From Polytrichum commune (Eukaryota > Streptophyta > Polytrichopsida > Polytrichales > Polytrichaceae): a stretch of 64,000 bases of DNA. The stretch's first letter is position 1, and each line of letters opens with the position of its first letter. Positions 1 to 64,000 of the stretch are shown one piece after another. The position numbers and the translations under genes were made by a program. The notes under the pieces were generated by a model, which was not told the DNA's origin, did no database searches, and was given only the letters and a program-made list of their open reading frames with translations. The DNA lies in the NCBI GenBank assembly GCA_950295325.1, contig OX485805.1, forward strand, positions 11,904,501 to 11,968,500. Reading direction: 5' to 3'.

Positions 1-88
1 GCAGAAAATCAAAATTAAATGAGAGATGAGGTACCATGACAAAAATTAGATGAAATCAAGAGAGCATGTGATTGCAATGAGAACATAC

Positions 89-678
89 CAGTTGACATCG
101 TATAAGGCAGTGAGCATGGATACAACATCCCCATTCACAACGAGAATAATACTCTCGACCGTATAATGCCAAGAAATGTCATCCAGGTGGTCATTGTTGA
201 TAATTGGCATCCAAACTTGAATGCGGTGGTTGCCATCCCAAACATGGAACATCTTCCCACAAGAGACTTGGAGAGCTGGATCGGCGGTTAGCATGGCCTC
301 AAATTTGTTGTTCACTGTCACCCAATGCTGACTCCAAGTGGAAATGATCTCTGCGGAAACGTCTGAAGTTTTGCATTCATTGTCCTCCATGGCAATATAA
401 AAAACACCATTACCTTCCATGTAACCGTTCTTCTAGAAATGCGAAGCCAACTTAAGGACATCATTCTTAAGGAAGGGACGGACCACGGGAAGACAAACCA
501 TTCGACATAGAGGAATGAAGATCTTGGACTTGTTCTTCGGTTGAAATCTAAGTCCCTCAATCTTGGATTTGGTGCTGGGAATCTCATTAGAGACCATGGT
601 ATGGAGCTTCGAGCGAGCATCTATTGGATTGTCTGAAAATGAAGGCAAATTCATCAGATATTGCATGAGATATTGCAT
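89..678 (-). pseudogene. Exon of a DGNHR-motif protein, one in-frame stop
   Basis: A single minus-strand frame runs from about 678 to 89 and is broken only by a TAG at 433-435. The protein carries a K-M-F-H-V-W-D-G-N-H-R motif (about 215-260), followed by an acidic I-N-N-D-H-L-D-D stretch. The G-N-H-R signature resembles the nucleotide-binding turn of ParB/sulfiredoxin folds, but that link is a weak inference from one motif. At 88-83 on the minus strand there is a good splice donor (GTATGT), so the exon probably ends at 89 and the gene continues to the left of the window. The stop fits one C-to-T change of a glutamine codon, which suggests a recent pseudogene. I do not recognise the family by name, and the 5' exons were not found. 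Confidence 0.5.
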
Positions 679-1690
679 GAAACTTCTGCCTCAAGAGAAT
701 GCGACATGTATATCAGCAGTCCAAAAAGCAATACGTGAATACAGAGCCAAAATCGTGAGTGAATGTTTATTTTGAAAATCCCACTAATTAGTTAATAGTA
801 AACTGCAAATTGAACAGATGACAGCCAGGTTTGGACTCGTGACCGACGCAGAACGTACCACCGGCAGGCTCACCCGAAGAAGTTGAGGAAGCGCACAATG
901 TCATATCAGTCAATAAAAGTCATAATAAAATTGTCTGCAAACAAAATGAACTCGATTTCTAAAATATCAGAAGAAGAGAGGCATTTGACTACATGGTGAA
1001 TGACCCCTAACAATGTACGCACCTCATAATCGACAAGGTTCATTCACGAAATTGGAATGCAATACCAAACATCATGAAATTGGAATGAATAAATAAAACC
1101 CACAAAGCAATGTGGAATGCACCTTGTCCACCATCTCCACCATCTCCTGGACTCACAACACTCGCTTGAACTGAAACAAGTTCAACACAATGCCACCTTC
1201 AGCTCATGTCAGAAGCACCCACATTTGAATGAGGTACCTCAAGTGATGGTGAGATGATGAGGTTTGAAATGAATTGGAAGGGGAAATTGCGAAATGTGGA
1301 TAAAAGTATGAAGTGCCCCACTTTAATTGTGAGGGAAGAAGTGGTTGGAAAGGATATGTCAGCTTATGGTTCATCCAGTTGGAGGGATTGGTGTACATAT
1401 ATCTGAACCCAACCCGCTTAAGAGAGTCAGAAAGTTAAGGAGAGTGGGAGAGACTGTTGACATTAATGACAATGAGCTGGAAAGAGCAAGGCCAAGACAC
1501 TTATTGGAAAACACTGCAGATTATAACCAAGGCACAAACACAACTGGATGTTTGTCTCAAGAAGGGAGGCATCAGACAGATGCTCGGATTTTTATAGACC
1601 TGAGTCATGATGTTGGTTTAGTAGGCCTTCAGGTTGTGAGCCTGTTTGCCCGAGGCATGCCGGGTCGTGATGTGACATACTGCTGAACTG
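679..1690. other. No recognised gene; one unassigned ORF
   Basis: AT-rich sequence without a known family. A 113-codon frame on the plus strand at 1345-1686 is open and rich in charged residues, but shows no motif I recognise, and its last part overlaps sequence bordering the GA-rich tract. I see nothing else to support a gene. Confidence 0.4.
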
Positions 1691-1707
1691 CACCTCCCGA
1701 ACTCACT

Positions 1708-1826
1708 TGCAGGGAGAGAGAGATAGAGAGAGGAAGAGAGGGAGAGGGAGAAAGAGAGGGAGAAAGAGGGAGAGAATGAGAATGAGGGAGAGAGAGAGAG
1801 AGAAAGAGAGAGAAAGAACGAGGGTC
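1708..1826. repeat. GA-rich purine tract
   Basis: Almost pure A/G on the plus strand, built of irregular GAGA and GGGAGA units. It ends in 'gggtctgtaaacc' and runs directly into the first hairpin module. Shorter tracts of the same kind precede the modules near 4683 and 5057, so tract plus module behave as one composite repeat. Confidence 0.8.
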
Positions 1827-1834
1827 TGTAAACC

Positions 1835-1865
1835 CTCGGCCGGCACCGGCTGGGGTGCCTCGGCC
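1835..1865. repeat. GC hairpin module, copy 1
   Basis: The module starts with ctcGGCCGGCACC, has the loop GGCTGG, and closes with GGTGCC. The arms GGCACC and GGTGCC pair. In this copy the following TCGGCC extends the stem by four pairs past a two-base bulge. Further copies lie at 2119-2143, 3141-3165, 3575-3599, 4683-4713 and 5057-5086. No known function. Confidence 0.8.
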
Positions 1866-1904
1866 AACAGCCACCGAACTCACCGAACTCACCTGCAACA
1901 TACA

Positions 1905-1945
1905 TTCGAAGGATCAAAAAGCAACGTCGCTATGAACGCTTGGCT

Positions 1946-1988
<43 letters not shown>

Positions 1989-2113
1989 AGCTTCAAATTC
2001 CGAAAGACTAAAGGATCGATAGGCCATGCATTCACAGTTTGTATTCGTAATCAAAATCAAAATCAAATGAGCTTTTACCCTTCTGTTCCACACGAGATTT
2101 CTGTTCTCGTTGA
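1905..2113 (-). rRNA. 25S rRNA pseudogene fragment A, copy 1
   Basis: The reverse complement matches the conserved 3' part of plant 25S rRNA, around the region that encodes the 'GGCTTGTGGCAGCCAAGCG' stretch. Many positions that are CG in normal 25S read TG or CA here, the mark of a methylated, unexpressed copy. The translated ORF seen here is a well-known annotation artefact of antisense rDNA. Confidence 0.85.
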
Positions 2114-2118
2114 AGGGC

Positions 2119-2143
2119 CTCGGCCGGCACCGGCTGGGGTGCC
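2119..2143. repeat. GC hairpin module, copy 2
   Basis: Exact copy of the 25-bp module. It joins 25S fragment A to fragment B in the reverse of their natural order, with short 'aggg' and 'accgcg' linkers. Confidence 0.8.
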
Positions 2144-2149
2144 ACCGCG

Positions 2150-2153
2150 CATG

Positions 2154-2207
<54 letters not shown>

Positions 2208-2300
2208 ATTGGTGGGTGAACAATCCAACACTTGGTGAATTCTGCTTCACAATGATAGGAAGAGACGACATCGAAGGATCAAAAAGCAATGTCGCTATGA
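2150..2300 (-). rRNA. 25S rRNA pseudogene fragment B, copy 1
   Basis: The reverse complement matches the 25S segment lying just 3' of fragment A in normal rRNA (the region reading GTTTAGACCGTCGTGAGAC). It ends in a 34-bp stretch that is repeated at 2924-2957 on the far side of a 623-bp insert. Confidence 0.85.
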
Positions 2301-2492
2301 TAACCATATCTAAATTCACAGAAGTCTTGTTCTCAATCCGATTTCTGCTAATGCTCATATGACAAAAGTTTCAATCTTTTGAAGCTAATTAGTATAAGCT
2401 GAAGAACATGAAAAACGAACCTAACAACACCCACATACCTTGAGCCTTTTGGCTTCTCAGAGTTCTGAATCGATCTTAGTTTCTCGTTAGAT

Positions 2493-2715
2493 CCAATGAA
2501 TGGGGAGAAGTGACTGCCAGTTACAGATGAACTAGTTACGTTCGAGAAATAACTAGTTGCAGTTTGAAGCCTTCAGGAAAATTACCAATCAATTTAGAGG
2601 AATTTGTAGAGCATACCTCAAATTAATATAGGGAAACTGAAAGATCACAACATGTAAAGCGGTTGGACTTTGGAAACACTAGATTTCTCACTGATTATGC
2701 CGAAATCTCCAGGTT
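2493..2715 (-). repeat. Dispersed about 220-bp repeat, copy 1
   Basis: On the minus strand it contains, in order, 'ctagtgtttcc', 'catgttgtgatctttc', 'attcctctaaa', 'ggtaattttcctgaag' and 'tctccccattcattgg'. The same order of blocks occurs at 4763-4977 and 51940-52178 on the plus strand. It has no coding capacity. It could be a SINE, a MITE or an LTR fragment. Confidence 0.65.
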
Positions 2716-2724
2716 AGAACTGAA

Positions 2725-2890
2725 CCTATGTCCAGGAAGAACCGGCAGATGAAACTGTTGAGTTTCAGAAATAATCGGCTGAAGTTCAAGACTTCAGGAA
2801 ATTTACCGATCATTTTAGAGGAATCTATAGAATCTACCTCAACTGAAATGAAAGCAGCAAAACCGGTTGTATTTAGAATCACTAAATCAT
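2725..2890 (-). repeat. Dispersed repeat, copy 2 (partial)
   Basis: The same family as 2493-2715 and directly adjacent to it in the same orientation. It shares 'gattcctctaaaatgatcgg' and the paired 'caaccgg'-type blocks, but is more diverged at its left end. Confidence 0.55.
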
Positions 2891-2923
2891 GTCAACATGC
2901 AACCGGTCTGTCAACATGCAACC

Positions 2924-2967
2924 GACATCGAAGGATCAAAAAACAACGTCGCTATGAACGCTTGGTT

Positions 2968-3010
<43 letters not shown>

Positions 3011-3135
3011 AGCTTCAAATTCCGAAAGACTAAAGGATCGATAGGCCATGCATTCACAGTTTGTATTCGTAATCAAAATCAAAATCAAATGAGCTTTTAC
3101 CCTTCTGTTCCACACGAGATTTCTGTTCTCGTTGA
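2924..3135 (-). rRNA. 25S rRNA pseudogene fragment A, copy 2
   Basis: It covers the same 25S interval and has the same right breakpoint ('ctcgttga') as copy 1. It shares the diagnostic decayed positions with copy 1, so both descend from one already mutated unit. Confidence 0.85.
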
Positions 3136-3140
3136 AGGGC

Positions 3141-3165
3141 CTCGGCCGGCACCGGCTGGGGTGCC
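3141..3165. repeat. GC hairpin module, copy 3
   Basis: Identical to copy 2, including the flanking 'aggg' and 'accgcgc', and again linking fragment A to fragment B. Confidence 0.8.
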
Positions 3166-3171
3166 ACCGCG

Positions 3172-3264
3172 CATGAGTAGGGTAAAACTAACCTGTCTCA
3201 CGATGGTCTAAACCCAGCTCACGTTCCCTATTGGTGGGTGAACAATCCAACATTTGGTGGATTC

Positions 3265-3301
<37 letters not shown>

Positions 3302-3344
3302 AAAAAAGCAACGTCGCTATGAACGTTTGGCTGCCACAAGCCAA

Positions 3345-3375
<31 letters not shown>

Positions 3376-3564
3376 AGCTTCAAATTCCGAAAGACTAAAG
3401 GATCGATAGGCCATGCATTCACAGTTTGTATTCGTACTGAAAATCAAAATCAAATGAGCTTTTACCCTTTTGTTCCACATGAGACTTCTGTTCTCGTTGA
3501 GCTCATCTTAGGACACTTGCGTTACCTTTTAACAGATGTGCCGCCCCAGCCAAACCCACCTGAC
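3172..3564 (-). rRNA. 25S rRNA pseudogene fragments B and A, joined normally
   Basis: Here fragment B runs into fragment A without a break, in the normal 25S order, and continues further towards the 5' side of 25S, past 'gtgccgccccagccaaac'. It keeps some ancestral bases (such as 'gtactgaaaatc') that copies 1 and 2 have lost, so it is the less decayed copy. It ends at 'gacattgaaaaccct' plus a module. Confidence 0.85.
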
Positions 3565-3574
3565 ATTGAAAACC

Positions 3575-3599
3575 CTCGGCCGGCACCGGCTGGGGCGCC
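3575..3599. repeat. GC hairpin module, copy 4 (variant)
   Basis: One T-to-C change turns the closing arm GGTGCC into GGCGCC. It is preceded by 'gacattgaaaacc', much as copy 5 is preceded by 'gacactgaaaacc'. Confidence 0.75.
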
Positions 3600-4577
3600 T
3601 GTCGCAACCCTTGCTAGCCCCCCCTTGACAATCTTGCCAATTTTCAATTCTAGCAAAGGTTACGAGTCGCTAACCCTTCGCATTCCGCCATGCTAATGGA
3701 TAGCTCCTCTTACCCCGGACCAATAGTTCATAGGAGGGAACCAACCCTCCTACTTTGCTTTCGGGACTCACCCCTTAATCGGTAACCCATTTCCCCAATG
3801 TGGACTTCCATCCATGGAAGTCCAATCCTATGTTGATCATCGCGTTGCCGGAGCAACACTACAACAACCCGAACCATACTAGGCAACTATGGCCTCACAA
3901 TAGGCCAAAGCCCATGGAGGCCTTGCCGTTCGGCCTCGGGTGGGTGAGGCCACACCACCTCACCCATATAAGCCTCTAGGACTTCACGCGGGGCCCCTAC
4001 CCCACCGTCAACCAACCTCTTGTCTCCCTACCAAGAGTTGGGGCCAAGTGGACATTTTCCTTTAGCTGCTGGGCCTAGAACCCCCCCAGCAGCTTCAGAC
4101 CATCATAACTTCCTTGTATGATGTCTGATCATAACAACCAACCACTCCATCCTCATCTACGCTTCACGTAGATACCGATGGACTCCTCACTTGCTCCATT
4201 CGAGCAAGTCTTGAGGAAGTTATGCCTGTTTGAACCTTGGCAGTCCCGGGAATCCCTCCCAGGCACTGCTGTACCAGGGCGCTGTCCCGGGACAGCGCCC
4301 CACTCAAATGGCCATAACTCCTAGCTCACACCTCAGATTGAGGTGTTCTTGAGCATTCTAGAATCACCACGCCATGAGCTACGCATAGCTGATGGCCTTA
4401 CCCTTGTGCCTCCTAGTCTTCGTGGATGGGAGGCGTTCCCAACGCCCGGGGACCTCACCCACACTAGGATCACTTGGGCCCTCTCACCAACGGCGCCACA
4501 AGTCCCGGGTGTCACTCCGGGGTCCCCCTTGTGCCCATGGTGTTTCGGGCACTCCTCATGGAGAGGTGCGCGACAGC
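3600..4577. other. Hairpin-rich insert within the rDNA mosaic
   Basis: About 1 kb without a convincing ORF. It lies between two copies of the 25S piece 'gccccagccaaac...ccacctga' (3543-3563 and 4578-4600). I find at least eight short inverted repeats: 3802-3823 (10-bp arms), TGGGTGAGG near 3945-3970 (9), AGCTGCTGGG at 4064-4094 (10), CAGAC(C)ATCAT near 4095-4132 (10 with a bulge), ACTTGCTC near 4190-4210 (8), a perfect 24-bp palindrome at 4277-4300, ACACCTCA at 4328-4346 (8) and GGCGTT at 4432-4446 (6). Its identity is unknown; it may be a structured non-coding repeat or an insertion element. Confidence 0.5.
4277..4300. repeat. Perfect 24-bp palindrome
   Basis: GGGCGCTGTCCC is followed immediately by its own reverse complement. 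Half of the motif (gacagcgcccc) recurs at 4572-4582, where the insert meets 25S sequence. Confidence 0.9.
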
Positions 4578-4625
4578 GCCCCAGCCAAACTCCCCACCTG
4601 AGAATGTCTTCCACCTGGATCGGCC
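4578..4625 (-). rRNA. 25S rRNA pseudogene fragment C
   Basis: The reverse complement matches 25S sequence next to the end of fragment A ('ccaaactccccacctga' and 'atgtcttcc'). Its first 23 bases duplicate 3543-3563. It passes directly into a GA-rich tract. Confidence 0.75.
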
Positions 4626-4762
4626 AGAGAGAGGGAGAGCGAGAGGGAGAGGTAGAGAGAGGGAGAGAGGACACTGAAAACCCTCGGCCGGCACCGGCTG
4701 GGGTGCCTAGGCCAGAGAGAGGGAGAGAGCGAGAGCGAGAGGTAGAAAGAGGGAGAGAGACA
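4626..4762. repeat. GA tracts around hairpin module copy 5
   Basis: Purine tracts at 4626-4672 and 4714-4762 flank a module at 4683-4707, which is followed by 'taggcc'. This is the same tract-module arrangement as at 1708-1865. Confidence 0.75.
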
Positions 4763-4977
4763 ATGTTTGGGGAGATTTTTAGGCATAACCGGTTGAGATC
4801 CTAGTGTTTGCGAGTCCAGCTGGTTATATGTTGACATCATCCGGTTAAATTGGGGTATATTCTATAAATTCCTCTAAAATGATCGGTAATTTTCCTACAG
4901 TCTTGAACTTCAACCGGTTATTTCTCAAACTCAACCGGTTATTTGTAACTAATTGCCGGTTCTCCCCGATCATTGGA
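4763..4977 (+). repeat. Dispersed repeat, copy 3
   Basis: The plus-strand copy contains 'gatcctagtgtttgcgagtcc', 'ttcctctaaaatgatcggt', repeated 'caaccggttatt' and 'ttctccccgatcattgg'. It has the same block order as 2493-2715 and 51940-52178. Confidence 0.7.
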
Positions 4978-5086
4978 GAGAGAGATAGAGAGAAAGAGGT
5001 AGAGAGAGGGAGAGAGGGAAAGAGGCTAAGGGAGATTAGGGAGGGTCTGTAAAGGGTCGGCCGGCACCGGCTGGGGTGCCTCGGCC
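4978..5086. repeat. GA tract and hairpin module copy 6
   Basis: A purine tract (4978-5044), then 'gggtctgtaaaggg', then the module at 5057-5080 followed by TCGGCC, so the longer hairpin of copy 1 is also possible here. The downstream 'gccaccgaactgcacctgc' resembles the flank of copy 1. Confidence 0.75.
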
Positions 5087-5149
5087 AGTAGCTCCCTCAG
5101 CCACCGAACTGCACCTGCTGCCGAACAAAGCTCCCTCAGCTGCCGGTTT

Positions 5150-5176
5150 AGGCTGAGGTTTAGGGTTTGGGTTTAG
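5150..5176 (+). repeat. Short interstitial telomere-like repeat
   Basis: 'ggtttagggtttgggtttag' is about three degenerate units of the plant telomere repeat TTTAGGG, placed between the module region and the 117-bp array. Too short to indicate a real telomere end. Confidence 0.5.
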
Positions 5177-5211
5177 ACTATACTATAAGCGATAATTTAT
5201 CGCGGACGGGG

Positions 5212-5712
5212 AGGCCAGCCGGCACCAGCGGGGTATCTCAGTCACCTGGACATGCGGGGGTATCTCTGTCGCCTGAAAATGAAAAACTAAATTTCGGTTC
5301 CTGCAACTACAAAAATTTTGCCACCAAGAGGGCAGCCGGCACCGGCGGGGTATCTCAGTCACCTGGACGTGCGGGGGTATCTCTGTCGCCCGAAAATGAA
5401 AAACTAAATTTCGGTTCCTGCAACTACAAAAATTTTGCCACCAAGAGGGCAGCCGGCACCGGCGGGGTATCTCACTCACCTGGACGTGCGGGGGTATCTC
5501 TGTCGTCCGAAAATGAAAAACTAAATTTCGGTTCCTGCAACTACAAAAAATTTGCCACCAAGAGGGCAGCCGGCACCGGCAGGGTATCTCACTCACCTGG
5601 ACGTGCGGGGGTATCTCTGTCGCCTGAAAATGAAAAACTAAATTTCGGTTCCTGCAACTACAAAAATTTTGCCACCAAGAGGGCAGCCGGCACCGGCGGG
5701 GTGTCTAGAGCG
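5212..5712. repeat. 117-bp tandem repeat, about four copies
   Basis: The anchor 'gaaaatgaaaaac' recurs at 5275, 5392, 5509 and 5626, exactly 117 bp apart. Each unit holds 'gccggcaccggcggggt', a shortened form of the hairpin module, plus 'atttcggttcctgcaac'. Since 117 is 39 codons, both strands stay open through the array (plus 5167-5724). I read that as a consequence of the period, not as a gene. Confidence 0.85.
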
Positions 5713-5907
5713 CCTCCGCGCTGAAAGTAAAAAACTGAAACCCTTGTTTGGTTGCTGCACCGACCCAAGAGGAAAAGCACTGCACCTTTGCGCTGCACCT
5801 TTGCGCTGCGACTCAACGTGTGAAAGCGCGCACCTGACCATCGCATTCCAATATCGAAAGGCGAGAGGTAGAGTTTCATTAGGGTTTCATCAAGTTTCAA
5901 TGCTCAC
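5713..5907. other. Spacer, no gene recognised
   Basis: It contains a short direct repeat 'ctgcacctttgcg' twice at about 5778-5804. Nothing else is supported. Confidence 0.4.
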
Positions 5908-6500
5908 CTGCGATGTCGCCCTCGAGGTTGCGCACCTCCGTCGTCGACGACTCTCCAAGCTGTCTCGATGAACTACCTCTTTGATTGCCCGCGGTGACCT
6001 CCCTGGTGTCCACGGCTGTCGGCGCAGGATTCATCTGCCACAACTTGCGACCCTCTCAAAAGCTTGACCTTTGCTGTTCTAGGGTTTCCGCTTGCCTAAC
6101 CCTCTCAATAGCACCTGCCCGCCCTTCTATCCTCCACAATGCCCGCCCTACTAGCCTCTACAAAACCCTCCAACTCTTCCGTTCCGCTTGCCCCAACTCT
6201 TGTTCTAAAATTTTAAGTTTCGAGACTTACCGAGTCCTCCTCTCTGTCGTCCCTGTCATCGCTCCTTGGGGCATCATGAGCTTCACTGTCGGAGCTTCCC
6301 CCTTCTTGCGTTTCTGGTATGCCTTCTAGTTGGTTCTCCTGTCCTTCATCATTGTAGCTGAGCACCTTCGCAATATCGGTAATGTCACACCTCTCCTCGC
6401 TTGAATGCCTTGTCCGCACCATTTTGTTGCGCTTCAAAGACTTTGCACTTGTAAAGAGGAGACCACGCTTGCGTCTCTTTCTTGAACTCACTCCCAGCAT
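5908..6500 (-). CDS. Candidate minus-strand gene: basic-acidic protein, first exon(s)
   Basis: An ATG at 6500 opens 90 codons that end exactly at a strong donor (GTAAGT, 6230-6225). The exon 6231-6500 encodes a basic start (S-R-K-R-R-K-R-G, likely a nuclear localisation signal) and a very acidic end (S-D-D-R-D-D-R-E-E-D). Upstream on the same strand are a TATA-like 'catataag' near 6540 and two telo-box motifs (aaaccctaa) near 6580-6592, both common in plant promoters. A second open stretch starting at 6034 ends at another donor (GTGAGC, 5907-5902), but I could not find a clean acceptor joining the two. Downstream exons would run into the 117-bp array, so the gene may be truncated. I do not recognise the protein. 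Confidence 0.35.
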
Positions 6501-7165
6501 TCTGATCTCGCTCACTACAAATTACTTCAGATTGCTCTTATATGATTTAAAGGTCTACATTTTCGAGCCTTAGAAGACTCTTCTTAAACCCTAAACCCAT
6601 TTATTACATTTCAAAATATACTTTATTACCTGGGAAGATTTTAACGACTACCGAAATCCATCCATTCTCTGAATTATTCCAGCGGGTTTTTAACCATATA
6701 TAGATGAACATGTGGATCATCCATGCTGGACCTAGATACCATGCGTCTGACGTCTACCATTAAACTCGGCTGGCTGCGTTGTATTATAGAGCCTGCGCCG
6801 TCAAAGCCCACGTCTTATTCCAGTCAATTTCTAATTCCGAAGCCCACGTCTTATTCCACTCAATGTCTGACATGTCAAGTTGCTCATTTCAAGCTGCGGG
6901 CAATTAATGCATATCGTTGTTGAGAGTTTCATATTAATGCATATCCATTTTTTAATTGCGATTCCTTACCACGTTTCACAGTAATTATAATTATTTAGGC
7001 TGATGTATACCACCACATGATTAGACAAAGTTTGGTAGCCTGGATTCAGGGTATCCCTAAACCGGTGTTTTGGCGCTTATAAATTTCAGAACTCTCGCTT
7101 CAGATCGTCTCTTGAATTCCCTCTTTGATCCAATCTCTTCTTCTTCCTCTGTTGTTTACGGTTCA
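6501..7165. promoter_or_regulatory. Divergent intergenic region
   Basis: It separates the candidate minus-strand gene (start 6500) from the plus-strand MULE-like gene (start 7166). It holds the telo-box motifs near 6580. A direct repeat 'agcccacgtcttattcca' occurs at about 6805 and 6841. No mapped promoter for the plus gene. Confidence 0.35.
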
Positions 7166-10100
7166 ATGGCCTTCATTCGTGTTGATTCGCATTCTGTGCC
7201 TGTTACGTTTCCTTTGGGTGCGAATGGTTATGCCATCGTTAGCTCAACTACGCTTAGTCTGAGGTTCCAATTTCGTGAAGATGCACTGTATGTCGAGGAG
7301 GAGGTTTTTGACAATGACTCTGGAATCCTCTTGCACGCAATTGGTCAGTTGCATAGTACGAACGATGCCGGTATGTTTTGGTCGCTTAAACCCGGAAAGT
7401 ATCGAGCATACGGACTTCCTGATTCTGTTATGCCTGCTTCCACTAAAATACTCGCTCCTCGACAGTCGTCCACTGTTAGCATTGATCCCTTCGTTCCTAT
7501 ACAAGTCAAAGTAGAACCTGATCATCATACCATCCATAACCTCAGTGACGATTCTGATAGTGAGGACGTCCTTGTTTCAGACTCAAATTTGTTTGAGACA
7601 AGTACCCCTGTGCAGCCCTCCGCTTTAGCATTCATTCGTGCTGATGATCATCCTGTACCAGTCACTTTTCCAGTTGGTCTTGTTGGTTATGCCACCGTCA
7701 GTGAGCGAAGTCTTGCTCTCCAATTTCTGTTCAAAAAGGAGTCTGTCCACATTGAGGAAGAAATTTTTGAATCCAAATCCCCTCAAGCTAGTCAAAGTAT
7801 TGGACAACTCTCTTTCAGGAATGATGACGGGAAGGTTTGGTTCTTGAAGCCAGGAAAATTTCGGGCCTACGGAATCTCTATTTCTCTCATGGATGCATCT
7901 ACCGAGTTACTTACTTCCAGAGAGTCGTCCATGTCATCCGTTCAGACACCATCTCTTAGAAAAGTGAAGATTGAGCCTGGACTCCGTACTATCTATGAAT
8001 TGAGAGACTCTTGCCCTCTTCCAAATGTCAATGTCAGCCACATGTTTGAGAAATATAGCACAAAATATCTACCCAAAGACCCCGATTCACAACCTATTGG
8101 CAATTCTACTGGCAATTCTACTAGCAAGTCTACTAGTGTCATAGATTCACTGAAACAACTTGCATCCAGAAAAAGGTCAAAGAACGTTCTTTCCAAAATC
8201 GATTATGATACCATTACAATAGAGAGGGTTGAGTACCTCCCGCCTACATTTGACGGAGATATCATTTTTGAATTTCCGCCACTCGGCTGTCACGCTAGGC
8301 AGACTGTAGCGAAACAACTTCGTGGTATGGACAAACGTTTCGATGGCCACGCCTGGACCCGAACTATCACGTCCAACATCTCTAACGATTTTGGTCTCAC
8401 TTTTCGAACCTCTTCTTGTTTAGGTCATTTGCGGTGCGATAATGTTGACTGTGAGTTCCTTACTCGAGTACACCGCACCACACCTATTAATGAAACGGAG
8501 TGGGAGGGCAACTCATCTTTGCCCTTTGAGTGTGGTACCGTGCCTCCCAAGGATTCAACCATCGTCTGTTCCATTTGTAAGGTTTCGCCGAGTTGTGTTG
8601 CCTTGTGTCCGGCTAGGATTTATTATGTAGTTGGATCAGAATCTATGTCTCGGGCTTGTATTCACTTCGGAATCCATGCCCATCCGGTCAAAACTGGTGA
8701 TTATCGCGACTCCATTGAGCATACTACCAGCTTCCTGAGTGAACAAATTCAAAGCACTCCTACAGCTACCAACTCCGCTTTAGTTTTGGAAGCTAGCAAA
8801 GACTTAGTTGGAGACATGCTCCTAGCGCCTGAGGGTTCACAACCAAAATCCCTCTCTGTAGATGACCTCCTGCCTTTGTTTGATCGTTGTAAGCACCTTA
8901 CTTCGCCTAGCATCCGTAATACTGTATCGGGTTTCAAATACATCCGTAGATTTGGGGTTATGGATAGCATCACCAAATTTCGTGGGTCAAGCAACTGGCC
9001 TTATGTCCAAGAGAACAAGTTTCCAGGCCAAGGAGCGGAAACTGACAAGGTCTTTGTGTTCAAAATGTCTGAGGTAGGACCGGGTAGTGGAGTCGACCTC
9101 GTGAAACGGATGCAAGCCGGTGGAGACCTCGAAAACGCCTGGCTCATGTTTGACCATGTTAAGCGTGTGCAAAGTTGGACTACAATGGCGTGCCATGTTT
9201 ATGATGTCATCTTTTGTCGAGTAATGACCATTGCCGTTTGCGACATGCAATCCGAGGACACCGCTGCTCAAATTGTGGTTTGGAAAAACCTCAACGCTGT
9301 TATGGCTCGCCACAACGTTTCTCAACCAAACTTCAAAGGGTTTATGGCAGATAGCGCTCAAGCCAATTGGAATGCTATCCGTATTGTCTACGGAAACGGA
9401 GATGCATCTATGCCCATGGAAAACAAGGAGAGAACGTGCCTCTTTCACTGGACTCAGTCCCTCGAGAAGCACACAAAGGCCTACATTGGACTCGACCTTC
9501 AAGATCAGCACCAATTGCTTTGCAAGCAATACAAGAACGCCAAGACCATTTCTGAAGCTGAAATGCGCTACCTTGCCATTTGCGCGTGGTGGCTTTCGTC
9601 CGGTGCCGCATTTGAGGATGCCATATCCCGACTCGACATCTGGCTTGCTTTTTGGCATTTCCGCTACCGCCAATGGGGTGGCTTCATGCAATTGGTAAGT
9701 TCTTCGCTCATTGAACGTGTACCCATCCATTGATAAAGCAATCGTCAATCGTCTCCTACATGTTTCCTAATCGATTCTTTCTAAACTCCTTCTCCATAGG
9801 ACTTGAACGAAGTTGAGTTGGCTGAAATGCCTTCGTGCAATTTGGCCGAGACCGTGCACAATAAGTGGCTCCAACAATCCGGCCACCGTGGTAAGGATTT
9901 ATACGTTGCAACAATTGATGACTACATGCGCGTATTTATGCAATGTGTCTCGTACTACCAGTACTTAAAAGGAGATCGTGTTGGTACTGGCCCGTCCAAG
10001 GAAGAGCTGAAGTTACGTGCCGCACAACGTTCTTCGGAGATTACCGGCAACACCAAGTCCCTTCACGAAGCAATGACTAGAATGCCCGGAGCGCAAGAGT

Positions 10101-11269
10101 TTTGCATCCGCACGCCACACTTAGAAGATGAAGAAGTTTTCCTATCCTTGAAACGGAAGGCTGACCTTCCTCCAGGTTCGGAACTTGACTCTCACCGACC
10201 TGACAAGATCTCCATCTCTCGTCCCCGAGTGCAAACGCGGTCTTCCATCAAAAACTCTCAAACGGCCTCACCAACCGCTGATTCAGAATCTCCTGAAACG
10301 TTTGCAACTCCAATTGCGCCGCAACAATCGAACGGCAATACTCGAGTAAGTGATGTCACCCCACTTTCTCCTTTGCAGCATGTTACAGCAGTTCAAGAAT
10401 CCGCTTGTGACGAAAGTAAGTGGCACATCGCACGTCTTCCTAAGACGTCTGCAAAGGCTTGCTTTGCTATACAAGCGATGACAAAGAAGAAGTGTGTGGC
10501 CCGTATTGTTCAAGACGGGAAGAGTACCGCTGCGCCAACGTACACCGGGATGATGACCAATTACCGAAAGAATAAGCAAGAACTCTTGCAATTCTTCTTT
10601 TGTAACGATGATATTGAAAGGTGTGTTAAAGGAACTCGCAGGAAGTGGGTTATATCAAGGCCTGAAGTCCCTGAGACTTGGCCTGTCAAGATGGGGACAA
10701 ACCTTTCCCGCAAGGAGATCCTCCAATTGGAGACTATTGGATTTCGCCTTCCTCAACGACAAGAAATCTCTCCAAGACGATTGTTCCAAGACAACCTCTC
10801 CCACGTGGACTTGACATCGTATATTACTCCGGCATCTCCGGATGAGTTCCCCAAGCGCAGGTCCGGGAAGAATATCCGTCACATGAGTAAGGCCCCTTCC
10901 ACACGTCACGCCAACAACTGCGCCTCTGCTCTCATGTTAAAAGCTTGCATTCGCAACATTAGCATGGTCCCTGCCCCAGCTCTTGGTTGTATTGTTACCT
11001 TGGATTCTGGTTCTCCTCCCAATATCCACCAGTACCACTTGACTATTTCTCAGCTTCCGGCGTGCACTTGTCACAATTTCAAGGAAATGGCAACCAAGGC
11101 ACTTGGAAAGCGCGGTCAGTGGGCCAATTGTAAGCACCTATACTATGTGTTTACGATAATTTGTGGACTTGATCCTGATTCTGATACTTTTATTCATACT
11201 GCTAGTTTTAGCTTTAATGAGGTCAAGCAAATCCTTCAGAGTGGATTGTTGACCCAGACAACCTCTTAG
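7166..11269 (+). CDS. MULE-type transposase-like protein with SWIM zinc finger, 2 exons
   Basis: Exons 7166-9694 and 9800-11269 join in phase 0 to give 1,332 residues with no internal stop. The frame is open upstream to 7070, but 7166 is the first ATG. Domains: two copies of a domain starting F-I-R-x-D-x-H-x-V-P-V-T-F-P (about residues 3-95 and 156-245); a Cys/His region, C-D-N-V-D-C near 420 and H-F-G-I-H-A-H near 500, like WRKY-GCM1/FLYWCH fingers of MULE proteins; a MULE-like core with candidate acidic residues D663 (M-F-D-H) and D729 (M-A-D-S), then R-T-C-L-F-H-W, the family's C-x2-H mark; and a SWIM finger near 1265 (C-T-C-H...N-C-K-H). The third catalytic acid was not placed. Known relatives cut and paste DNA or, when domesticated as FAR1/FHY3-like proteins, regulate transcription in the nucleus. 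I saw no terminal inverted repeats, so either role is possible. The N-terminal duplicated domain is not one I recognise. Confidence 0.75.
9695..9799 (+). other. Intron of the MULE-like gene
   Basis: 105 bp from GTAAGT to a pyrimidine-rich ...CCATAG. Removing it joins two long frames in phase 0 with continuous sequence, which strongly supports it. A retained intron would add a stop at about 9731. Confidence 0.8.
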
Positions 11270-11935
11270 GCTTTGGATGAAGTACTCTTGTAATTTCATT
11301 TCAATCACATCAATGAAATTGAGGTAGTGAGACGGAAAGGGCCACTACCAAGTGCATTATTTTTATACCGTCACTCTTTAAAAGCGCTATAGTATTGAAT
11401 TTGAATGGTTTAGTTTTAATACTCATCAATTACTGTTTCCTTCATTACACAAAATCTTGTGTAAAGATGTTGAGTTCATTGTCTTCTCAGAGAAACGTAT
11501 GTATGCAACCTCTATTTTAATCATGAACTAGTGAGATTAAAAGGGCCACTTCGAGGTATTTGATGTATCAACGTTTTTGTTGACCTCGAAGCTTCATTTA
11601 ATTTTCTTTTTGATAGTCTAGAAACCTTAGGTGTCTGATATCTCCACTTTTCTTGAATTCATCTTCAATCTCGCGGATCTCAAAAGATGCCAATGTAATT
11701 TAATTTTGCTGCATATATAGAAATACTCCACAATGTTTGTCAATATTGATTTCGACTCCCTAAACCCTAAAAACATCCCAAAAACAACTTTGCAACGATC
11801 ACTGTGGAGGAATTTTCCACGGGCATAGGTCCTAAAATTTACTATAATTGGAAATATATTTGCTAAACATTGATTTTTTTAATATACCCTGCACATTAAA
11901 CTATTATTTTAACTTAAAAAAGAAAAACTTATCGC
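11270..11935. other. 3' flank of the MULE-like gene, no further gene
   Basis: AT-rich. Two stretches reading 'gtgaga...aaagggccact' (near 11327 and 11531) form a weak direct repeat. Two telomere-like units, CCCTAAA CCCTAAA, sit at 11758-11771. Several T-rich and AATAAA-like strings could serve polyadenylation, none specific. Confidence 0.4.
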
Positions 11936-12208
11936 TCACCGCTCACCGCTCACTGCTCACTGCTCACTGCTCGCAAAATAGCGTCGCTCGCGTGGCCACC
12001 GCGCGAATGATTGTTTGTCAAAGAAGAGTGATGCCCAAGAAAAGATTAAAAAAGAAGACGCGGAGAAGACCACGAAGGTGCGCGCAGTCAAAACGAAGAG
12101 TAATGTTGTCATAGAAGAGGTCAAAGAGGTGGAGACCTCTGACTCTGAGATGGGGTCGGAAAACGAGTAGCTTCCGGCAAAAGACTCAGTCGGAAGCGTG
12201 TAGGCAAG

Positions 12209-12676
12209 TTGTTGAAGTTGAAAAGTTGGCGTTCACATAGGAATCTTGACACGGATGGTATGTACATTGATATTTTGATCAATTCAATTTTATCCACTCG
12301 TGCTTTATGCAACTCTGGATGCCAATGCTTTGCAACTGTTTCTGAGCAATTTATTAAGAAAAACGGATTAGATTCTTCACCAATCAAACCAAGACCCCTC
12401 GAACAAGTTACAATCATAAAGGAGCAACCTATGATTCAACGCATAGCAACATTTAAAGTTGATATCAACGGTATAGAAGAAATGATTGTTGCATATGTTA
12501 TTCCCGGGCAAATTGATGATGTCATCTTTGGAAAAGGCTGGATGGAGCGACATGACGTTAGCATTCGGAAGCCTTTCAAGATGATCGTCAAGACTCAACC
12601 CATTATATCGGAACCAATTCGGGAAATACAGGCAGCAACAATCCGGACTTTGCAAGCTAGTGATGAATCTGGTTGA
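12209..12676 (+). pseudogene. Ty3 protease region, catalytic Asp changed to Asn
   Basis: A retropepsin-like frame of about 155 codons. The active-site motif that should read D-S-G reads N-S-G at about 12310 (AAC in place of GAC, a G-to-A change), so the protease should be inactive. The downstream F-G-K-G-W-M-E-R-H-D-V matches the second conserved stretch seen in Ty3 proteases. It runs straight into the RT frame. Confidence 0.65.
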
Positions 12677-13787
12677 CATTCAGAAAGCGCTCCAACAGAA
12701 GGTGTATAAGGATCCTGCGCAACATGCTCCAGACTGGTTGATGCCAGTTATTGATGCCTTCGATCGGCAAGACGCGAAGTCGTTGCCGCCACACAGGAAA
12801 GGGGTCGATCACGAAATCAATCTTGTTGAAGGGAAGACCAACGACGACATCCCTGCAATGCCATTATACCAAATGTCCAAGGATCAGCTATTGGTACTAC
12901 GCAAGACTCTTACGGAACTGTTGGACAACGGGTTTATTCGTGTAAGCAATTCGCCTGCAGCAGCCCCAGTGATATTTGTTAAGAAACCTGGTGGAGGATT
13001 ACGATTTTGTGTTGATTATCGTCGATTGAACGAGATAAGTCGAAAGGACAACTATCCGATCCCGCGCATTGATGAGACATTGAGGACTTTTGCTACAGCC
13101 AAGTACATCTCGAAGGTTGATATCATCTCTGCATTTTATCGAATACGAGTTAAAAAAAGTGATGAGTGGAAGACGGCGTTTAACATACGTTTTGGTCTAT
13201 ATGAGTGGTTAGTCACACCATTTGGGCTCACTGGTGCACCCGCAACATTTCAGCGATACATCAACTGGGTACTTCGAGACGAACTAGATGTATGTTGTTC
13301 TGCATATTTAGATGACGTGGTCATTTATAGTGATACACAAAAAGAACACCGTGACGCTGTGCTTAGGATCATTCGCAAACTTGCTAACGCAGGGCTTCAA
13401 CTTGAGTTTGATAAAAGTGAGTTTGAATCTAGTATCATTAAGTATCTTGGATATCTGGTGGAAACTGGTAAGGGATTGCGGGCTGACCCGGAGAAACTTG
13501 AAGCCATTCGGAAATGGGAGCCGCCAAAGAAGGTGAAAGGAGTCCGTGGTTTTTTGGGCTTTTGCAATTATTATCGACAATTTATAGATGGATACGCGAA
13601 TATTGCAAAACCACTTACTCGATTGACGCGAAAAGACCAACCTTTCAATTGGACATCGGAATGTCAACTTGCCTTTGATCGGTTGAAGGAAGCTTTGGTA
13701 AATGCGCCAGTATTAGCAAAATGGACCCAGGATTGGAAACGGCAATTGAATGTGATTCCTCTGGATTTGCGGTTGGTGGCACTTTGA
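12660..13787 (+). pseudogene. Ty3 reverse transcriptase
   Basis: This frame covers the RT fingers and palm: G-G-L-R-F-C-V-D-Y-R-R-L-N, the first catalytic Asp in K-V-D-I-I-S-A-F, P-F-G-L-T-G-A-P-A-T-F-Q, and the Y-L-D-D box at about 13305. It continues into the connection (G-F-L-G-F-C-N-Y-Y-R-Q-F-I). A frameshift near 13740 ends the frame, and the RNase H start continues in another frame. Catalytic residues are intact in the part that is readable. Confidence 0.85.
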
Positions 13788-14117
13788 TGTAGAAGGTGGA
13801 TGGACTTTGGCACGCGGTTGCTTATTTTTCGAAGAAACACAATTCAGTTATCCTACTATCCAATTCATGACAAGGAGATGTTAGCAGTTGTTCGTTGCAT
13901 TCGTGAATGGTGTACGGAGCTTGCTGGACAACATTTTGAGGTATGGTCGGACCATCGTAATTTGACTTATTTCCGAAAGAAGCAACATCTGGAAGAGCGG
14001 CAAATACGTTGGCCTTATGAGTTGAATGACTTTAGCTTTGAGATAGTGCATAAACCTGGAAGAGAGCAAGTTTAATCAGACGCATTTTCTCGTCGCAAAC
14101 AAGACACTCCCAACGAT
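13741..14117 (+). pseudogene. Ty3 RNase H, frameshifted and with stops
   Basis: D-S-S-G-F-A-V-G-G-T and A-V-A-Y-F-S-K-K are read in one frame, then D-K-E-M-L-A-V-V-R-C-I-R-E-W and W-S-D-H-R-N-L-T-Y-F in another (13800-14075), so at least two frame changes and stops at about 13786 and 14073 break it. S-D-A-F-S-R-R follows the last stop, the usual tether between RNase H and integrase. Confidence 0.8.
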
Positions 14118-15165
14118 ATGAATGATGATCGGATCATAAACCGACATCATCAACTATTGGAAGGAGATGGTAACGCTTTGAAAGTGGTTGCAAAATCCAC
14201 ATGGATAAAAGATGGCGATGCGGATTTGGAAAAGGAAATCGCGGCTACGGAGTCAATGGTGACACCACGTCCCATATGTCTATTTGCAGACGCAGAGATG
14301 ATTACATTGTGGGATGCTGGACTCAAAACGAATCATCGATATTGGAAGATGCGGAAGGCTGTTATGGATGGCGAACGCCGACTACCCACAGAATGGGGCC
14401 TACCGATCACAATTAGTGAATGTTCTATAGATGGAGCCCATCGGCTACGTTGGCGTGGACGAATATGAATACCAACGTACGAACCACTTCGAACGCGATT
14501 GATTCAGTCTATTCATGACTCACCATTGGCTGGACATCCAGGTCGTGAAGGAACACGAGACTTGCTCGCACGCGAATATACGTGGCTTGGAATGACTCAA
14601 GACGTTCGAAGATTTGTACGAAATTGTAATGTCTGTGGAAAATCTAAGATTTGGCGTAAGCAAAAGTAAGGTTTATTAAAACCTTTGCCAATTCCCGCAC
14701 GGATATGGACGGAACTTTCTATTGACTTTATTACCGGCTTGGCACCAAGTAACACTTATACGAATATCTTAATTGTGACGGACCGTTTGTCCAAATCCAT
14801 CATTGCCGTGCCAATGAAGGAAATTCGTGCTATTGATGTGGCTCAGAAACTCTTAGAGCAAGTTTTTCAACATCACGGACTACCGACCGCAATCGTTTCC
14901 GACCGCGAAAGTCAATTTGTGAGTATGATGTGGGGAGAAGTGTGCCGATTGCTGAAGATCACACATAGATTGTCGACAGCCTTTCATCTAGAGATGGACG
15001 GTGCAACGGAGCGTGCCAATCAAGAGCTTGAGACATACCTTCGCATCTTCACTGCATTTGAACAAGACGATTGGGCTCTTCAGTTGCCAATAGCAATGAT
15101 GGCATAGAATAATCGGGTGACGCAGTCCACAGGTATGTCAGCATTTTTTATGACTCACGGCTTTC
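14118..15165 (+). pseudogene. Ty3 integrase, zinc finger and catalytic core
   Basis: The same frame runs through stops at 14466-14468, 14667-14669 and 15105-15107. The zinc finger is H-D-S-P-L-A-G-H and C-N-V-C-G-K (HHCC). The core shows D-F-I-T-G-L, V-S-D-R-E-S-Q-F and D-G-A-T-E-R-A-N-Q-E-L, giving the D,D,E triad. It ends at M-T-H-G-F, where the nested element begins. Confidence 0.85.
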
Positions 15166-15632
15166 TGTGGGAACCCACAAACACCAAAAGTTCCGGATTG
15201 GCGGGTTTTTGTGCCAAATCCGGATATTTCCGGGTGACCTTAGTATCGTCCAGGGATTCTGTGAAGTGTAGGAGGTCTAAAACTCTCCGTACCTGCTTAT
15301 TTCTTCTTCCTTAGCCAAATTTCCGGAAATCCTAATTTCCGGATATTTGGTCTTTGGGGACATTCTTAGCCTTTTTCCGGAGGGTACCTCTCCGGATGTT
15401 ATTTCTAGGTCCTCTTTATAATACTTACCCACCCTTTTACGTCTACCCTCTAGAATAATTGGTTTCTTCCGGTGAAGACGTCCTTGATAAGGTTAGAATC
15501 CGGAAACTCCCTCACAACCAATCCGGATTGATCAGGTCCGTCCTGGCAGGTCACGCAGAGAGATCTGGATTGTTTCTTGGGACCAAAGTGGCCAGAGGAG
15601 TCCGGATTCCAACCGGAGATCTAACTCGACGG

Positions 15633-16115
15633 GATGAGTAGGTGACCCGTACCACTTTCCGGATTACCCCGTCCAAAGACTGTGAGACCTCTTCAGAAGG
15701 TCGGATGGCGTAAGTCCGGCACCTTCCGGATCTTGCCCAGTCCTAACGACGGCTATCTCACATGGACGTTACCCAGGCATTCGGAACAATGAGGATCTCT
15801 TCCTACTGCACTCCGGAGGTGGCCTCCTATCGGAATCCTTACTGATCCGGACCTCTCCTTCTCCGTCCGACGGATCTGTCCGGCTACCTTTACCTTGGAT
15901 TCTACTCAATCTGAGATAACTAGGCGATCCGTACCACTAATCCGGGCAGGTCCGTCTAAGGACGGTGGGACCTCTTCAGAAGATCAGATTGGCGTAAGTC
16001 CGGATTCCTTCCGGATCTCACCCAATCTTCCCAGCGGCTATCCCACCTAGACGTTACCCAACCTACCGGATTAGTGAGGTTTCCCTCCCACTACACTCAG
16101 AGAGGATCTACAAGG
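15633..16115. repeat. Imperfect direct repeat, about 283-bp spacing
   Basis: 'gacctcttcagaag' at 15686 and 15969 is followed in both copies by 'ggcgtaagtccgg', 'ttccggatct', 'cggctat' and 'gacgttaccca'. This gives two diverged tandem units inside the nested element, probably part of its non-coding or LTR region. Confidence 0.7.
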
Positions 16116-16552
16116 CGGTAACCGGATCTGATCCGGGTCTCCTCTCTCATGTCCTATCCGGAACTCCTATCATTCATGCCCTCCCTTTCTCTTCCACTAA
16201 CGATCTCCGGGTCATTCACACACACATCAATCAAGAGAAGTCAAGGGGTGAGAAGCAAAGACATTTATTCGGGGTAGGAGTAACCACAATACAACAATGG
16301 AGAAGGAACCCCCCCCCAAGCTCCTTATTCAGCCTTAAGTAGAGGCTCAAAAATCCCTAAACTGAGGGCGGCGGCCCAAGCGGCCGCCGCTCAAGAAAAC
16401 CCTAACTACCCCCGGTCTCCCGGATTTCTCGGATCCAGATCCGGGTTTTCCGCTGACACTACCAAAGGAAAATTTTATTAATCGTCTTCAAAAACTCCTA
16501 AGTCCTACCTGCCTACCTCCCTTCTGCCTAATCAATCTAGCCACTCCCCTAA

Positions 16553-18625
16553 TTAAGAAGACCGGTGCTTCTTCGGAGCCGATCCCTCCTTGGAGTGACT
16601 CCCTAATCCGCTGACGGCGGATGAGCCCCCGGCCGGCGACGCCTTCTGCAGCCGCGTGAGCATCCTCCTCATGTTCGGAGACGGAGCAACCTCGTCCTCC
16701 GAATCCGCTGCCCTCTCGGTCCGTGGGGTAGCGGTCCCTGGTGTCCCGGAGACTGTCCCTGGGGTTCCGGAAACTGTCCCCATCCGGATGCTTCGGACTG
16801 GAGAAGGATCGCTTCCGGTGCCCTGCTCCGGATTCCGTCCACCCGGGAGTGAAGCCGTCCGCGGATCCCTGTTGGAGGCCGCTCTCGAGTGTGGCGGAGG
16901 AAATGGACTCACCACTTGGCAGTCCCGTGGAGACGATGGCGAGGCGTGGGTCATAGGAGCCTTGCCCCTACTCGGAGTGGCCTCCCGATCGGAAGTCTGG
17001 TGCCGGATTGGCGTCCGAGCCCTATCCGGAGTCCGGGACCTATCCGAGTTCCGCGGAACAGGGGACTGGCCCCTTCCGGATCGGACCGACCCGGTGCTCT
17101 TCCGCCTCACCTGGGGAGAATGGACCCTTTCCGGAGCCCCTCCGGAATGACCAGGCCGAGAGCCGCCTCCTTGCTGGCTGGGTCCTGCAGAGGCCGGCGG
17201 ATTCTGAACCAGGGCTACTTTACCAACCACCTCGTAGAGGGTCCCGGTTGGTGACCCTGGCGGACCCGGATAGAGCACTCTCCGCGGTGTTCCGCTTGGC
17301 GGGACCACCCTCTGGATTTCCGCCAGGAGATCCTTCATCGTCCGTGAGTACTTCACGAGGATGGGGAGGGTCTGCCTGGCGGAAGCCGGTTCTCCTGACT
17401 CCATCATCCGGTCGTAGAGATGTGCCTTGTTCATGATCTCCGCCGGATGACCCACCAGCTCCCGGATCCGGCTGAAGAACACTGCCTGCTCCGCATGATA
17501 CTTCCGGATCTCCTCACTCTTCTGACTCAACTCCTGGGTCATAGCCGCTACCTGTGCGGTGAGGTGGGCGTTCTCCGTCTTGGCCTGCTCCAACTCCTTC
17601 CGGTCCGCCCTCTTTGCCAATTCCCGGAGAATGTTTCCGGGTCCGCAGTCGTCCAGAGCATGGTTCGCCCCCTTGACGATGTGCTCCAGTCGGTAGTACT
17701 GGGTCTTGAGGTCCTCCATCCCCTCCTGGAACCGCTTGAATGGATTCTCCGGGAAGTCCCAAGCGGATAGGTCCACATTTCGCCATGGGGTCTCCCGGCT
17801 GGGTCCGGCTTCCGGATGTTGGTGTGGGGGAGGGGGAGAGAGTGGCCTCGAGACGGTTGGTGGCGGGCTTCCGGGTGACGAGGGAGGTGCTTCCGGAAGA
17901 ATAGGGTCGCTGGAGGTCTCCGTCTCGACGTCTCCGGCTTCCGGGAGCAGCTTGTAGGTGACCTCATCCGCCGCTATTGTGAGCAGGTCCTCCTCCTCTG
18001 CCGTGATGCAGTCGAAATGCTGGTAGAGGTGCAAAATGAAGGGGGAGAGGAAGGAGGGTTTCCGGCCAATATGGGGGAGGGCCCGTCCGACTATCTCCTG
18101 GATGATCAGGCCCCAATTCACCGGCCGGACTCCGGACATTGCACCAAACAGCGTGTTAGCCATGGTGAGGCTAATCCGCTTCGGCTTGTCCGGATTGAGA
18201 ATGGGCAGGAGAAACTCTAGCACTCTCCGCTCCCTAATATTCCGGCAGTTCCCTGGGTGAAACCCGTCCTTTGGATCCGCGTCCCCTCTGAATTTCCCGG
18301 CGAACAGGCCGTCGCGGCGGCCGGCCCACCCCTCCGTGATTCCCCTGGGAAACCCGTAGACCCTGTTCCACGTATCCGGAGTCCAATGTTCCGGATCCCT
18401 CCTCTTTGTGCCTAGCCACTGATTTCCCCTCTCGAATTTAAACTCGCGGAGGGTATCTTCCGCTCTGAGATTCCAGGGTTTGGAGAGCAATCCCGCACAA
18501 CCCATGACCCTGAGATCCTCCGCGAGCTCCTGCAGCTCTCTATCCTCCCTCGGAATTGCAGGGGTGAGGGCTTTCAGCGGAATCGGGATGGGTTCCCGCT
18601 GATCCTCTTCCCGTGCTTCCGGCAT
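16553..18625 (-). CDS. Gag-like protein of the nested element
   Basis: An uninterrupted 690-codon minus-strand frame with ATG at 18625. The N-terminal 210 residues (L-L-S-K-P-W-N-L-R, D-T-W-N-R-V-Y-G-F-P-R-G, T-L-F-G-A-M-S-G, S-P-F-I-L-H-L-Y) look like the 'putative plant transposon protein' or gag-like domain of plant LTR elements. Then come a proline-rich linker (about 240-275), a likely coiled coil with a heptad-like E/Q pattern (about 300-400), and a long basic S/R/P-rich tail with S-R-T-P-D-R-A-R-T-P and a duplicated G-T-V-S-G-T-P. No zinc knuckle, protease or RT is present. It would form particles only with enzymes supplied by another element. The intact frame suggests recent activity. 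Confidence 0.6.
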   Translation of the reverse strand: MPEAREEDQREPIPIPLKALTPAIPREDRELQELAEDLRVMGCAGLLSKPWNLRAEDTLREFKFERGNQWLGTKRRDPEHWTPDTWNRVYGFPRGITEGWAGRRDGLFAGKFRGDADPKDGFHPGNCRNIRERRVLEFLLPILNPDKPKRISLTMANTLFGAMSGVRPVNWGLIIQEIVGRALPHIGRKPSFLSPFILHLYQHFDCITAEEEDLLTIAADEVTYKLLPEAGDVETETSSDPILPEAPPSSPGSPPPTVSRPLSPPPPHQHPEAGPSRETPWRNVDLSAWDFPENPFKRFQEGMEDLKTQYYRLEHIVKGANHALDDCGPGNILRELAKRADRKELEQAKTENAHLTAQVAAMTQELSQKSEEIRKYHAEQAVFFSRIRELVGHPAEIMNKAHLYDRMMESGEPASARQTLPILVKYSRTMKDLLAEIQRVVPPSGTPRRVLYPGPPGSPTGTLYEVVGKVALVQNPPASAGPSQQGGGSRPGHSGGAPERVHSPQVRRKSTGSVRSGRGQSPVPRNSDRSRTPDRARTPIRHQTSDREATPSRGKAPMTHASPSSPRDCQVVSPFPPPHSRAASNRDPRTASLPGGRNPEQGTGSDPSPVRSIRMGTVSGTPGTVSGTPGTATPRTERAADSEDEVAPSPNMRRMLTRLQKASPAGGSSAVSGLGSHSKEGSAPKKHRSS

Positions 18626-18900
18626 TTTCCTCTCCTCTCACCCTTTCTGGCTTGCAACCTCTCCCTCTCTCTTCCGGAGTCCTTCTCTTCCGTCTAAGTG
18701 CCACAAAGTCCCGGCAAGCCCACTGCCGGTGACTGAAAAGTGCCGAGTCCCAGCAATCCAACTGCTGGCGGCTCGAAAGAAGGAACACCTCACCACTCGT
18801 TCTCTCAACAGGTTGCCTTTTTCCAGAAAAGAGTGTGAGGGAGAAGGAAGGGACCCTTAAATATCCTTCCTCCCTCTTCCTTCCCCTGTTACCGTTCGGT
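18626..18900 (-). promoter_or_regulatory. Putative promoter and leader of the gag-like gene
   Basis: On the minus strand a TATA-like 'ggatatttaaggg' lies at about 18855-18867, roughly 230 bases upstream of the ATG at 18625, in pyrimidine-rich surroundings. Position and sequence fit an LTR-type promoter; no transcript data. Confidence 0.4.
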
Positions 18901-19227
18901 TTAACGGAAAACGGTTACCAACCGTTTTCCGGCGGTTCCCACCAACGGTTTTACTAACATTTTCACCAACGGCTCTCTTTTCCCCCAACCGCCATAAGGC
19001 CTGTTGTAACCGCCACTTCCGGGCCGTTGGGTAATCTTGGCGCGTCCGTCACTTGGTCCGGACCAAGGGTTTGGACCATGATTGCATGGTCCGCCCATCC
19101 TATTTGACGGACCGGTCATAGTACTTATTTAGAGTCGTTTTACCGCACAAGGCGGGGTTAGACTACTCTATTTCCTAGTACCATTAATTTTGTCCTAATA
19201 GACCCTATTATCCTCAGATAAGCAAGG

Positions 19228-19651
19228 TAAAATACGGAAATTGAATCCGTATTTCCGTATTTCCGTCGAATTTGGACTCCCACACTTTCATCAATTTCTC
19301 ATGAATTTTACCATACCTAAGGAGCAAGGATCTTCCTTATCACCGGCGGAGAAGGGACGTAAGCTTGTTGAGCAATGGAGTCATAGTGCTGATATGGCGA
19401 AAACAACAATGACGATTGCGCAAGAAAATCAAGAACGTCAATCTAACGCACGACGTTCCGTGCCTGCAGTCTTTCGTCCGGGTGACCGTATCTGGTTGAA
19501 ATTGAAGAACATCAATACAACACGGCCGATCAAGAAACTCAATTGGATTGCCCTTCCTTATCGCGTGCTTGAATGTGTTGGTACTCATGCGGTTCGTTTG
19601 AATACTCCCCCCGGTATTCATCATGTTTTCCATGTGAATTTGGGTGGTTAA
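19228..19651 (+). pseudogene. Ty3 integrase C-terminus after the nested insert
   Basis: The frame resumes with E-F-G-L-P-H-F-H and runs through S-P-A-E-K-G-R-K-L-V-E-Q-W, F-R-P-G-D-R-I-W-L-K-L-K-N-I, and L-N-T-P-P-G-I-H-H-V-F-H-V, the GPY/F-type end of Ty3 integrases. A stop at 19649-19651 follows. Short readable scraps continue to about 19790, but no chromodomain is visible. Confidence 0.8.
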
Positions 19652-19790
19652 CCGGTTCGGGTATTTCTACCTTATGGTGGCGAAGTGCACCGGTCGGTCA
19701 AGAATTTCAGCCCAAGACATGGTTATTTGAGGCAAGGAATGCTATGCCGGACACGATGAAAAGACAATAAAAAAATTCGTTAAGAAGTCT

Positions 19791-20117
19791 TGACCGGCCA
19801 TATTGTAACCACCTAGAGGAGAGGTGTATTGGACAACTTCACCAAGAGGAGAAGTCCACTAGACAATTTCACAAAATGGTCATAGTTGGCCATAATAGAA
19901 ACCTTGCCCCCTAAATGACCATTGTGTTGAAATTAAACAAATTGTATTGATCAAGAAATAAAAGAAAAATATATGGCAATGTTTTAGAACTTCTTTCATG
20001 ACAATAATTTGTTTGAAAATGTTCCACCTCTATAATACATCCAAATTAAGGTAAATATGTAGGTAAACTTTATTTTCTAATTGATTTAAAAAGAGATTAC
20101 ATGTTGGTATAGTCTAA
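19791..20117. other. AT-rich spacer
   Basis: Likely the 3' end of the Ty3 element and flank. Two near repeats, 'attggacaacttcaccaagagg' and 'actagacaatttcacaa', stand at 19829-19875. No gene. Confidence 0.4.
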
Positions 20118-20850
20118 CCTCATTAATAGGACACTAGTTTATACGACACCCTCGATATTATGACACATTTTTGCGAGACCAAACATTTTAGTCCAAAACT
20201 CCCTCTTTTATACGACTACAACACTCGATAATGCGACATTTAGAATCTCCGTTTTGTCATATTAAAGAGGAGTTAATGCTATAATTCCTTTCATCTATAT
20301 TATGTACATCTAAAATACATCCATTTTCACGTGGGAACTACTTGGGAACTTCACTTATTGTTGGGAACTTAATGATAATTAGGTTAGTGTAGAGAGGACA
20401 TGGTTAGAGTTAGAGTGGCCTTTGGCCTAGTATGTTGATTTGTACACATGTGATATAATATCACCAATATCCTGATGCTAAACGTCATGCGTCATTATTG
20501 TCTAGTTTCTTTATATTTTTGGTGTTAATGAAATTATTAGTTTCCAAAAGATAGTTGGGAATTGAGATAAGCTTACAGTTGCTAACTTCGGTAGGCAACA
20601 CCAAAGATCTTTGGACTCCTATTTCAAGTATTCTTGAGAATATTTGTATATGTTTAGAATTAGAAGTTATTATTTCATATCATCTGCATTGCTTAAATTT
20701 GTTGTTTATATTTTGAAGCTCATATTACTTATGTTTTCGTATTCCCTCAATAATACGACAACTTTACGCCATTTGTCATATTCATGAGAAGATGATGCCT
20801 CGATAATACAACTTTTTTTGTGTTTCCCAAAAGTGTCATACTAAAGAGGG
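20118..20850. mobile_element. Inverted-repeat element with pogo/Tc1-like ends (MITE candidate)
   Basis: The left end CCTCATTAATAGGACAC and the reverse complement of the right end (CCTCTTTAGTATGACAC) match at 14 of 17 positions. Both ends carry further inner copies of 'ctcgataatacgaca'-type strings in both directions. This style of subterminal repeat is typical of pogo/Tc1-like DNA transposons. There is no ORF in between, so it would be non-autonomous. A TA target duplication is not obvious. Confidence 0.5.
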
Positions 20851-21593
20851 AGAACAATAGTGCAAAGATTTCTCTAAGAAAATAATATTTTATTCAAGTT
20901 GGAGTTCTATGGAGGCCAAGTTTCTTGTCCGAGGCTTTGAGGTTGCCCAAAAAACTTGACCTCCAGAGAATTGTCCTTAAAAAAATGTCGCCACATTGGC
21001 AACCATGTCATTATTTCATCCATGTGCAAAGTTCTCCACCAAAGGACTCTTGGCCGCAGTGTAAACCACCACCGGACAAGAGTGTCACTCTCGGCCAATC
21101 AAATTTCAGAATTCCACTAGAATTCTTGACCGGTGGACTTCTCCATCGTAGTGTAAAGCGGTCCTTAGTGTCACGTTTTGAGGGTGCATGAAATACAACG
21201 GACCCAAGTTTCTAATTAAATTGCAAAATTGTATCAGACAATAACCCCTAAAGGTCGAGGTGGATGTTTTTGTCTAGGTAGTCATTGCTTCTTGACAATA
21301 GCATTACACGCATTCACATTACATTCTTCTGATTTTGGACACATGGATGGCTAACAATTTTGTTTTAAAAGTCCTAGTTCTATGTATGGTCATATCCATC
21401 ACAAGGGTTGTTGATTTGCTTTGGTGAGATTTTGAATAAGATTCAAATGTTATAGGCGAATTTAGGCGAATTTAGGTGAATCGGGTTCGGCCTTGAGGGG
21501 TGAAGCACTTTGTGAACCACAAGGTAATTGACGATTAATGTATGTGATATTGCATTAGTTCAACACATTGCACCTCAAAATCAAGAATGAAGT
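20851..21593. other. No gene recognised
   Basis: AT-rich. A small inverted repeat AGAATTC/GAATTCT lies at about 21108-21127, and 'ggcgaattta' occurs in tandem near 21457-21478. Confidence 0.4.
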
Positions 21594-21687
21594 TAGAGCA
21601 CACTTACATGTAATCCCTACCTTTCATGTAAGTTCGCTCTTTACATGTAAGTGTGGAAAAAAGGGGATTAGATGTAAGTGTGCTCTT
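21594..21687. repeat. Inverted-repeat pair around CACACTTACATGTAA
   Basis: 21599-21613 and 21641-21655 are a perfect 15-bp inverted repeat. A second, longer pairing joins 21595-21617 to 21663-21687 with one mismatch over about 23 bases. The three related arms could fold in two alternative ways. Probably the remnant of a small MITE. Confidence 0.65.
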
Positions 21688-22060
21688 ACTTGCATGTAAA
21701 GGCACCTTATCCTTGCCTTGACCCCTTTTTTCCCACATGAAAGGGTGCATGATTTTGACTCAAAGAAAGAAAAACCATTGGCTAACATAGAGAGAGAAAA
21801 CTTCGGTCTCCTCCGGAGACCGACATGAATTAAGTGTCTATTCGATCCACCCCCAATCCGATGCCCACAGGACAAAGGTATGGAAGTATAGATCTACTCC
21901 TCCCTTTCAAGAGTAGACACTATAGTCACCAGTCACCAGTAACAAGAACCATAATGGTTAGTTTTTAGGTATTATTGATATGAGTTTGGTTACCAGGTCT
22001 CTAGTGTATTGTTAGTGGATGGAGTGTGGTGGCTTAGTTGTTAAGGCTTTATGGCTTTGT

Positions 22061-22950
22061 CTATGGGGGGTCTAGTGTTTGGGGCAGCGGTTGGTGGTTT
22101 TCTATTCTTCTTTTGTGGAGGAGGATAGACATGGCATATTTTATAGCGATAGTATTGATGTTTTTAAAGGTATTTTTAATGGTAGGCATAGGTATTTTAA
22201 ATTTATCTTCGAGTGATTTCATTGATGGAATATGTGTAGTGGCTCTAGCGCCTGCAGTGATTATAATAAGGGGGTCGACTTTCCATCCTCTAGCAACAAT
22301 ACTATCAATTAATGGTCTGTATTTGCTATTTTTTGCTTCGAGTGTTTCTGGTGAGAATCTGTCATTACAGTATGTGAATTCGATGAATTGTATGGTGAGG
22401 TTGGGGTCTATGTATGTGGGGGGGTCATTTTGGTATGGTAACCCTCTAACGCAAAGAATGTTAGGTCTAAATCTGGAGTTACAATGGCATCTTTGTGTAC
22501 CGCATGTGCAAGGGAGTAGCCAATTGGGAACGGTGTTTTCTTGGGGTGTGTTATTGAAGGTACCAACATTCATGAGAATATAACATCGAGATTTTTCGGA
22601 TGAGATTAGTAGTTTCCTAATTTCCCATACTGCTTTGTTGTGTTTTTTGACGTGAAGTGAATGTATATGTTGTTGTTTACACGTAAGTAGTATATGTAAC
22701 CATGTATCTGGTTCGTATGAGTTGCAGATGGGGCACGTAATAGAGGGATATGTTTGCCTACCAAAGAACAGTTGTTTTCGAGCATTACCCATATAAGTTC
22801 TGGTTCGGAATTTGATGAGGCATGATTTTTGTTTATCTGTGATTTCTGGGTTTTCCCAAAATTCATTAGAAAGTTCTTTGTCTATATCTGCATTGGCTAA
22901 CATAATAATTGTAGGGAGAAGTTAGAGTTTGGGGATGGGGAGTTGATCAA
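22061..22950 (-). pseudogene. 5'-truncated LINE 3' end with CCHC motif and restriction-like endonuclease
   Basis: A 280-codon minus-strand frame from 22903 to 22061. It contains C-P-I-C and, nine residues on, H-I-L-L-T-C, the C-x2-C-x9-H-x4-C motif that precedes the endonuclease in RLE-class LINEs (R2, Dualen, NeSL groups). Next comes F-R-P-N-I-L-C-V, then I-E-F-T-Y-C-N-D-R-F and K-N-S-K-Y-R-P-L, which fit the P-D...D/E...K-x-x-K-Y layout of the endonuclease, with the expected Asp after Pro replaced by Asn. The frame continues upstream past one TAA for a few residues. No RT is present, so this is a 5'-truncated copy, the usual product of target-primed insertion. Confidence 0.65.
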
Positions 22951-25166
22951 CGCTCTCTTTTAGTATTGAAAATATGATTATAATTTGAGATACAAAATTT
23001 GATTAGCATAAACATGTTCGTGTGGTCTTGAGACTGTTGTATTCTACACTTATTTTTCCGAAAGTGGCCCATAATCTTTATTTAATTATTCTTCAAAATA
23101 TATTTAGGGATATATGGATATTTGTAGTATGCTAAGATATTAAGTTCAACCTATCTACTCTTGCAACATTTAAAATATGTAAATGGCATGATGGCCACAT
23201 TCCAACTTGCATAATTGATAACATGACAAATCTACTCACTCATATGTTGACCCCCATACTCTACATGAAAGTGTTTGCCCATAAAATATTTTGAGATCAT
23301 GTATAAAGTCTCATCGAGAGTGGCAAAGCCTAAGTTCTTAATGCCCTAATAACCAACTTGTGGAAGTGCAATCTTACAAGATTGTATATTGTTTATCCAA
23401 AAGCATAACCTCAAGTTGGAGAAAGCTCATAGCTTAGCCTAGGGGGGAGAGCCCAGAGAGAGACGGTGGAGATGTTCTAAACGCCCCAGGCCGGCAAGAC
23501 ATGTCGAATGTTTATGGAGATGGAAAAAAGTAACGCAATCTTATATTTGATGAAGGTGACTATAATTTGTTGTTCACTTAGGTTTTATTCGCATTAGCCG
23601 TGGTGTGTTGTAGAGAGAGATAGAGAGAGAGAGATGTAGCAAGAAGTTACAAAAACCCACCCCAAAAATGTGTGAAATCGCAAGATCAAAGATTCAACAT
23701 TTACCTCAGTTGGTTAGTTGTTTCCATGGTCCCAAACCGAATATAGGAGTATTTGTAGGTATATTGCCTCCCCATGATGAGGGTAAAAGAACTCTCCACT
23801 CAACTGTATAGTTGACCCCTCTGCCCTTGTGCGACCCAACTTCATGTATTCATAGGAGCTTTAGAGGGCTCCTTGCTACTCACTCATGTAGCATGTTTGT
23901 AGCATGCCTTAGTCCTAGAACCCTACACCTTGGTTGCATTGACAAACAAATATTACATCATCATCACTGAAAATGCCAAACAATCATTTATGCGCATGTT
24001 TTATCTTTTGGGTAAACCAACATGATTGAAAACATAACAAGAACACGGAGTTGAATGTTGTTCTACAAGCTAGATGTGGTGCAAATAAATACTTAAACTA
24101 TCACCCTTGTTGAGCTTTTAATTCATGCATATTGTATGGAAGCCACATTTTTTTGGGCTATAGCCTAGCTAAAATAGGCAATTTTCAAGTTTTATGCTTC
24201 TTATCTAGCATATGGTAGTTAAATTGTCATCCATAGTGGGATTAGAGGGCTATTGCCGCTTTAAGACGGTTATTGGCCTCAACCACCTTCTCCCCTTCTC
24301 GACTCTACAAGGAGAATATTAATGTCGCCCATGGAAAACCATGTTTTTTTCATATTTAGGATCAAACATATATAGTTTTAGCAAAGCAAAGTAATAGGCT
24401 TTTTGATACCCCAATCCCAATGATTGTGATCGGAGGCATAGATGATGGGATCAATCCCAAGTTAAGTCTTGAGAATAGATATAGTTTGGTTGAGCTGAAC
24501 AAGTCAGACTCTTGAATTGTTTTATTGAACTCTAATATGAGAGTGAAAGAATGCGTCATTTTTGCAATTGGCTTGATATATGGAATGTTGTTATTGAACT
24601 CTATAATTTGAAAAAAACAAAGTCAGGAGGTGTGTAAAAGATGAGGCTGTGAGTCTTGAGTTAGGGAAGTAGTTTGGAATGTTCATGAATGAAGTAATTG
24701 GAGATGGTAAGAGTTGAGTCAGAGCATGCATGAATGAGTAAAGGCAGTAGGTTGTTTGTGTGAAAGAGAGATAATTGAGTGAGGAGTTTGGATAAGTGTG
24801 GGGGATCAAGGAGGAATGTTGGTTGATATCATGATTGAGAGAAATATCATGAGAATCATGGCATGAAGGATATCACCTTGCCGAAGAGGAAATGAGAAGT
24901 AAAAGGCTATGAGAGCCCATATCGAAGATTGATTAGGGTAATTTTGGTGATAGCCTAAGAGGCATAATGACAATAAGATCGTGAGAGGCAAGATTGAGGA
25001 AAGGAAGCACGATGGAGTTCTAGGCGTTTAGGGTTTAGTGACCAAATGAAACACCCCTTGCAAGGAAGTGACCACACCAACAAGGTGTGCGGTGATGCCG
25101 GTTGTGAGTGCAATAACCCCACGAATGCAACTAGCTTGCATGCAATTGAGTGGACATCAATTTGTA
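22951..25166. other. Non-coding AT-rich stretch
   Basis: No gene is supported. A short GA microsatellite lies at 23609-23635. ORFs in 24.4-25.2 kb are short, with no family resemblance. Confidence 0.45.
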
Positions 25167-25515
25167 TAGTAATCTTCCACTTAAGTATGCACATGTTTAA
25201 GTATGCATCCCGGTTAAGTGTGCAAATTTGTTTGACAAAAAGTTGGGTTCATATTTTAATGTTTGAACATGTCATGTAGAGTCATTTGCCGCGAATGCAT
25301 GAAATTTTCTACACTTGACATTCAATGTCAGTTTGTTAATGTTTCATTGAAACATCTCAAATGATCATCGCAGCTCATCATACATGTGTCCAACTTCCGT
25401 TTAGGGGTTTTGGCATCATTAGACATTTAGTGCCGTTCGTTGCAGTATGTTCTCCCGATTGTCCCAAACTTTCCGGATGGCACCTTCACTAACTTCATAC
25501 TCTTGCCCCAACACT

Positions 25516-25900
25516 TACTTGCTCGGCATGTTCGGCTTGCTCAACTTTGCAATGATTTCACATCATTAGGCTTCGGTCAAGCGGGTTGTCTCAGGTTTCA
25601 TCCATTTCCCGTTGCAATTCATTGAATCAGAGGGTCTAGAAAGCGATATGATCATATGAGTAAAACACACACCTACCAACTACAGTAATCTCCCATTTAA
25701 GTACGCACTTTGAACCGGAGCCGTTGGTGTGCACTTAGTTGGTAGGTGTGTACTTTAATCACATCGCTTTCTAGACCTTATGATTCGATGAATCACAACG
25801 GGAAACATATGAAACTTGAGGTCACCTGATGCAACCTGATCGGTGTGAAATCATTGCAAAATTGAGCAAGCTGAACGCGCCGAGCAAGCGGGTCACTATA
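25516..25900. repeat. Fold-back repeat, about 165-bp arms
   Basis: 25516-25681 and 25737-25900 are imperfect inverted copies: 'cttgctcggc', 'caatgatttcaca', 'cccgttg', 'ggtctagaaagcgat' and 'acacctaccaact' all recur in reverse. The 55-bp spacer (25682-25736) is itself a piece of the right terminal repeat of the enclosing element. An RNA from here would form a long hairpin, a possible small-RNA source. Confidence 0.75.
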
Positions 25901-27689
25901 AGAAACTGGCGTTTTAGGGGTTATTTTCAGAAAACGTGTATTGTTTTGTAGGACATCAGTATGTTTGGCAGTTAACGCGCGCAATACTTCGAATTAAATG
26001 CGATGCTGCTGGAAACATGCATGTTCACATTTGAAAACGTGGCAATGTTATTTTAGATGTGCGTGTCTTTGTGGGTGTTGGGTAAAACATGGATACGTTC
26101 TGCTGGAGGGTGTCTAGGGGAAAAAAAACCACATCAACCACTATGCACGTCTGCATTGCTTGTACAGTCATGGCTGATGTGGCAGGCAGATAGAAAACGT
26201 TGCCCGCACCACGAAAAATGCGATGACGGGCGGCAACATACATTGACATTGAATGTCATGGAATCATCGATGGATGAATACCCCAAATAAATGATTAATT
26301 ACTTGAACACTCCATATACTTCTTGGAATTCATGTGGACACTTTGAAAGCAACTGGATTAAAAAAAAGAAAAAAAACGTAAAAAAACCGTGCATGTTTGC
26401 CGGAACATGCTAATAACTAATAACTAAATCAATTGATATTGTGAAACCACTTATCCATGGTAGTAGTTACATCCAAATTGCATGTTAAATGTCAATGAAC
26501 ATTTCACGATAACTAAAGCATGCTATTTTTTATTTATTTACCGGAAGACGGAATTGATAGAATACAAAATACGGATGCGGTGTCCTTATTGGTATCTTCA
26601 TTTAAATTTACATAATACAAAATACGTCTTTGCCAATGTATGGGCAGACGTCCACTGTGACACGTGTCGATCATTTTCCACGTGTCCTAGATGTCGACCA
26701 TTTCACCTGGTGCTGCGGAAGTGCCCTCAAAGGTTGGGTAGCACCCTAAAACCCTAAACAGAACGGTGAACCTTCTTTCAAAGAATGCAAATGCATCACT
26801 TACCCTGATGGCAATGGCCTCACGTCGTGGATGTGGATGAGTAGGACGCCGCCGTGCTTCTCAACAATCTCGTACCGCAATGTGGAGACAAGAGACCGTC
26901 GATGTTGGCGTCAACGCACATCACATTCGACATAGTCGGAATGGACCGTCGTAGGAGCTTGCGTTTGTAGCAGCGGGGGGGGGGGACGCAAAGCTCCGTG
27001 CCGGATGCTCCAGAAGAGAGCCTCCCGCAAAACCCACTTCAAAAAGAGGTGATTCTTGCCCTACCTATTTGTGTTGAGGAGTGTAGGCACTACACTAGGT
27101 CAAATTTGCAGTTGTTGCACATTCTGCAATCACTTTCCCAAGGCTAGTCTTCCGTTTCGATGTCAACTGCAACGGAGGGGACTGTATATATGTTCCAAAA
27201 AAAAAATTATGGAATTATATAATTGTATTCAATTGCTTACAATTCACCACAACCCTAAACCCAGAAATATGATCTTTAGTGTCACTAATTCTAATTGTCA
27301 TCCTCAATACGAATTGTAAACCGCAGTAGAATATCACCAACAGTATATGTTAACCCAACATTATTTGTTATTCCTTGTAAATCTCTTTTGGGTATATAGA
27401 CTTACATGTGGCAATTAAGAGCAATTACCATGGTTTTTCATCCAAATTTCAATCATCCATTGACAATATTTCATCACAACTTGCCGGCCAGAGAAGGTAG
27501 GATTTGGGGATTGCGAGCGAGAGAGGAGCGAGCGTAGAGGAATCTCGGCGCTTGTTGAACTGACGACGATGACGACGCTTTATGGACGGGCAGGGTGATT
27601 GACGGAGGACAGGGGTTGAAGGTGTACAACCACGTTTGTTACTTCGGTAGGATGGAGAGGTGGCGAATCGACGAATCTTCAACTAGTTT
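25901..27689. other. Non-coding interior of the inverted-repeat element
   Basis: No gene recognised. Two ABRE-like CACGTGTC motifs lie at 26661-26668 and 26679-26686. Poly-G occurs near 26975-26989. The 77-codon minus frame at 27449-27682 is basic and has no known motif. Confidence 0.4.
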
Positions 27690-27765
27690 CCAGATGAGGC
27701 AAGTCTTCAACTTCAACCGATTGTTTTTCGAACTTAACCGGTTCATCTGCAATTAACCACCCGTT
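27690..27765 (+). repeat. Dispersed repeat, partial copy
   Basis: 'caagtcttcaacttcaacc' followed by 'aaccggttcatctgcaa' matches the right half of the family seen at 51940-52178. Confidence 0.55.
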
Positions 27766-27796
27766 CTTCGCTAAACAAGGCATTACATGCGATGAC

Positions 27797-28243
27797 ATGC
27801 AAGCGCAAACGTCATCTGCGAAGTTGGTGGACAAATTAGTGCTGACGTCGACCACGGTGGAAGCGAAGATGGTCCCGCCGGAACCTGCCCTCCCTCCCCT
27901 GTTGAATATTGTGAGCGACGTGGACGTACCATGTCCTTCTGCATTGTTTGTTTGCAGTGACGTCATCAAAGATGTTGCGGCCGATGCAACTATGAACAAG
28001 GCGGCAAACCACGCCATCGTCACCACGGATATTGCCACGGTGGTGGAGGAGATAGTGCACGAGGATGGGAACAAGGCAGTGGAGTCCGACATCATTACAG
28101 ACATTGCGGAGGACGCAGTGGATGAAGCGGTTGGGCAGTCCAGTGTGGAGAACGACGACGAGCATGCAACAGGCGAGGAAATTGTAGCCACAGGCGACGA
28201 GAATGTGGTAGAGCATGTATCGCATAATACCACCCTTAGTTAG
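27797..28243 (+). CDS. Hypothetical acidic ORF inside the element
   Basis: A 148-codon frame starting with ATG, more GC-rich than its flanks and rich in E, D, V and A in its second half. The opposite strand is open as well (27679-28233), so the reading direction is uncertain. It lies just after a dispersed repeat and has no motif that I recognise. It may be a captured gene fragment. Confidence 0.25.
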   Translation: MQAQTSSAKLVDKLVLTSTTVEAKMVPPEPALPPLLNIVSDVDVPCPSALFVCSDVIKDVAADATMNKAANHAIVTTDIATVVEEIVHEDGNKAVESDIITDIAEDAVDEAVGQSSVENDDEHATGEEIVATGDENVVEHVSHNTTLS

Positions 28244-29342
28244 AACCCAACCATCAATTGAAGTATTTGACGCAAAATCCCAACTGTGGTTGTGATCCTA
28301 TCGAACATAGTAGGAGCCATCGAATTCAATGTCGCATCGTCGTACGCCCATTTTTTAGACATCTGCTTGTTGAATCGGACACGTGTTCAGACGTCTAGTT
28401 CGACAGATGTGGATGTCAGCCATAACGCTCATTCATGTCTCGAATTGTTTTCCTAAAAACATAAATGTGTAACGTATTTGCAGGAGGTAAATCCAGGAAA
28501 GCTAAAGAAAATGTATTTTTATTTGTTGATGTAATTTTTTTTTGCACATTCTGCATATATTGGTAATGTATGGATAGAAATTCACTAACACTCGTCGTGG
28601 TGCTATGTAAATTGTTTTGGGATGTAGCAAGTGGGGAATGCCACGAAAGCGGACGGGCAAAAGAAGAAATGACATGTTAACAGACATTCCGCGGCCGGTA
28701 TCGGAGTAGTTCCAAGTTCTATGCATAGTATAAAAGACATCATGCATTCATGACAATGAGGTAGCATAGATGCATGCAAAGTCAATTTTGGGGTGGCTAG
28801 TGATTTTGTCGTGGCATAGAACATTGTTTTTTCCGTTTATTCTATAGCATATGCCACCATGAAACGACGTTTTATATAGGACTGTAACTTTCTAGTTGCA
28901 ACATGTTGTGGAAATCAATAAAAACCTTTTTATGGTAACGTATATGTGTTTTGCAATAACTTTTGTACATGGTCTTTATTTATATGCCCATGCTCATCTA
29001 GAATGTCATCCACCTTGATATCAACAGCGTGTCCCATACATTCATGTAAGCGTTCATGACAACGCCAATGCATGTCAATGTTGACATGCATATTAACGGG
29101 ATGTTATTATGAAAAACGAGTTCCCAAACATGTTGTCTCTTGTCCATGACACCATCGACACCTCTCGTGGTGAAAACGATGAAGGAAATCATAATCTCCC
29201 ATCATACATGATGACTTTGAAAACAACGCCTAAAACTACAATATCACAAATTTTAATATGCATGACGAACATGTTGTCCCCCATAACATTCTCCCGTCCC
29301 ACATAACGTCAACCAAAACAACGATTGCAATTGCATTTCCAT
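28244..29342. other. Non-coding; contains an 11-bp-arm palindrome
   Basis: No gene. ATGCATGTCAA at 29068-29078 is followed by TG and its exact reverse complement to 29091. Confidence 0.45.
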
Positions 29343-29498
29343 AAAATGCAATATCCACGTCATTTATTTATGGGGTCTACGCGTCATCCCACACAAAATG
29401 CAATGTCCACGTCATTTCTTTATGGGGTCCACGCGTCATCACACACAAAATGCAATATCCACGTCATTTCTTTATCGGGTCCAAGTGTCACCCACGTC
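29343..29498. repeat. 52-bp tandem repeat, three copies
   Basis: 'aaaatgcaat' starts units at 29343, 29395 and 29447, each followed by 'ccacgtcatt' and, in slightly varying form, 'ggggtccacgcgtcat'. The last copy is the most diverged. Confidence 0.85.
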
Positions 29499-30090
29499 AA
29501 CGGTGAATTCAACGTGAAAGTGGCCCTCCTAGCACTGCTAGCACGTCATTTGCTTATATGGAGCTAACATGTCCTTCATGTGTCCGTCTCGGGGGACCAT
29601 GGAAAACCATGTTTCATGTGATGTCACATAAAAAACGAGCTTAAATCGGACATGTTATATCCGGTTTCCTCATGTTTTTGGCTCGTCAATTATAACGGAT
29701 TTTAGGTGACGTCCAAAAAAACAAAGTCCATGTTAAAGTGAACGCCGATAGCCGTTTTCTCCAACGTTAAAAAAAAACATGTTTTTTTTTATCGTAGGTG
29801 CTATGGTGGAAGTATGAAGTTAGTGAAGGTGCCATCCAGAAAGTTTGGGACAATCGGGATAACATACTGCAATGAAATCCAACCTGTTGAGATATTTGTT
29901 GAATCTAAAAGTGTTACCAACTTCAAAGGCTTTGAAGCTTTACACAACATTGTCTTTGACATCGACAACCAATTACTTTGCTCCGATGTTCAAACAGAAG
30001 CTAGACAAATGTATGATAAACTGTGACAATCGTTTGAGGCATTTTAACAAAACGTTAATAAACTAACATTGTATGTCAAGCTTAAAAAAA
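29499..30090. other. Spacer with a short ORF
   Basis: A 70-codon plus frame at 29814-30026 (V-E-I-F-V-E-S-K...) may be an exon fragment; no family recognised. Confidence 0.3.
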
Positions 30091-30283
30091 TCATGCATTT
30101 GCGGCAAATGACTCTGCATGACATGTTCAAACAATAAAATATGAACCCTAACTTTTGTCAAAACAAATTGCTCACTTAACCGGGATGCGTACTTAAACGG
30201 GTGCGTACTTAAGCGGGAGATTGTTGTAAGTGCGCACCAACAACTCCGGTTCAAAGCGCATACGTAAACGGGAGATTACTATA

Positions 30284-30717
30284 CCAACAATGTAGTGGTG
30301 GCCCTCGTCATCGTTGTTCCTTCATGTGACGACATAGAAAGTGAAAGCGCAAGAGAGCAACTCCGAGAATTGGCCTCACAAAGTTATGAGCTTCGAGGAT
30401 TTGTGTCTAGCGCATGCAAGGAGAAGAAATTGTTGTGGGTGCTATTGAGTGATCCTTATGTGTGTGGTCAACAATCAATGTCGAATCTCACACAACACCC
30501 AAGCTCAAAGTTGAGGGAGGACAACCCAAGATGGAGGAGGATGAAGCTGGGCAGAGCAGGGGCTAAAGATGTTGATGATGATTGTGGCATGGGGAGGTCA
30601 CTCCATTGTAAAGTTAAACAACCATCTGCAAACACTTTACATGTAAAAAATTGTACTTTTTACATAAAGCATCATCAAAATGGGTCAAACTTTTATCAAA
30701 TTTTTTTTCATGAGTAG
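30284..30717 (+). other. Unassigned ORF next to the element's right end
   Basis: A 140-codon frame at 30295-30717 begins just outside the terminal repeat. Its first 60 residues (S-E-S-A-R-E-Q-L-R-E-L-A-S-Q) look protein-like, the remainder is AT-rich and unlikely to be coding. Possibly part of a host exon cut by the insertion. Confidence 0.25.
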
Positions 30718-33518
30718 ATTTACACGGTACTTATTATACAGTAAAAAATGATAACTAAATTTGATGATTTTTTTTTATATAACATATTGTTTCTAACTAG
30801 AATGACGCAGAATTGAACTAAAACAATTACTACAAAAATGAAGATGACTAAAAATTTCAAAAAAATATACAAAAGATACTATCAATGATTATGTATATGT
30901 AGAAAAAATATCATGATTTTTAAAATTATCTATGGCATGTAATGCAGGGGTAGCAAACTTTGTTCACACGTGGTGTTCAACTTGACAATGGAGTGACCTC
31001 CCCCTGGATTGTGGTGCTCATGGAGCTTGGAAGGGAGAAAACATTGTGAAGTTCTGAACCAAAATGAACCACAATGAATGAGTACATGATGTTTCTATAA
31101 CTCCCATTCATGGACAAAACATAGATGTCGCTAGGAGTCGGTAGTCACCACTTTGACTGGACCGAAGAAGAAACATGGATCCCATAGCATCAATAAAAGA
31201 AACTTCAACACATAAGAAAGGTAAGTCTGCATGGAACTTTGAAGGCTCTTCAGTACTACCTCGTATTCAGAACATTATTAGGTAGGGACAGAGGAATGAT
31301 GTGAGTATCAGGCTAACTGTTGAGAGCAGAGTTCAGGAAGTTTTTGAAGCCTTAGTGGCTAATTGCCGGTAGTTGCTACGAAGGGTCGGATTTTGTCCAA
31401 TTTACATCGGCAAGAGCCGGTCTTTTCTAAAATCAATCGGCCAATTGCCTATATTTTCATATTTTCATTGGCCAATATCTGATTAAATGGAATTCATATC
31501 GGCACTAATTGTTTAAAAAATGTATGAAAAGTTATTAGAAATCATTTCTTAGTACAAAATCTTGAATAAGTGAAAAGTAAGGCATGTTCAAAACTTTAAA
31601 TTTGAAGAGTTAATATCCTTGGCAGGCATTGAACCTAGCAATGCCTTCACCGCTTGAAGGCCAAGGGTCCCCCAATTCTTCATAGAAGCAATTGGATTTG
31701 GTCATGGAAAGGTTGCATAATTCAAAAAGTTTAAGGTTTAGGGTACTTCCTCAAGTGCATCATTAGATGCCCCAGACAAATAGCACTCTGGATTGCTATA
31801 CAAATAGCGAAACTTAGCAGCATCCTTCCAAAGATCTAAAGCACTTGTTAGAATGTCATCAAAATCATTGTTTGGGCCTTCCATAGCAACACGCATCATA
31901 CTTTCCAAGTTAGATGTAGACACGGGTATCGGCCTGTATTTGAAATTTGAATACTTCTTCCGGCTGAAATCCAGTAACTCACAAGAAGAATCGGCTACAT
32001 TTCTGGGACATTTTCTGGTCCATCGGCTAATTGCCGGAGGATTGAAATTACAGTCGGATTGCCATCCGATGGTTGGAAATTTGGACCGGCCATGAGGGGA
32101 AATCCATCGGCTGATAATGAACTAGCCGTCAGTTCTCCCCAATCATAGGTTGAGAGGGCCAAAAACTCCAATGTGAAACTTTTGTATGGGGGCCACTACC
32201 TTTGAGAGGAGATGAGGAGGTGGAAGGTAAAGTTTTGGATATATGATGTCGGAATCCGTATTATTCCATGGCATACAACTCGGAGGGAGCAAGCTGATTG
32301 ATTGATTGAAGATTGAGTTTTGGAAGCAAATGAGAGAGGCGTTTCCTTTTGCATGAAGCGAGCATTTAGTGGAGGATTATGTGAGTTCTACTGTGAAACC
32401 TGCATAGTCATTCCTCAAATTTGATCATGATTGTGACGTAGTTGAGATATATTATTGTGCAAATGAGGTCCATGGAAGGCCGACGAGAGAAGATTGCCAT
32501 GCAAATAAACACTGCTATGAGCGGTGCAAAGTATAGAGCGAGGAAGAAGTTGAGAGGGGGAAAAAGGAGAACAATCTAATGTATTGGAGAAACGTTTTGC
32601 ACATGTGGAACTAGAGAAACATGAGAATGACCTTGTACATGTAGCTCGTTTCAACAAGGCAAAGAAGGTTGCCAACATGAGGACCAACTTCCACAGATTT
32701 GGGAGAGGGGGGTGTCCAATTGTTCTTAGAGACGTACGTAGTGTTGAATTCTAGCATTGGCATTGCTGCCCATGAACTATTATGTATTCATGTTTTGGTG
32801 CATGTCCTCAATGGTAGATGATATTTACTCACATTGTTATTGTAAACATAGTATTTGTGAAAACGTCACATTCACATGTGACGTTTTTTTTCCAAGCCCG
32901 ACTTAGTTTCTAGTTTTGTGAAATGCACTTGAATTTTGGAAAATGTTGTAGTGGACAAAAACTTGTGTAGTTGGCAAAAGTTGCCTCCAAAGACCAATTC
33001 AAACCGACCTTCCTTGCATTCGAGAAAACGACATATATGACATTTTTACGTGCCATGTGACGATTTCACGAATACCATGTTTGTAAACTTGAGTGCCATT
33101 CAATCTGCAATGAGGCACAATCTTGAGAATTTCGCCAACAATCTCAGCCTGGTTGTTATGTAGCAAATTGGTAGTATAGTTGTTGCACATTATCTGTACC
33201 AGAAGGAGCATTACAAGGATCGATAACCTAACTCCATTCGGTATCAGAAATTCGGCATCAGCAAATCAATGACCAGTTGTGGGCTCAATCATGATGCATC
33301 AGCAAGGTGCGAGTGCAATTGTATTAGCATGCGGGTCTTCAAGCTCTATGGAATTTAATAGGTGATCACCAATGTAGCTTTCATGATACTATGTAGTTCA
33401 CTGTAGTGCCATTTTCTAAAGAAACATTGTGTGTTGCTTGCGTGGACCAGTGGAAAACTTTCAAGGAGGAGCCCACATAGGAGCATATTAAAATTGCAAA
33501 GCAGTATGGGTGGGATAA
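30718..33518. other. Long stretch with no supported gene
   Basis: AT-rich. Repeated 'cggctaattgccgg' strings near 31350 and 32020 and 'gttctccccaatcatagg' near 32136 hint at a distant relative of the dispersed repeat family, but the match is too weak to call. ORFs here are short. Confidence 0.4.
32860..32887. repeat. 12-bp-arm hairpin with ACGT core
   Basis: AAAACGTCACAT, loop TCAC, then the exact reverse complement, followed by a T run. TGACGT is also a bZIP-type binding core, so it may be a site or only a hairpin. Confidence 0.6.
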
Positions 33519-34010
33519 GGGCCACTTAACACACGAGACTGAGAGCCCGTGACCATTACACTTCAAGCCCTCTCATTGGTGGAAAAGGTGGAGCCAGTCC
33601 AAGTTCGCTTCAAACTACGCTTGAGGGACCAATGGAGTATGTGAATGTAAGATGGATCTAAAGTCTACATGGATTCCTACATGTTTCATCGAATGGATCA
33701 TGTTTCAAGGTCATTTGGACTATTTCTAAAAATCACCTCTTGGAGGTAGGCCTAACACAAAACTAGGAGAACATGGTACTCTGAATTTTTACAACCGTTG
33801 ATTTATTCTATTCTATCATGTATGAGGACCCGCATGAATAGGAATAGCATTTGGTTGAGGGCGCGGTCACATATGACTTTACACTACACTTGCAGGTCCA
33901 TGACCACACTACATGATTTGGGAGGTGACTTGGGATGGCCTTTGGATACTATTTTTGGGCTTTCACAATGTCATGGTACTACTAGAGATTGTGTACAATC
34001 TAGACATGTA
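33519..34010 (+). mobile_element. MITE family 'GGCCACTTCACAC', copy 1
   Basis: It begins GGGCCACTTAACACACGAGACTG and matches, in reverse orientation, most of 48703-49197, including 'cacctcttggaggtaggcctaac', 'ggattcctacatg' and 'caaatgct' type blocks. Its right terminal repeat is worn away. Confidence 0.65.
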
Positions 34011-35990
34011 ACAAGACATTTATTGAAGTAAACAAAGACGTGACCTAATAACATATATTGCTAGAAAGTGTGTTGTCTACGACATGTCTTGGGGGACCAT
34101 GCCCTACACCCCATGGATCGTCTATTTGGACATAGCCAATATGTTTAGGATCATTGCTTATGATGTCTAAATATACTAAAAGTTTTACGGACTCTACACT
34201 AAATTATTACTTAACGTTAAAGCGTGCATGCATGTGTAGGGCTATCATTGGTTGATATGTTGAATAATGAGTGGTCCTATTTTCTAACAAATGAGTGTCA
34301 TTTAAAAGAGATATCCACCATTACTAAGTCCAATCCTCACTTCCCGAGCCTTGCAATCTATAAGTACCTATAGTTCTAAGTGCCTAGCATCATAGTACCC
34401 TCCCAAAAAAGACGTCAGGGAGAGAGGCGGTTCTTGGAGCGCCGCAAGAAGCGGGCGAGATCCGTTTTCTTTCAAGAAGCATACAAGAATGAACAATTTG
34501 TAGTCAAGATTGATGTATCATGGATTAAAGTTACTATGACAAGGTTCGCGGATGCACTACGGTTCTAATGACTATCTTCATCAACAGTTTGGAGTAACGA
34601 CGCCTCGGCGTTGGGGAGCGGACGTCGGCGCTGGGTTGCTCAAGATTGAGGTGAAAGCGTCAGCGCGAACAGTAATGGGAAGACAAGCGGCTGAATGACG
34701 CCCGATCACCCAAAGTGCAGCACCGCAAACCCTGAGTAGTAGATGTGGTACTTTTGGGCCACCCCCTTTCGAGGGAGCCTAAAAGTATCACACAAGCCCT
34801 TCGTTGAAGGTGGCCTGCATTTGCAGGCGCCCAAGCCGAACCCGGATGATAGGTGTATAACGTGAGTAGTTAGATTTTTAAGGGAGATTAAATATGCGTC
34901 GTAGTACCTCCGGAGGTTAGCCCTTAGTTTTTTACTAGTGTGGCTTTAAACTCCACTAACCAATTTCATATCTAGTTCTAACCTTAACCTACAACCTATT
35001 CTACGCGCAGACGCACCAGCCTTGAAACCAAGGCAATCCTAATTTGTGAATTGGGATGGTTCTGATACACCCAACCGGGTGTGACTCATACCACCCTAAC
35101 TCAACGAACGGAATAACGACAATTTGATGGACCATTCAATTCTTCCTATTTCTTTATTTAGTTCTATTTAGTTTTCTAAGCGGGGGAACTTGGCCTAAGT
35201 CCCACCCTTCACACAAATTCCTTCTTAATTACTTACTTTTGTTTGCACGTCCTAACTCACTACATTAACATATTAGGCATCACCCCTTACCTCGGGTCTC
35301 TTGCCAACAAGGGTTTACGATTTATTTTGTATGTTTTGATTGTTAAATGTGTTTACACTGAATAGACCACGAAATGCAACTCAATGGGACCAGGGTGACG
35401 GGCGACCTGTAGGTTCAACCTGTTGCGCAATCTTCATAAATTGGGGCCATTACTCCCAATCTATGGGGCCAACAACATAATAGTGGATTCGCGGGTCATT
35501 AACCCCACCTTTCCACCAACAACATTCAGAGTGGTCGTGTCGGTGATTAATCCGACTTACCACACACGAAACTTGCTAATAAATGAAGCTACTATCACAA
35601 AACCTACCAAGGGCCCCGAAAACAATGGAATTGGGTACTCCCTTGGCGGTCAAGTGGTCAAGCCACTTGACCTTACGAGATAGGTGAGTGGGTTTAGAGA
35701 TGCGTACCTTAGCCGTGCTCCCTCCAATCCTAAATGGAAGGCTTAAGGTTAGTTAATTTACCTCAATTTTCCTCGGTTGATTTGGGCTTGATGTAGGCCG
35801 AGCCGCTACCTCCTTCCTTGCTCCACTTTCCGAGCGTCGACCTTGCCTCCTTCTTTGTAACTAGTTTGGTAGTAAGCGTACCTTAGTTAACAATTAAAAT
35901 ATAAAGTGTTATTTTGCCCTGTAATTTAATCCTAAGCATAATATTTATACTTAGTGCACCAAATTATCTTTCCAATGATCTAAAAATCAC
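34011..35990. other. No supported gene
   Basis: It holds an 86-codon plus frame (35423-35683) and a basic 62-codon frame (34380-34568), neither with a recognised motif. The block at 34.7-36.7 kb has the feel of retrotransposon non-coding sequence, but no terminal repeats were found. Confidence 0.35.
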
Positions 35991-35999
35991 TCTAATCGG

Positions 36000-36720
36000 A
36001 TAAGAAATGCAAAAGTTATGAGGGTTGGAAGTGTGAGGTCGATTCAACCGACCCTTCCAACCCACCTATCTACCTTCTAACTTCAAAAATTCATAGCACA
36101 TTCCTTACTACTTGGATCTAGGCTTTCATTATACCATTGGAAAGCTATGAACAAGCTCTAACTAGAAAAATTATGACATCAGCAGGTTAAGGTAATAGAA
36201 ATTCAGCGGACTCCTTGTAACACAGCAGTCAATCAAGAAGGCTTAAACTATGTATCTCGCCTTCAACAATTCATATCTAATTCAAATCTTAGTCAAATCA
36301 AACGTTCTATATGACCCTGGAGAGATATTAAAAAGATGTATTTGATAAAAATATGTGATTAGAAAGGTAAGCCGAAGTGAACCCACCAGGTCCTCTGTAA
36401 TGCAGCAGTCAACCAAAAGTTCTCAAACTATGTGTCCCATCTTGCACAATTCATATCTAATTCAAATCATGCTCAAATCAAATGTTCTAAGCCATTTTGG
36501 AAAGCTACACAAAAGTTCTACTTGGAAAAAATATAATTTCTTGGAATTAAAATTCCTATTGGGCTCGCAGGTCTGATCCAGCAGCCGCTACCCACAAGAC
36601 CACCCAATTTTTCTACTCCATCTTTGAAAATCCATAACTAATTGTCATCTCAACCAAATCACAAATGGGAAACGGCTATGGATAGCTATATGAAATCTCT
36701 CTAAGAGAAAAATGATAAGT
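36000..36720. repeat. 180-bp tandem repeat, four diverged copies
   Basis: 'aattcatatctaattcaaatc' stands at 36268 and 36448. The equivalent strings in the flanking copies start at 36088 and 36628, so the spacing is 180 bp each time. Each unit also has 'caaatcaaacgttct'- and 'ggaaagcta'-type blocks. Repeats of this wording occur in the untranslated parts of large plant Ty3 elements, which may be their source. Confidence 0.7.
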
Positions 36721-37560
36721 ATCTTGTTCTAGCTTTTGAACTAAGCCTTCAGGGCATTGGCAGATGAGGTCTATAATGCCTCTATTCAAAACTCTACCAT
36801 CCAACCTACCTCTACAAAAGAAGGAATAATTTTGTTGGTGTGTTAATAAACACACAACCTAACTAGGAGAGAGAGAGTAGAGGAGGTTCTCAAGCCTTTC
36901 TTTTAGACCATTGAGAATACATGCTAAAGGATTTTTTCCTAACTACATTGAAGCAGGGCTTCGCCCAAAAACTAGAGAAAGAGAGAGAGCTACAAGGTGG
37001 AAGGAGGGGTTTTTAAACCCTCTCACAAAAGGGTTGGACCCCTCCTCCACCGGATCCATTTTTCAAACCCTTTCCCGAAATTTTGGCTCGGGGGTTTTCC
37101 CGGTTGAGGTTGCCACCCTCTCGCCGAGGTGGCTCCGACAGAAAACCTTTAGAAATCTTTCTAATTTTTCCGCCATCGAGTTGGCAAGGGGGCAAGTGGG
37201 CAAGTAGCCCCCTTGCTCTCTTTCTTTTTTGTCTTCAAAAGTCTTCAAGCCGATTTTATCTTCTTACCTAAACCACCTCTAATAGTCTTGTGTGCCTCAC
37301 ACTAACTAATAAACTAACACTTGCTTAGCTAGCATTTACTAACATTTGCTTAATAGCTAGCATCTACTAATATTTGCTTAGCTAGTTGTTTTTACTAGCT
37401 AGCATATTTTTCTACTTTGCTATCTTCTAGCACTACTTAGTTTCATTTTGACCTTCCTTCTTCTAGGCTAAATGCTAAATGAACTAATTTTCCCTAAATT
37501 CCCTATCAATTCTAACTTTTAATGCTAACATTCTAACTAAAAGTGATCCCGCAGAGTGGT
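36721..37560. other. Spacer before the LINE, with short ctagcat repeats
   Basis: At 37320-37440 variants of 'gctagcatttactaacatttgctta' repeat. No gene. Open frames around 37.0-37.2 kb are short and unmatched. Confidence 0.4.
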
Positions 37561-37697
37561 GGACCACTCAAAGGGTTCACAGTAGACCACTCGCATCGGT
37601 AGGAGAGCTGTCACCTCCAAAACCAGAAGCAAGGTCGAACGACTTATTCAAGATACTCCCTTTTTACTCTCTCCAAACGCAGCTTCCAGCTCCATCG

Positions 37698-39595
37698 ATG
37701 GAGTCGCCACCACTACCAGCACCAGAACCAGCGAAGGACACAACACCAGAAGCGCCGCGCAAGCTGATTGCTAACATCCCAGACACAGTGCTTGCCACTC
37801 TCAGGTCCACCTGCGCGGCGAAAGCAGAGGTGTCACTCCTTGGTAGAATCCATGGTAAACACCCTGGGCTCAAAGCTCTCACAGCTTGGGCCAGGGCTAC
37901 ATTACATCCCTCCCTTTTTTTCCGTTAAAGACTAATAACTTGTTTGAAGTGACGTTTGCTCACCCAGAAGGAAGAATACACGCATTGACGCAGGCAGATC
38001 TTGTCTGCGACACGGCGGCCATCTTTTTTTCTAGCTGGCGGCCTCACTTCGACTCCTCAGGTCCACAAGTGGAAAAAAACTTGGACCACCCAGTGTGGGT
38101 CCAAATCGTTGATCCATGCCAAGTGCTGCGGGAGGACTACTTCTTGAAACTCATCGGTGAGCAAATTGGACACGTCATTTCGATCGACAATTCTGAGGCT
38201 TACCGAGCCAAACTCCAAGAATTCGGTTGTTGGTCCGAGACCTACATCAGCTCCCGCAAACTGTGGTTATCCCGCGTCTGGATGGGGAAGGGACTATTGA
38301 GTACCAGTTGGAGTTCAGTGGGTTACCCAAGCAGTGCGGAAGGTGTCGCGCACATGATCACTTGGTTAGGAACTGTCCCAAGAGAGCACCACCGGTGAGA
38401 AAGAAAGAAGGGCTCAGTAGAAGCAGGACAGCAGACTTCAAGAAGGAATCACCTAAAGAGTCAGAGTTAGAGATGACACCGATGAGCAAGAATCCCATTC
38501 TGACTCAACCACGCCAAGAACACATGCATCACCACGGCAACTCACTGGAGGATAGCAGTTCTACACTTCCAGACACAACAGGTTCGCAGGAACTGTCTCA
38601 AAACTTACCTGATCTCCAGCACATGCCCTGTTGTCCCATCCGTGCAGGAGCAGAACACACGCTTCCTAGTAAAGAAGCGCTCTCCATCCCTTCAAGTGAA
38701 GACAAAGACCATCTGTCAGGTGGGCAAGCAGAGTTCAACACACTTGAACCAGATGATATCAACTTCCCTAAACTGCAGACACCCCTATCTGCAAACAGAG
38801 GCACAACTGCAAACCAAACTTCGGACATCTCCAGCAAGAACCAAGAACCTAAGTTTGTATGGCAGTCGGCACATTTCACAACACGTACCGGTGCATAAGG
38901 TGACAGAAAGAGGCAGGGGAAAGGAAAAGCTCACAGAATCAACGCCCCTTACTCGACAGGGGTATCGCTCTGGACGCCTCGCGGAGGACTTCTGGTCCGC
39001 ACTTGGTATGCCCAACACCCCTTCTGCAAATCCAAAGATGCTTAGGGTAATTCCATTTCTCACGAAGGACCGCAACACTGAGCAACCAGAATACCTGGTT
39101 GACAAGAGGGGGCAATCCTTTGGGGCAATCACCTATGTGCATATTGTTGAGGTCCTCACAGGCATCCCATGGACACAGAGTAGAGCCAGACAACACGTGG
39201 TCAATGAAGTGTCCCAGGCCATGCATAAAATCCTCATATTCAACAACAACATGTCAAACCCCTTCCAAAAGTGGGAGCAAGGACGTTGGTTTGCACAATG
39301 GGAGCAGGGCACAGATGGGGAATTCATATGTACCCTATTCGTGAGCATCGATACACCAGAGCACAAGGTGAAACCACGAAAGGGCTTCCATATGGCATGG
39401 CGCAGAGAACCAGCAGAAGTGTCGTCAATACTTGCAACACAATTAACAGAAGAGTTACATGCTGTTGAATCCACCCAAACCCACTGGAAAAGGATGGCCG
39501 GAAGGTTACCTGGGAAGAACACCGAGCAATACGCTCCAGAAATGCACAACCGCTTCGCGACTCTATTGGAGGACGAAGCAGCTTCGAAGCAGTAA
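37698..39595 (+). pseudogene. LINE ORF1 (gag-like, zinc knuckle), frameshifted
   Basis: ATG at 37698 sits inside a 14-bp palindrome, CTCCATCGATGGAG. Three frames must be joined, with shifts near 37900, 38225 and 38880. The readable protein has a P/A-rich start, a DUF4283-like domain (F-E-V-T-F, V-W-V-Q-I), a zinc knuckle C-G-R-C-R-A-H-D-H-L-V-R-N-C at about 38335-38380, a polar linker, and a C-terminal domain of about 220 residues ending at 39595 (H-M-A-W-R-R-E, W-K-R-M-A-G-R-L-P-G). In L1-like plant LINEs this protein binds the element's RNA. The C-terminal domain is not one I recognise. Confidence 0.7.
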
Positions 39596-39614
39596 CCTAC
39601 CCCAACCCCCCATC

Positions 39615-42600
39615 ATGAAAGGTGACCGATTAACAATCGCCACGCAGAATGCTAGAGGCCTGGGGCAAGGACTAGCAGGACGGAGAAAACGAAAGGAATT
39701 GAAAAGCATATTTCAATCAACCACACCACCTACGGATGTTCTCCTATTACAGGAAACCAAACTACTTGAAGAGGCATGCCTTAGACAAGCAAGATACATC
39801 GAATTTCGAGGGGGTATCAACTTGTGGAACGAAGGTTCCTTTTCAGTGCTATCAGGCAGGTTCAAGGGAGGAACAGGTATTGTTCTGTCGGAAAGGATTG
39901 CCTCATCTGTAACACACCATGGCATCTTATACCCAGGTCGAGCTCAGTATGTAATCTTGAAACTCAGCTCAGTCTTCCATTTAGGTATTATCAATGTATA
40001 TGCCTTTAGCCACACTGGACCCAGGGCAATGTTGTGGAATCACTTAGCAAACGCCACACTACCTGAGGCCCAATGGATTCTCGCTGGGGACTTCAATAAT
40101 ATTGAACACCCAAGGGACAAGCAAGGTGGGTCCACAAAAACTAGTATCAGCACAAGGGAGTTGGAAGTTTGGACCCAGCTACTTACCAGATTGGGAGTGC
40201 AGGACGCCTTCAATCTAGGCACATTTTACCGAAAAACTGAGAAGGCCTTTACTTGGACGAATGCTCACAATGATGAATCAATGATTCAATCGCGAATTGA
40301 CAGGGTATACGTCCCTACCTACATAGAACGTATTGGGGGCACTACAGAAATACTTCCCACGCTTCCGGACATTTCTGACCATGCTGGTTATGTAGTGCAC
40401 TTCAATGATGAAGGGAAACCAAAGACAAGACATCATCCCTTTAACAAAGGCCTGCTCAAAAATCCCGAGCACAAATTAGCTCTGCTCCAGGTTTGGAAAG
40501 AAGCTATGGATGATGACACACTACCCACATGGAACCAGAAAATGGTGATTGCAAACCAAGCAATCCGCCTCAAGTCGATAGAACTCACGAAAGCTCAAAA
40601 ATAGCAATGGAAAACCACATACCTTGCACAATTCGAGGACATCGTAGCTGCAGAGGAAGAGTTGCAACGGAATTGGGGGTCCAGAGAAGCGCGGAATCGG
40701 CTAAGTGATGCACAAGCGGCATTACATGAAGTTAGACAGCAAAAGTTTCAGTTCCAGGAGAGCGCCATTCTCTCGAAATGGGCCAGAGTGGGGGATCGTT
40801 GTACAAAGGAATTCTTTGAGCATCACATGGGTACAAGACGCCCTACTGCTATCAAACAAATGAAGGATGGGGACCGCTTACTGACCTCACAAGCAGACCT
40901 GGAATCCCATATTCTCAACTTCTATGAACAGCTATATGCTAAAGACACAGAAGTAGAGCTCAACGTGGCTGCGAGAGAGGACTGCCTTCAATTCATTCAA
41001 CAGACAGTCACGGAGGAACACAATCTAGAACTCCTACGCCCCCTCACCATGGAGGAAGTGACCGACGCTTTGAAACAATTACCAGCAAGGAAGTCACCAG
41101 GGGTAGATTCTATACCTTCTGAATTCTACCAAGAGTTGTGGGCAGATATAGAACTCGATATCTTTCACTTCGTTTCCAAGTCAATTCAGCAATGCTCCTT
41201 GGCGGCAGAGTTAAACGTTAGTAAAATTGCTCTGTTGCCGAAGTCGGAGGATAGGCTTCGAGTTCAGAATTATAGACCGATTTCCCTATCGACAACCCTT
41301 TACAAAATAGTGGCCAAAGTCTATGCTAATAGGATGAAGCCCCTCTTGCATAACTGGATCTTACCATCCCAGACAGGGTTTGTTCCCAATAGGTGCATAC
41401 TCGATAATATTTTTTTGGCCTTTGAAACAATAGCATGGACAAGGGAAAGCCAACAAGAACTTAGCATGCTTTTACTGGATTTCGAGAAAGCTTACGATAG
41501 AGTGAACTGGACATTCTTGAGGGAGGTGATGGCGAAGATGGGATTTCATACCACATGGATCAAGCAAGTGATGTCCCTCAATGAAAATGCATCGGCATCA
41601 GTCATTGTCAACGGGGAAATTTCAAAAACCTTTCGCCTACAAAGATCGATGCGACAAGGCTGTCCGCTCGCTCCTTATCTCTTTCTCCTTACAGTTGATG
41701 TACTCGGCCAAATGTTACAGCACGCAAGGTGTGGCGTTCAAGGGCTACGACTCCCGGATAATACAACCATAATTAACCAAATGTTTGCCGACGACACGAT
41801 GTTGCTGCTTGATGGTACAAGAGATAATCTGGATAGGGCCCTTAACGTCATCAACAGATTTGGTGCGGCCTCGGGAGCCAAATTAAATCTGCACAAGTCA
41901 ATAGGGTTGTGGTTAGCCTCTCGACCACGAGATTGGCAATGGGGAGAAGAAGCTGGTTTAAAATGGTTGGAAAGGGGGGAGATCACTAGATACCTGGGCT
42001 ACCCATTCGGGCTGGATATTCCATAGAAGGAGAAGGACGCCAAGATGCTCGGTCAAATCAGGAAACATCTTCTCCGTTGGTAAGCCAATAAGCTCTCCCT
42101 CGCAGGCAGGATCATGGTCTCAAATCAGGTTGTACTCTCATCAATTTGGTACCTGGCTTCATGCACGGATTTCTCTGGAAAATCCCTCAAGCTAGCTAGA
42201 GCCGCAGTTAGAAACTATATGTGGTCAGGAAAGCTGGATGCAAGAGCAAGAGCAAGAGTGAAGTGGAGTACTGCTGTCTTACCAATTGTGCGCGGCGGAG
42301 TAAAAATCTTGGACCCGGAATGGCAAACCTCAGCCCTCTTAGTGAAATTACTCATACGAGGTATGTCGGTAGGATACGAACCATGGAAAACATTGGTGAG
42401 GCACCGGGTAGCACAAACTAAACAGTCCAGGCGAGGGAGATGGCCAGCACACGCTAATTGGATAATGAACTCTGCACATTTAGTCCACCAAGGGTCACAA
42501 ATGTGGCAGGGGGTTATGAGAGCATGGAGCACAATTCAATCCGGATTGGAACAACAAGATCCACAAAGTTGGTCAGAAATCGCTAGACAACCTTTGTTAA

Positions 42601-44580
42601 GTTTGTTTGGCAATAGATTTCTAACTAGTGAGACAGGAGTGCAATGGGGGACAAAGTTCAGATCTAATATGAGGTGGTGGTCGGAAAAACATTTCAGAAC
42701 TCTACAGGATATTGCTAGACCATAAGGAGAGGGCTGGAAAACTTTTCCCGAACTCCTTCGTCTTCGGAGAACCAGCGTGGCTCCTCCGCTCTACGCTCGG
42801 GTCGTACGCAGCATCCCCTGGGATGCTCAACCAATGCCCCCACACAGTATTGGTCAATGGATAGCTTCCAAAGAGGAAAACGGGTCTATTCAAGAGGTCT
42901 ACCACCTGCAGAGCATCACACCATTAGCCGCCAAGGTTTACAGAAAACAGGACTCAGAACAACTTCAATTTATAGATCAAAGACAGATTATCCCAGCAAG
43001 ACCAATGCGAGAGGTTAGGGTGCTGAGGTGTGGGGGAGACAAACGAACCGTGTTAGATTACAACCCACAAGATGAAACAAAACCGGATCAATCCTTGTGG
43101 TTATGGGGGAACAACTGGATAAGTAATCTAGAATGGGATCCCCGAGAATGGCAATGGAGGAGGCTAGGGATTCTGCCTGACACCTCGGTTATGAACTACA
43201 CTACCAAAAGGGGATATAGGATTGCTCTTAAGCAAAACACACAACAGATGGACCTTGACGTTGAACTCGAAAGAGAAGGGTACAACAGCAAAATTCACGC
43301 AAAGTTCTTTAATCGAATATGGCATCCCTATCTCCCGCGGAAAGTCTCAGCTATGCAATGGTTAATAATTACAGAAGGATTGCCGGTGGGTGCTTGGAGG
43401 GAAAAGATTGGCTTACCGAGCAACTGTGAATTGTGCCCTCACCTGGTCAAAGAAACTCTCCAACACGCGCTCAAAGACTGTCCCCAGCTCAGTCGCGCAT
43501 GGGACCTATTCAGGAACACCCGTAGCGCAACCGGTCTATAACTCGTGGTCGGACATTAGCAGAGGATTGATACGAGACCCACCTGGACCCCAAATCGAAG
43601 AGGAGTTACACTAGGACACTGCAGCGGCGTTCTCTCTTAATATCGACACTCCATGGGATATCCTCCGAGCGCAGCTACTCTGGTCCATCTGGTGCCAGAA
43701 AGTAGCACACACCTTTAGAGAAGAGGAGTTCCACTTAGGAGTTGTTCTTTGGCATGCCTGGCGCAATACTATATATTGTGCCATGGAAGCTTATAAGGAA
43801 CTCTTCCGACATAAACGGAATGAAGAAAAGCGTCAAGAAGTTATTACCTGTTTCCAGCAGATCTGGACAGAGGCGAAAATATTTGGCCGACTACAGGGTA
43901 ACACCATCAAATGGAATATAACCCCGCCACAAGAATTCCTACCAAAGGAGCTAGGAGCATGGACAGTGCCACCCATATGCATTAACAGACTTTCTCCGTC
44001 TCCGGATCTGGAGGCCGAGTTCACTGCTCGACCGGACTTTGCCAACCTTGTTGACAATTTTCTAAGGAGTGTAGGCAATGAATGGCAGCCTTCTCACTCA
44101 AATCCCTCTGAGAACTTCCAACCAGAGGGCTCCCCTAGCACACCAACGCAATATACTACCTCATCGCACTCTAGAAGAGGACCATCGAAGCAGATGCCAA
44201 CCGGACAGAACACTGGACGGCGTTTGGGCTTAGAGACGGCCTCCCCTGCTTCACAGACGGGTGGGTCACAAAACACAAATTTTACAACTCCTCCCAGTGT
44301 TGTGAATACATCAGCACCACAACAACACACACATTCAACGGTTTCACCGCAACAGACGACGACCACCAGACAAGACACCAAACAGAGTTTCGACCTAGAG
44401 GAGATCTCTCCTGCCTTACCAAGTAGTGTCTCACCCACACCGGAGACCAGACAGTCGCAACACGACAATGAATCGGAGAAGGTTCGACATCAAAGGGATC
44501 TACTTCAAGACATCCCACCCCCTTCAGAGCTACAAGGCCCAAGTGACACACAAACAATACAAACGCGAGCAACAAAATAG
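39615..44580 (+). pseudogene. LINE ORF2: endonuclease, reverse transcriptase, zinc finger
   Basis: A single frame runs from ATG 39615 to 43541 with only four internal stops (40602, 42024, 42081, 42723); after a frameshift near 43530 it continues to 44580 with one more stop at about 43611. Endonuclease (EEP/APE type): Q-N-A-R-G-L, L-L-Q-E-T-K-L, A-G-D-F-N-N-I, S-R-I-D-R-V-Y and S-D-H. Reverse transcriptase: N-Y-R-P-I-S-L, T-G-F-V-P-N-R, L-L-D-F-E-K-A-Y-D, R-Q-G-C-P-L-A-P and the F-A-D-D box at about 41790. A C-terminal zinc finger, C-E-L-C...H-A-L-K-D-C, lies near 43430-43480. These assign it to the L1 clade. The enzyme nicks the target and copies its RNA there. All four stops fit single C-to-T or G-to-A changes. 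Confidence 0.85.
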
Positions 44581-44739
44581 AGTCAGGCTTTCACCTCTCA
44601 GCATGGATCTTCGCAGCTCCCCCATCGCTCAACCCCTGCTGCTGACAATTCTAAGGGACAGGAGAACCCAAACTCGGATTGCTGCTTTACTTCAGTTCAT
44701 TACTTGGGAATTGAAGGGGACCGGGGGGGGGGGGAAAGA

Positions 44740-46261
44740 AGGGTACCTTCACAGATAAGCGGGCGAAGCCAAAGAGCAGACCAAAACGGCGCTGTCCAAA
44801 ACGCCTCCAGCACCCCTCCAGACTAAACCAAGGGCAGGAACAGATAGCCACTTCACAAGAGACCCCTACAAAGCTCTTTACAGCAGACACTAAGAGGACA
44901 ACGAATTTGTACTCAACGAACACAAAGCAGAGGCCCGTAAGTCGGGCAGACATTCAACCTTCACCGAACTTCCAAGAGGAAACCAGACAAAACAAGCCCT
45001 CTAGCCGACCCAAACGCAAGTGCCGGTTTGGCCCTCGAACGCGACGAAGACATCAAGAGAAATTGCGAACTGGTAATCACACGCCGCATCCTCCCAAACT
45101 CAGAGAAAACGAAGGCTTTCGAAAGGAAGACGAACCCAACCCTCCCCAAGAGACACAACCAATAGATAATGGCTATACCCAGCCGGGTATCAAGGTGTTA
45201 CCAGATAGAGTCACACTTCAGCCGGCAAACCACTCTCGATGGACGCCTCTTGACTACTATCGGAACAAAAATAGAAGCCGCGGAGCGAAGGTGAACTCCT
45301 CCAAACACGCTGCCTTCCGCCTCGGAATCACAGAAGAGGAGTTCGAAGCTAACCTTTCTAAAGAAATCGACGATCTTCTAAGAGAGATCGAGGAGACTCG
45401 CCTTAGAAAGGATGATTCATCAGATCACGAAGGGGGGATTTCACAAGGAGCCTCGGTATTCGACACGCAAAAACCTCGGAGAGACCCCAAACAGCAGCAG
45501 CAGCAGCAGGAGAAATGGCAAGCCCAAGAGGGGCCTGAACCCCTTCTGCCCCCTACCCGACCTAAGTGTCGCACCAAAACAAAGTGCCATTTTGGGCCTG
45601 GTACGAAAAGGGGAGAGAAGGAAAACGCACCACGTCAGCACGACGGGACCCTCCACCTTCACCACCGAAGGGCCGTATTCCTGTCCCTTCAGATGTCGAT
45701 GGTCTGGGTGACAATCCAATAAGCTACAGGACTAGCTTTGATCGATCGGGTTCATATTCGACTCGATCTGATCGAGGATATGATTGGGGCCAATATGGGC
45801 ACGATTCGCACGAGAAGGAAGACACTCAAGTAATACTCCCTGATCGCCCCACTCTTTCTAACTTCTCCACGGCTTCCCACTCGCTATTTGCCAAATATTT
45901 GGGCATCCCTCCGGCTGTCTCACGACCCCCGCCATTTCGTCCTGTCCACGAGTGCCTCGGTCTCTCTGAAGCTGAGTTTGAAGCTCACCTCACGTTGGAA
46001 ATTGATGAAGTTTTGCTCGCGGCGGAGGCTGATCGACGGAAAAACAGGACCTCTGATGAACCTTCCTCCTCGGCACTGCCTCCGCCTCCCACGGTCCTCT
46101 CTAAGAACGATTGCTACGCCTACTTCCAAACTCACGGCTTTCCCACCTCCGGTTCCCTTCTCGGTGTCTACTGGTGGGCGGCGAACCTGGGCGCAACACG
46201 CTTCAACTTCGACTTTGACTTCGATCGGGATGACTTGAGCATTCTCAATGCTTACGACTAA
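44740..46261 (+). pseudogene. LINE ORF3: internally duplicated protein of unknown function
   Basis: Frame 0 is open from about 44740 to 45722; a shift near 45600-45700 moves into a second frame that ends at 46261. Two modules repeat: a basic K-C-x-F-G-P-x-T-x-R stretch (about 45020 and 45585), and a helical L-G-(I/L)-(T/S)-E-x-E-F-E-A-x-L-x-x-E-I-D stretch (about 45325 and 45960). A Q7 run lies between them near 45494-45510. The end is aromatic and acidic (Y-W-W-A-A-N-L-G, then F-D-F-D-F-D). No known domain. It may be a third LINE protein or a host gene piece carried by the element. Confidence 0.5.
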
Positions 46262-47400
46262 TTGGTGATGCTGATGGTACCGGTTGCTGCTATGCAGACC
46301 CCTGGCTTCATCTCTTCTCCGCCAGGTCTCCACGCTGATGGGCTCCGCCTCGAGGGTCGCTGGGTGCAGTGAGCCGGAGACCGTGACCCGCCTCGGCAGG
46401 CGCGAGGTCACGGTGCTCCCCCCCCCCCTCTCTGCTTTTTGCATTGGTGCGTTTTTGCTTTGATGTTAGAGGCGAGCGAGGCTGGCGGCTCGCATCCGGG
46501 TCGTCTGCTCCTTAGATGTCCTGCCTCTGATTGGAGGTGGTGTTGTTGCTGGTTGTTGTTTCGCCGGTTGGTTCGAGGTGATGGCGCTTCTCCAGTGTTA
46601 CTTGCAGGCACGCTTCACCGATGACTTTCTCGGGGGTCCTAGGGTGGGGAGGGGGGGCCCGGGGGTCTTGGCCCTCCCCTGTTTCGACTCGCTCTCCCTT
46701 GACTCCGGTCTTCGGCGTTAGGCGTGGTGAGGTTGGGGAGCTTCGGCTCTGGTTTGTCTTTCCCGTGGCGATCTTCACTCCCAGTACCCTGCCTCGGTTC
46801 TGCGACCTGCCTCGCCTCGCTTCACCGACGACTTCCTCGGGTTTCCTGGGGAGGGGTGGGGTGGGGTGGGGCCCGGGGGCTTTGGCACTCCCCCTACAGG
46901 TTCCCTGTCGACCCGCTCTCCTCTCTGATCCCTGTCCTCGGTGTCAGGCGTGGTGCGGCTGGTCGCTTCGGTTCTGGCCTTTCTTCCCCTCCCGCAACGT
47001 TCTTCACTTTCGGGTGGTGCGACCAGCTCTGGCTGCTTCGCCCTTTTGATTTTTTCGGCGGCTCTCTACTTCTCCGGGGCGCCTTCAACGGTTCTTCTGG
47101 GGTCGTGGTTGTTGTTTTCCCCCTGGTAGCTTTGTGGCGAGTAGGAGCTCTTGGTCCTTAGTGTGTGGTTCATGTTTAGGATGGCGATGCTCCTGGCTTT
47201 GCTGTTTGTTGGCTAGGTTTTTGTTTCCTGGGGTTTCCTCCCCTGTTTTGGCTGCCGTTTGGCTCTCTGCCGGCCCAGTTCGCTGGGTTCTAGTTTTTTC
47301 CCCCCCCTTGTGGGTTGTATTTGTTTTCTCTCATTTTAACCGCGGTGAGGTCTTCACAGTTCTAAGTGCCTAGCCACTTACCTAGTAGGCTAAGCCAAGG
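46262..47400 (+). other. GC-rich 3' tail of the LINE
   Basis: No gene is supported, although several frames stay open because of base composition. A direct repeat of 'cttcaccgacgacttcctcggg' and 'gtttcctggggaggggtgggg' types occurs at about 46613-46660 and 46821-46870 and again loosely near 47230, so the tail contains two or three diverged copies of a roughly 200-bp unit. C or G homopolymers occur at 46417-46430 and 47400-47410. Confidence 0.5.
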
Positions 47401-47403
47401 GGG

Positions 47404-47484
47404 GGGGGGCCAAGGGATTTGATCCTTGAACCTCTTGGCTCCTACATAGAGGCCTTAGCCACTAAGCCACCACTCCGCGCATGA
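47404..47484 (-). repeat. tRNA-like SINE head
   Basis: On the minus strand it reads GCGGAGTGGTGGCTTAGTGG..., with an A box TGGCTTAGTGG and, about 45 bases on, a B-box-like GGATCAAATCC (two mismatches to GGTTCGANTCC). It resembles a class II (Leu/Ser) tRNA but lacks a paired acceptor stem, so it is a tRNA-derived SINE rather than a tRNA gene. Confidence 0.4.
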
Positions 47485-47489
47485 TATAT

Positions 47490-48390
47490 TATAAATATTT
47501 AAAACATTTGTATATAGAGGCCCCAAGTTATTCTTTATTCTTTATTTACTGTATACAATATAATATCAACTATATACGGCATATATTATTTACTGCTTAT
47601 AATTTATTATCCAGTATTTGTTGTATACTGCCTATTAGTTATTATTAAGTGTCTCGTATTTGCTATTTACTGCCTCATATTTACTATTTATATTATCATA
47701 TTTACTATGTACTGCCTAATATTCATTGTTTATAGTTTAAAGTTTAAAGTTTTTTATTTATAGTATTTTATAGTATTTTATTTTATTTTCATTATGTTAT
47801 TATTATCTATTGTATATAGTATGTTATTTATTATTTATGATATGAAATGTAATATTTATAGTATATTATTACTATTAATGGTATGATATTTATTATTTAT
47901 TATTCTTCGTTTGTTATTATTATCTATTGCATATAGTATATTATTACTATTACTATTAATGGTCTGATGTTTATTATTATTATTATTATTATTATTTCAG
48001 TATGTTATTATTATCTACTGTATATAGTATATTGTTTACTATTTATAGTAGGATATTTCATTTTAAATATTAATAGTATATTAGTACTATTAATGGTCTT
48101 CTGTTTATTATTTATAGTATTTTATTATTATCTAGTTTATATAGTATATTATTTATTATTTTCAGTATATTATTCTTATCTACTGTATATAGTATATTAT
48201 TTACTATTTATAGTATGATATTTATTATTTTGTTATATTATTATATTAGTTGTATTAATGATGTGCTATTCTTATTTACTATTTATATTATATTACTATT
48301 ACTATTAATGGACTTCTATTTATTATATGCTGGAAATTGTCTATTATTTACTGTGTACCTAATTTTTCACATACGCCCTAAAAATTACCA
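47490..48390. repeat. AT-rich degenerate minisatellite
   Basis: Built of variations on 'tatagtatattatttattatttatagtatgatatt', with recurring 'ttattatctactgtatatagtatatt' and 'tactattaatggt'. Almost no G or C. It shows no gene; the long Y/I/F-rich ORFs are compositional. Confidence 0.8.
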
Positions 48391-48399
48391 ACCATAATT

Positions 48400-48464
48400 C
48401 AGACAATCTATTGGGCAAATTGTCTGATTGTTTATAGGACGATGTGAGTCGTCCTATAAACAAT
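48400..48464. repeat. Two abutting hairpins, the second a perfect 16-bp stem
   Basis: CAGACAAT (48400-48407) pairs with ATTGTCTG (48419-48426). Directly next, ATTGTTTATAGGACGA (48427-48442), a 6-base loop, and its exact reverse complement (48449-48464). It sits at the border of the AT-rich block. Confidence 0.85.
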
Positions 48465-48702
48465 ATCGGGGCGTCAATGTGTCCACAATGACTATTTTCC
48501 AACACTTATACTAGAAACATGTCGATTTCTTTTTTTCCATGAAGTGTTGGTCCAATTAGCACATGCATGCTAAAACATTGTACTAAAAACCCTTGTTTAT
48601 CTTGTAGTGTGGTCACGGCTCTTGGCTTGTCTGTGAAGTGGCCCTAAGATGGTGACACTGACAAGCACGATTGCCTAATGTGTCACCAAGTCCGTAGCTC
48701 AA
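48465..48702. other. Spacer with a lone MITE end
   Basis: 48609-48644 ('gtggtcacggctcttgg...gtgaagtggccc') is a single right end of the MITE family found at 48703-49197, in inverted orientation to the left end that follows. Confidence 0.55.
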
Positions 48703-49197
48703 GGCCACTTCACACACGAGCTGAGAATTGTGATCATGAAATTGTGAGAGCCTAAAAGAAAATGTTCAAAGGCCGTCCCAACACACCTCCAAAATCATGT
48801 AGTGGTGCCACACACCCTCAAGTGTAGTGTGAAGCATATGTGACCAATCCCTCAACCAAATGCTATTTCAATGAATTTCTAGTCATGCAGGTCCTCACAC
48901 ATGATAAAATATTATAAATTAATGGTTGTGAGCCTTGGGAGTGCCATGGTCTCCCAATTTTGCGTTAGGCCTACCTCCAAGAGGTGGGTTTTGAAAATAG
49001 TCCAAGTGACCATGACACATGATCCATTGAATGCCATGTAGGAATCCATGTAGACTTTACATCCATCTTGCATTCACATACTCCGTTGGTCCCTCTAGCG
49101 TAGTTTGCAGCGAACCTAGACCGGCTCCACCTTTTCCACCAATGAGAGTGCTTGAAGTGTCATGGTCACAGGGTCTCAGTCTCGTGTGTGAAGTGGC
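48703..49197. mobile_element. MITE family 'GGCCACTTCACAC', copy 2
   Basis: The left end GGCCACTTCACACACGAG and the reverse complement of the right end GCCACTTCACACACGAG match over about 17 bases, with weaker pairing inward (CTGAGA...GTGA(T/C)CATGA). It is about 495 bp with no ORF. In reverse orientation it matches 33519-34010. The ends suggest a PIF/Harbinger-like or similar family; the target duplication is unclear. Confidence 0.7.
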
Positions 49198-51098
49198 TCC
49201 CAGGGAAGAGTAACAACATGCCCACACTTTTAGAATGGTTCCTACCAGTAGGGGTGATTTTTAGCTTTAATTTGGCCAACGAGAGCCATATCATTCCTCC
49301 AACCCCTTTAGCACTGGTAGAGGCCCTTTTTGAAAAGAGAATGTTATTTTATGGAGTATTCGAGGTTTACTTCATAATGATGTTTTGAAAAGTGGACTTG
49401 AGTTTATTGTGCTTTCAATGGTGTTCAATGGAGCTCATAGCCAACCTCCATGCCATTGAACGGTTTTCTCAATGAATTTGTATATTCATGAATATGTTGA
49501 CTTCAATCCTTGAGTGGTGTTTCTCTCCAAAAAGGAGTGTTGGGAATACTTATCTATGTTTATATATGAATATATGATATCAAAAATTAATTCTCAATAT
49601 ATTAAATATCATGTAATTCATATGAAACACTAACTATATCATTCTTGTTTCAAGTTTGATATGTGTATCATCAAGATCAATACATATGCATAATGAAGAG
49701 GTTAAAAACAAGCATTTTTTCTTGAATGAACTGGATATGGTCCAAGTTTTCAGGTTTTATTAACAATTGTTGTTTACACTCTATACATATGATTGTATTC
49801 TTGTGTGCATCTTAAATTATGTCATAGGTCTTATAGGATAAACATTTATGCATAGTGTCTATGGAAGACAATATCATTTCCACTTTATGGAGTTTTTGTA
49901 CTCAAATGCTTGCTTTGAAAATGCTTACATGACCCTATATAGAAGGTCCAACAATATGGATTTGACCTTTGAATCTGTGTCAACAATTTCTCTTCATGAG
50001 TGTTTTATCGATCAAGTTGCAAATTCTCACATCAATAATTGGTCTTGAAGATACATAATTCTTCAAGGACATTGAAGGTCAATGCGTGTTGTCTAAAAAT
50101 AAAAATAAAATAAATATTGATGTTTCAACCGACGTGAATTTGAGCCCATTGACCCTATCTCGTTCAAGAGAACATGCTTTTATGTAATCATGTTGATGAG
50201 GATGCACATATGAAAAGTGCAAGAAGGTCTTATAGTTGCCACCAACATCTTGCTCCACTTCCATAAGGATAAGAAAAGCCATAGAGAAAAGGAAAAAAAA
50301 TAACCGTTGATAAACATTGAGAAGGGCATGTACATTCTCGAGTTTGTCCTTTGGCTTTTAGGCAAAAGTCTTATAGAGAGACCTAAGCAAAATGGACATT
50401 AGCCCTCCCCCAAAAAACTTTCACAGGAAGGGGCCTTTGGCAAGATAAGGCCCGGAACCCGCGATCCGCGATCTTTGGGTAACCCCCGGCGAGAAATTCC
50501 AAAACTTTTGTGATCCTAACTTGAAAACGTTGTCCACCCTGCTCAACCTCAAAAAAGATTGCCCTTGCATTATTGAAAGCCACTTGTCCACAAAACCCAT
50601 ATTGAGTGTATGAAAACCTTCAAGGTCCAAAATCCAATATAGATGTTCATTTCCACTTAGTAAATAAGCAATTGACTAGGATATCATTTAAGTATTGAAA
50701 GCATCAATAAAACATATAATTAATTTGAAAGGAAGAAATAATTCAAAGTCCTCATTAGCATTGAGGTTATAGTTTTGTGACTTACCATATAGTAAGGCTT
50801 TATGTCATTGTAAAATGAAAATTAAGAATGGCTTGCTAATTTTAGTATGTTTATTTTTATTGAATGACTTCTACTTTCAAAAGTATTCATACACATGCAA
50901 ATTAATTAAGCATGATTAAATGTAATTAAGCGTGATTAAATGAAATTGAACACAATTAACCGAATTCAGTGCCTATTCCAGTATGTAGATAAATGTGGCA
51001 AGTCTATGATTTATATCAAACTAACCAACCTAATTAAGCCACCCACCCGCCCACCCAAGAATGTTTCTCTCTCCAACTTCATGACAAATGCCATACTA
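49198..51098. other. No supported gene
   Basis: AT-rich. Open frames are under 80 codons and unmatched. Near 50890-50960 'aattaagcatgattaaatg' units repeat three times. Confidence 0.4.
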
Positions 51099-51413
51099 GG
51101 GCCACTTCACACATAAGCCACAGGCCATGACCATATAATTGTAAGGGCTCTTGCTTCTCATCCAAAGGCCGGTACCACTCACATGATATGCTAGAATTTG
51201 TGTAAGGCCTACCTCTTGGAGGTGGGCTCGACACAAATTTTGACAGACTGTGAACATTATTCATGTAAATTTTTCATATGTGATAATTGTTTTGGGCCTT
51301 TAGACCTTCACCTTCTAGTGTGAAGTGAACTTGGATAATCTATGCTTGTTCGGCCAATGAGAGATCTTAGAATGCAATGGTCATTAGCTTTCAATCTCGT
51401 GTGCAAAGTGGCC
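51099..51413. mobile_element. MITE family 'GGCCACTTCACAC', copy 3
   Basis: The left end is GGGCCACTTCACACATAAG; the reverse complement of the right end is GGCCACTTTGCACACGAG. An inner block 'gtaaggcctacctcttggaggtggg' is shared with copies 1 and 2. At 315 bp it is an internally deleted member. Confidence 0.7.
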
Positions 51414-51939
51414 ATTACTTGCATGTTGAGGTAGGCGAGCCCCAAATACCACCCTAATCAACCAAAAATCGTCCCAAAATAGGTGAACCCAACACAACAC
51501 AATACATCACAAGTGAGAGAGAAGATACCAACCTCCAAGGATGGTGTGAATGAGGGACACTTCACCTAAGTTGATCATTGCCGCAAGTTCGTATGTGGAC
51601 CTGGAGCAGGTTGTTTGAGGGGCTGATCACACTGGCCAGTTCAGACACCACATGTTGGCATCTCCAGCTGTAATAGTGTGAAAAGTGTTGGACCAACATC
51701 TATTTCTCAACATAATCCCCAACAATTTCATAGCTAGAACCGGACGGAAAGTTAGGTGTGATCGGGGCATGAGACAACCCAACACACACCCTACTTGGCC
51801 CAATACCACCCAAGCCCATGATCAAATCCAAAGTTAGATTACCAGGCTGAGTAGACCAAGTCGAGTTATAGGGTGGCAACTTACACCAACTTCTATATAT
51901 TGCCTTCACCCATTTTATAATGAGGAACCCAATTATCAC
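51414..51939. other. No supported gene
   Basis: Short ORFs only, such as the 79-codon minus frame at 51700-51939; no motif. Confidence 0.35.
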
Positions 51940-52178
51940 GTTCAGTGTCTGGGGAATTTTTTTTGCACATAATCGGTGAAAATCCTAGTGTTTCCAAGTC
52001 CAACTGCTTACATACATGTTGTGATCTTTCGGTTTCTCTTTATGAATTCGAGGTATATTCCGGCATGGATTCCTCTACAACGACGGTAATTTTCCTGAAG
52101 TCTTGAACTTCAACCGGATGTTTCTCAAAGTCAACCGGTTCATCTGTAACTAGCGCCCGGTTGTCGCCGTTCATTGAT
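51940..52178 (+). repeat. Dispersed repeat, copy 5
   Basis: The most complete plus-strand copy: 'tggggaatttttt', 'gaaaatcctagtgtttcc', 'catgttgtgatctttcgg', 'ggtaattttcctgaag', 'cttcaaccgg' and 'ggttcatctgtaactag'. Same block order as 2493-2715 and 4763-4977. Confidence 0.7.
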
Positions 52179-52406
52179 CACGTTACCATTGGGACGATGG
52201 CTTGACTAAACCCTCAAATCATCCCCAAATTAGCATTCGGGCGGTCCGGCGAGGTGGACGTAACATCCAATCCTGTTGCTTGCGGCGATTGGAACTACTT
52301 AGACAGGGTGTGCATGGGGAGGCTCCACCTCATCACGAGTCTCCTGCTCCCACCCACGTTTAATTTCAATCCTCGGCGCTCATACCTCAAGCACTGATCC
52401 TCCTCC

Positions 52407-52440
<34 letters not shown>

Positions 52441-52640
52441 TCATTATACACTGCCAAGAAATTCCTGATGGATATCGTCACATCATAAGCTTGATCTTTA
52501 GATCTTACCTTACCCTGATCTCCTCCATATTGCAGCTCCAGAAATCACACCTACTTAAGGTTGAGTTATCAGCTTGTGACATAATAACGTAATCTCACTC
52601 GCATTCAACACTCGTTTTTGTGAAGGAGCTCCTGTATCCC
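52179..52640. other. Spacer with CAC/CAT trinucleotide run
   Basis: A CCA/CAT microsatellite stands at about 52402-52445. No gene recognised. Confidence 0.45.
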
Positions 52641-53400
52641 ATATATCATACATGGCAGCAGCAGCAGCTTGCTAGCCGCTTCCTCATGCACCTGTAATTC
52701 CATCTTCTCCGCACCCATGGATGCTGCAAGGGCTAGCTAGACTACTTATCTACTTACTTGCTTGCAATGCAAGCCCAGTAGTTCTTATAATAATTATGTA
52801 GTTCCAATGTTAGTGCAACTTCACGGGGGTTTATATATGTTTAGGTGACAACATTCTTTCATTCTCCATTTTTCATTTTTGCAGCATTTTGGGCTCCTGA
52901 TGTTATTCATCACGATGCCTTCCAGCAGCAGCTTGCTAGTGGCTTCCTTCTCATGCGGTATGTTGATCTCCTCCGCTCCCTGCATGGATGCATCTAAACC
53001 AGTTCTAACTTACTGCTGACTAAGTTGCACTATTGCAAGCTTGCCAATCCCGGTTTCTCTCATTTTGATGCGTTTTGGGCTCCTGAAAAGTATTTATCAT
53101 GGTGCCAGCAGCTTCTCGCTAGTGGCTTCCCTCATTCACTAAGATGATTTATTTTTTTATTTTTTTTATTTTTTTTGAGACAGAAGGCCAACCGAGCCAA
53201 CGCCAAAATGAATTCACTAAGATGATCTCCTCCGCGTCCATGGGTGGAGGTAGAGTTCGAGTTGCAATGCGTGGGCTTAGTTTTAGGAAGAACATTTTAA
53301 ACATTTTGAACATTTTGAGCTCCTGAAATCCCTCAGCAGCAGTAGCTTTCCTCCCGCAGGTCTACATAGCTCGATCCCCTCCGTGCTCGTGTGTACGGAG
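52641..53400. repeat. Diverged tandem array, four units of about 200 bp
   Basis: Units centre on 'cagcagcttgctagtggcttcc' (about 52655, 52925, 53107, 53335), each preceded by 'cattttgggctcctga' (except the first) and followed by 'tctcctccgc...catggatg'. It lies 1-1.7 kb upstream of the MLO start. A retroposon interrupts the third unit. Confidence 0.65.
53149..53211 (-). mobile_element. 63-bp retroposon with 15-bp target duplication
   Basis: A perfect 15-bp direct repeat (attcactaagatgat, at 53134-53148 and 53212-53226) flanks an insert. On the minus strand the insert is a 36-base body with the A-box-like TGGCTCGGTTGG, then an A-rich tail of about 27 bases. This is the product of LINE-driven insertion, probably a truncated SINE. 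Confidence 0.75.
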
Positions 53401-54266
53401 ATTATCCTTGCAAGTACCTGGCCAGTGGCTAGGGCCGACAGGTGAAGCTCCTGGGAGGTAGGTCCCTGTATAACCCCATTGGTAATTATGTGGTCGAGTA
53501 GTCGAGTAATTATAATTTTTGGATTATAACCAAGTCATTATTTTAGTACCACCGGTTGTGGAGGCTGCTATGCAAGCAAGGTGGTACACTGAGTTTTGTA
53601 GGTGTGGGTGGGGATAAGTTAGGGGCCAACTGTCTATCTGTGTGCAATTAATCGTATTGTAGGTGCGGGGTTTATAAGGTAAGGGCAGTTTGTCTGGAAG
53701 GACGTTGAGTTCATAACATCGGTGCATAACATCGTTCGATGCATAACATCGGTGGACTAGATCTGTAATGTGCGGGTTTTCGAGCAATGCAAGTCCTAGC
53801 TAACCGACTCAGTGATCGGGCATTGTTTGATGATTTGCTGCTAGCGGAGATGAATTAGTTTGAATAAAGTGTGGTTCATTTATATCGTGACACAAAGAAC
53901 AGCTCCTAATTTTCTAAGTACTTCTTGGGGATCTACAGCTTCGAGGTTCGACGAGAAGCGAGTGAGCGTCACTAATACTAATGATCATTGTCGCCGCAAC
54001 GCGGGGCGGCAGGAGGAGATGTGCAAGCTGGAAACGTGAGTCAGCGGCGTTCAATGCTTCGCAATGGTGACCATTCTCGACCTGACCTCGGCAAATCTGT
54101 GTGGTGGAAAGGAGAACAGGATTGCACAAGTTCAAATTCGGGGAGTCAAAGGCAGCAAGGAGGAGTAGCGTAGACGAGGCCATGGATTGAAGACCGGAGT
54201 TTGCATACATCATAATGGATCTGTTAAACCGCGGAAGAAGCGGTGTTGAAGCTGATATGGAGGATT

Positions 54267-54268
<2 letters not shown>
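53401..54268. other. Upstream region of MLO
   Basis: No other gene is supported. A short repeated 'gcataacatcg' occurs at about 53725 and 53740. No TATA box could be picked with confidence. Confidence 0.4.

Positions 54269-54331
<63 letters not shown>
54269..54331. repeat. (AG)31 microsatellite in the MLO promoter or 5' UTR
   Basis: An unbroken AG run ends 60 bases before the MLO start codon. GA/CT repeats in this place are common in plant 5' leaders and can bind GAGA-binding (BBR/BPC) proteins; whether this one does is unknown. Confidence 0.85.
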
Positions 54332-54334
<3 letters not shown>

Positions 54335-54390
54335 CTGGGTTTCAAGTAAAATAGAATCAGAGTGGGCAATTTAAGCGAGAGACGACTGCA

Positions 54391-57300
54391 ATGGTGTACA
54401 CTTTGGAACAAACGCCCACATGGGCGGTGGCGGCTGTTTGTACATTGATTGTGTTGGTGTCTTTGATAGTGGAGCGCCTCATCAACCTTCTGGGCAGGGT
54501 AAGAAAATAATTCTGCAATGAAGCATTTTCATTCCACCAGGATTCGTTTTGGTGGAAGGAAATCCTTTCACCCTGTGACGAAAATGCCTTGTAATGACCT
54601 CGAATTGCATTCTGGAATCTGCACTGCATTGCTTAATGTGAGGTGTTAATCATCAGGGAGTCTGAGGAGTGATTAGGTTCGGATTTATTGTGCATTTGGT
54701 GCCTTTGATTTGTTGACACATTGTCATTGGAGGGAGCTGACATTTCAGTGAGGTTTGGTGGGTGTTGGGTGTTCCAGAAACTGAAGGAGAAGAAGCAGAA
54801 GCCGTTGTTTGAAGCCTTGGAGAAGATGAAAGAAGGTCAGCTGCTCATCCTCCTTGCACCCTTTCATCAAAAACTCTCGTGCTCAGAAACTCACACCTTT
54901 TGCATGGATGAATCCACTTCAACTTTCTCCTAGCCTCCTCCTGATAACAAAGACAAGGAGGGATAGGTAAAGATTCCTGTGAAGCGAAGAGCAGCCATCT
55001 AAGTTCTGTCAAAGGAAAACACTTTGTTTCTCTTGCAATTTCCAAAATCTGCAAATCTAACATCTGAAATTTGTACGTTGATTTGTTCGATTGAGTGCAA
55101 CTTTCCCACGGATTGTGTCCTCTTATGCATTGGATATATTGTTCCGATGAGGAGGGTAGAATTGTCTTGATTAAAGTCTCTCAAAATGTCATGTTGTAGA
55201 AGGGAGTTTCGCTCCACTTTCGACATTTGCTAATGCTTTAGCAACATTCCAGTGGTGTATGGTGGAACCTTCAATTTTGGTGAAATGGAGGGGAAGCGTT
55301 TGACTTTGGTCATAAGCCAGCTATATAAACATTATTTTCATTAAGGCACCTCAACAGTTGTTGTTCTCGATACTTTGACAAGGAGTTCAAATTTATGTAG
55401 CCTGTCTTTTGGTCAAATCCAAACACCCCCTTTCATTTCTCCAGAATTGGGAGTTCCGAGACCACTTGAATGCTCCTAAAATATTATAAAATGTCCAAAT
55501 TGGAGCGAAACTCCCTTCTCCAACAAGAGTTTTTGAGAGACTTTCACTAGGATATTTCTATCCTCCTCATTGGAATAACAAATTCAGTGCGTAAGAAGAC
55601 TCAATCTAATAAACGTTATAAAAAAAGGGGGGACTATGTGCTCAGAATATGATAACCATTCTAAACTCAACACTGTTGGGGGGACCTATATGACCATTTC
55701 ACGAGCGAGCAGTAGAATCTTCACTTTGACAATGAATAAGATATTCATACTGCGAGCTCCAAAACTTATAAGGAAAGTGGCTACATGGCGTCGATTTGAA
55801 CTCGCTAACCATCTCGTCTTAATCACATGTTTCGTGGTGAATTGGAAGAAGTAACGTTTCCATTTTAAAACCCATGTACATTGTAAACGGTTCCTCACCA
55901 TCACTTGTGATGTATATGATAGATTGTGATGATATTGCAGAGCTGATGGTGATGGGATTCATATCCCTCCTGCTCACCGTCTTCCAGGCTTCGATCATCG
56001 GCCTGTGCATGCCGGAAGCATGGTCCCAGTACATGTTGCCATGCCCTTACGTGAATTCGACCGAGACTGCGGCCATGGCTGCACCTGCACCCAAAGAAGC
56101 TGTGCCTGTGAGCAACAACCCTGGAGCTCCTCCAGCACCAGTCCGCCGCATGCTGCTTGAGTTGGGCATCCAGCAATTGCAAGTCCGCAACCTGGATCTG
56201 GGCCTTACCTGGGGCAGTAGGAGATTGTTGTTGGGTCGACCTCAACGTTTCTTGCCTGAGGTTGCAGCTGTCACCTGTTCGCCGGTAAGATCACTGGAAA
56301 GCCCCTGCCACAGATTTCTATGTGTTGTAATTGGCGGTCACCTGACGTGACGTAATTTCCGGCGTGGAATATCGGTCGGACTTCTTGTGTAAAAACATCT
56401 GAGACGTCCATCTGATTGAATCCGGCAAAATCCCCGATAGTTGGCTGGTTCTTAGTCATCGATCGCCGCAGCCTATTACATATTCCTTACCTGCAAGTGC
56501 ATCACAAGGAATTACTTCAGCAACTGTTACCACATCACAAACTTCCGGAGGCAAAATTATCATCTGGCAACAACGAAATGTTGATATAACACCATAAATG
56601 ATGTTTATTTTTGTTTTCATGATATTCTTAGTTTCTTCTAATATGTGCTACATTGTTCCTTACCGAAGCACCTCACCACAAGCATACAAGTCTCGAGTAG
56701 AGAAGTTGTCCTACGTCATTGGATAATCTATAAATCTACTCTAGTGGTGGATCTACATATCTCTCACCAATGGATGCATTTGCGTCGGACTCGTATGCTC
56801 ACAGTGCTTGCAGTTTCATTCCAAGGAGCTTGAACAACTGTACCACATCGCAAACTTCCAGAGCGCAGAAATATCATGTAGAAATGAGAAAATGTTGAAA
56901 TAACACCATAAGTAGTGCCTTGTCGTTGGTGCATCATAATTGCCTGATATTCTTATTGTCTTCTAATATATGACACAATCTTGATTGCCAAATTACCTGT
57001 TGTTTGCAACTTCAGCAAAGTTATCACATCCCAAACTTCCGGAGGCAAAATTATCATGTAGAGACAATAAAATGTTGAAATACATCAGAATTATTTCCTC
57101 TTTTATTTTATTTGTTGACGCATCATAATTGCACGACATTCGAACTTTTCTTACAATACGTGCTCAAATGAAGCTATGCTGTGAGTTCTTACATTCTCAC
57201 ATCTTTGTCGGTTGTGGCAGGGTAAGGTGCCAATCATGTCCTTGGAGGGTATCCACCAGCTCCACATCTTCATCTTCGTTATGACAGTTGTGCACGTGGC

Positions 57301-60300
57301 TTATAGTTGTTTCACCGTGTTCCTTGGCTTCTACAAGGTTAGTACTAGGCATTTGCACGAGATCTTTGTATGTCTCAATTTGCAAATGATGAGGTTCTTC
57401 AGGAATGCATTCTCCCTGCACTACTACACCTCAATATATACGCACGCGACACATCCAAAACTTGGACTTTGTTGGGATGCTTTCGGGATACTTTTTGGCC
57501 ATTTTGGTACTGATATGCTCCAATCGCAATGTAATTCCATTGCAAAGACGTGAGTTAGTACGTGCTCGGTTTTAAAACGTTCATTATTTTGTTCCTATTT
57601 TTAAATGCCTTGCAAATTAAGAGGATGCATACTATTCTAGTTCGTGACGAACGAAATGGTACTCGTGAGCAGATGCATGGATGGAAACACTGGGAAGAAG
57701 AAACGCGAGCAAAAGACTACGACAGCATCGGTGGTATGTAAATTTGTGCACCACCAAAAACTGTGTTAATGAGCAGAACGTATTTTGGAAGTGTGAATTT
57801 TTTTTTCTTTTATAAGTTTTGTCCTGCTTTTTGACACGTCACATGATTAATTGACTGATTTTTGTGTTGATTTATGCACAGCATTGAGGAAAACTTTCAA
57901 AATGAGCCGCACGAAGACATTTGTAGCTGCTCATAAGGCTGCTCCCTTCTCCAGCAAATCCATCCTCAGCTGGGTTGTAAGTGCACCACTCATAATCGAT
58001 TAGCCAACGAATCCTTGATCCCTTTGGAGCTCTTGCTTTGCCCCTGGTGCGGCAACATCTGTATAATAAGCAAGGGTCATCGGCAAAGTAGACCTTTGAC
58101 AATTTATGTTCAGTCCATAATAAACATGAAAATGTTATAATAAAAGGACGACGTGTAAGAATAAGGCATAATAAAGCATATTATTATATAATAAGGTTTT
58201 GAATTCTCTTATTGTATCTGAAAACCCATGCATAACGACTTTCCTTATTGTTCTCTTATTATCCATTGTTTGCGGAAAATACGGAGGTCAACTATCTCAA
58301 ATAGGATACCAGTGGATTCATCTTCTTGATTTCTTTGTAACAAGGCCAAATTCATTGAGGTCCGGAACCTCATGCAATCTTGATGTGTTTGTGTTTTGGC
58401 GGCTGTGTAGGTTAGTTTTTTCAGGCAGTTTGGTACTTCGGTTGTGAAATCTGACTATCTGACTCTACGTCTTGGCTTCATCAGTGTAAGCATATAATGC
58501 AACTTTAATTTTCGATTTGTTCTCAATGCCTACGTGTCAGTGCTTTGGTCAGATTTGAAGTATGCTTATTTTTCCTGACCAATCTGCACCTGGTGGGTGA
58601 CAGACCCACAAGCTGAGCCAGAAATTTGATTTTCACTCGTACATCCGGCGCTCCATGGAAGACGACTTCAAAGAGATCGTGGGTATTAGGTAGGCTGATT
58701 GAGTGCATTTCTTTCTAGTTCTGATTTTCTCATTGATTTGTTGCAACGCACTCTATGCAAATGCTGCATACATCATAATTTTTTTCCACAAGGTTACTGG
58801 TGCATAAAATTATAAATAAATCTGTCAATAGACTTATCCTTTAATTCGACTGGAGATGTGCTCGGAAGTTAGTTATTTTGGATACAAATCGTTCCATGTT
58901 CGGTAGATTTTCTGTGCATGCTTAACGTCAGTGTGAACAAAGAACAGTCTTATCAGTTCAGTGGGGCCAAACTCATTTTAGCACCTTTCGGCATTCCAAA
59001 ATGAGCATGGCCCTCAATGAACCGAAATAGAAAGTTTTTTGTTCAAACCTCCACACTGGCTACAAACATGCACCGAAACCTTATTATTGAACACAAAACA
59101 TAATGTCTGCAAAACAACCAACTCCCAATCAAAACTCTGGTTGAATTAAAGAATAAGTCTAATGTAATGTAACGATGCGTTGCAGTACTAATAATGTGAT
59201 ACGGAATAGGTAAAGCAAGAATAATTCCATTATCATAACACAAACTAGAAAATGCATGATGGTACTCTTAACGTTTTGTTCATATGTTCTTCCATGATAG
59301 TTTTTCCCTTGGATAATTTTGATGTTGTTTGGGATCTCTCCGAACCTGAAATTTATGAATTGCCTGTTTCAGTGGATTTCTGTGGGCATTTGTGATCCTC
59401 TTCCTTCTCCTCAATGTTCACGGTGAGCGTTGTCCTTGCAATTAATGTACCCAGCTTTTCACTTTGGACGAATGTTCTTTTTCTATTCGGTACTTTATTA
59501 CATTAGTTTGCCAGTGGAGTCAATTTCTTCCTTCGCTATTTGAAGCCCAGTACAAATAGTTAGCTTGACAATCAACATTGAAGCTGAATTTCTCGTGACC
59601 TATACTGTACTGCAGATTGGTACACGTACTTCTGGATTGCATTTCTACCCATACTTGTAAGTGTATTAAAGGACAGTACTCGGCACACTGGAAGGAGGTC
59701 AAATTTTGATTTGTTCTCGTTGTGAGTTATTCTTGTGTAGTTTTCACACCATTTTGTCGCTCTTTATGTTTACAAAGTGCAATGTGCATTACACTTAGCA
59801 AGAGAAAACGATTTGAATTTAGGATTCAGAAGGAATTTATAGACGTTAGGTTTTGGTTGCTCGGTTTAAACCCCAAGGTCTTAACCCGGATCCTAAAGCT
59901 AGCACTTGTTTTCTTGTTCACCTTACCACCTATGGTCCACCCAATCATAGTGTGGGTATATGGGTGATGAATTGCATATTTTCAACCAACCATGTGGAAT
60001 CTAGGGCTTGCTTTTGGAGGAGATAGGTGTTGGTTGGCTTGTCTGTGTGTATTCAAAGTGTTCACCTTCGAAAAGAGGCAGTAGTTTTGGGGCCATTAAA
60101 TTTTTTGTGATGCCCATTTTGGGATTACACATAGACTTAAGACCTGGAACTCAAAAATGGAGAATCAGCACCATAATTATTCGTCGGTGGCAACATCGGA
60201 GTCGTTTTTCTTATTTACTGTCTTTCTTTCTGTCCACCTTAAGTCGGCGCTAATTGCTTGGAGAACTACTGCAGATGATTCTGGTGGTTGGGACGAAGCT

Positions 60301-62713
60301 GCAACACATCATTCAACAACTAGCTCTGGAGACGGCGCAGACGCAAGGGGTTATAGGCGAAACTTATGTGAAGGCTCGTGACTCTTTGTTCTGGTTCAAC
60401 CGGCCTCAGATCTTGCTCTACCTCATTCACTTCATACTCTTCCAGGTACATTGTCAGCGTTCAAATGAAATGACATTCAGTTTAAAGTCCAGGAAGCCAA
60501 AAAAGGCTAATGGGGCTGAAAGTACATCAGGATGGTTTCAAAGCAGCTTATTCTCTAGAGTGGCAGAGTGCAGTAGCCTCCGTGAGAGTTGTTTTTTATG
60601 TACATTTCATGCTTGAATTGTCCAATGTGGTAAATGATATTGAGGGCAGAGGCTGGGTCAACAACAGGCTAATTATAGTTTGTGTGTCTTTGTAACAGAA
60701 TGCATTCGAGCTAGCCTTTTTCTTTTGGATCTTGGTAAGTGTACTTTGGAAAGTCTCCTCCTGTTTTGATGTATGTGACGAGGTCTTATGGCAGCGTTCA
60801 TACATGAATGAAATGTAATTTTAAAGCTCGAATTTCCTGCAGACGACGTTTGGATTTAATTCATGTTTTATGGGGAAAGCTGGAATGGTCCTCGTGCGTT
60901 TGGTCATGGGGTACGAATACCACTTCACCTTCACCTTTCGCAAACTTCTGCATATTCAGTGCAAAGAATGTCGTATTTGGACTTGACTATCATAAAGCAG
61001 TTGGCACTAGGATTTGTGACTCTCATATCCTGATCTTTGATTGTTCTTGTAAAGCGACCTCGAAAGAGAAACCAACTTGTTGCCTGCAAATCATTGGCTC
61101 AGAATCTGACTAAGAAACGCGTGTTGAATTGTCTCCTGCAGGACTGCGGTGCAGCTCTTGTGTAGCTACAGCACTCTTCCTTTGTATGCCCTTGTGACTC
61201 AGGTGTGTATTAGTCTCGCAATCACTTCTGTAATGGAAATTACGGATTCCTCTCATATAGGGTAGAAGCGCCCATCCCACAGTGACCTTAATTCGGACAT
61301 CTATATTTTGTTCCAAAGTCAAGCTATGTATTTCAACATGAACACTATTTATATTCTATATTAAGAAGTCAAAATAGAGCTCATTGGTTGAGAGAGATTA
61401 AATGTCAACAATCAACACTTTCCACTTTGGGGGCCCATGTAACGACTTTGGGTTGTAAAACAATCTTGACTTTCACTGATCATATTGAAATTCGCACAAT
61501 GTTGAAATATGCTTCTTTTTTAGAAAAAATATAGAAGAAACTTGTGGAATATTTTATAGAGGTTAAAGGATCTCAGGTGCTCAAAGTGTCCGCTGTAAGT
61601 GCTTCTTCCTTACTTATGCAGGGTTGAAGCTGCCCTGGTTATGGCATAGGCATGCCCTGGTTACTTATGCTTAGGCATGAGCTTGTGGGTCGAGAGTGTT
61701 CATATTTTGTAGTTGGTTTTGGATTTCGGCTCGTAATATGGTTGGTTTATCTTTGAATTCAACATGTCACTACTAGAATCCAGTGGATTTAATGTCTATT
61801 CATTCGTCAACTTTTGTGACATTCCAAGTTTCCACTTAGAGAAAGTGTCATATTTGTGACATTATTCTGCTCAATAAGTTGACATTAGCGCAGTCAAAAC
61901 GCAGTAGTGTGTGTTAACGGGAATCTTAGGAGATAGACAACCTCTATTAGGTTACTTTTCTTATCAGGACACCTATATTTGCGTGATATGTGGTTTGGTG
62001 TGACTCCGAGAACAGATACTGAAGAGACAATGTGTTCAAAGGAGACAAAGTGCTGAAAATCTGATAACCATTCTAGACTTGACAATCAACATAACTGACG
62101 GGGACCGATATGAGCATTAAATGAGCAGAAGGATCTCCACTTTGGAAAATGAATGAGATATTCATAAAACTAGGAAAGAGGCTACGGCGTTGTTTTGGAC
62201 TTGCTAACCATCTCGCACTAATCGCATGGTTCATATCCTCGGAGACGGCGGCGGGGTAGTCGGAAATAGTAACCACTGAAGACCCATTTACGCTATGTGC
62301 AGATGGGTAGCCACTACAAGAAGGCGATCTTCCAGGACAAGACGGCGCAAGCCATCCACGGGTGGCACAACAAAGCGAAGCAGAACAAGAAGAAGAAGGA
62401 CAAGGTCGCGGGCGGTGACTCGGTGTCCGGGGGGAAGTCCATGTTGGAGAGTGTCAATGGCTTGTCCGGGGATGGGTCCAACCAAGGGTTCGAATTCTCG
62501 TTGACAGCCAGCTCCCGCAACTTGTTGTCGCATCTGAAACTGAAGCGCGACGCGGATCCCAAGCAGCGAATGGAGCTGCTGGAGGCGGGCGAGGCCGGCA
62601 GGAGTGACTCCGCGTGGGTCATGGACGATGGCTCCGCAAAGCACCGAGCTGATCAGTATGAAACAGGTGCCCGTTGCGAGACCTCTCCCAACTACACAAA
62701 ATATGATGTTTAG
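54391..62713 (+). CDS. MLO: MLO-family seven-transmembrane protein, 15 exons
   Basis: Exons: 54391-54498, 54778-54835, 55941-56284, 57221-57337, 57673-57733, 57882-57976, 58411-58485, 58604-58689, 59373-59422, 59616-59656, 60275-60445, 60699-60734, 60843-60910, 61142-61202, 62303-62713. All introns are GT-AG, phases fit, and 593 residues result. Family marks: T-P-T-W-A-V-A-A-V-C in the first membrane segment; F-I-S-L-L-L-T-V; G-I-H-Q-L-H-I-F; R-S-M-E-D-D-F-K; G-T-K-L-Q-H-I-I; F-W-F-N-R-P; Y-A-L-V-T-Q-M-G; and a basic calmodulin-binding tail (G-W-H-N-K-A-K-Q-N-K-K-K-K). MLO proteins sit in the plasma membrane, bind calmodulin and act as calcium channels; angiosperm members control powdery-mildew susceptibility, pollen-tube reception and root thigmotropism. 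Which role applies here is unknown. The first extracellular loop is A/P-rich (A-P-A-P-K-E...G-A-P-P-A-P). The last five codons and stop lie in a MITE end, so the native C-terminus may differ. Confidence 0.9.
55095..55610. repeat. Inverted repeat in MLO intron 2
   Basis: About 115-bp arms at 55095-55225 and 55493-55610 share 'gaagggagtttcgctcca', 'agtctctcaaaa' and 'gatgaggagg' in opposite orientation, with about 270 bases between. Probably a MITE or fold-back element. Confidence 0.7.
55625..55860 (+). repeat. Intronic repeat shared with MLO intron 14, copy 1
   Basis: 'gataaccattcta', 'gatattcata', 'ctcgctaaccatctcg' and 'taatca' recur in the same order at 62030-62240. It ends about 80 bases before exon 3. 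Confidence 0.7.
56515..57090 (+). repeat. Three diverged repeats in MLO intron 3
   Basis: 'caaacttcc(g/a)gag' starts units near 56535, 56850 and 57032, each followed by 'tatcatgtag' or a variant, 'aatgttga(a/t)ata' and 'gatattctta' or a variant. The spacing is unequal (about 315 and 182), so this is a local duplication, not a strict tandem array. Confidence 0.65.
61203..62302 (+). other. MLO intron 14 with the second copy of the shared repeat
   Basis: The longest of the 3' introns. It holds copy 2 of the block at 55625-55860 (62030-62240), again just upstream of an exon (exon 15 begins 62303). Confidence 0.65.
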
Positions 62714-63012
62714 TGTTTGATACACTAAATACGAACGCCTACACTAAATATCAATAACCCTATGAAAGTAAGTAACATTAAATGTAAACTCAAACACTAA
62801 ATATCAACTATGGTAATATGTGGAAGTTACATGTTTGAATTTAGTGTTAGTAAGGATATGAAAATTAAGGATATAATACGGGAGGTGGCAGTAGGGAAGG
62901 TAGCGGCACATTTATGTCTAACACTATTTGTCAAAGAATTGAAAATTAGTATTGAGCATGATAGGGTGGTAACAACACTAAATATAATCAAACACTAAAT
63001 ATCGTATTTTGT
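62696..63012. mobile_element. MITE at the 3' end of MLO
   Basis: 62696-62720 and the reverse complement of 62988-63012 agree at 23 of 25 bases (ACAAAATA...GTTTGA). Inside, 'acactaaatat' recurs at least five times in both directions. It is 317 bp, AT-rich, with no ORF. Target duplication not clear. It overlaps the MLO stop codon (62711-62713). Confidence 0.7.
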
Positions 63013-64000
63013 AAAGTGAAGCAGATGAAACCATGCGTTTAGTCTCAAATGATGAGCCTATGAGATTAAACATAGTCGCCCAAGGTTTTTAACTGCTTAA
63101 TTTACCATACACAAAGAGAGGTGTCGGGGTATTGAATACCGGCTTTCTAGCTTGTACTACACTTGGATGGGTGGGTCAAGCTAGCCTTGCATAGGCTGAT
63201 CCGGGATTTAGGACAACGGGTCCTATTTGTGTACCCTATTTTAGATCTTTACATTCTCTTAACATTTGAGAGGTGGAAAGTGGAAGTACCAAAAGTTTCA
63301 CCCAACTTTCAAAATAGACTCCGATACTCAACGAGCTAACAAGCTCTTGCTAGAAAGTTTTCTGAAAGAAGGATCACACCCATGGTTTTATCCCTCTTTA
63401 CGGGTAACTCTGTTATATTAAATAATGTAGCACCATGTGAACAAAGAAAGAAGGATGACTCCGATGTTGCCGCCGGCATGAATTGCGGTGTGGATTCATC
63501 GTGAAGTTCAAGTTATTCCAAGTTGATGTGTAATCGGGAAATTATACACCTCGAGAATGAGAGGCCATTGAAGATTATTACTACCTCCTTTTGAAACCCC
63601 TAGGTTCCCATGTAGTTGGTTGAATGTATCCAATTTACCCATATATCCCCACTATTATTAGGTGGACCGTAGGTGGTGAGTGTGAGTAGTATTCCGGCCT
63701 CAGGCGGCTTAATCGCAGAGTTCATGTGGACAAAGTGAAATACAATATTTAGATATTGAAATGGTCAATAATAATTGTGAACAGATACGAATGGATATGA
63801 GAGGTTGAGTTTGAAAGTGTGACTAGTCCATATCACCATTTTGTTCCATAAGGTGACCCGACAAACATTTGAAGTGTCCTTAGGTTGTCCCCATAACCAT
63901 TTCTACTCCAGAGTTTTACCTAAGACGGGCCATGAGCTATTGGAGAGGTTGAGCCACAACCAAACATCTCATATGTGTGTGTCTTCCTCCTCACCTCCAC
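63013..64000. other. 3' flank of MLO, no further gene
   Basis: The 25 codons after the MITE are open in one frame (63015-63092), perhaps a relict of the original MLO 3' end. Otherwise AT-rich, with no recognised feature. Confidence 0.35.

Follow-up and report, generated by a model that had tools for sequence, protein, structure and literature searches.

A GC-rich hairpin module in a decayed 25S rDNA mosaic of Polytrichum commune, probably one segment of a duplicated fragment

Tandem amplification of ribosomal DNA (rDNA) pieces is known from plants such as tomato, where an rDNA-derived satellite is reported to have homology with the intergenic spacer (PMC2679016). A region of Polytrichum commune, analyzed within a 64-kb stretch of DNA (the window), resembles that satellite in having rDNA pieces amplified in tandem, but these are 25S coding pieces, in two to three head-to-tail units only and within a mosaic, whereas the tomato repeat corresponds to spacer. 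Among the pieces a short module capable of forming a hairpin is found in several copies, as in the mitochondrial double-hairpin and repetitive hairpin-forming elements (PMC2800124, PMC4478555); the module differs from these in being linked to rDNA fragments, in sharing flanks between copies and in that a single copy displays a second hairpin. We consider it probable that the module is part of a decayed and duplicated 25S fragment, probably the variable hairpin of that fragment, and that mostly ordinary repeat decay, rather than a new mobile or break-making element, accounts for what is observed.

The module (GGCCGGCACCGGCTGGGGTGCC) contains an 18-nt core, GGCACC-GGCTGG-GGTGCC, that occurs six times within 3.2 kb, exactly in five copies and with one mismatch in the other. 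The cores of M1 (1842-1859), M2 (2126-2143), M3 (3148-3165), M4 (3582-3599), M5 (4690-4707) and M6 (5063-5080) all match on the plus strand of the window as read, the copies themselves being assigned to the minus strand. With up to three mismatches allowed, 100 shuffles yielded 0.02 matches on average and never six, and no seventh copy is present elsewhere in the window, so that the six near-identical copies reported in the initial annotation are real. The inner stem is perfect in all copies except M4, which carries one mismatch. A GGCC is found on the left side of every copy and on the right side of M1, M5 and M6 only, and on the minus strand each of the six copies terminates with GGTGCC-GGCCGA.

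The predicted DNA folds of the copies are uneven. M1 with its flank (1820-1866) folds far better than shuffled sequences (z of -3.92 on the plus and -4.69 on the minus strand) and is adjoined by a second hairpin, GAGGGT-CTGTAA-ACCCTC, at 1820-1837. Four further copies gave z values of -0.30, -0.45, -1.48 and -1.40, equal to shuffles or slightly better, in a set made up of M2 (with only 8 nt of left flank), M4, M5 and M6. The initial description of the module as a hairpin is right for most copies, but in M4 it is not the best predicted fold and the outer right arm exists in three copies only. A small mobile hairpin element spread in the nucleus, like the organellar elements mentioned above, would account for near-identical cores in differing contexts and for the two adjacent hairpins of M1. 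Nevertheless, two hairpins in each copy characterize the double-hairpin elements, and here the second is present in one of the four copies folded with left flank, being absent from the M4, M5 and M6 folds; flanks are shared between copies, the window holds no further copy at three or fewer mismatches and, by eye, no target duplication surrounds any of them, which makes such an element very improbable. The two-layer G-quadruplex, which had been pointed out as a possible feature of the GG-spaced strand, is not distinctive in the window (101 clusters of the motif on the plus strand and 88 on the minus strand) and was rejected as an active feature.

In a self-comparison of the window, M2 and M3 lie in two copies of one 410-nt block (1891-2300 and 2914-3322) with 97% identity, which demonstrates, through this near identity, the common descent of both copies; as parts of one duplication, they count as a single event. 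Alignments also join M1 to M6 (146 nt, 77%, partly low-complexity GA tract), M5 to M6 (99 nt, 76%) and M1 to M5 (84 nt, 83%), the latter two taking in low-complexity GA tract, as well as M4 to M5 (39 nt, 95%) and M1 to M4 (34 nt, 94%), and support, though more weakly, a common descent of M1, M4, M5 and M6. The match of M2 or M3 to M1 or M5 covers 26 nt only, at 100%. Based on the M2/M3 duplication and on the alignments joining the remaining copies, the module contexts number about four and not six. Its placement at borders, as first annotated, is a fair description, but the contexts are not independent. GA tracts adjoin M1 (1714-1817) and M6 (4976-5025), and lie on both sides of M5 (4626-4670, between it and the 25S block C, and 4714-4760); the tract beside block C and one beside M5 are 92% identical over 50 nt, both starting from the same GGCC.

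The participation of rDNA and the rearrangement of its blocks had been recognized correctly at first. Rfam gives a match to LSU_rRNA_eukarya at 3189-3593 on the minus strand (429.1 bits), the only one at gathering level in the 64-kb window. On that strand the order is M4-X-A1-B1-M3-A2-B2-M2-A3, in which X-A1-B1 (3176-3572, outer limits by eye) is a single contiguous stretch in natural 25S order. A2 (2923-3135), the shortened A3 (1906-2113) and B2 (2154-2300), of which 35 nt overlap the end of block A, are likewise on the minus strand. A1 and A2 are spaced by 365 nt, and the 1022 nt between A2 and A3 equal 365 plus a 622-nt insertion and its 35-nt duplication. This insertion (2301-2922), flanked by the 35-nt duplication of 25S sequence, carries an ACCGGTT-rich dispersed repeat of which a second, inverted copy is found at 4761-4975. 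Where copies of A and of B differ, transitions predominate (7 to 3, 6 to 3, 3 to 0 and 3 to 1 relative to transversions). A further block, C (4577-4625, minus strand), is identified as 25S by an ungapped alignment to the Rfam LSU consensus (43 of 49 positions identical; score of 68 against 27 in the best of 1000 shuffles), and was found through direct alignment only, an Rfam search of 161 bases not reporting it as LSU. Both rRNA homology and head-to-tail copies, as expected of an rDNA-derived tandem repeat, are thus present, and the arrangement of the blocks demonstrates that the 25S order is repeated head to tail. Since it is repeated in this way, the join from B to A, initially regarded as non-natural, is a unit boundary, with natural order kept inside each unit; likewise, the joins of B and A with identical linkers at M2 (between B2 and A3) and M3 (between B1 and A2) do exist but stem from one duplication event.

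Solo LTRs of LTR retrotransposons are recognized by TG..CA ends, a short inverted repeat and a target duplication. A 976-bp segment at 3600-4575 (plus strand) has these attributes, namely ends TGTCGC...GCGACA that form an inverted repeat of 6 bp, and a duplication of 5 bp, GCGCC, but it is without an internal region and, in the self-comparison of the window, without a second copy to prove a family. The combination of LTR-like ends and duplication is not rare by itself: the window contains six, and 20 shuffled windows contained between zero and five apiece. Nevertheless, the ends of this segment fit the borders of both M4, which is located directly upstream of block X, and block C, and an LTR-like insertion within M4, parting it from C, is well supported by this fit. 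The duplicated GCGCC constitutes the last 5 nt of M4, that is, its mismatched arm, and the odd arm of this copy would thus be due to the insertion.

The initial annotation had offered, as one explanation of the breakpoints, a structure that stalls the polymerase, such that replication would halt at the stem, the template would switch and rDNA pieces would be joined at its edge. In fact, the ungapped match stops 0-7 nt beyond the right edge of the stem in 14 of the 15 copy pairs, which is what remains in favor of that claim, together with the four different contexts found to the right of the module and the strong fold of M1 with its flank. However, the left-hand match in the same 14 pairs also stops soon, at 3-17 nt, and the M1-M6 alignment picks up again on the right, with gaps, M1 and M6 having a common right context; for both reasons a clean break at the right stem edge is not seen throughout the pairs. 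M2 and M3 represent one event, the right context of M4 is the LTR-like insertion, the four other folded copies barely depart from shuffles, and the 16 GC-rich perfect 6-bp hairpins of the window include five modules. Given these observations, the shared flanks and the preserved 25S order, a fork-stalling hairpin is an unlikely cause of the breakpoints.

In 25S rRNA, a variable hairpin in what we take to be the ES31 region immediately precedes the conserved stretch GACAUUG-CAGGUGGGGAGUUUGGCUGGGGCGG. Block C opens with GGCCGA inside the 3' arm of the consensus hairpin, where the consensus has the arm end plus gA, and, as the module ends in the same letters, it may be read as that hairpin. The module is similar to the variable hairpin (expansion segment) of RF02543 in the GGCCGA end and, where M4 is aligned with the model hairpin, in its place beside a conserved stretch, the difference being a longer stem region, and the covariance score is neutral: it amounts to 49.9 bits without M4 and 49.3 with it, so that the model speaks neither for nor against the identity. 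M4 was placed on the model hairpin in two of the four covariance searches that included it, with modest posteriors (4-7 of 10); in the searches of the whole window and of 8 kb, M4 was matched in part only, within identical limits, and the alignment from one of them puts it elsewhere in the model. When the stretch from M4 to CAGG was compared with block C, 2801 of 5000 shuffles with fixed ends reached the observed score, against 22 of 5000 when everything was shuffled. By eye, the 25S sequence expected upstream of the hairpin precedes no module copy. Searches among contigs did not find a 25S gene of the same or a related plant and matched two others: one (L048) is a eukaryotic LSU whose stretch at the hairpin position differs from the module, and the other (L047) is without a gathering-level LSU match. 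A published rRNA-like fragment matching a contig carries a different hairpin, and passages of PMC10281867, PMC2206039 and PMC6567227 have nothing on the hairpin. On its own, the identity of the module with this organism's version of the variable 25S hairpin stands, in our estimate, at about one half.

Alternatively, the module could come from the intergenic spacer of this organism's rDNA, a piece of which would have become linked to 25S fragments. Spacers typically contain GC-rich hairpins and short repeats, a character with which the module agrees, and M1, M5 and M6 adjoin GA tracts and non-25S sequence; GGCCGA and the place next to block X, however, fit the 25S gene itself, and we regard a spacer origin as quite doubtful. 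For the duplicated 25S fragment, we hypothesize that a piece of the large-subunit gene was duplicated head to tail and that the resulting mosaic was later interrupted by insertions and decayed. The module would be an inactive segment of the duplicated unit, most likely the variable hairpin that immediately precedes GACATTGTCAGGTGGGGAG in the conserved GACAUUG-CAGG stretch. Its occurrence at unit borders would then reflect that the amplified piece had the module at its upstream end; the copies are presumably without function. If this is correct, a motif associated with apparent breakpoints can arise simply from the duplication of a fragment that starts with it. A bolder proposal, which we hold to be improbable, is that the variable 25S hairpin is a preferred breakpoint when rDNA leaves the array, decayed fragments starting there genome-wide; should the hairpin really set breakpoints, it would provide a testable cause for the scattering of rDNA in plant-like genomes.

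Next to the mosaic lies a 117-bp tandem repeat (5211-5706, plus strand, 4.2 copies), in which five shorter derivatives of the module had been proposed. One arm of the module is indeed shared: among the five units (5221-5706), three contain GCCGGCACCGGC-GGGGT exactly and the other two with one change each, and the similarity of one unit to the module was equalled by one of 2000 shuffles. None of the five, however, has GGTGCC within 30 nt, and one unit folded at z = +0.57, so that, lacking the 3' arm, they were rejected as hairpin derivatives.

A 17-mer core of the module matched 46 viral contigs (mean GC of 0.63, lowest 0.55), none of which has the complete 22-mer (two mismatches in seven, three to five in 39); the matches were taken as chance in GC-rich DNA and a viral or bacterial origin was discarded. 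A plasmid search with the 25S blocks returned 367 records, all at 60-80% identity and bacterial or archaeal among the 20 matches listed, which were taken as conserved rRNA, silent on origin. Rfam matches other than LSU, such as MIR8032 and NEAT1_2, were below gathering scores and were likewise regarded as chance. In Pfam, five of eight translations from the window had no match, and the other three corresponded to two reverse transcriptases and one endonuclease domain. The letters of the module are also met with in a paper about human LINE-1.

In the window, the GC-rich hairpin core GGCACC-GGCTGG-GGTGCC, referred to as the module, is found six times, always on the + strand, with starts at 1842, 2126, 3148, 3582, 4690 and 5063 (copies M1 to M6, respectively). 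The six near-identical copies described in the initial annotation are borne out, five being exact and M4 carrying a single stem mismatch, against a mean of 0.02 expected from 100 shuffled sequences. To judge from their alignments, the copies appear to be related by descent. In a self-comparison, M2 and M3 lie inside one 410-nt block (97%), and shorter alignments join M1 with M6 (146 nt, 77%), M5 with M6 (99 nt, 76%) and M1 with M5 (84 nt, 83%), these three consisting partly of GA tract, as well as M4 with M5 (39 nt, 95%) and M1 with M4 (34 nt, 94%). M2 and M3 align with M1 or with M5 over only 26 nt, at 100%. Beyond the core, the ungapped match stops after 0-7 nt on the right and 3-17 nt on the left in 14 of the 15 copy pairs, the sole exception being M2-M3, with ungapped flanks of 217 nt on the left and 154 nt on the right. 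Grouped by the sequence to their right, the copies represent four contexts (M1/M6, M2/M3, M4 and M5), with M5 still matching M1 and M6 over 4-5 nt on that side.

Most of the pattern is probably explained by a duplicated rDNA fragment that has this hairpin at its start, the duplication of which would make the module recur. On the minus strand, where the 25S rRNA blocks A (A1 to A3), B (B1 and B2), C and X are read, the order begins with M6, a CT tract, an ACCGGTT-rich repeat, a second CT tract, M5, a further CT tract, block C, an LTR-like insertion and M4, and continues with X-A1-B1, M3, A2, an insertion, B2, M2, A3, a spacer, M1 and a CT tract. The letters of the 25S blocks give the impression of a green plant or alga. 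According to Rfam, X-A1-B1 is large-subunit rRNA in its natural order; A2 and B2 follow each other as A1 and B1 do, with the insertion between them, and A3 stands without a B block. The distance from A1 to A2 is 365 nt and that from A2 to A3 is 1022 nt, the difference being accounted for by the insertion (622 nt) and the duplication that flanks it (35 nt). Because the block order repeats with this spacing, the B-to-A joins are borders of head-to-tail units. Thus, the joins of 25S fragments at M2 and M3, previously regarded as non-natural, are present, but represent unit boundaries. The 35-nt 25S duplication flanking the 622-nt insertion (2301-2922), whose copies are 94% alike, is long for a target duplication.

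The divergent copy M4 adjoins a solo-LTR-like insertion of 976 bp (3600-4575), which starts with TGTCGC and ends with GCGACA (TG..CA) and is bordered on both sides by a 5-bp duplication, GCGCC. By itself such an end pattern is not rare by chance, with 0-5 occurrences per shuffle of the 64 kb (20 shuffles) versus six observed; the one at 3600-4575 is notable because its ends coincide with the limits of M4 and of C. In M4, the stem arm with the mismatch comes from the GCGCC duplicated by this insertion. Within the LTR-like element a perfect 24-bp palindrome is located at 4277-4300, and 4288-4308 matches 4569-4589, at the border of the element with 25S, over 21 nt (86%).

We consider the chances about even that the module is itself a 25S hairpin of this organism, the candidate being the variable hairpin upstream of the conserved GACAUUG-CAGG stretch in the Rfam model of eukaryotic LSU rRNA (RF02543). 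Ungapped, block C is identical to the consensus at 43 of 49 positions, with a score of 68 versus a best of 27 in 1000 shuffles, and it opens with GGCCGA, corresponding to the end of the consensus hairpin arm followed by gA. Likewise, GGCCGA terminates all six module copies on the minus strand. The GA tracts adjoining C and M5 have a common GGCC start and are 92% alike over 50 nt, which would fit a loss or gain of the inner hairpin between repeated GGCC. Plant hairpins at this place of 25S presumably have a similar layout, with two unpaired bases separating the outer from the inner stem and GATCC after the latter, which offers a lead. Two covariance alignments place M4 on the model hairpin with modest posterior values. 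Against the identification, the covariance score is 49.9 without M4 and 49.3 with it, so that M4 brings no gain, and in an 8-kb covariance search part of M4 was aligned elsewhere in the model. The linker from M4 to CAGG, too, is no nearer to C than fixed-end shuffles (2801/5000).

The proposal that the module forms a hairpin holds best for M1, which together with its left flank is predicted to fold into two hairpins (z of -3.92 on the + strand and -4.69 on the minus strand), whereas M2, M4, M5 and M6 gave z values from -0.30 to -1.48 and the best fold of M4 differs from the module hairpin. In addition to the duplication of the rDNA fragment, the hairpin may conceivably have had a part in making the breaks. 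Of the five shorter derivatives reported in the 117-bp tandem repeat (5211-5706), one unit has 17 letters in common with part of the module, with a one-base gap, a score equalled in 1 of 2000 shuffles, but the second module arm is absent from all five units and one folded unit gave a z of +0.57. A distant relationship between repeat and module is likely, and hairpin formation by the repeat is not.

The ACCGGTT-rich sequence belongs to a dispersed family, detected by self-comparison in both orientations at 2494-2842, 4761-4975, 27701-27767 and 51943-52176. Two long open frames at 7070-11269 resemble a transposase carrying a zinc finger of the SWIM type, and a Pfam search with them returned no match. 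A reverse transcriptase frame at 12660-13787 (Pfam RVT_1) resembles a Ty3-type element, and a LINE-like element with endonuclease and reverse transcriptase frames (Pfam) is located at 39459-42026.
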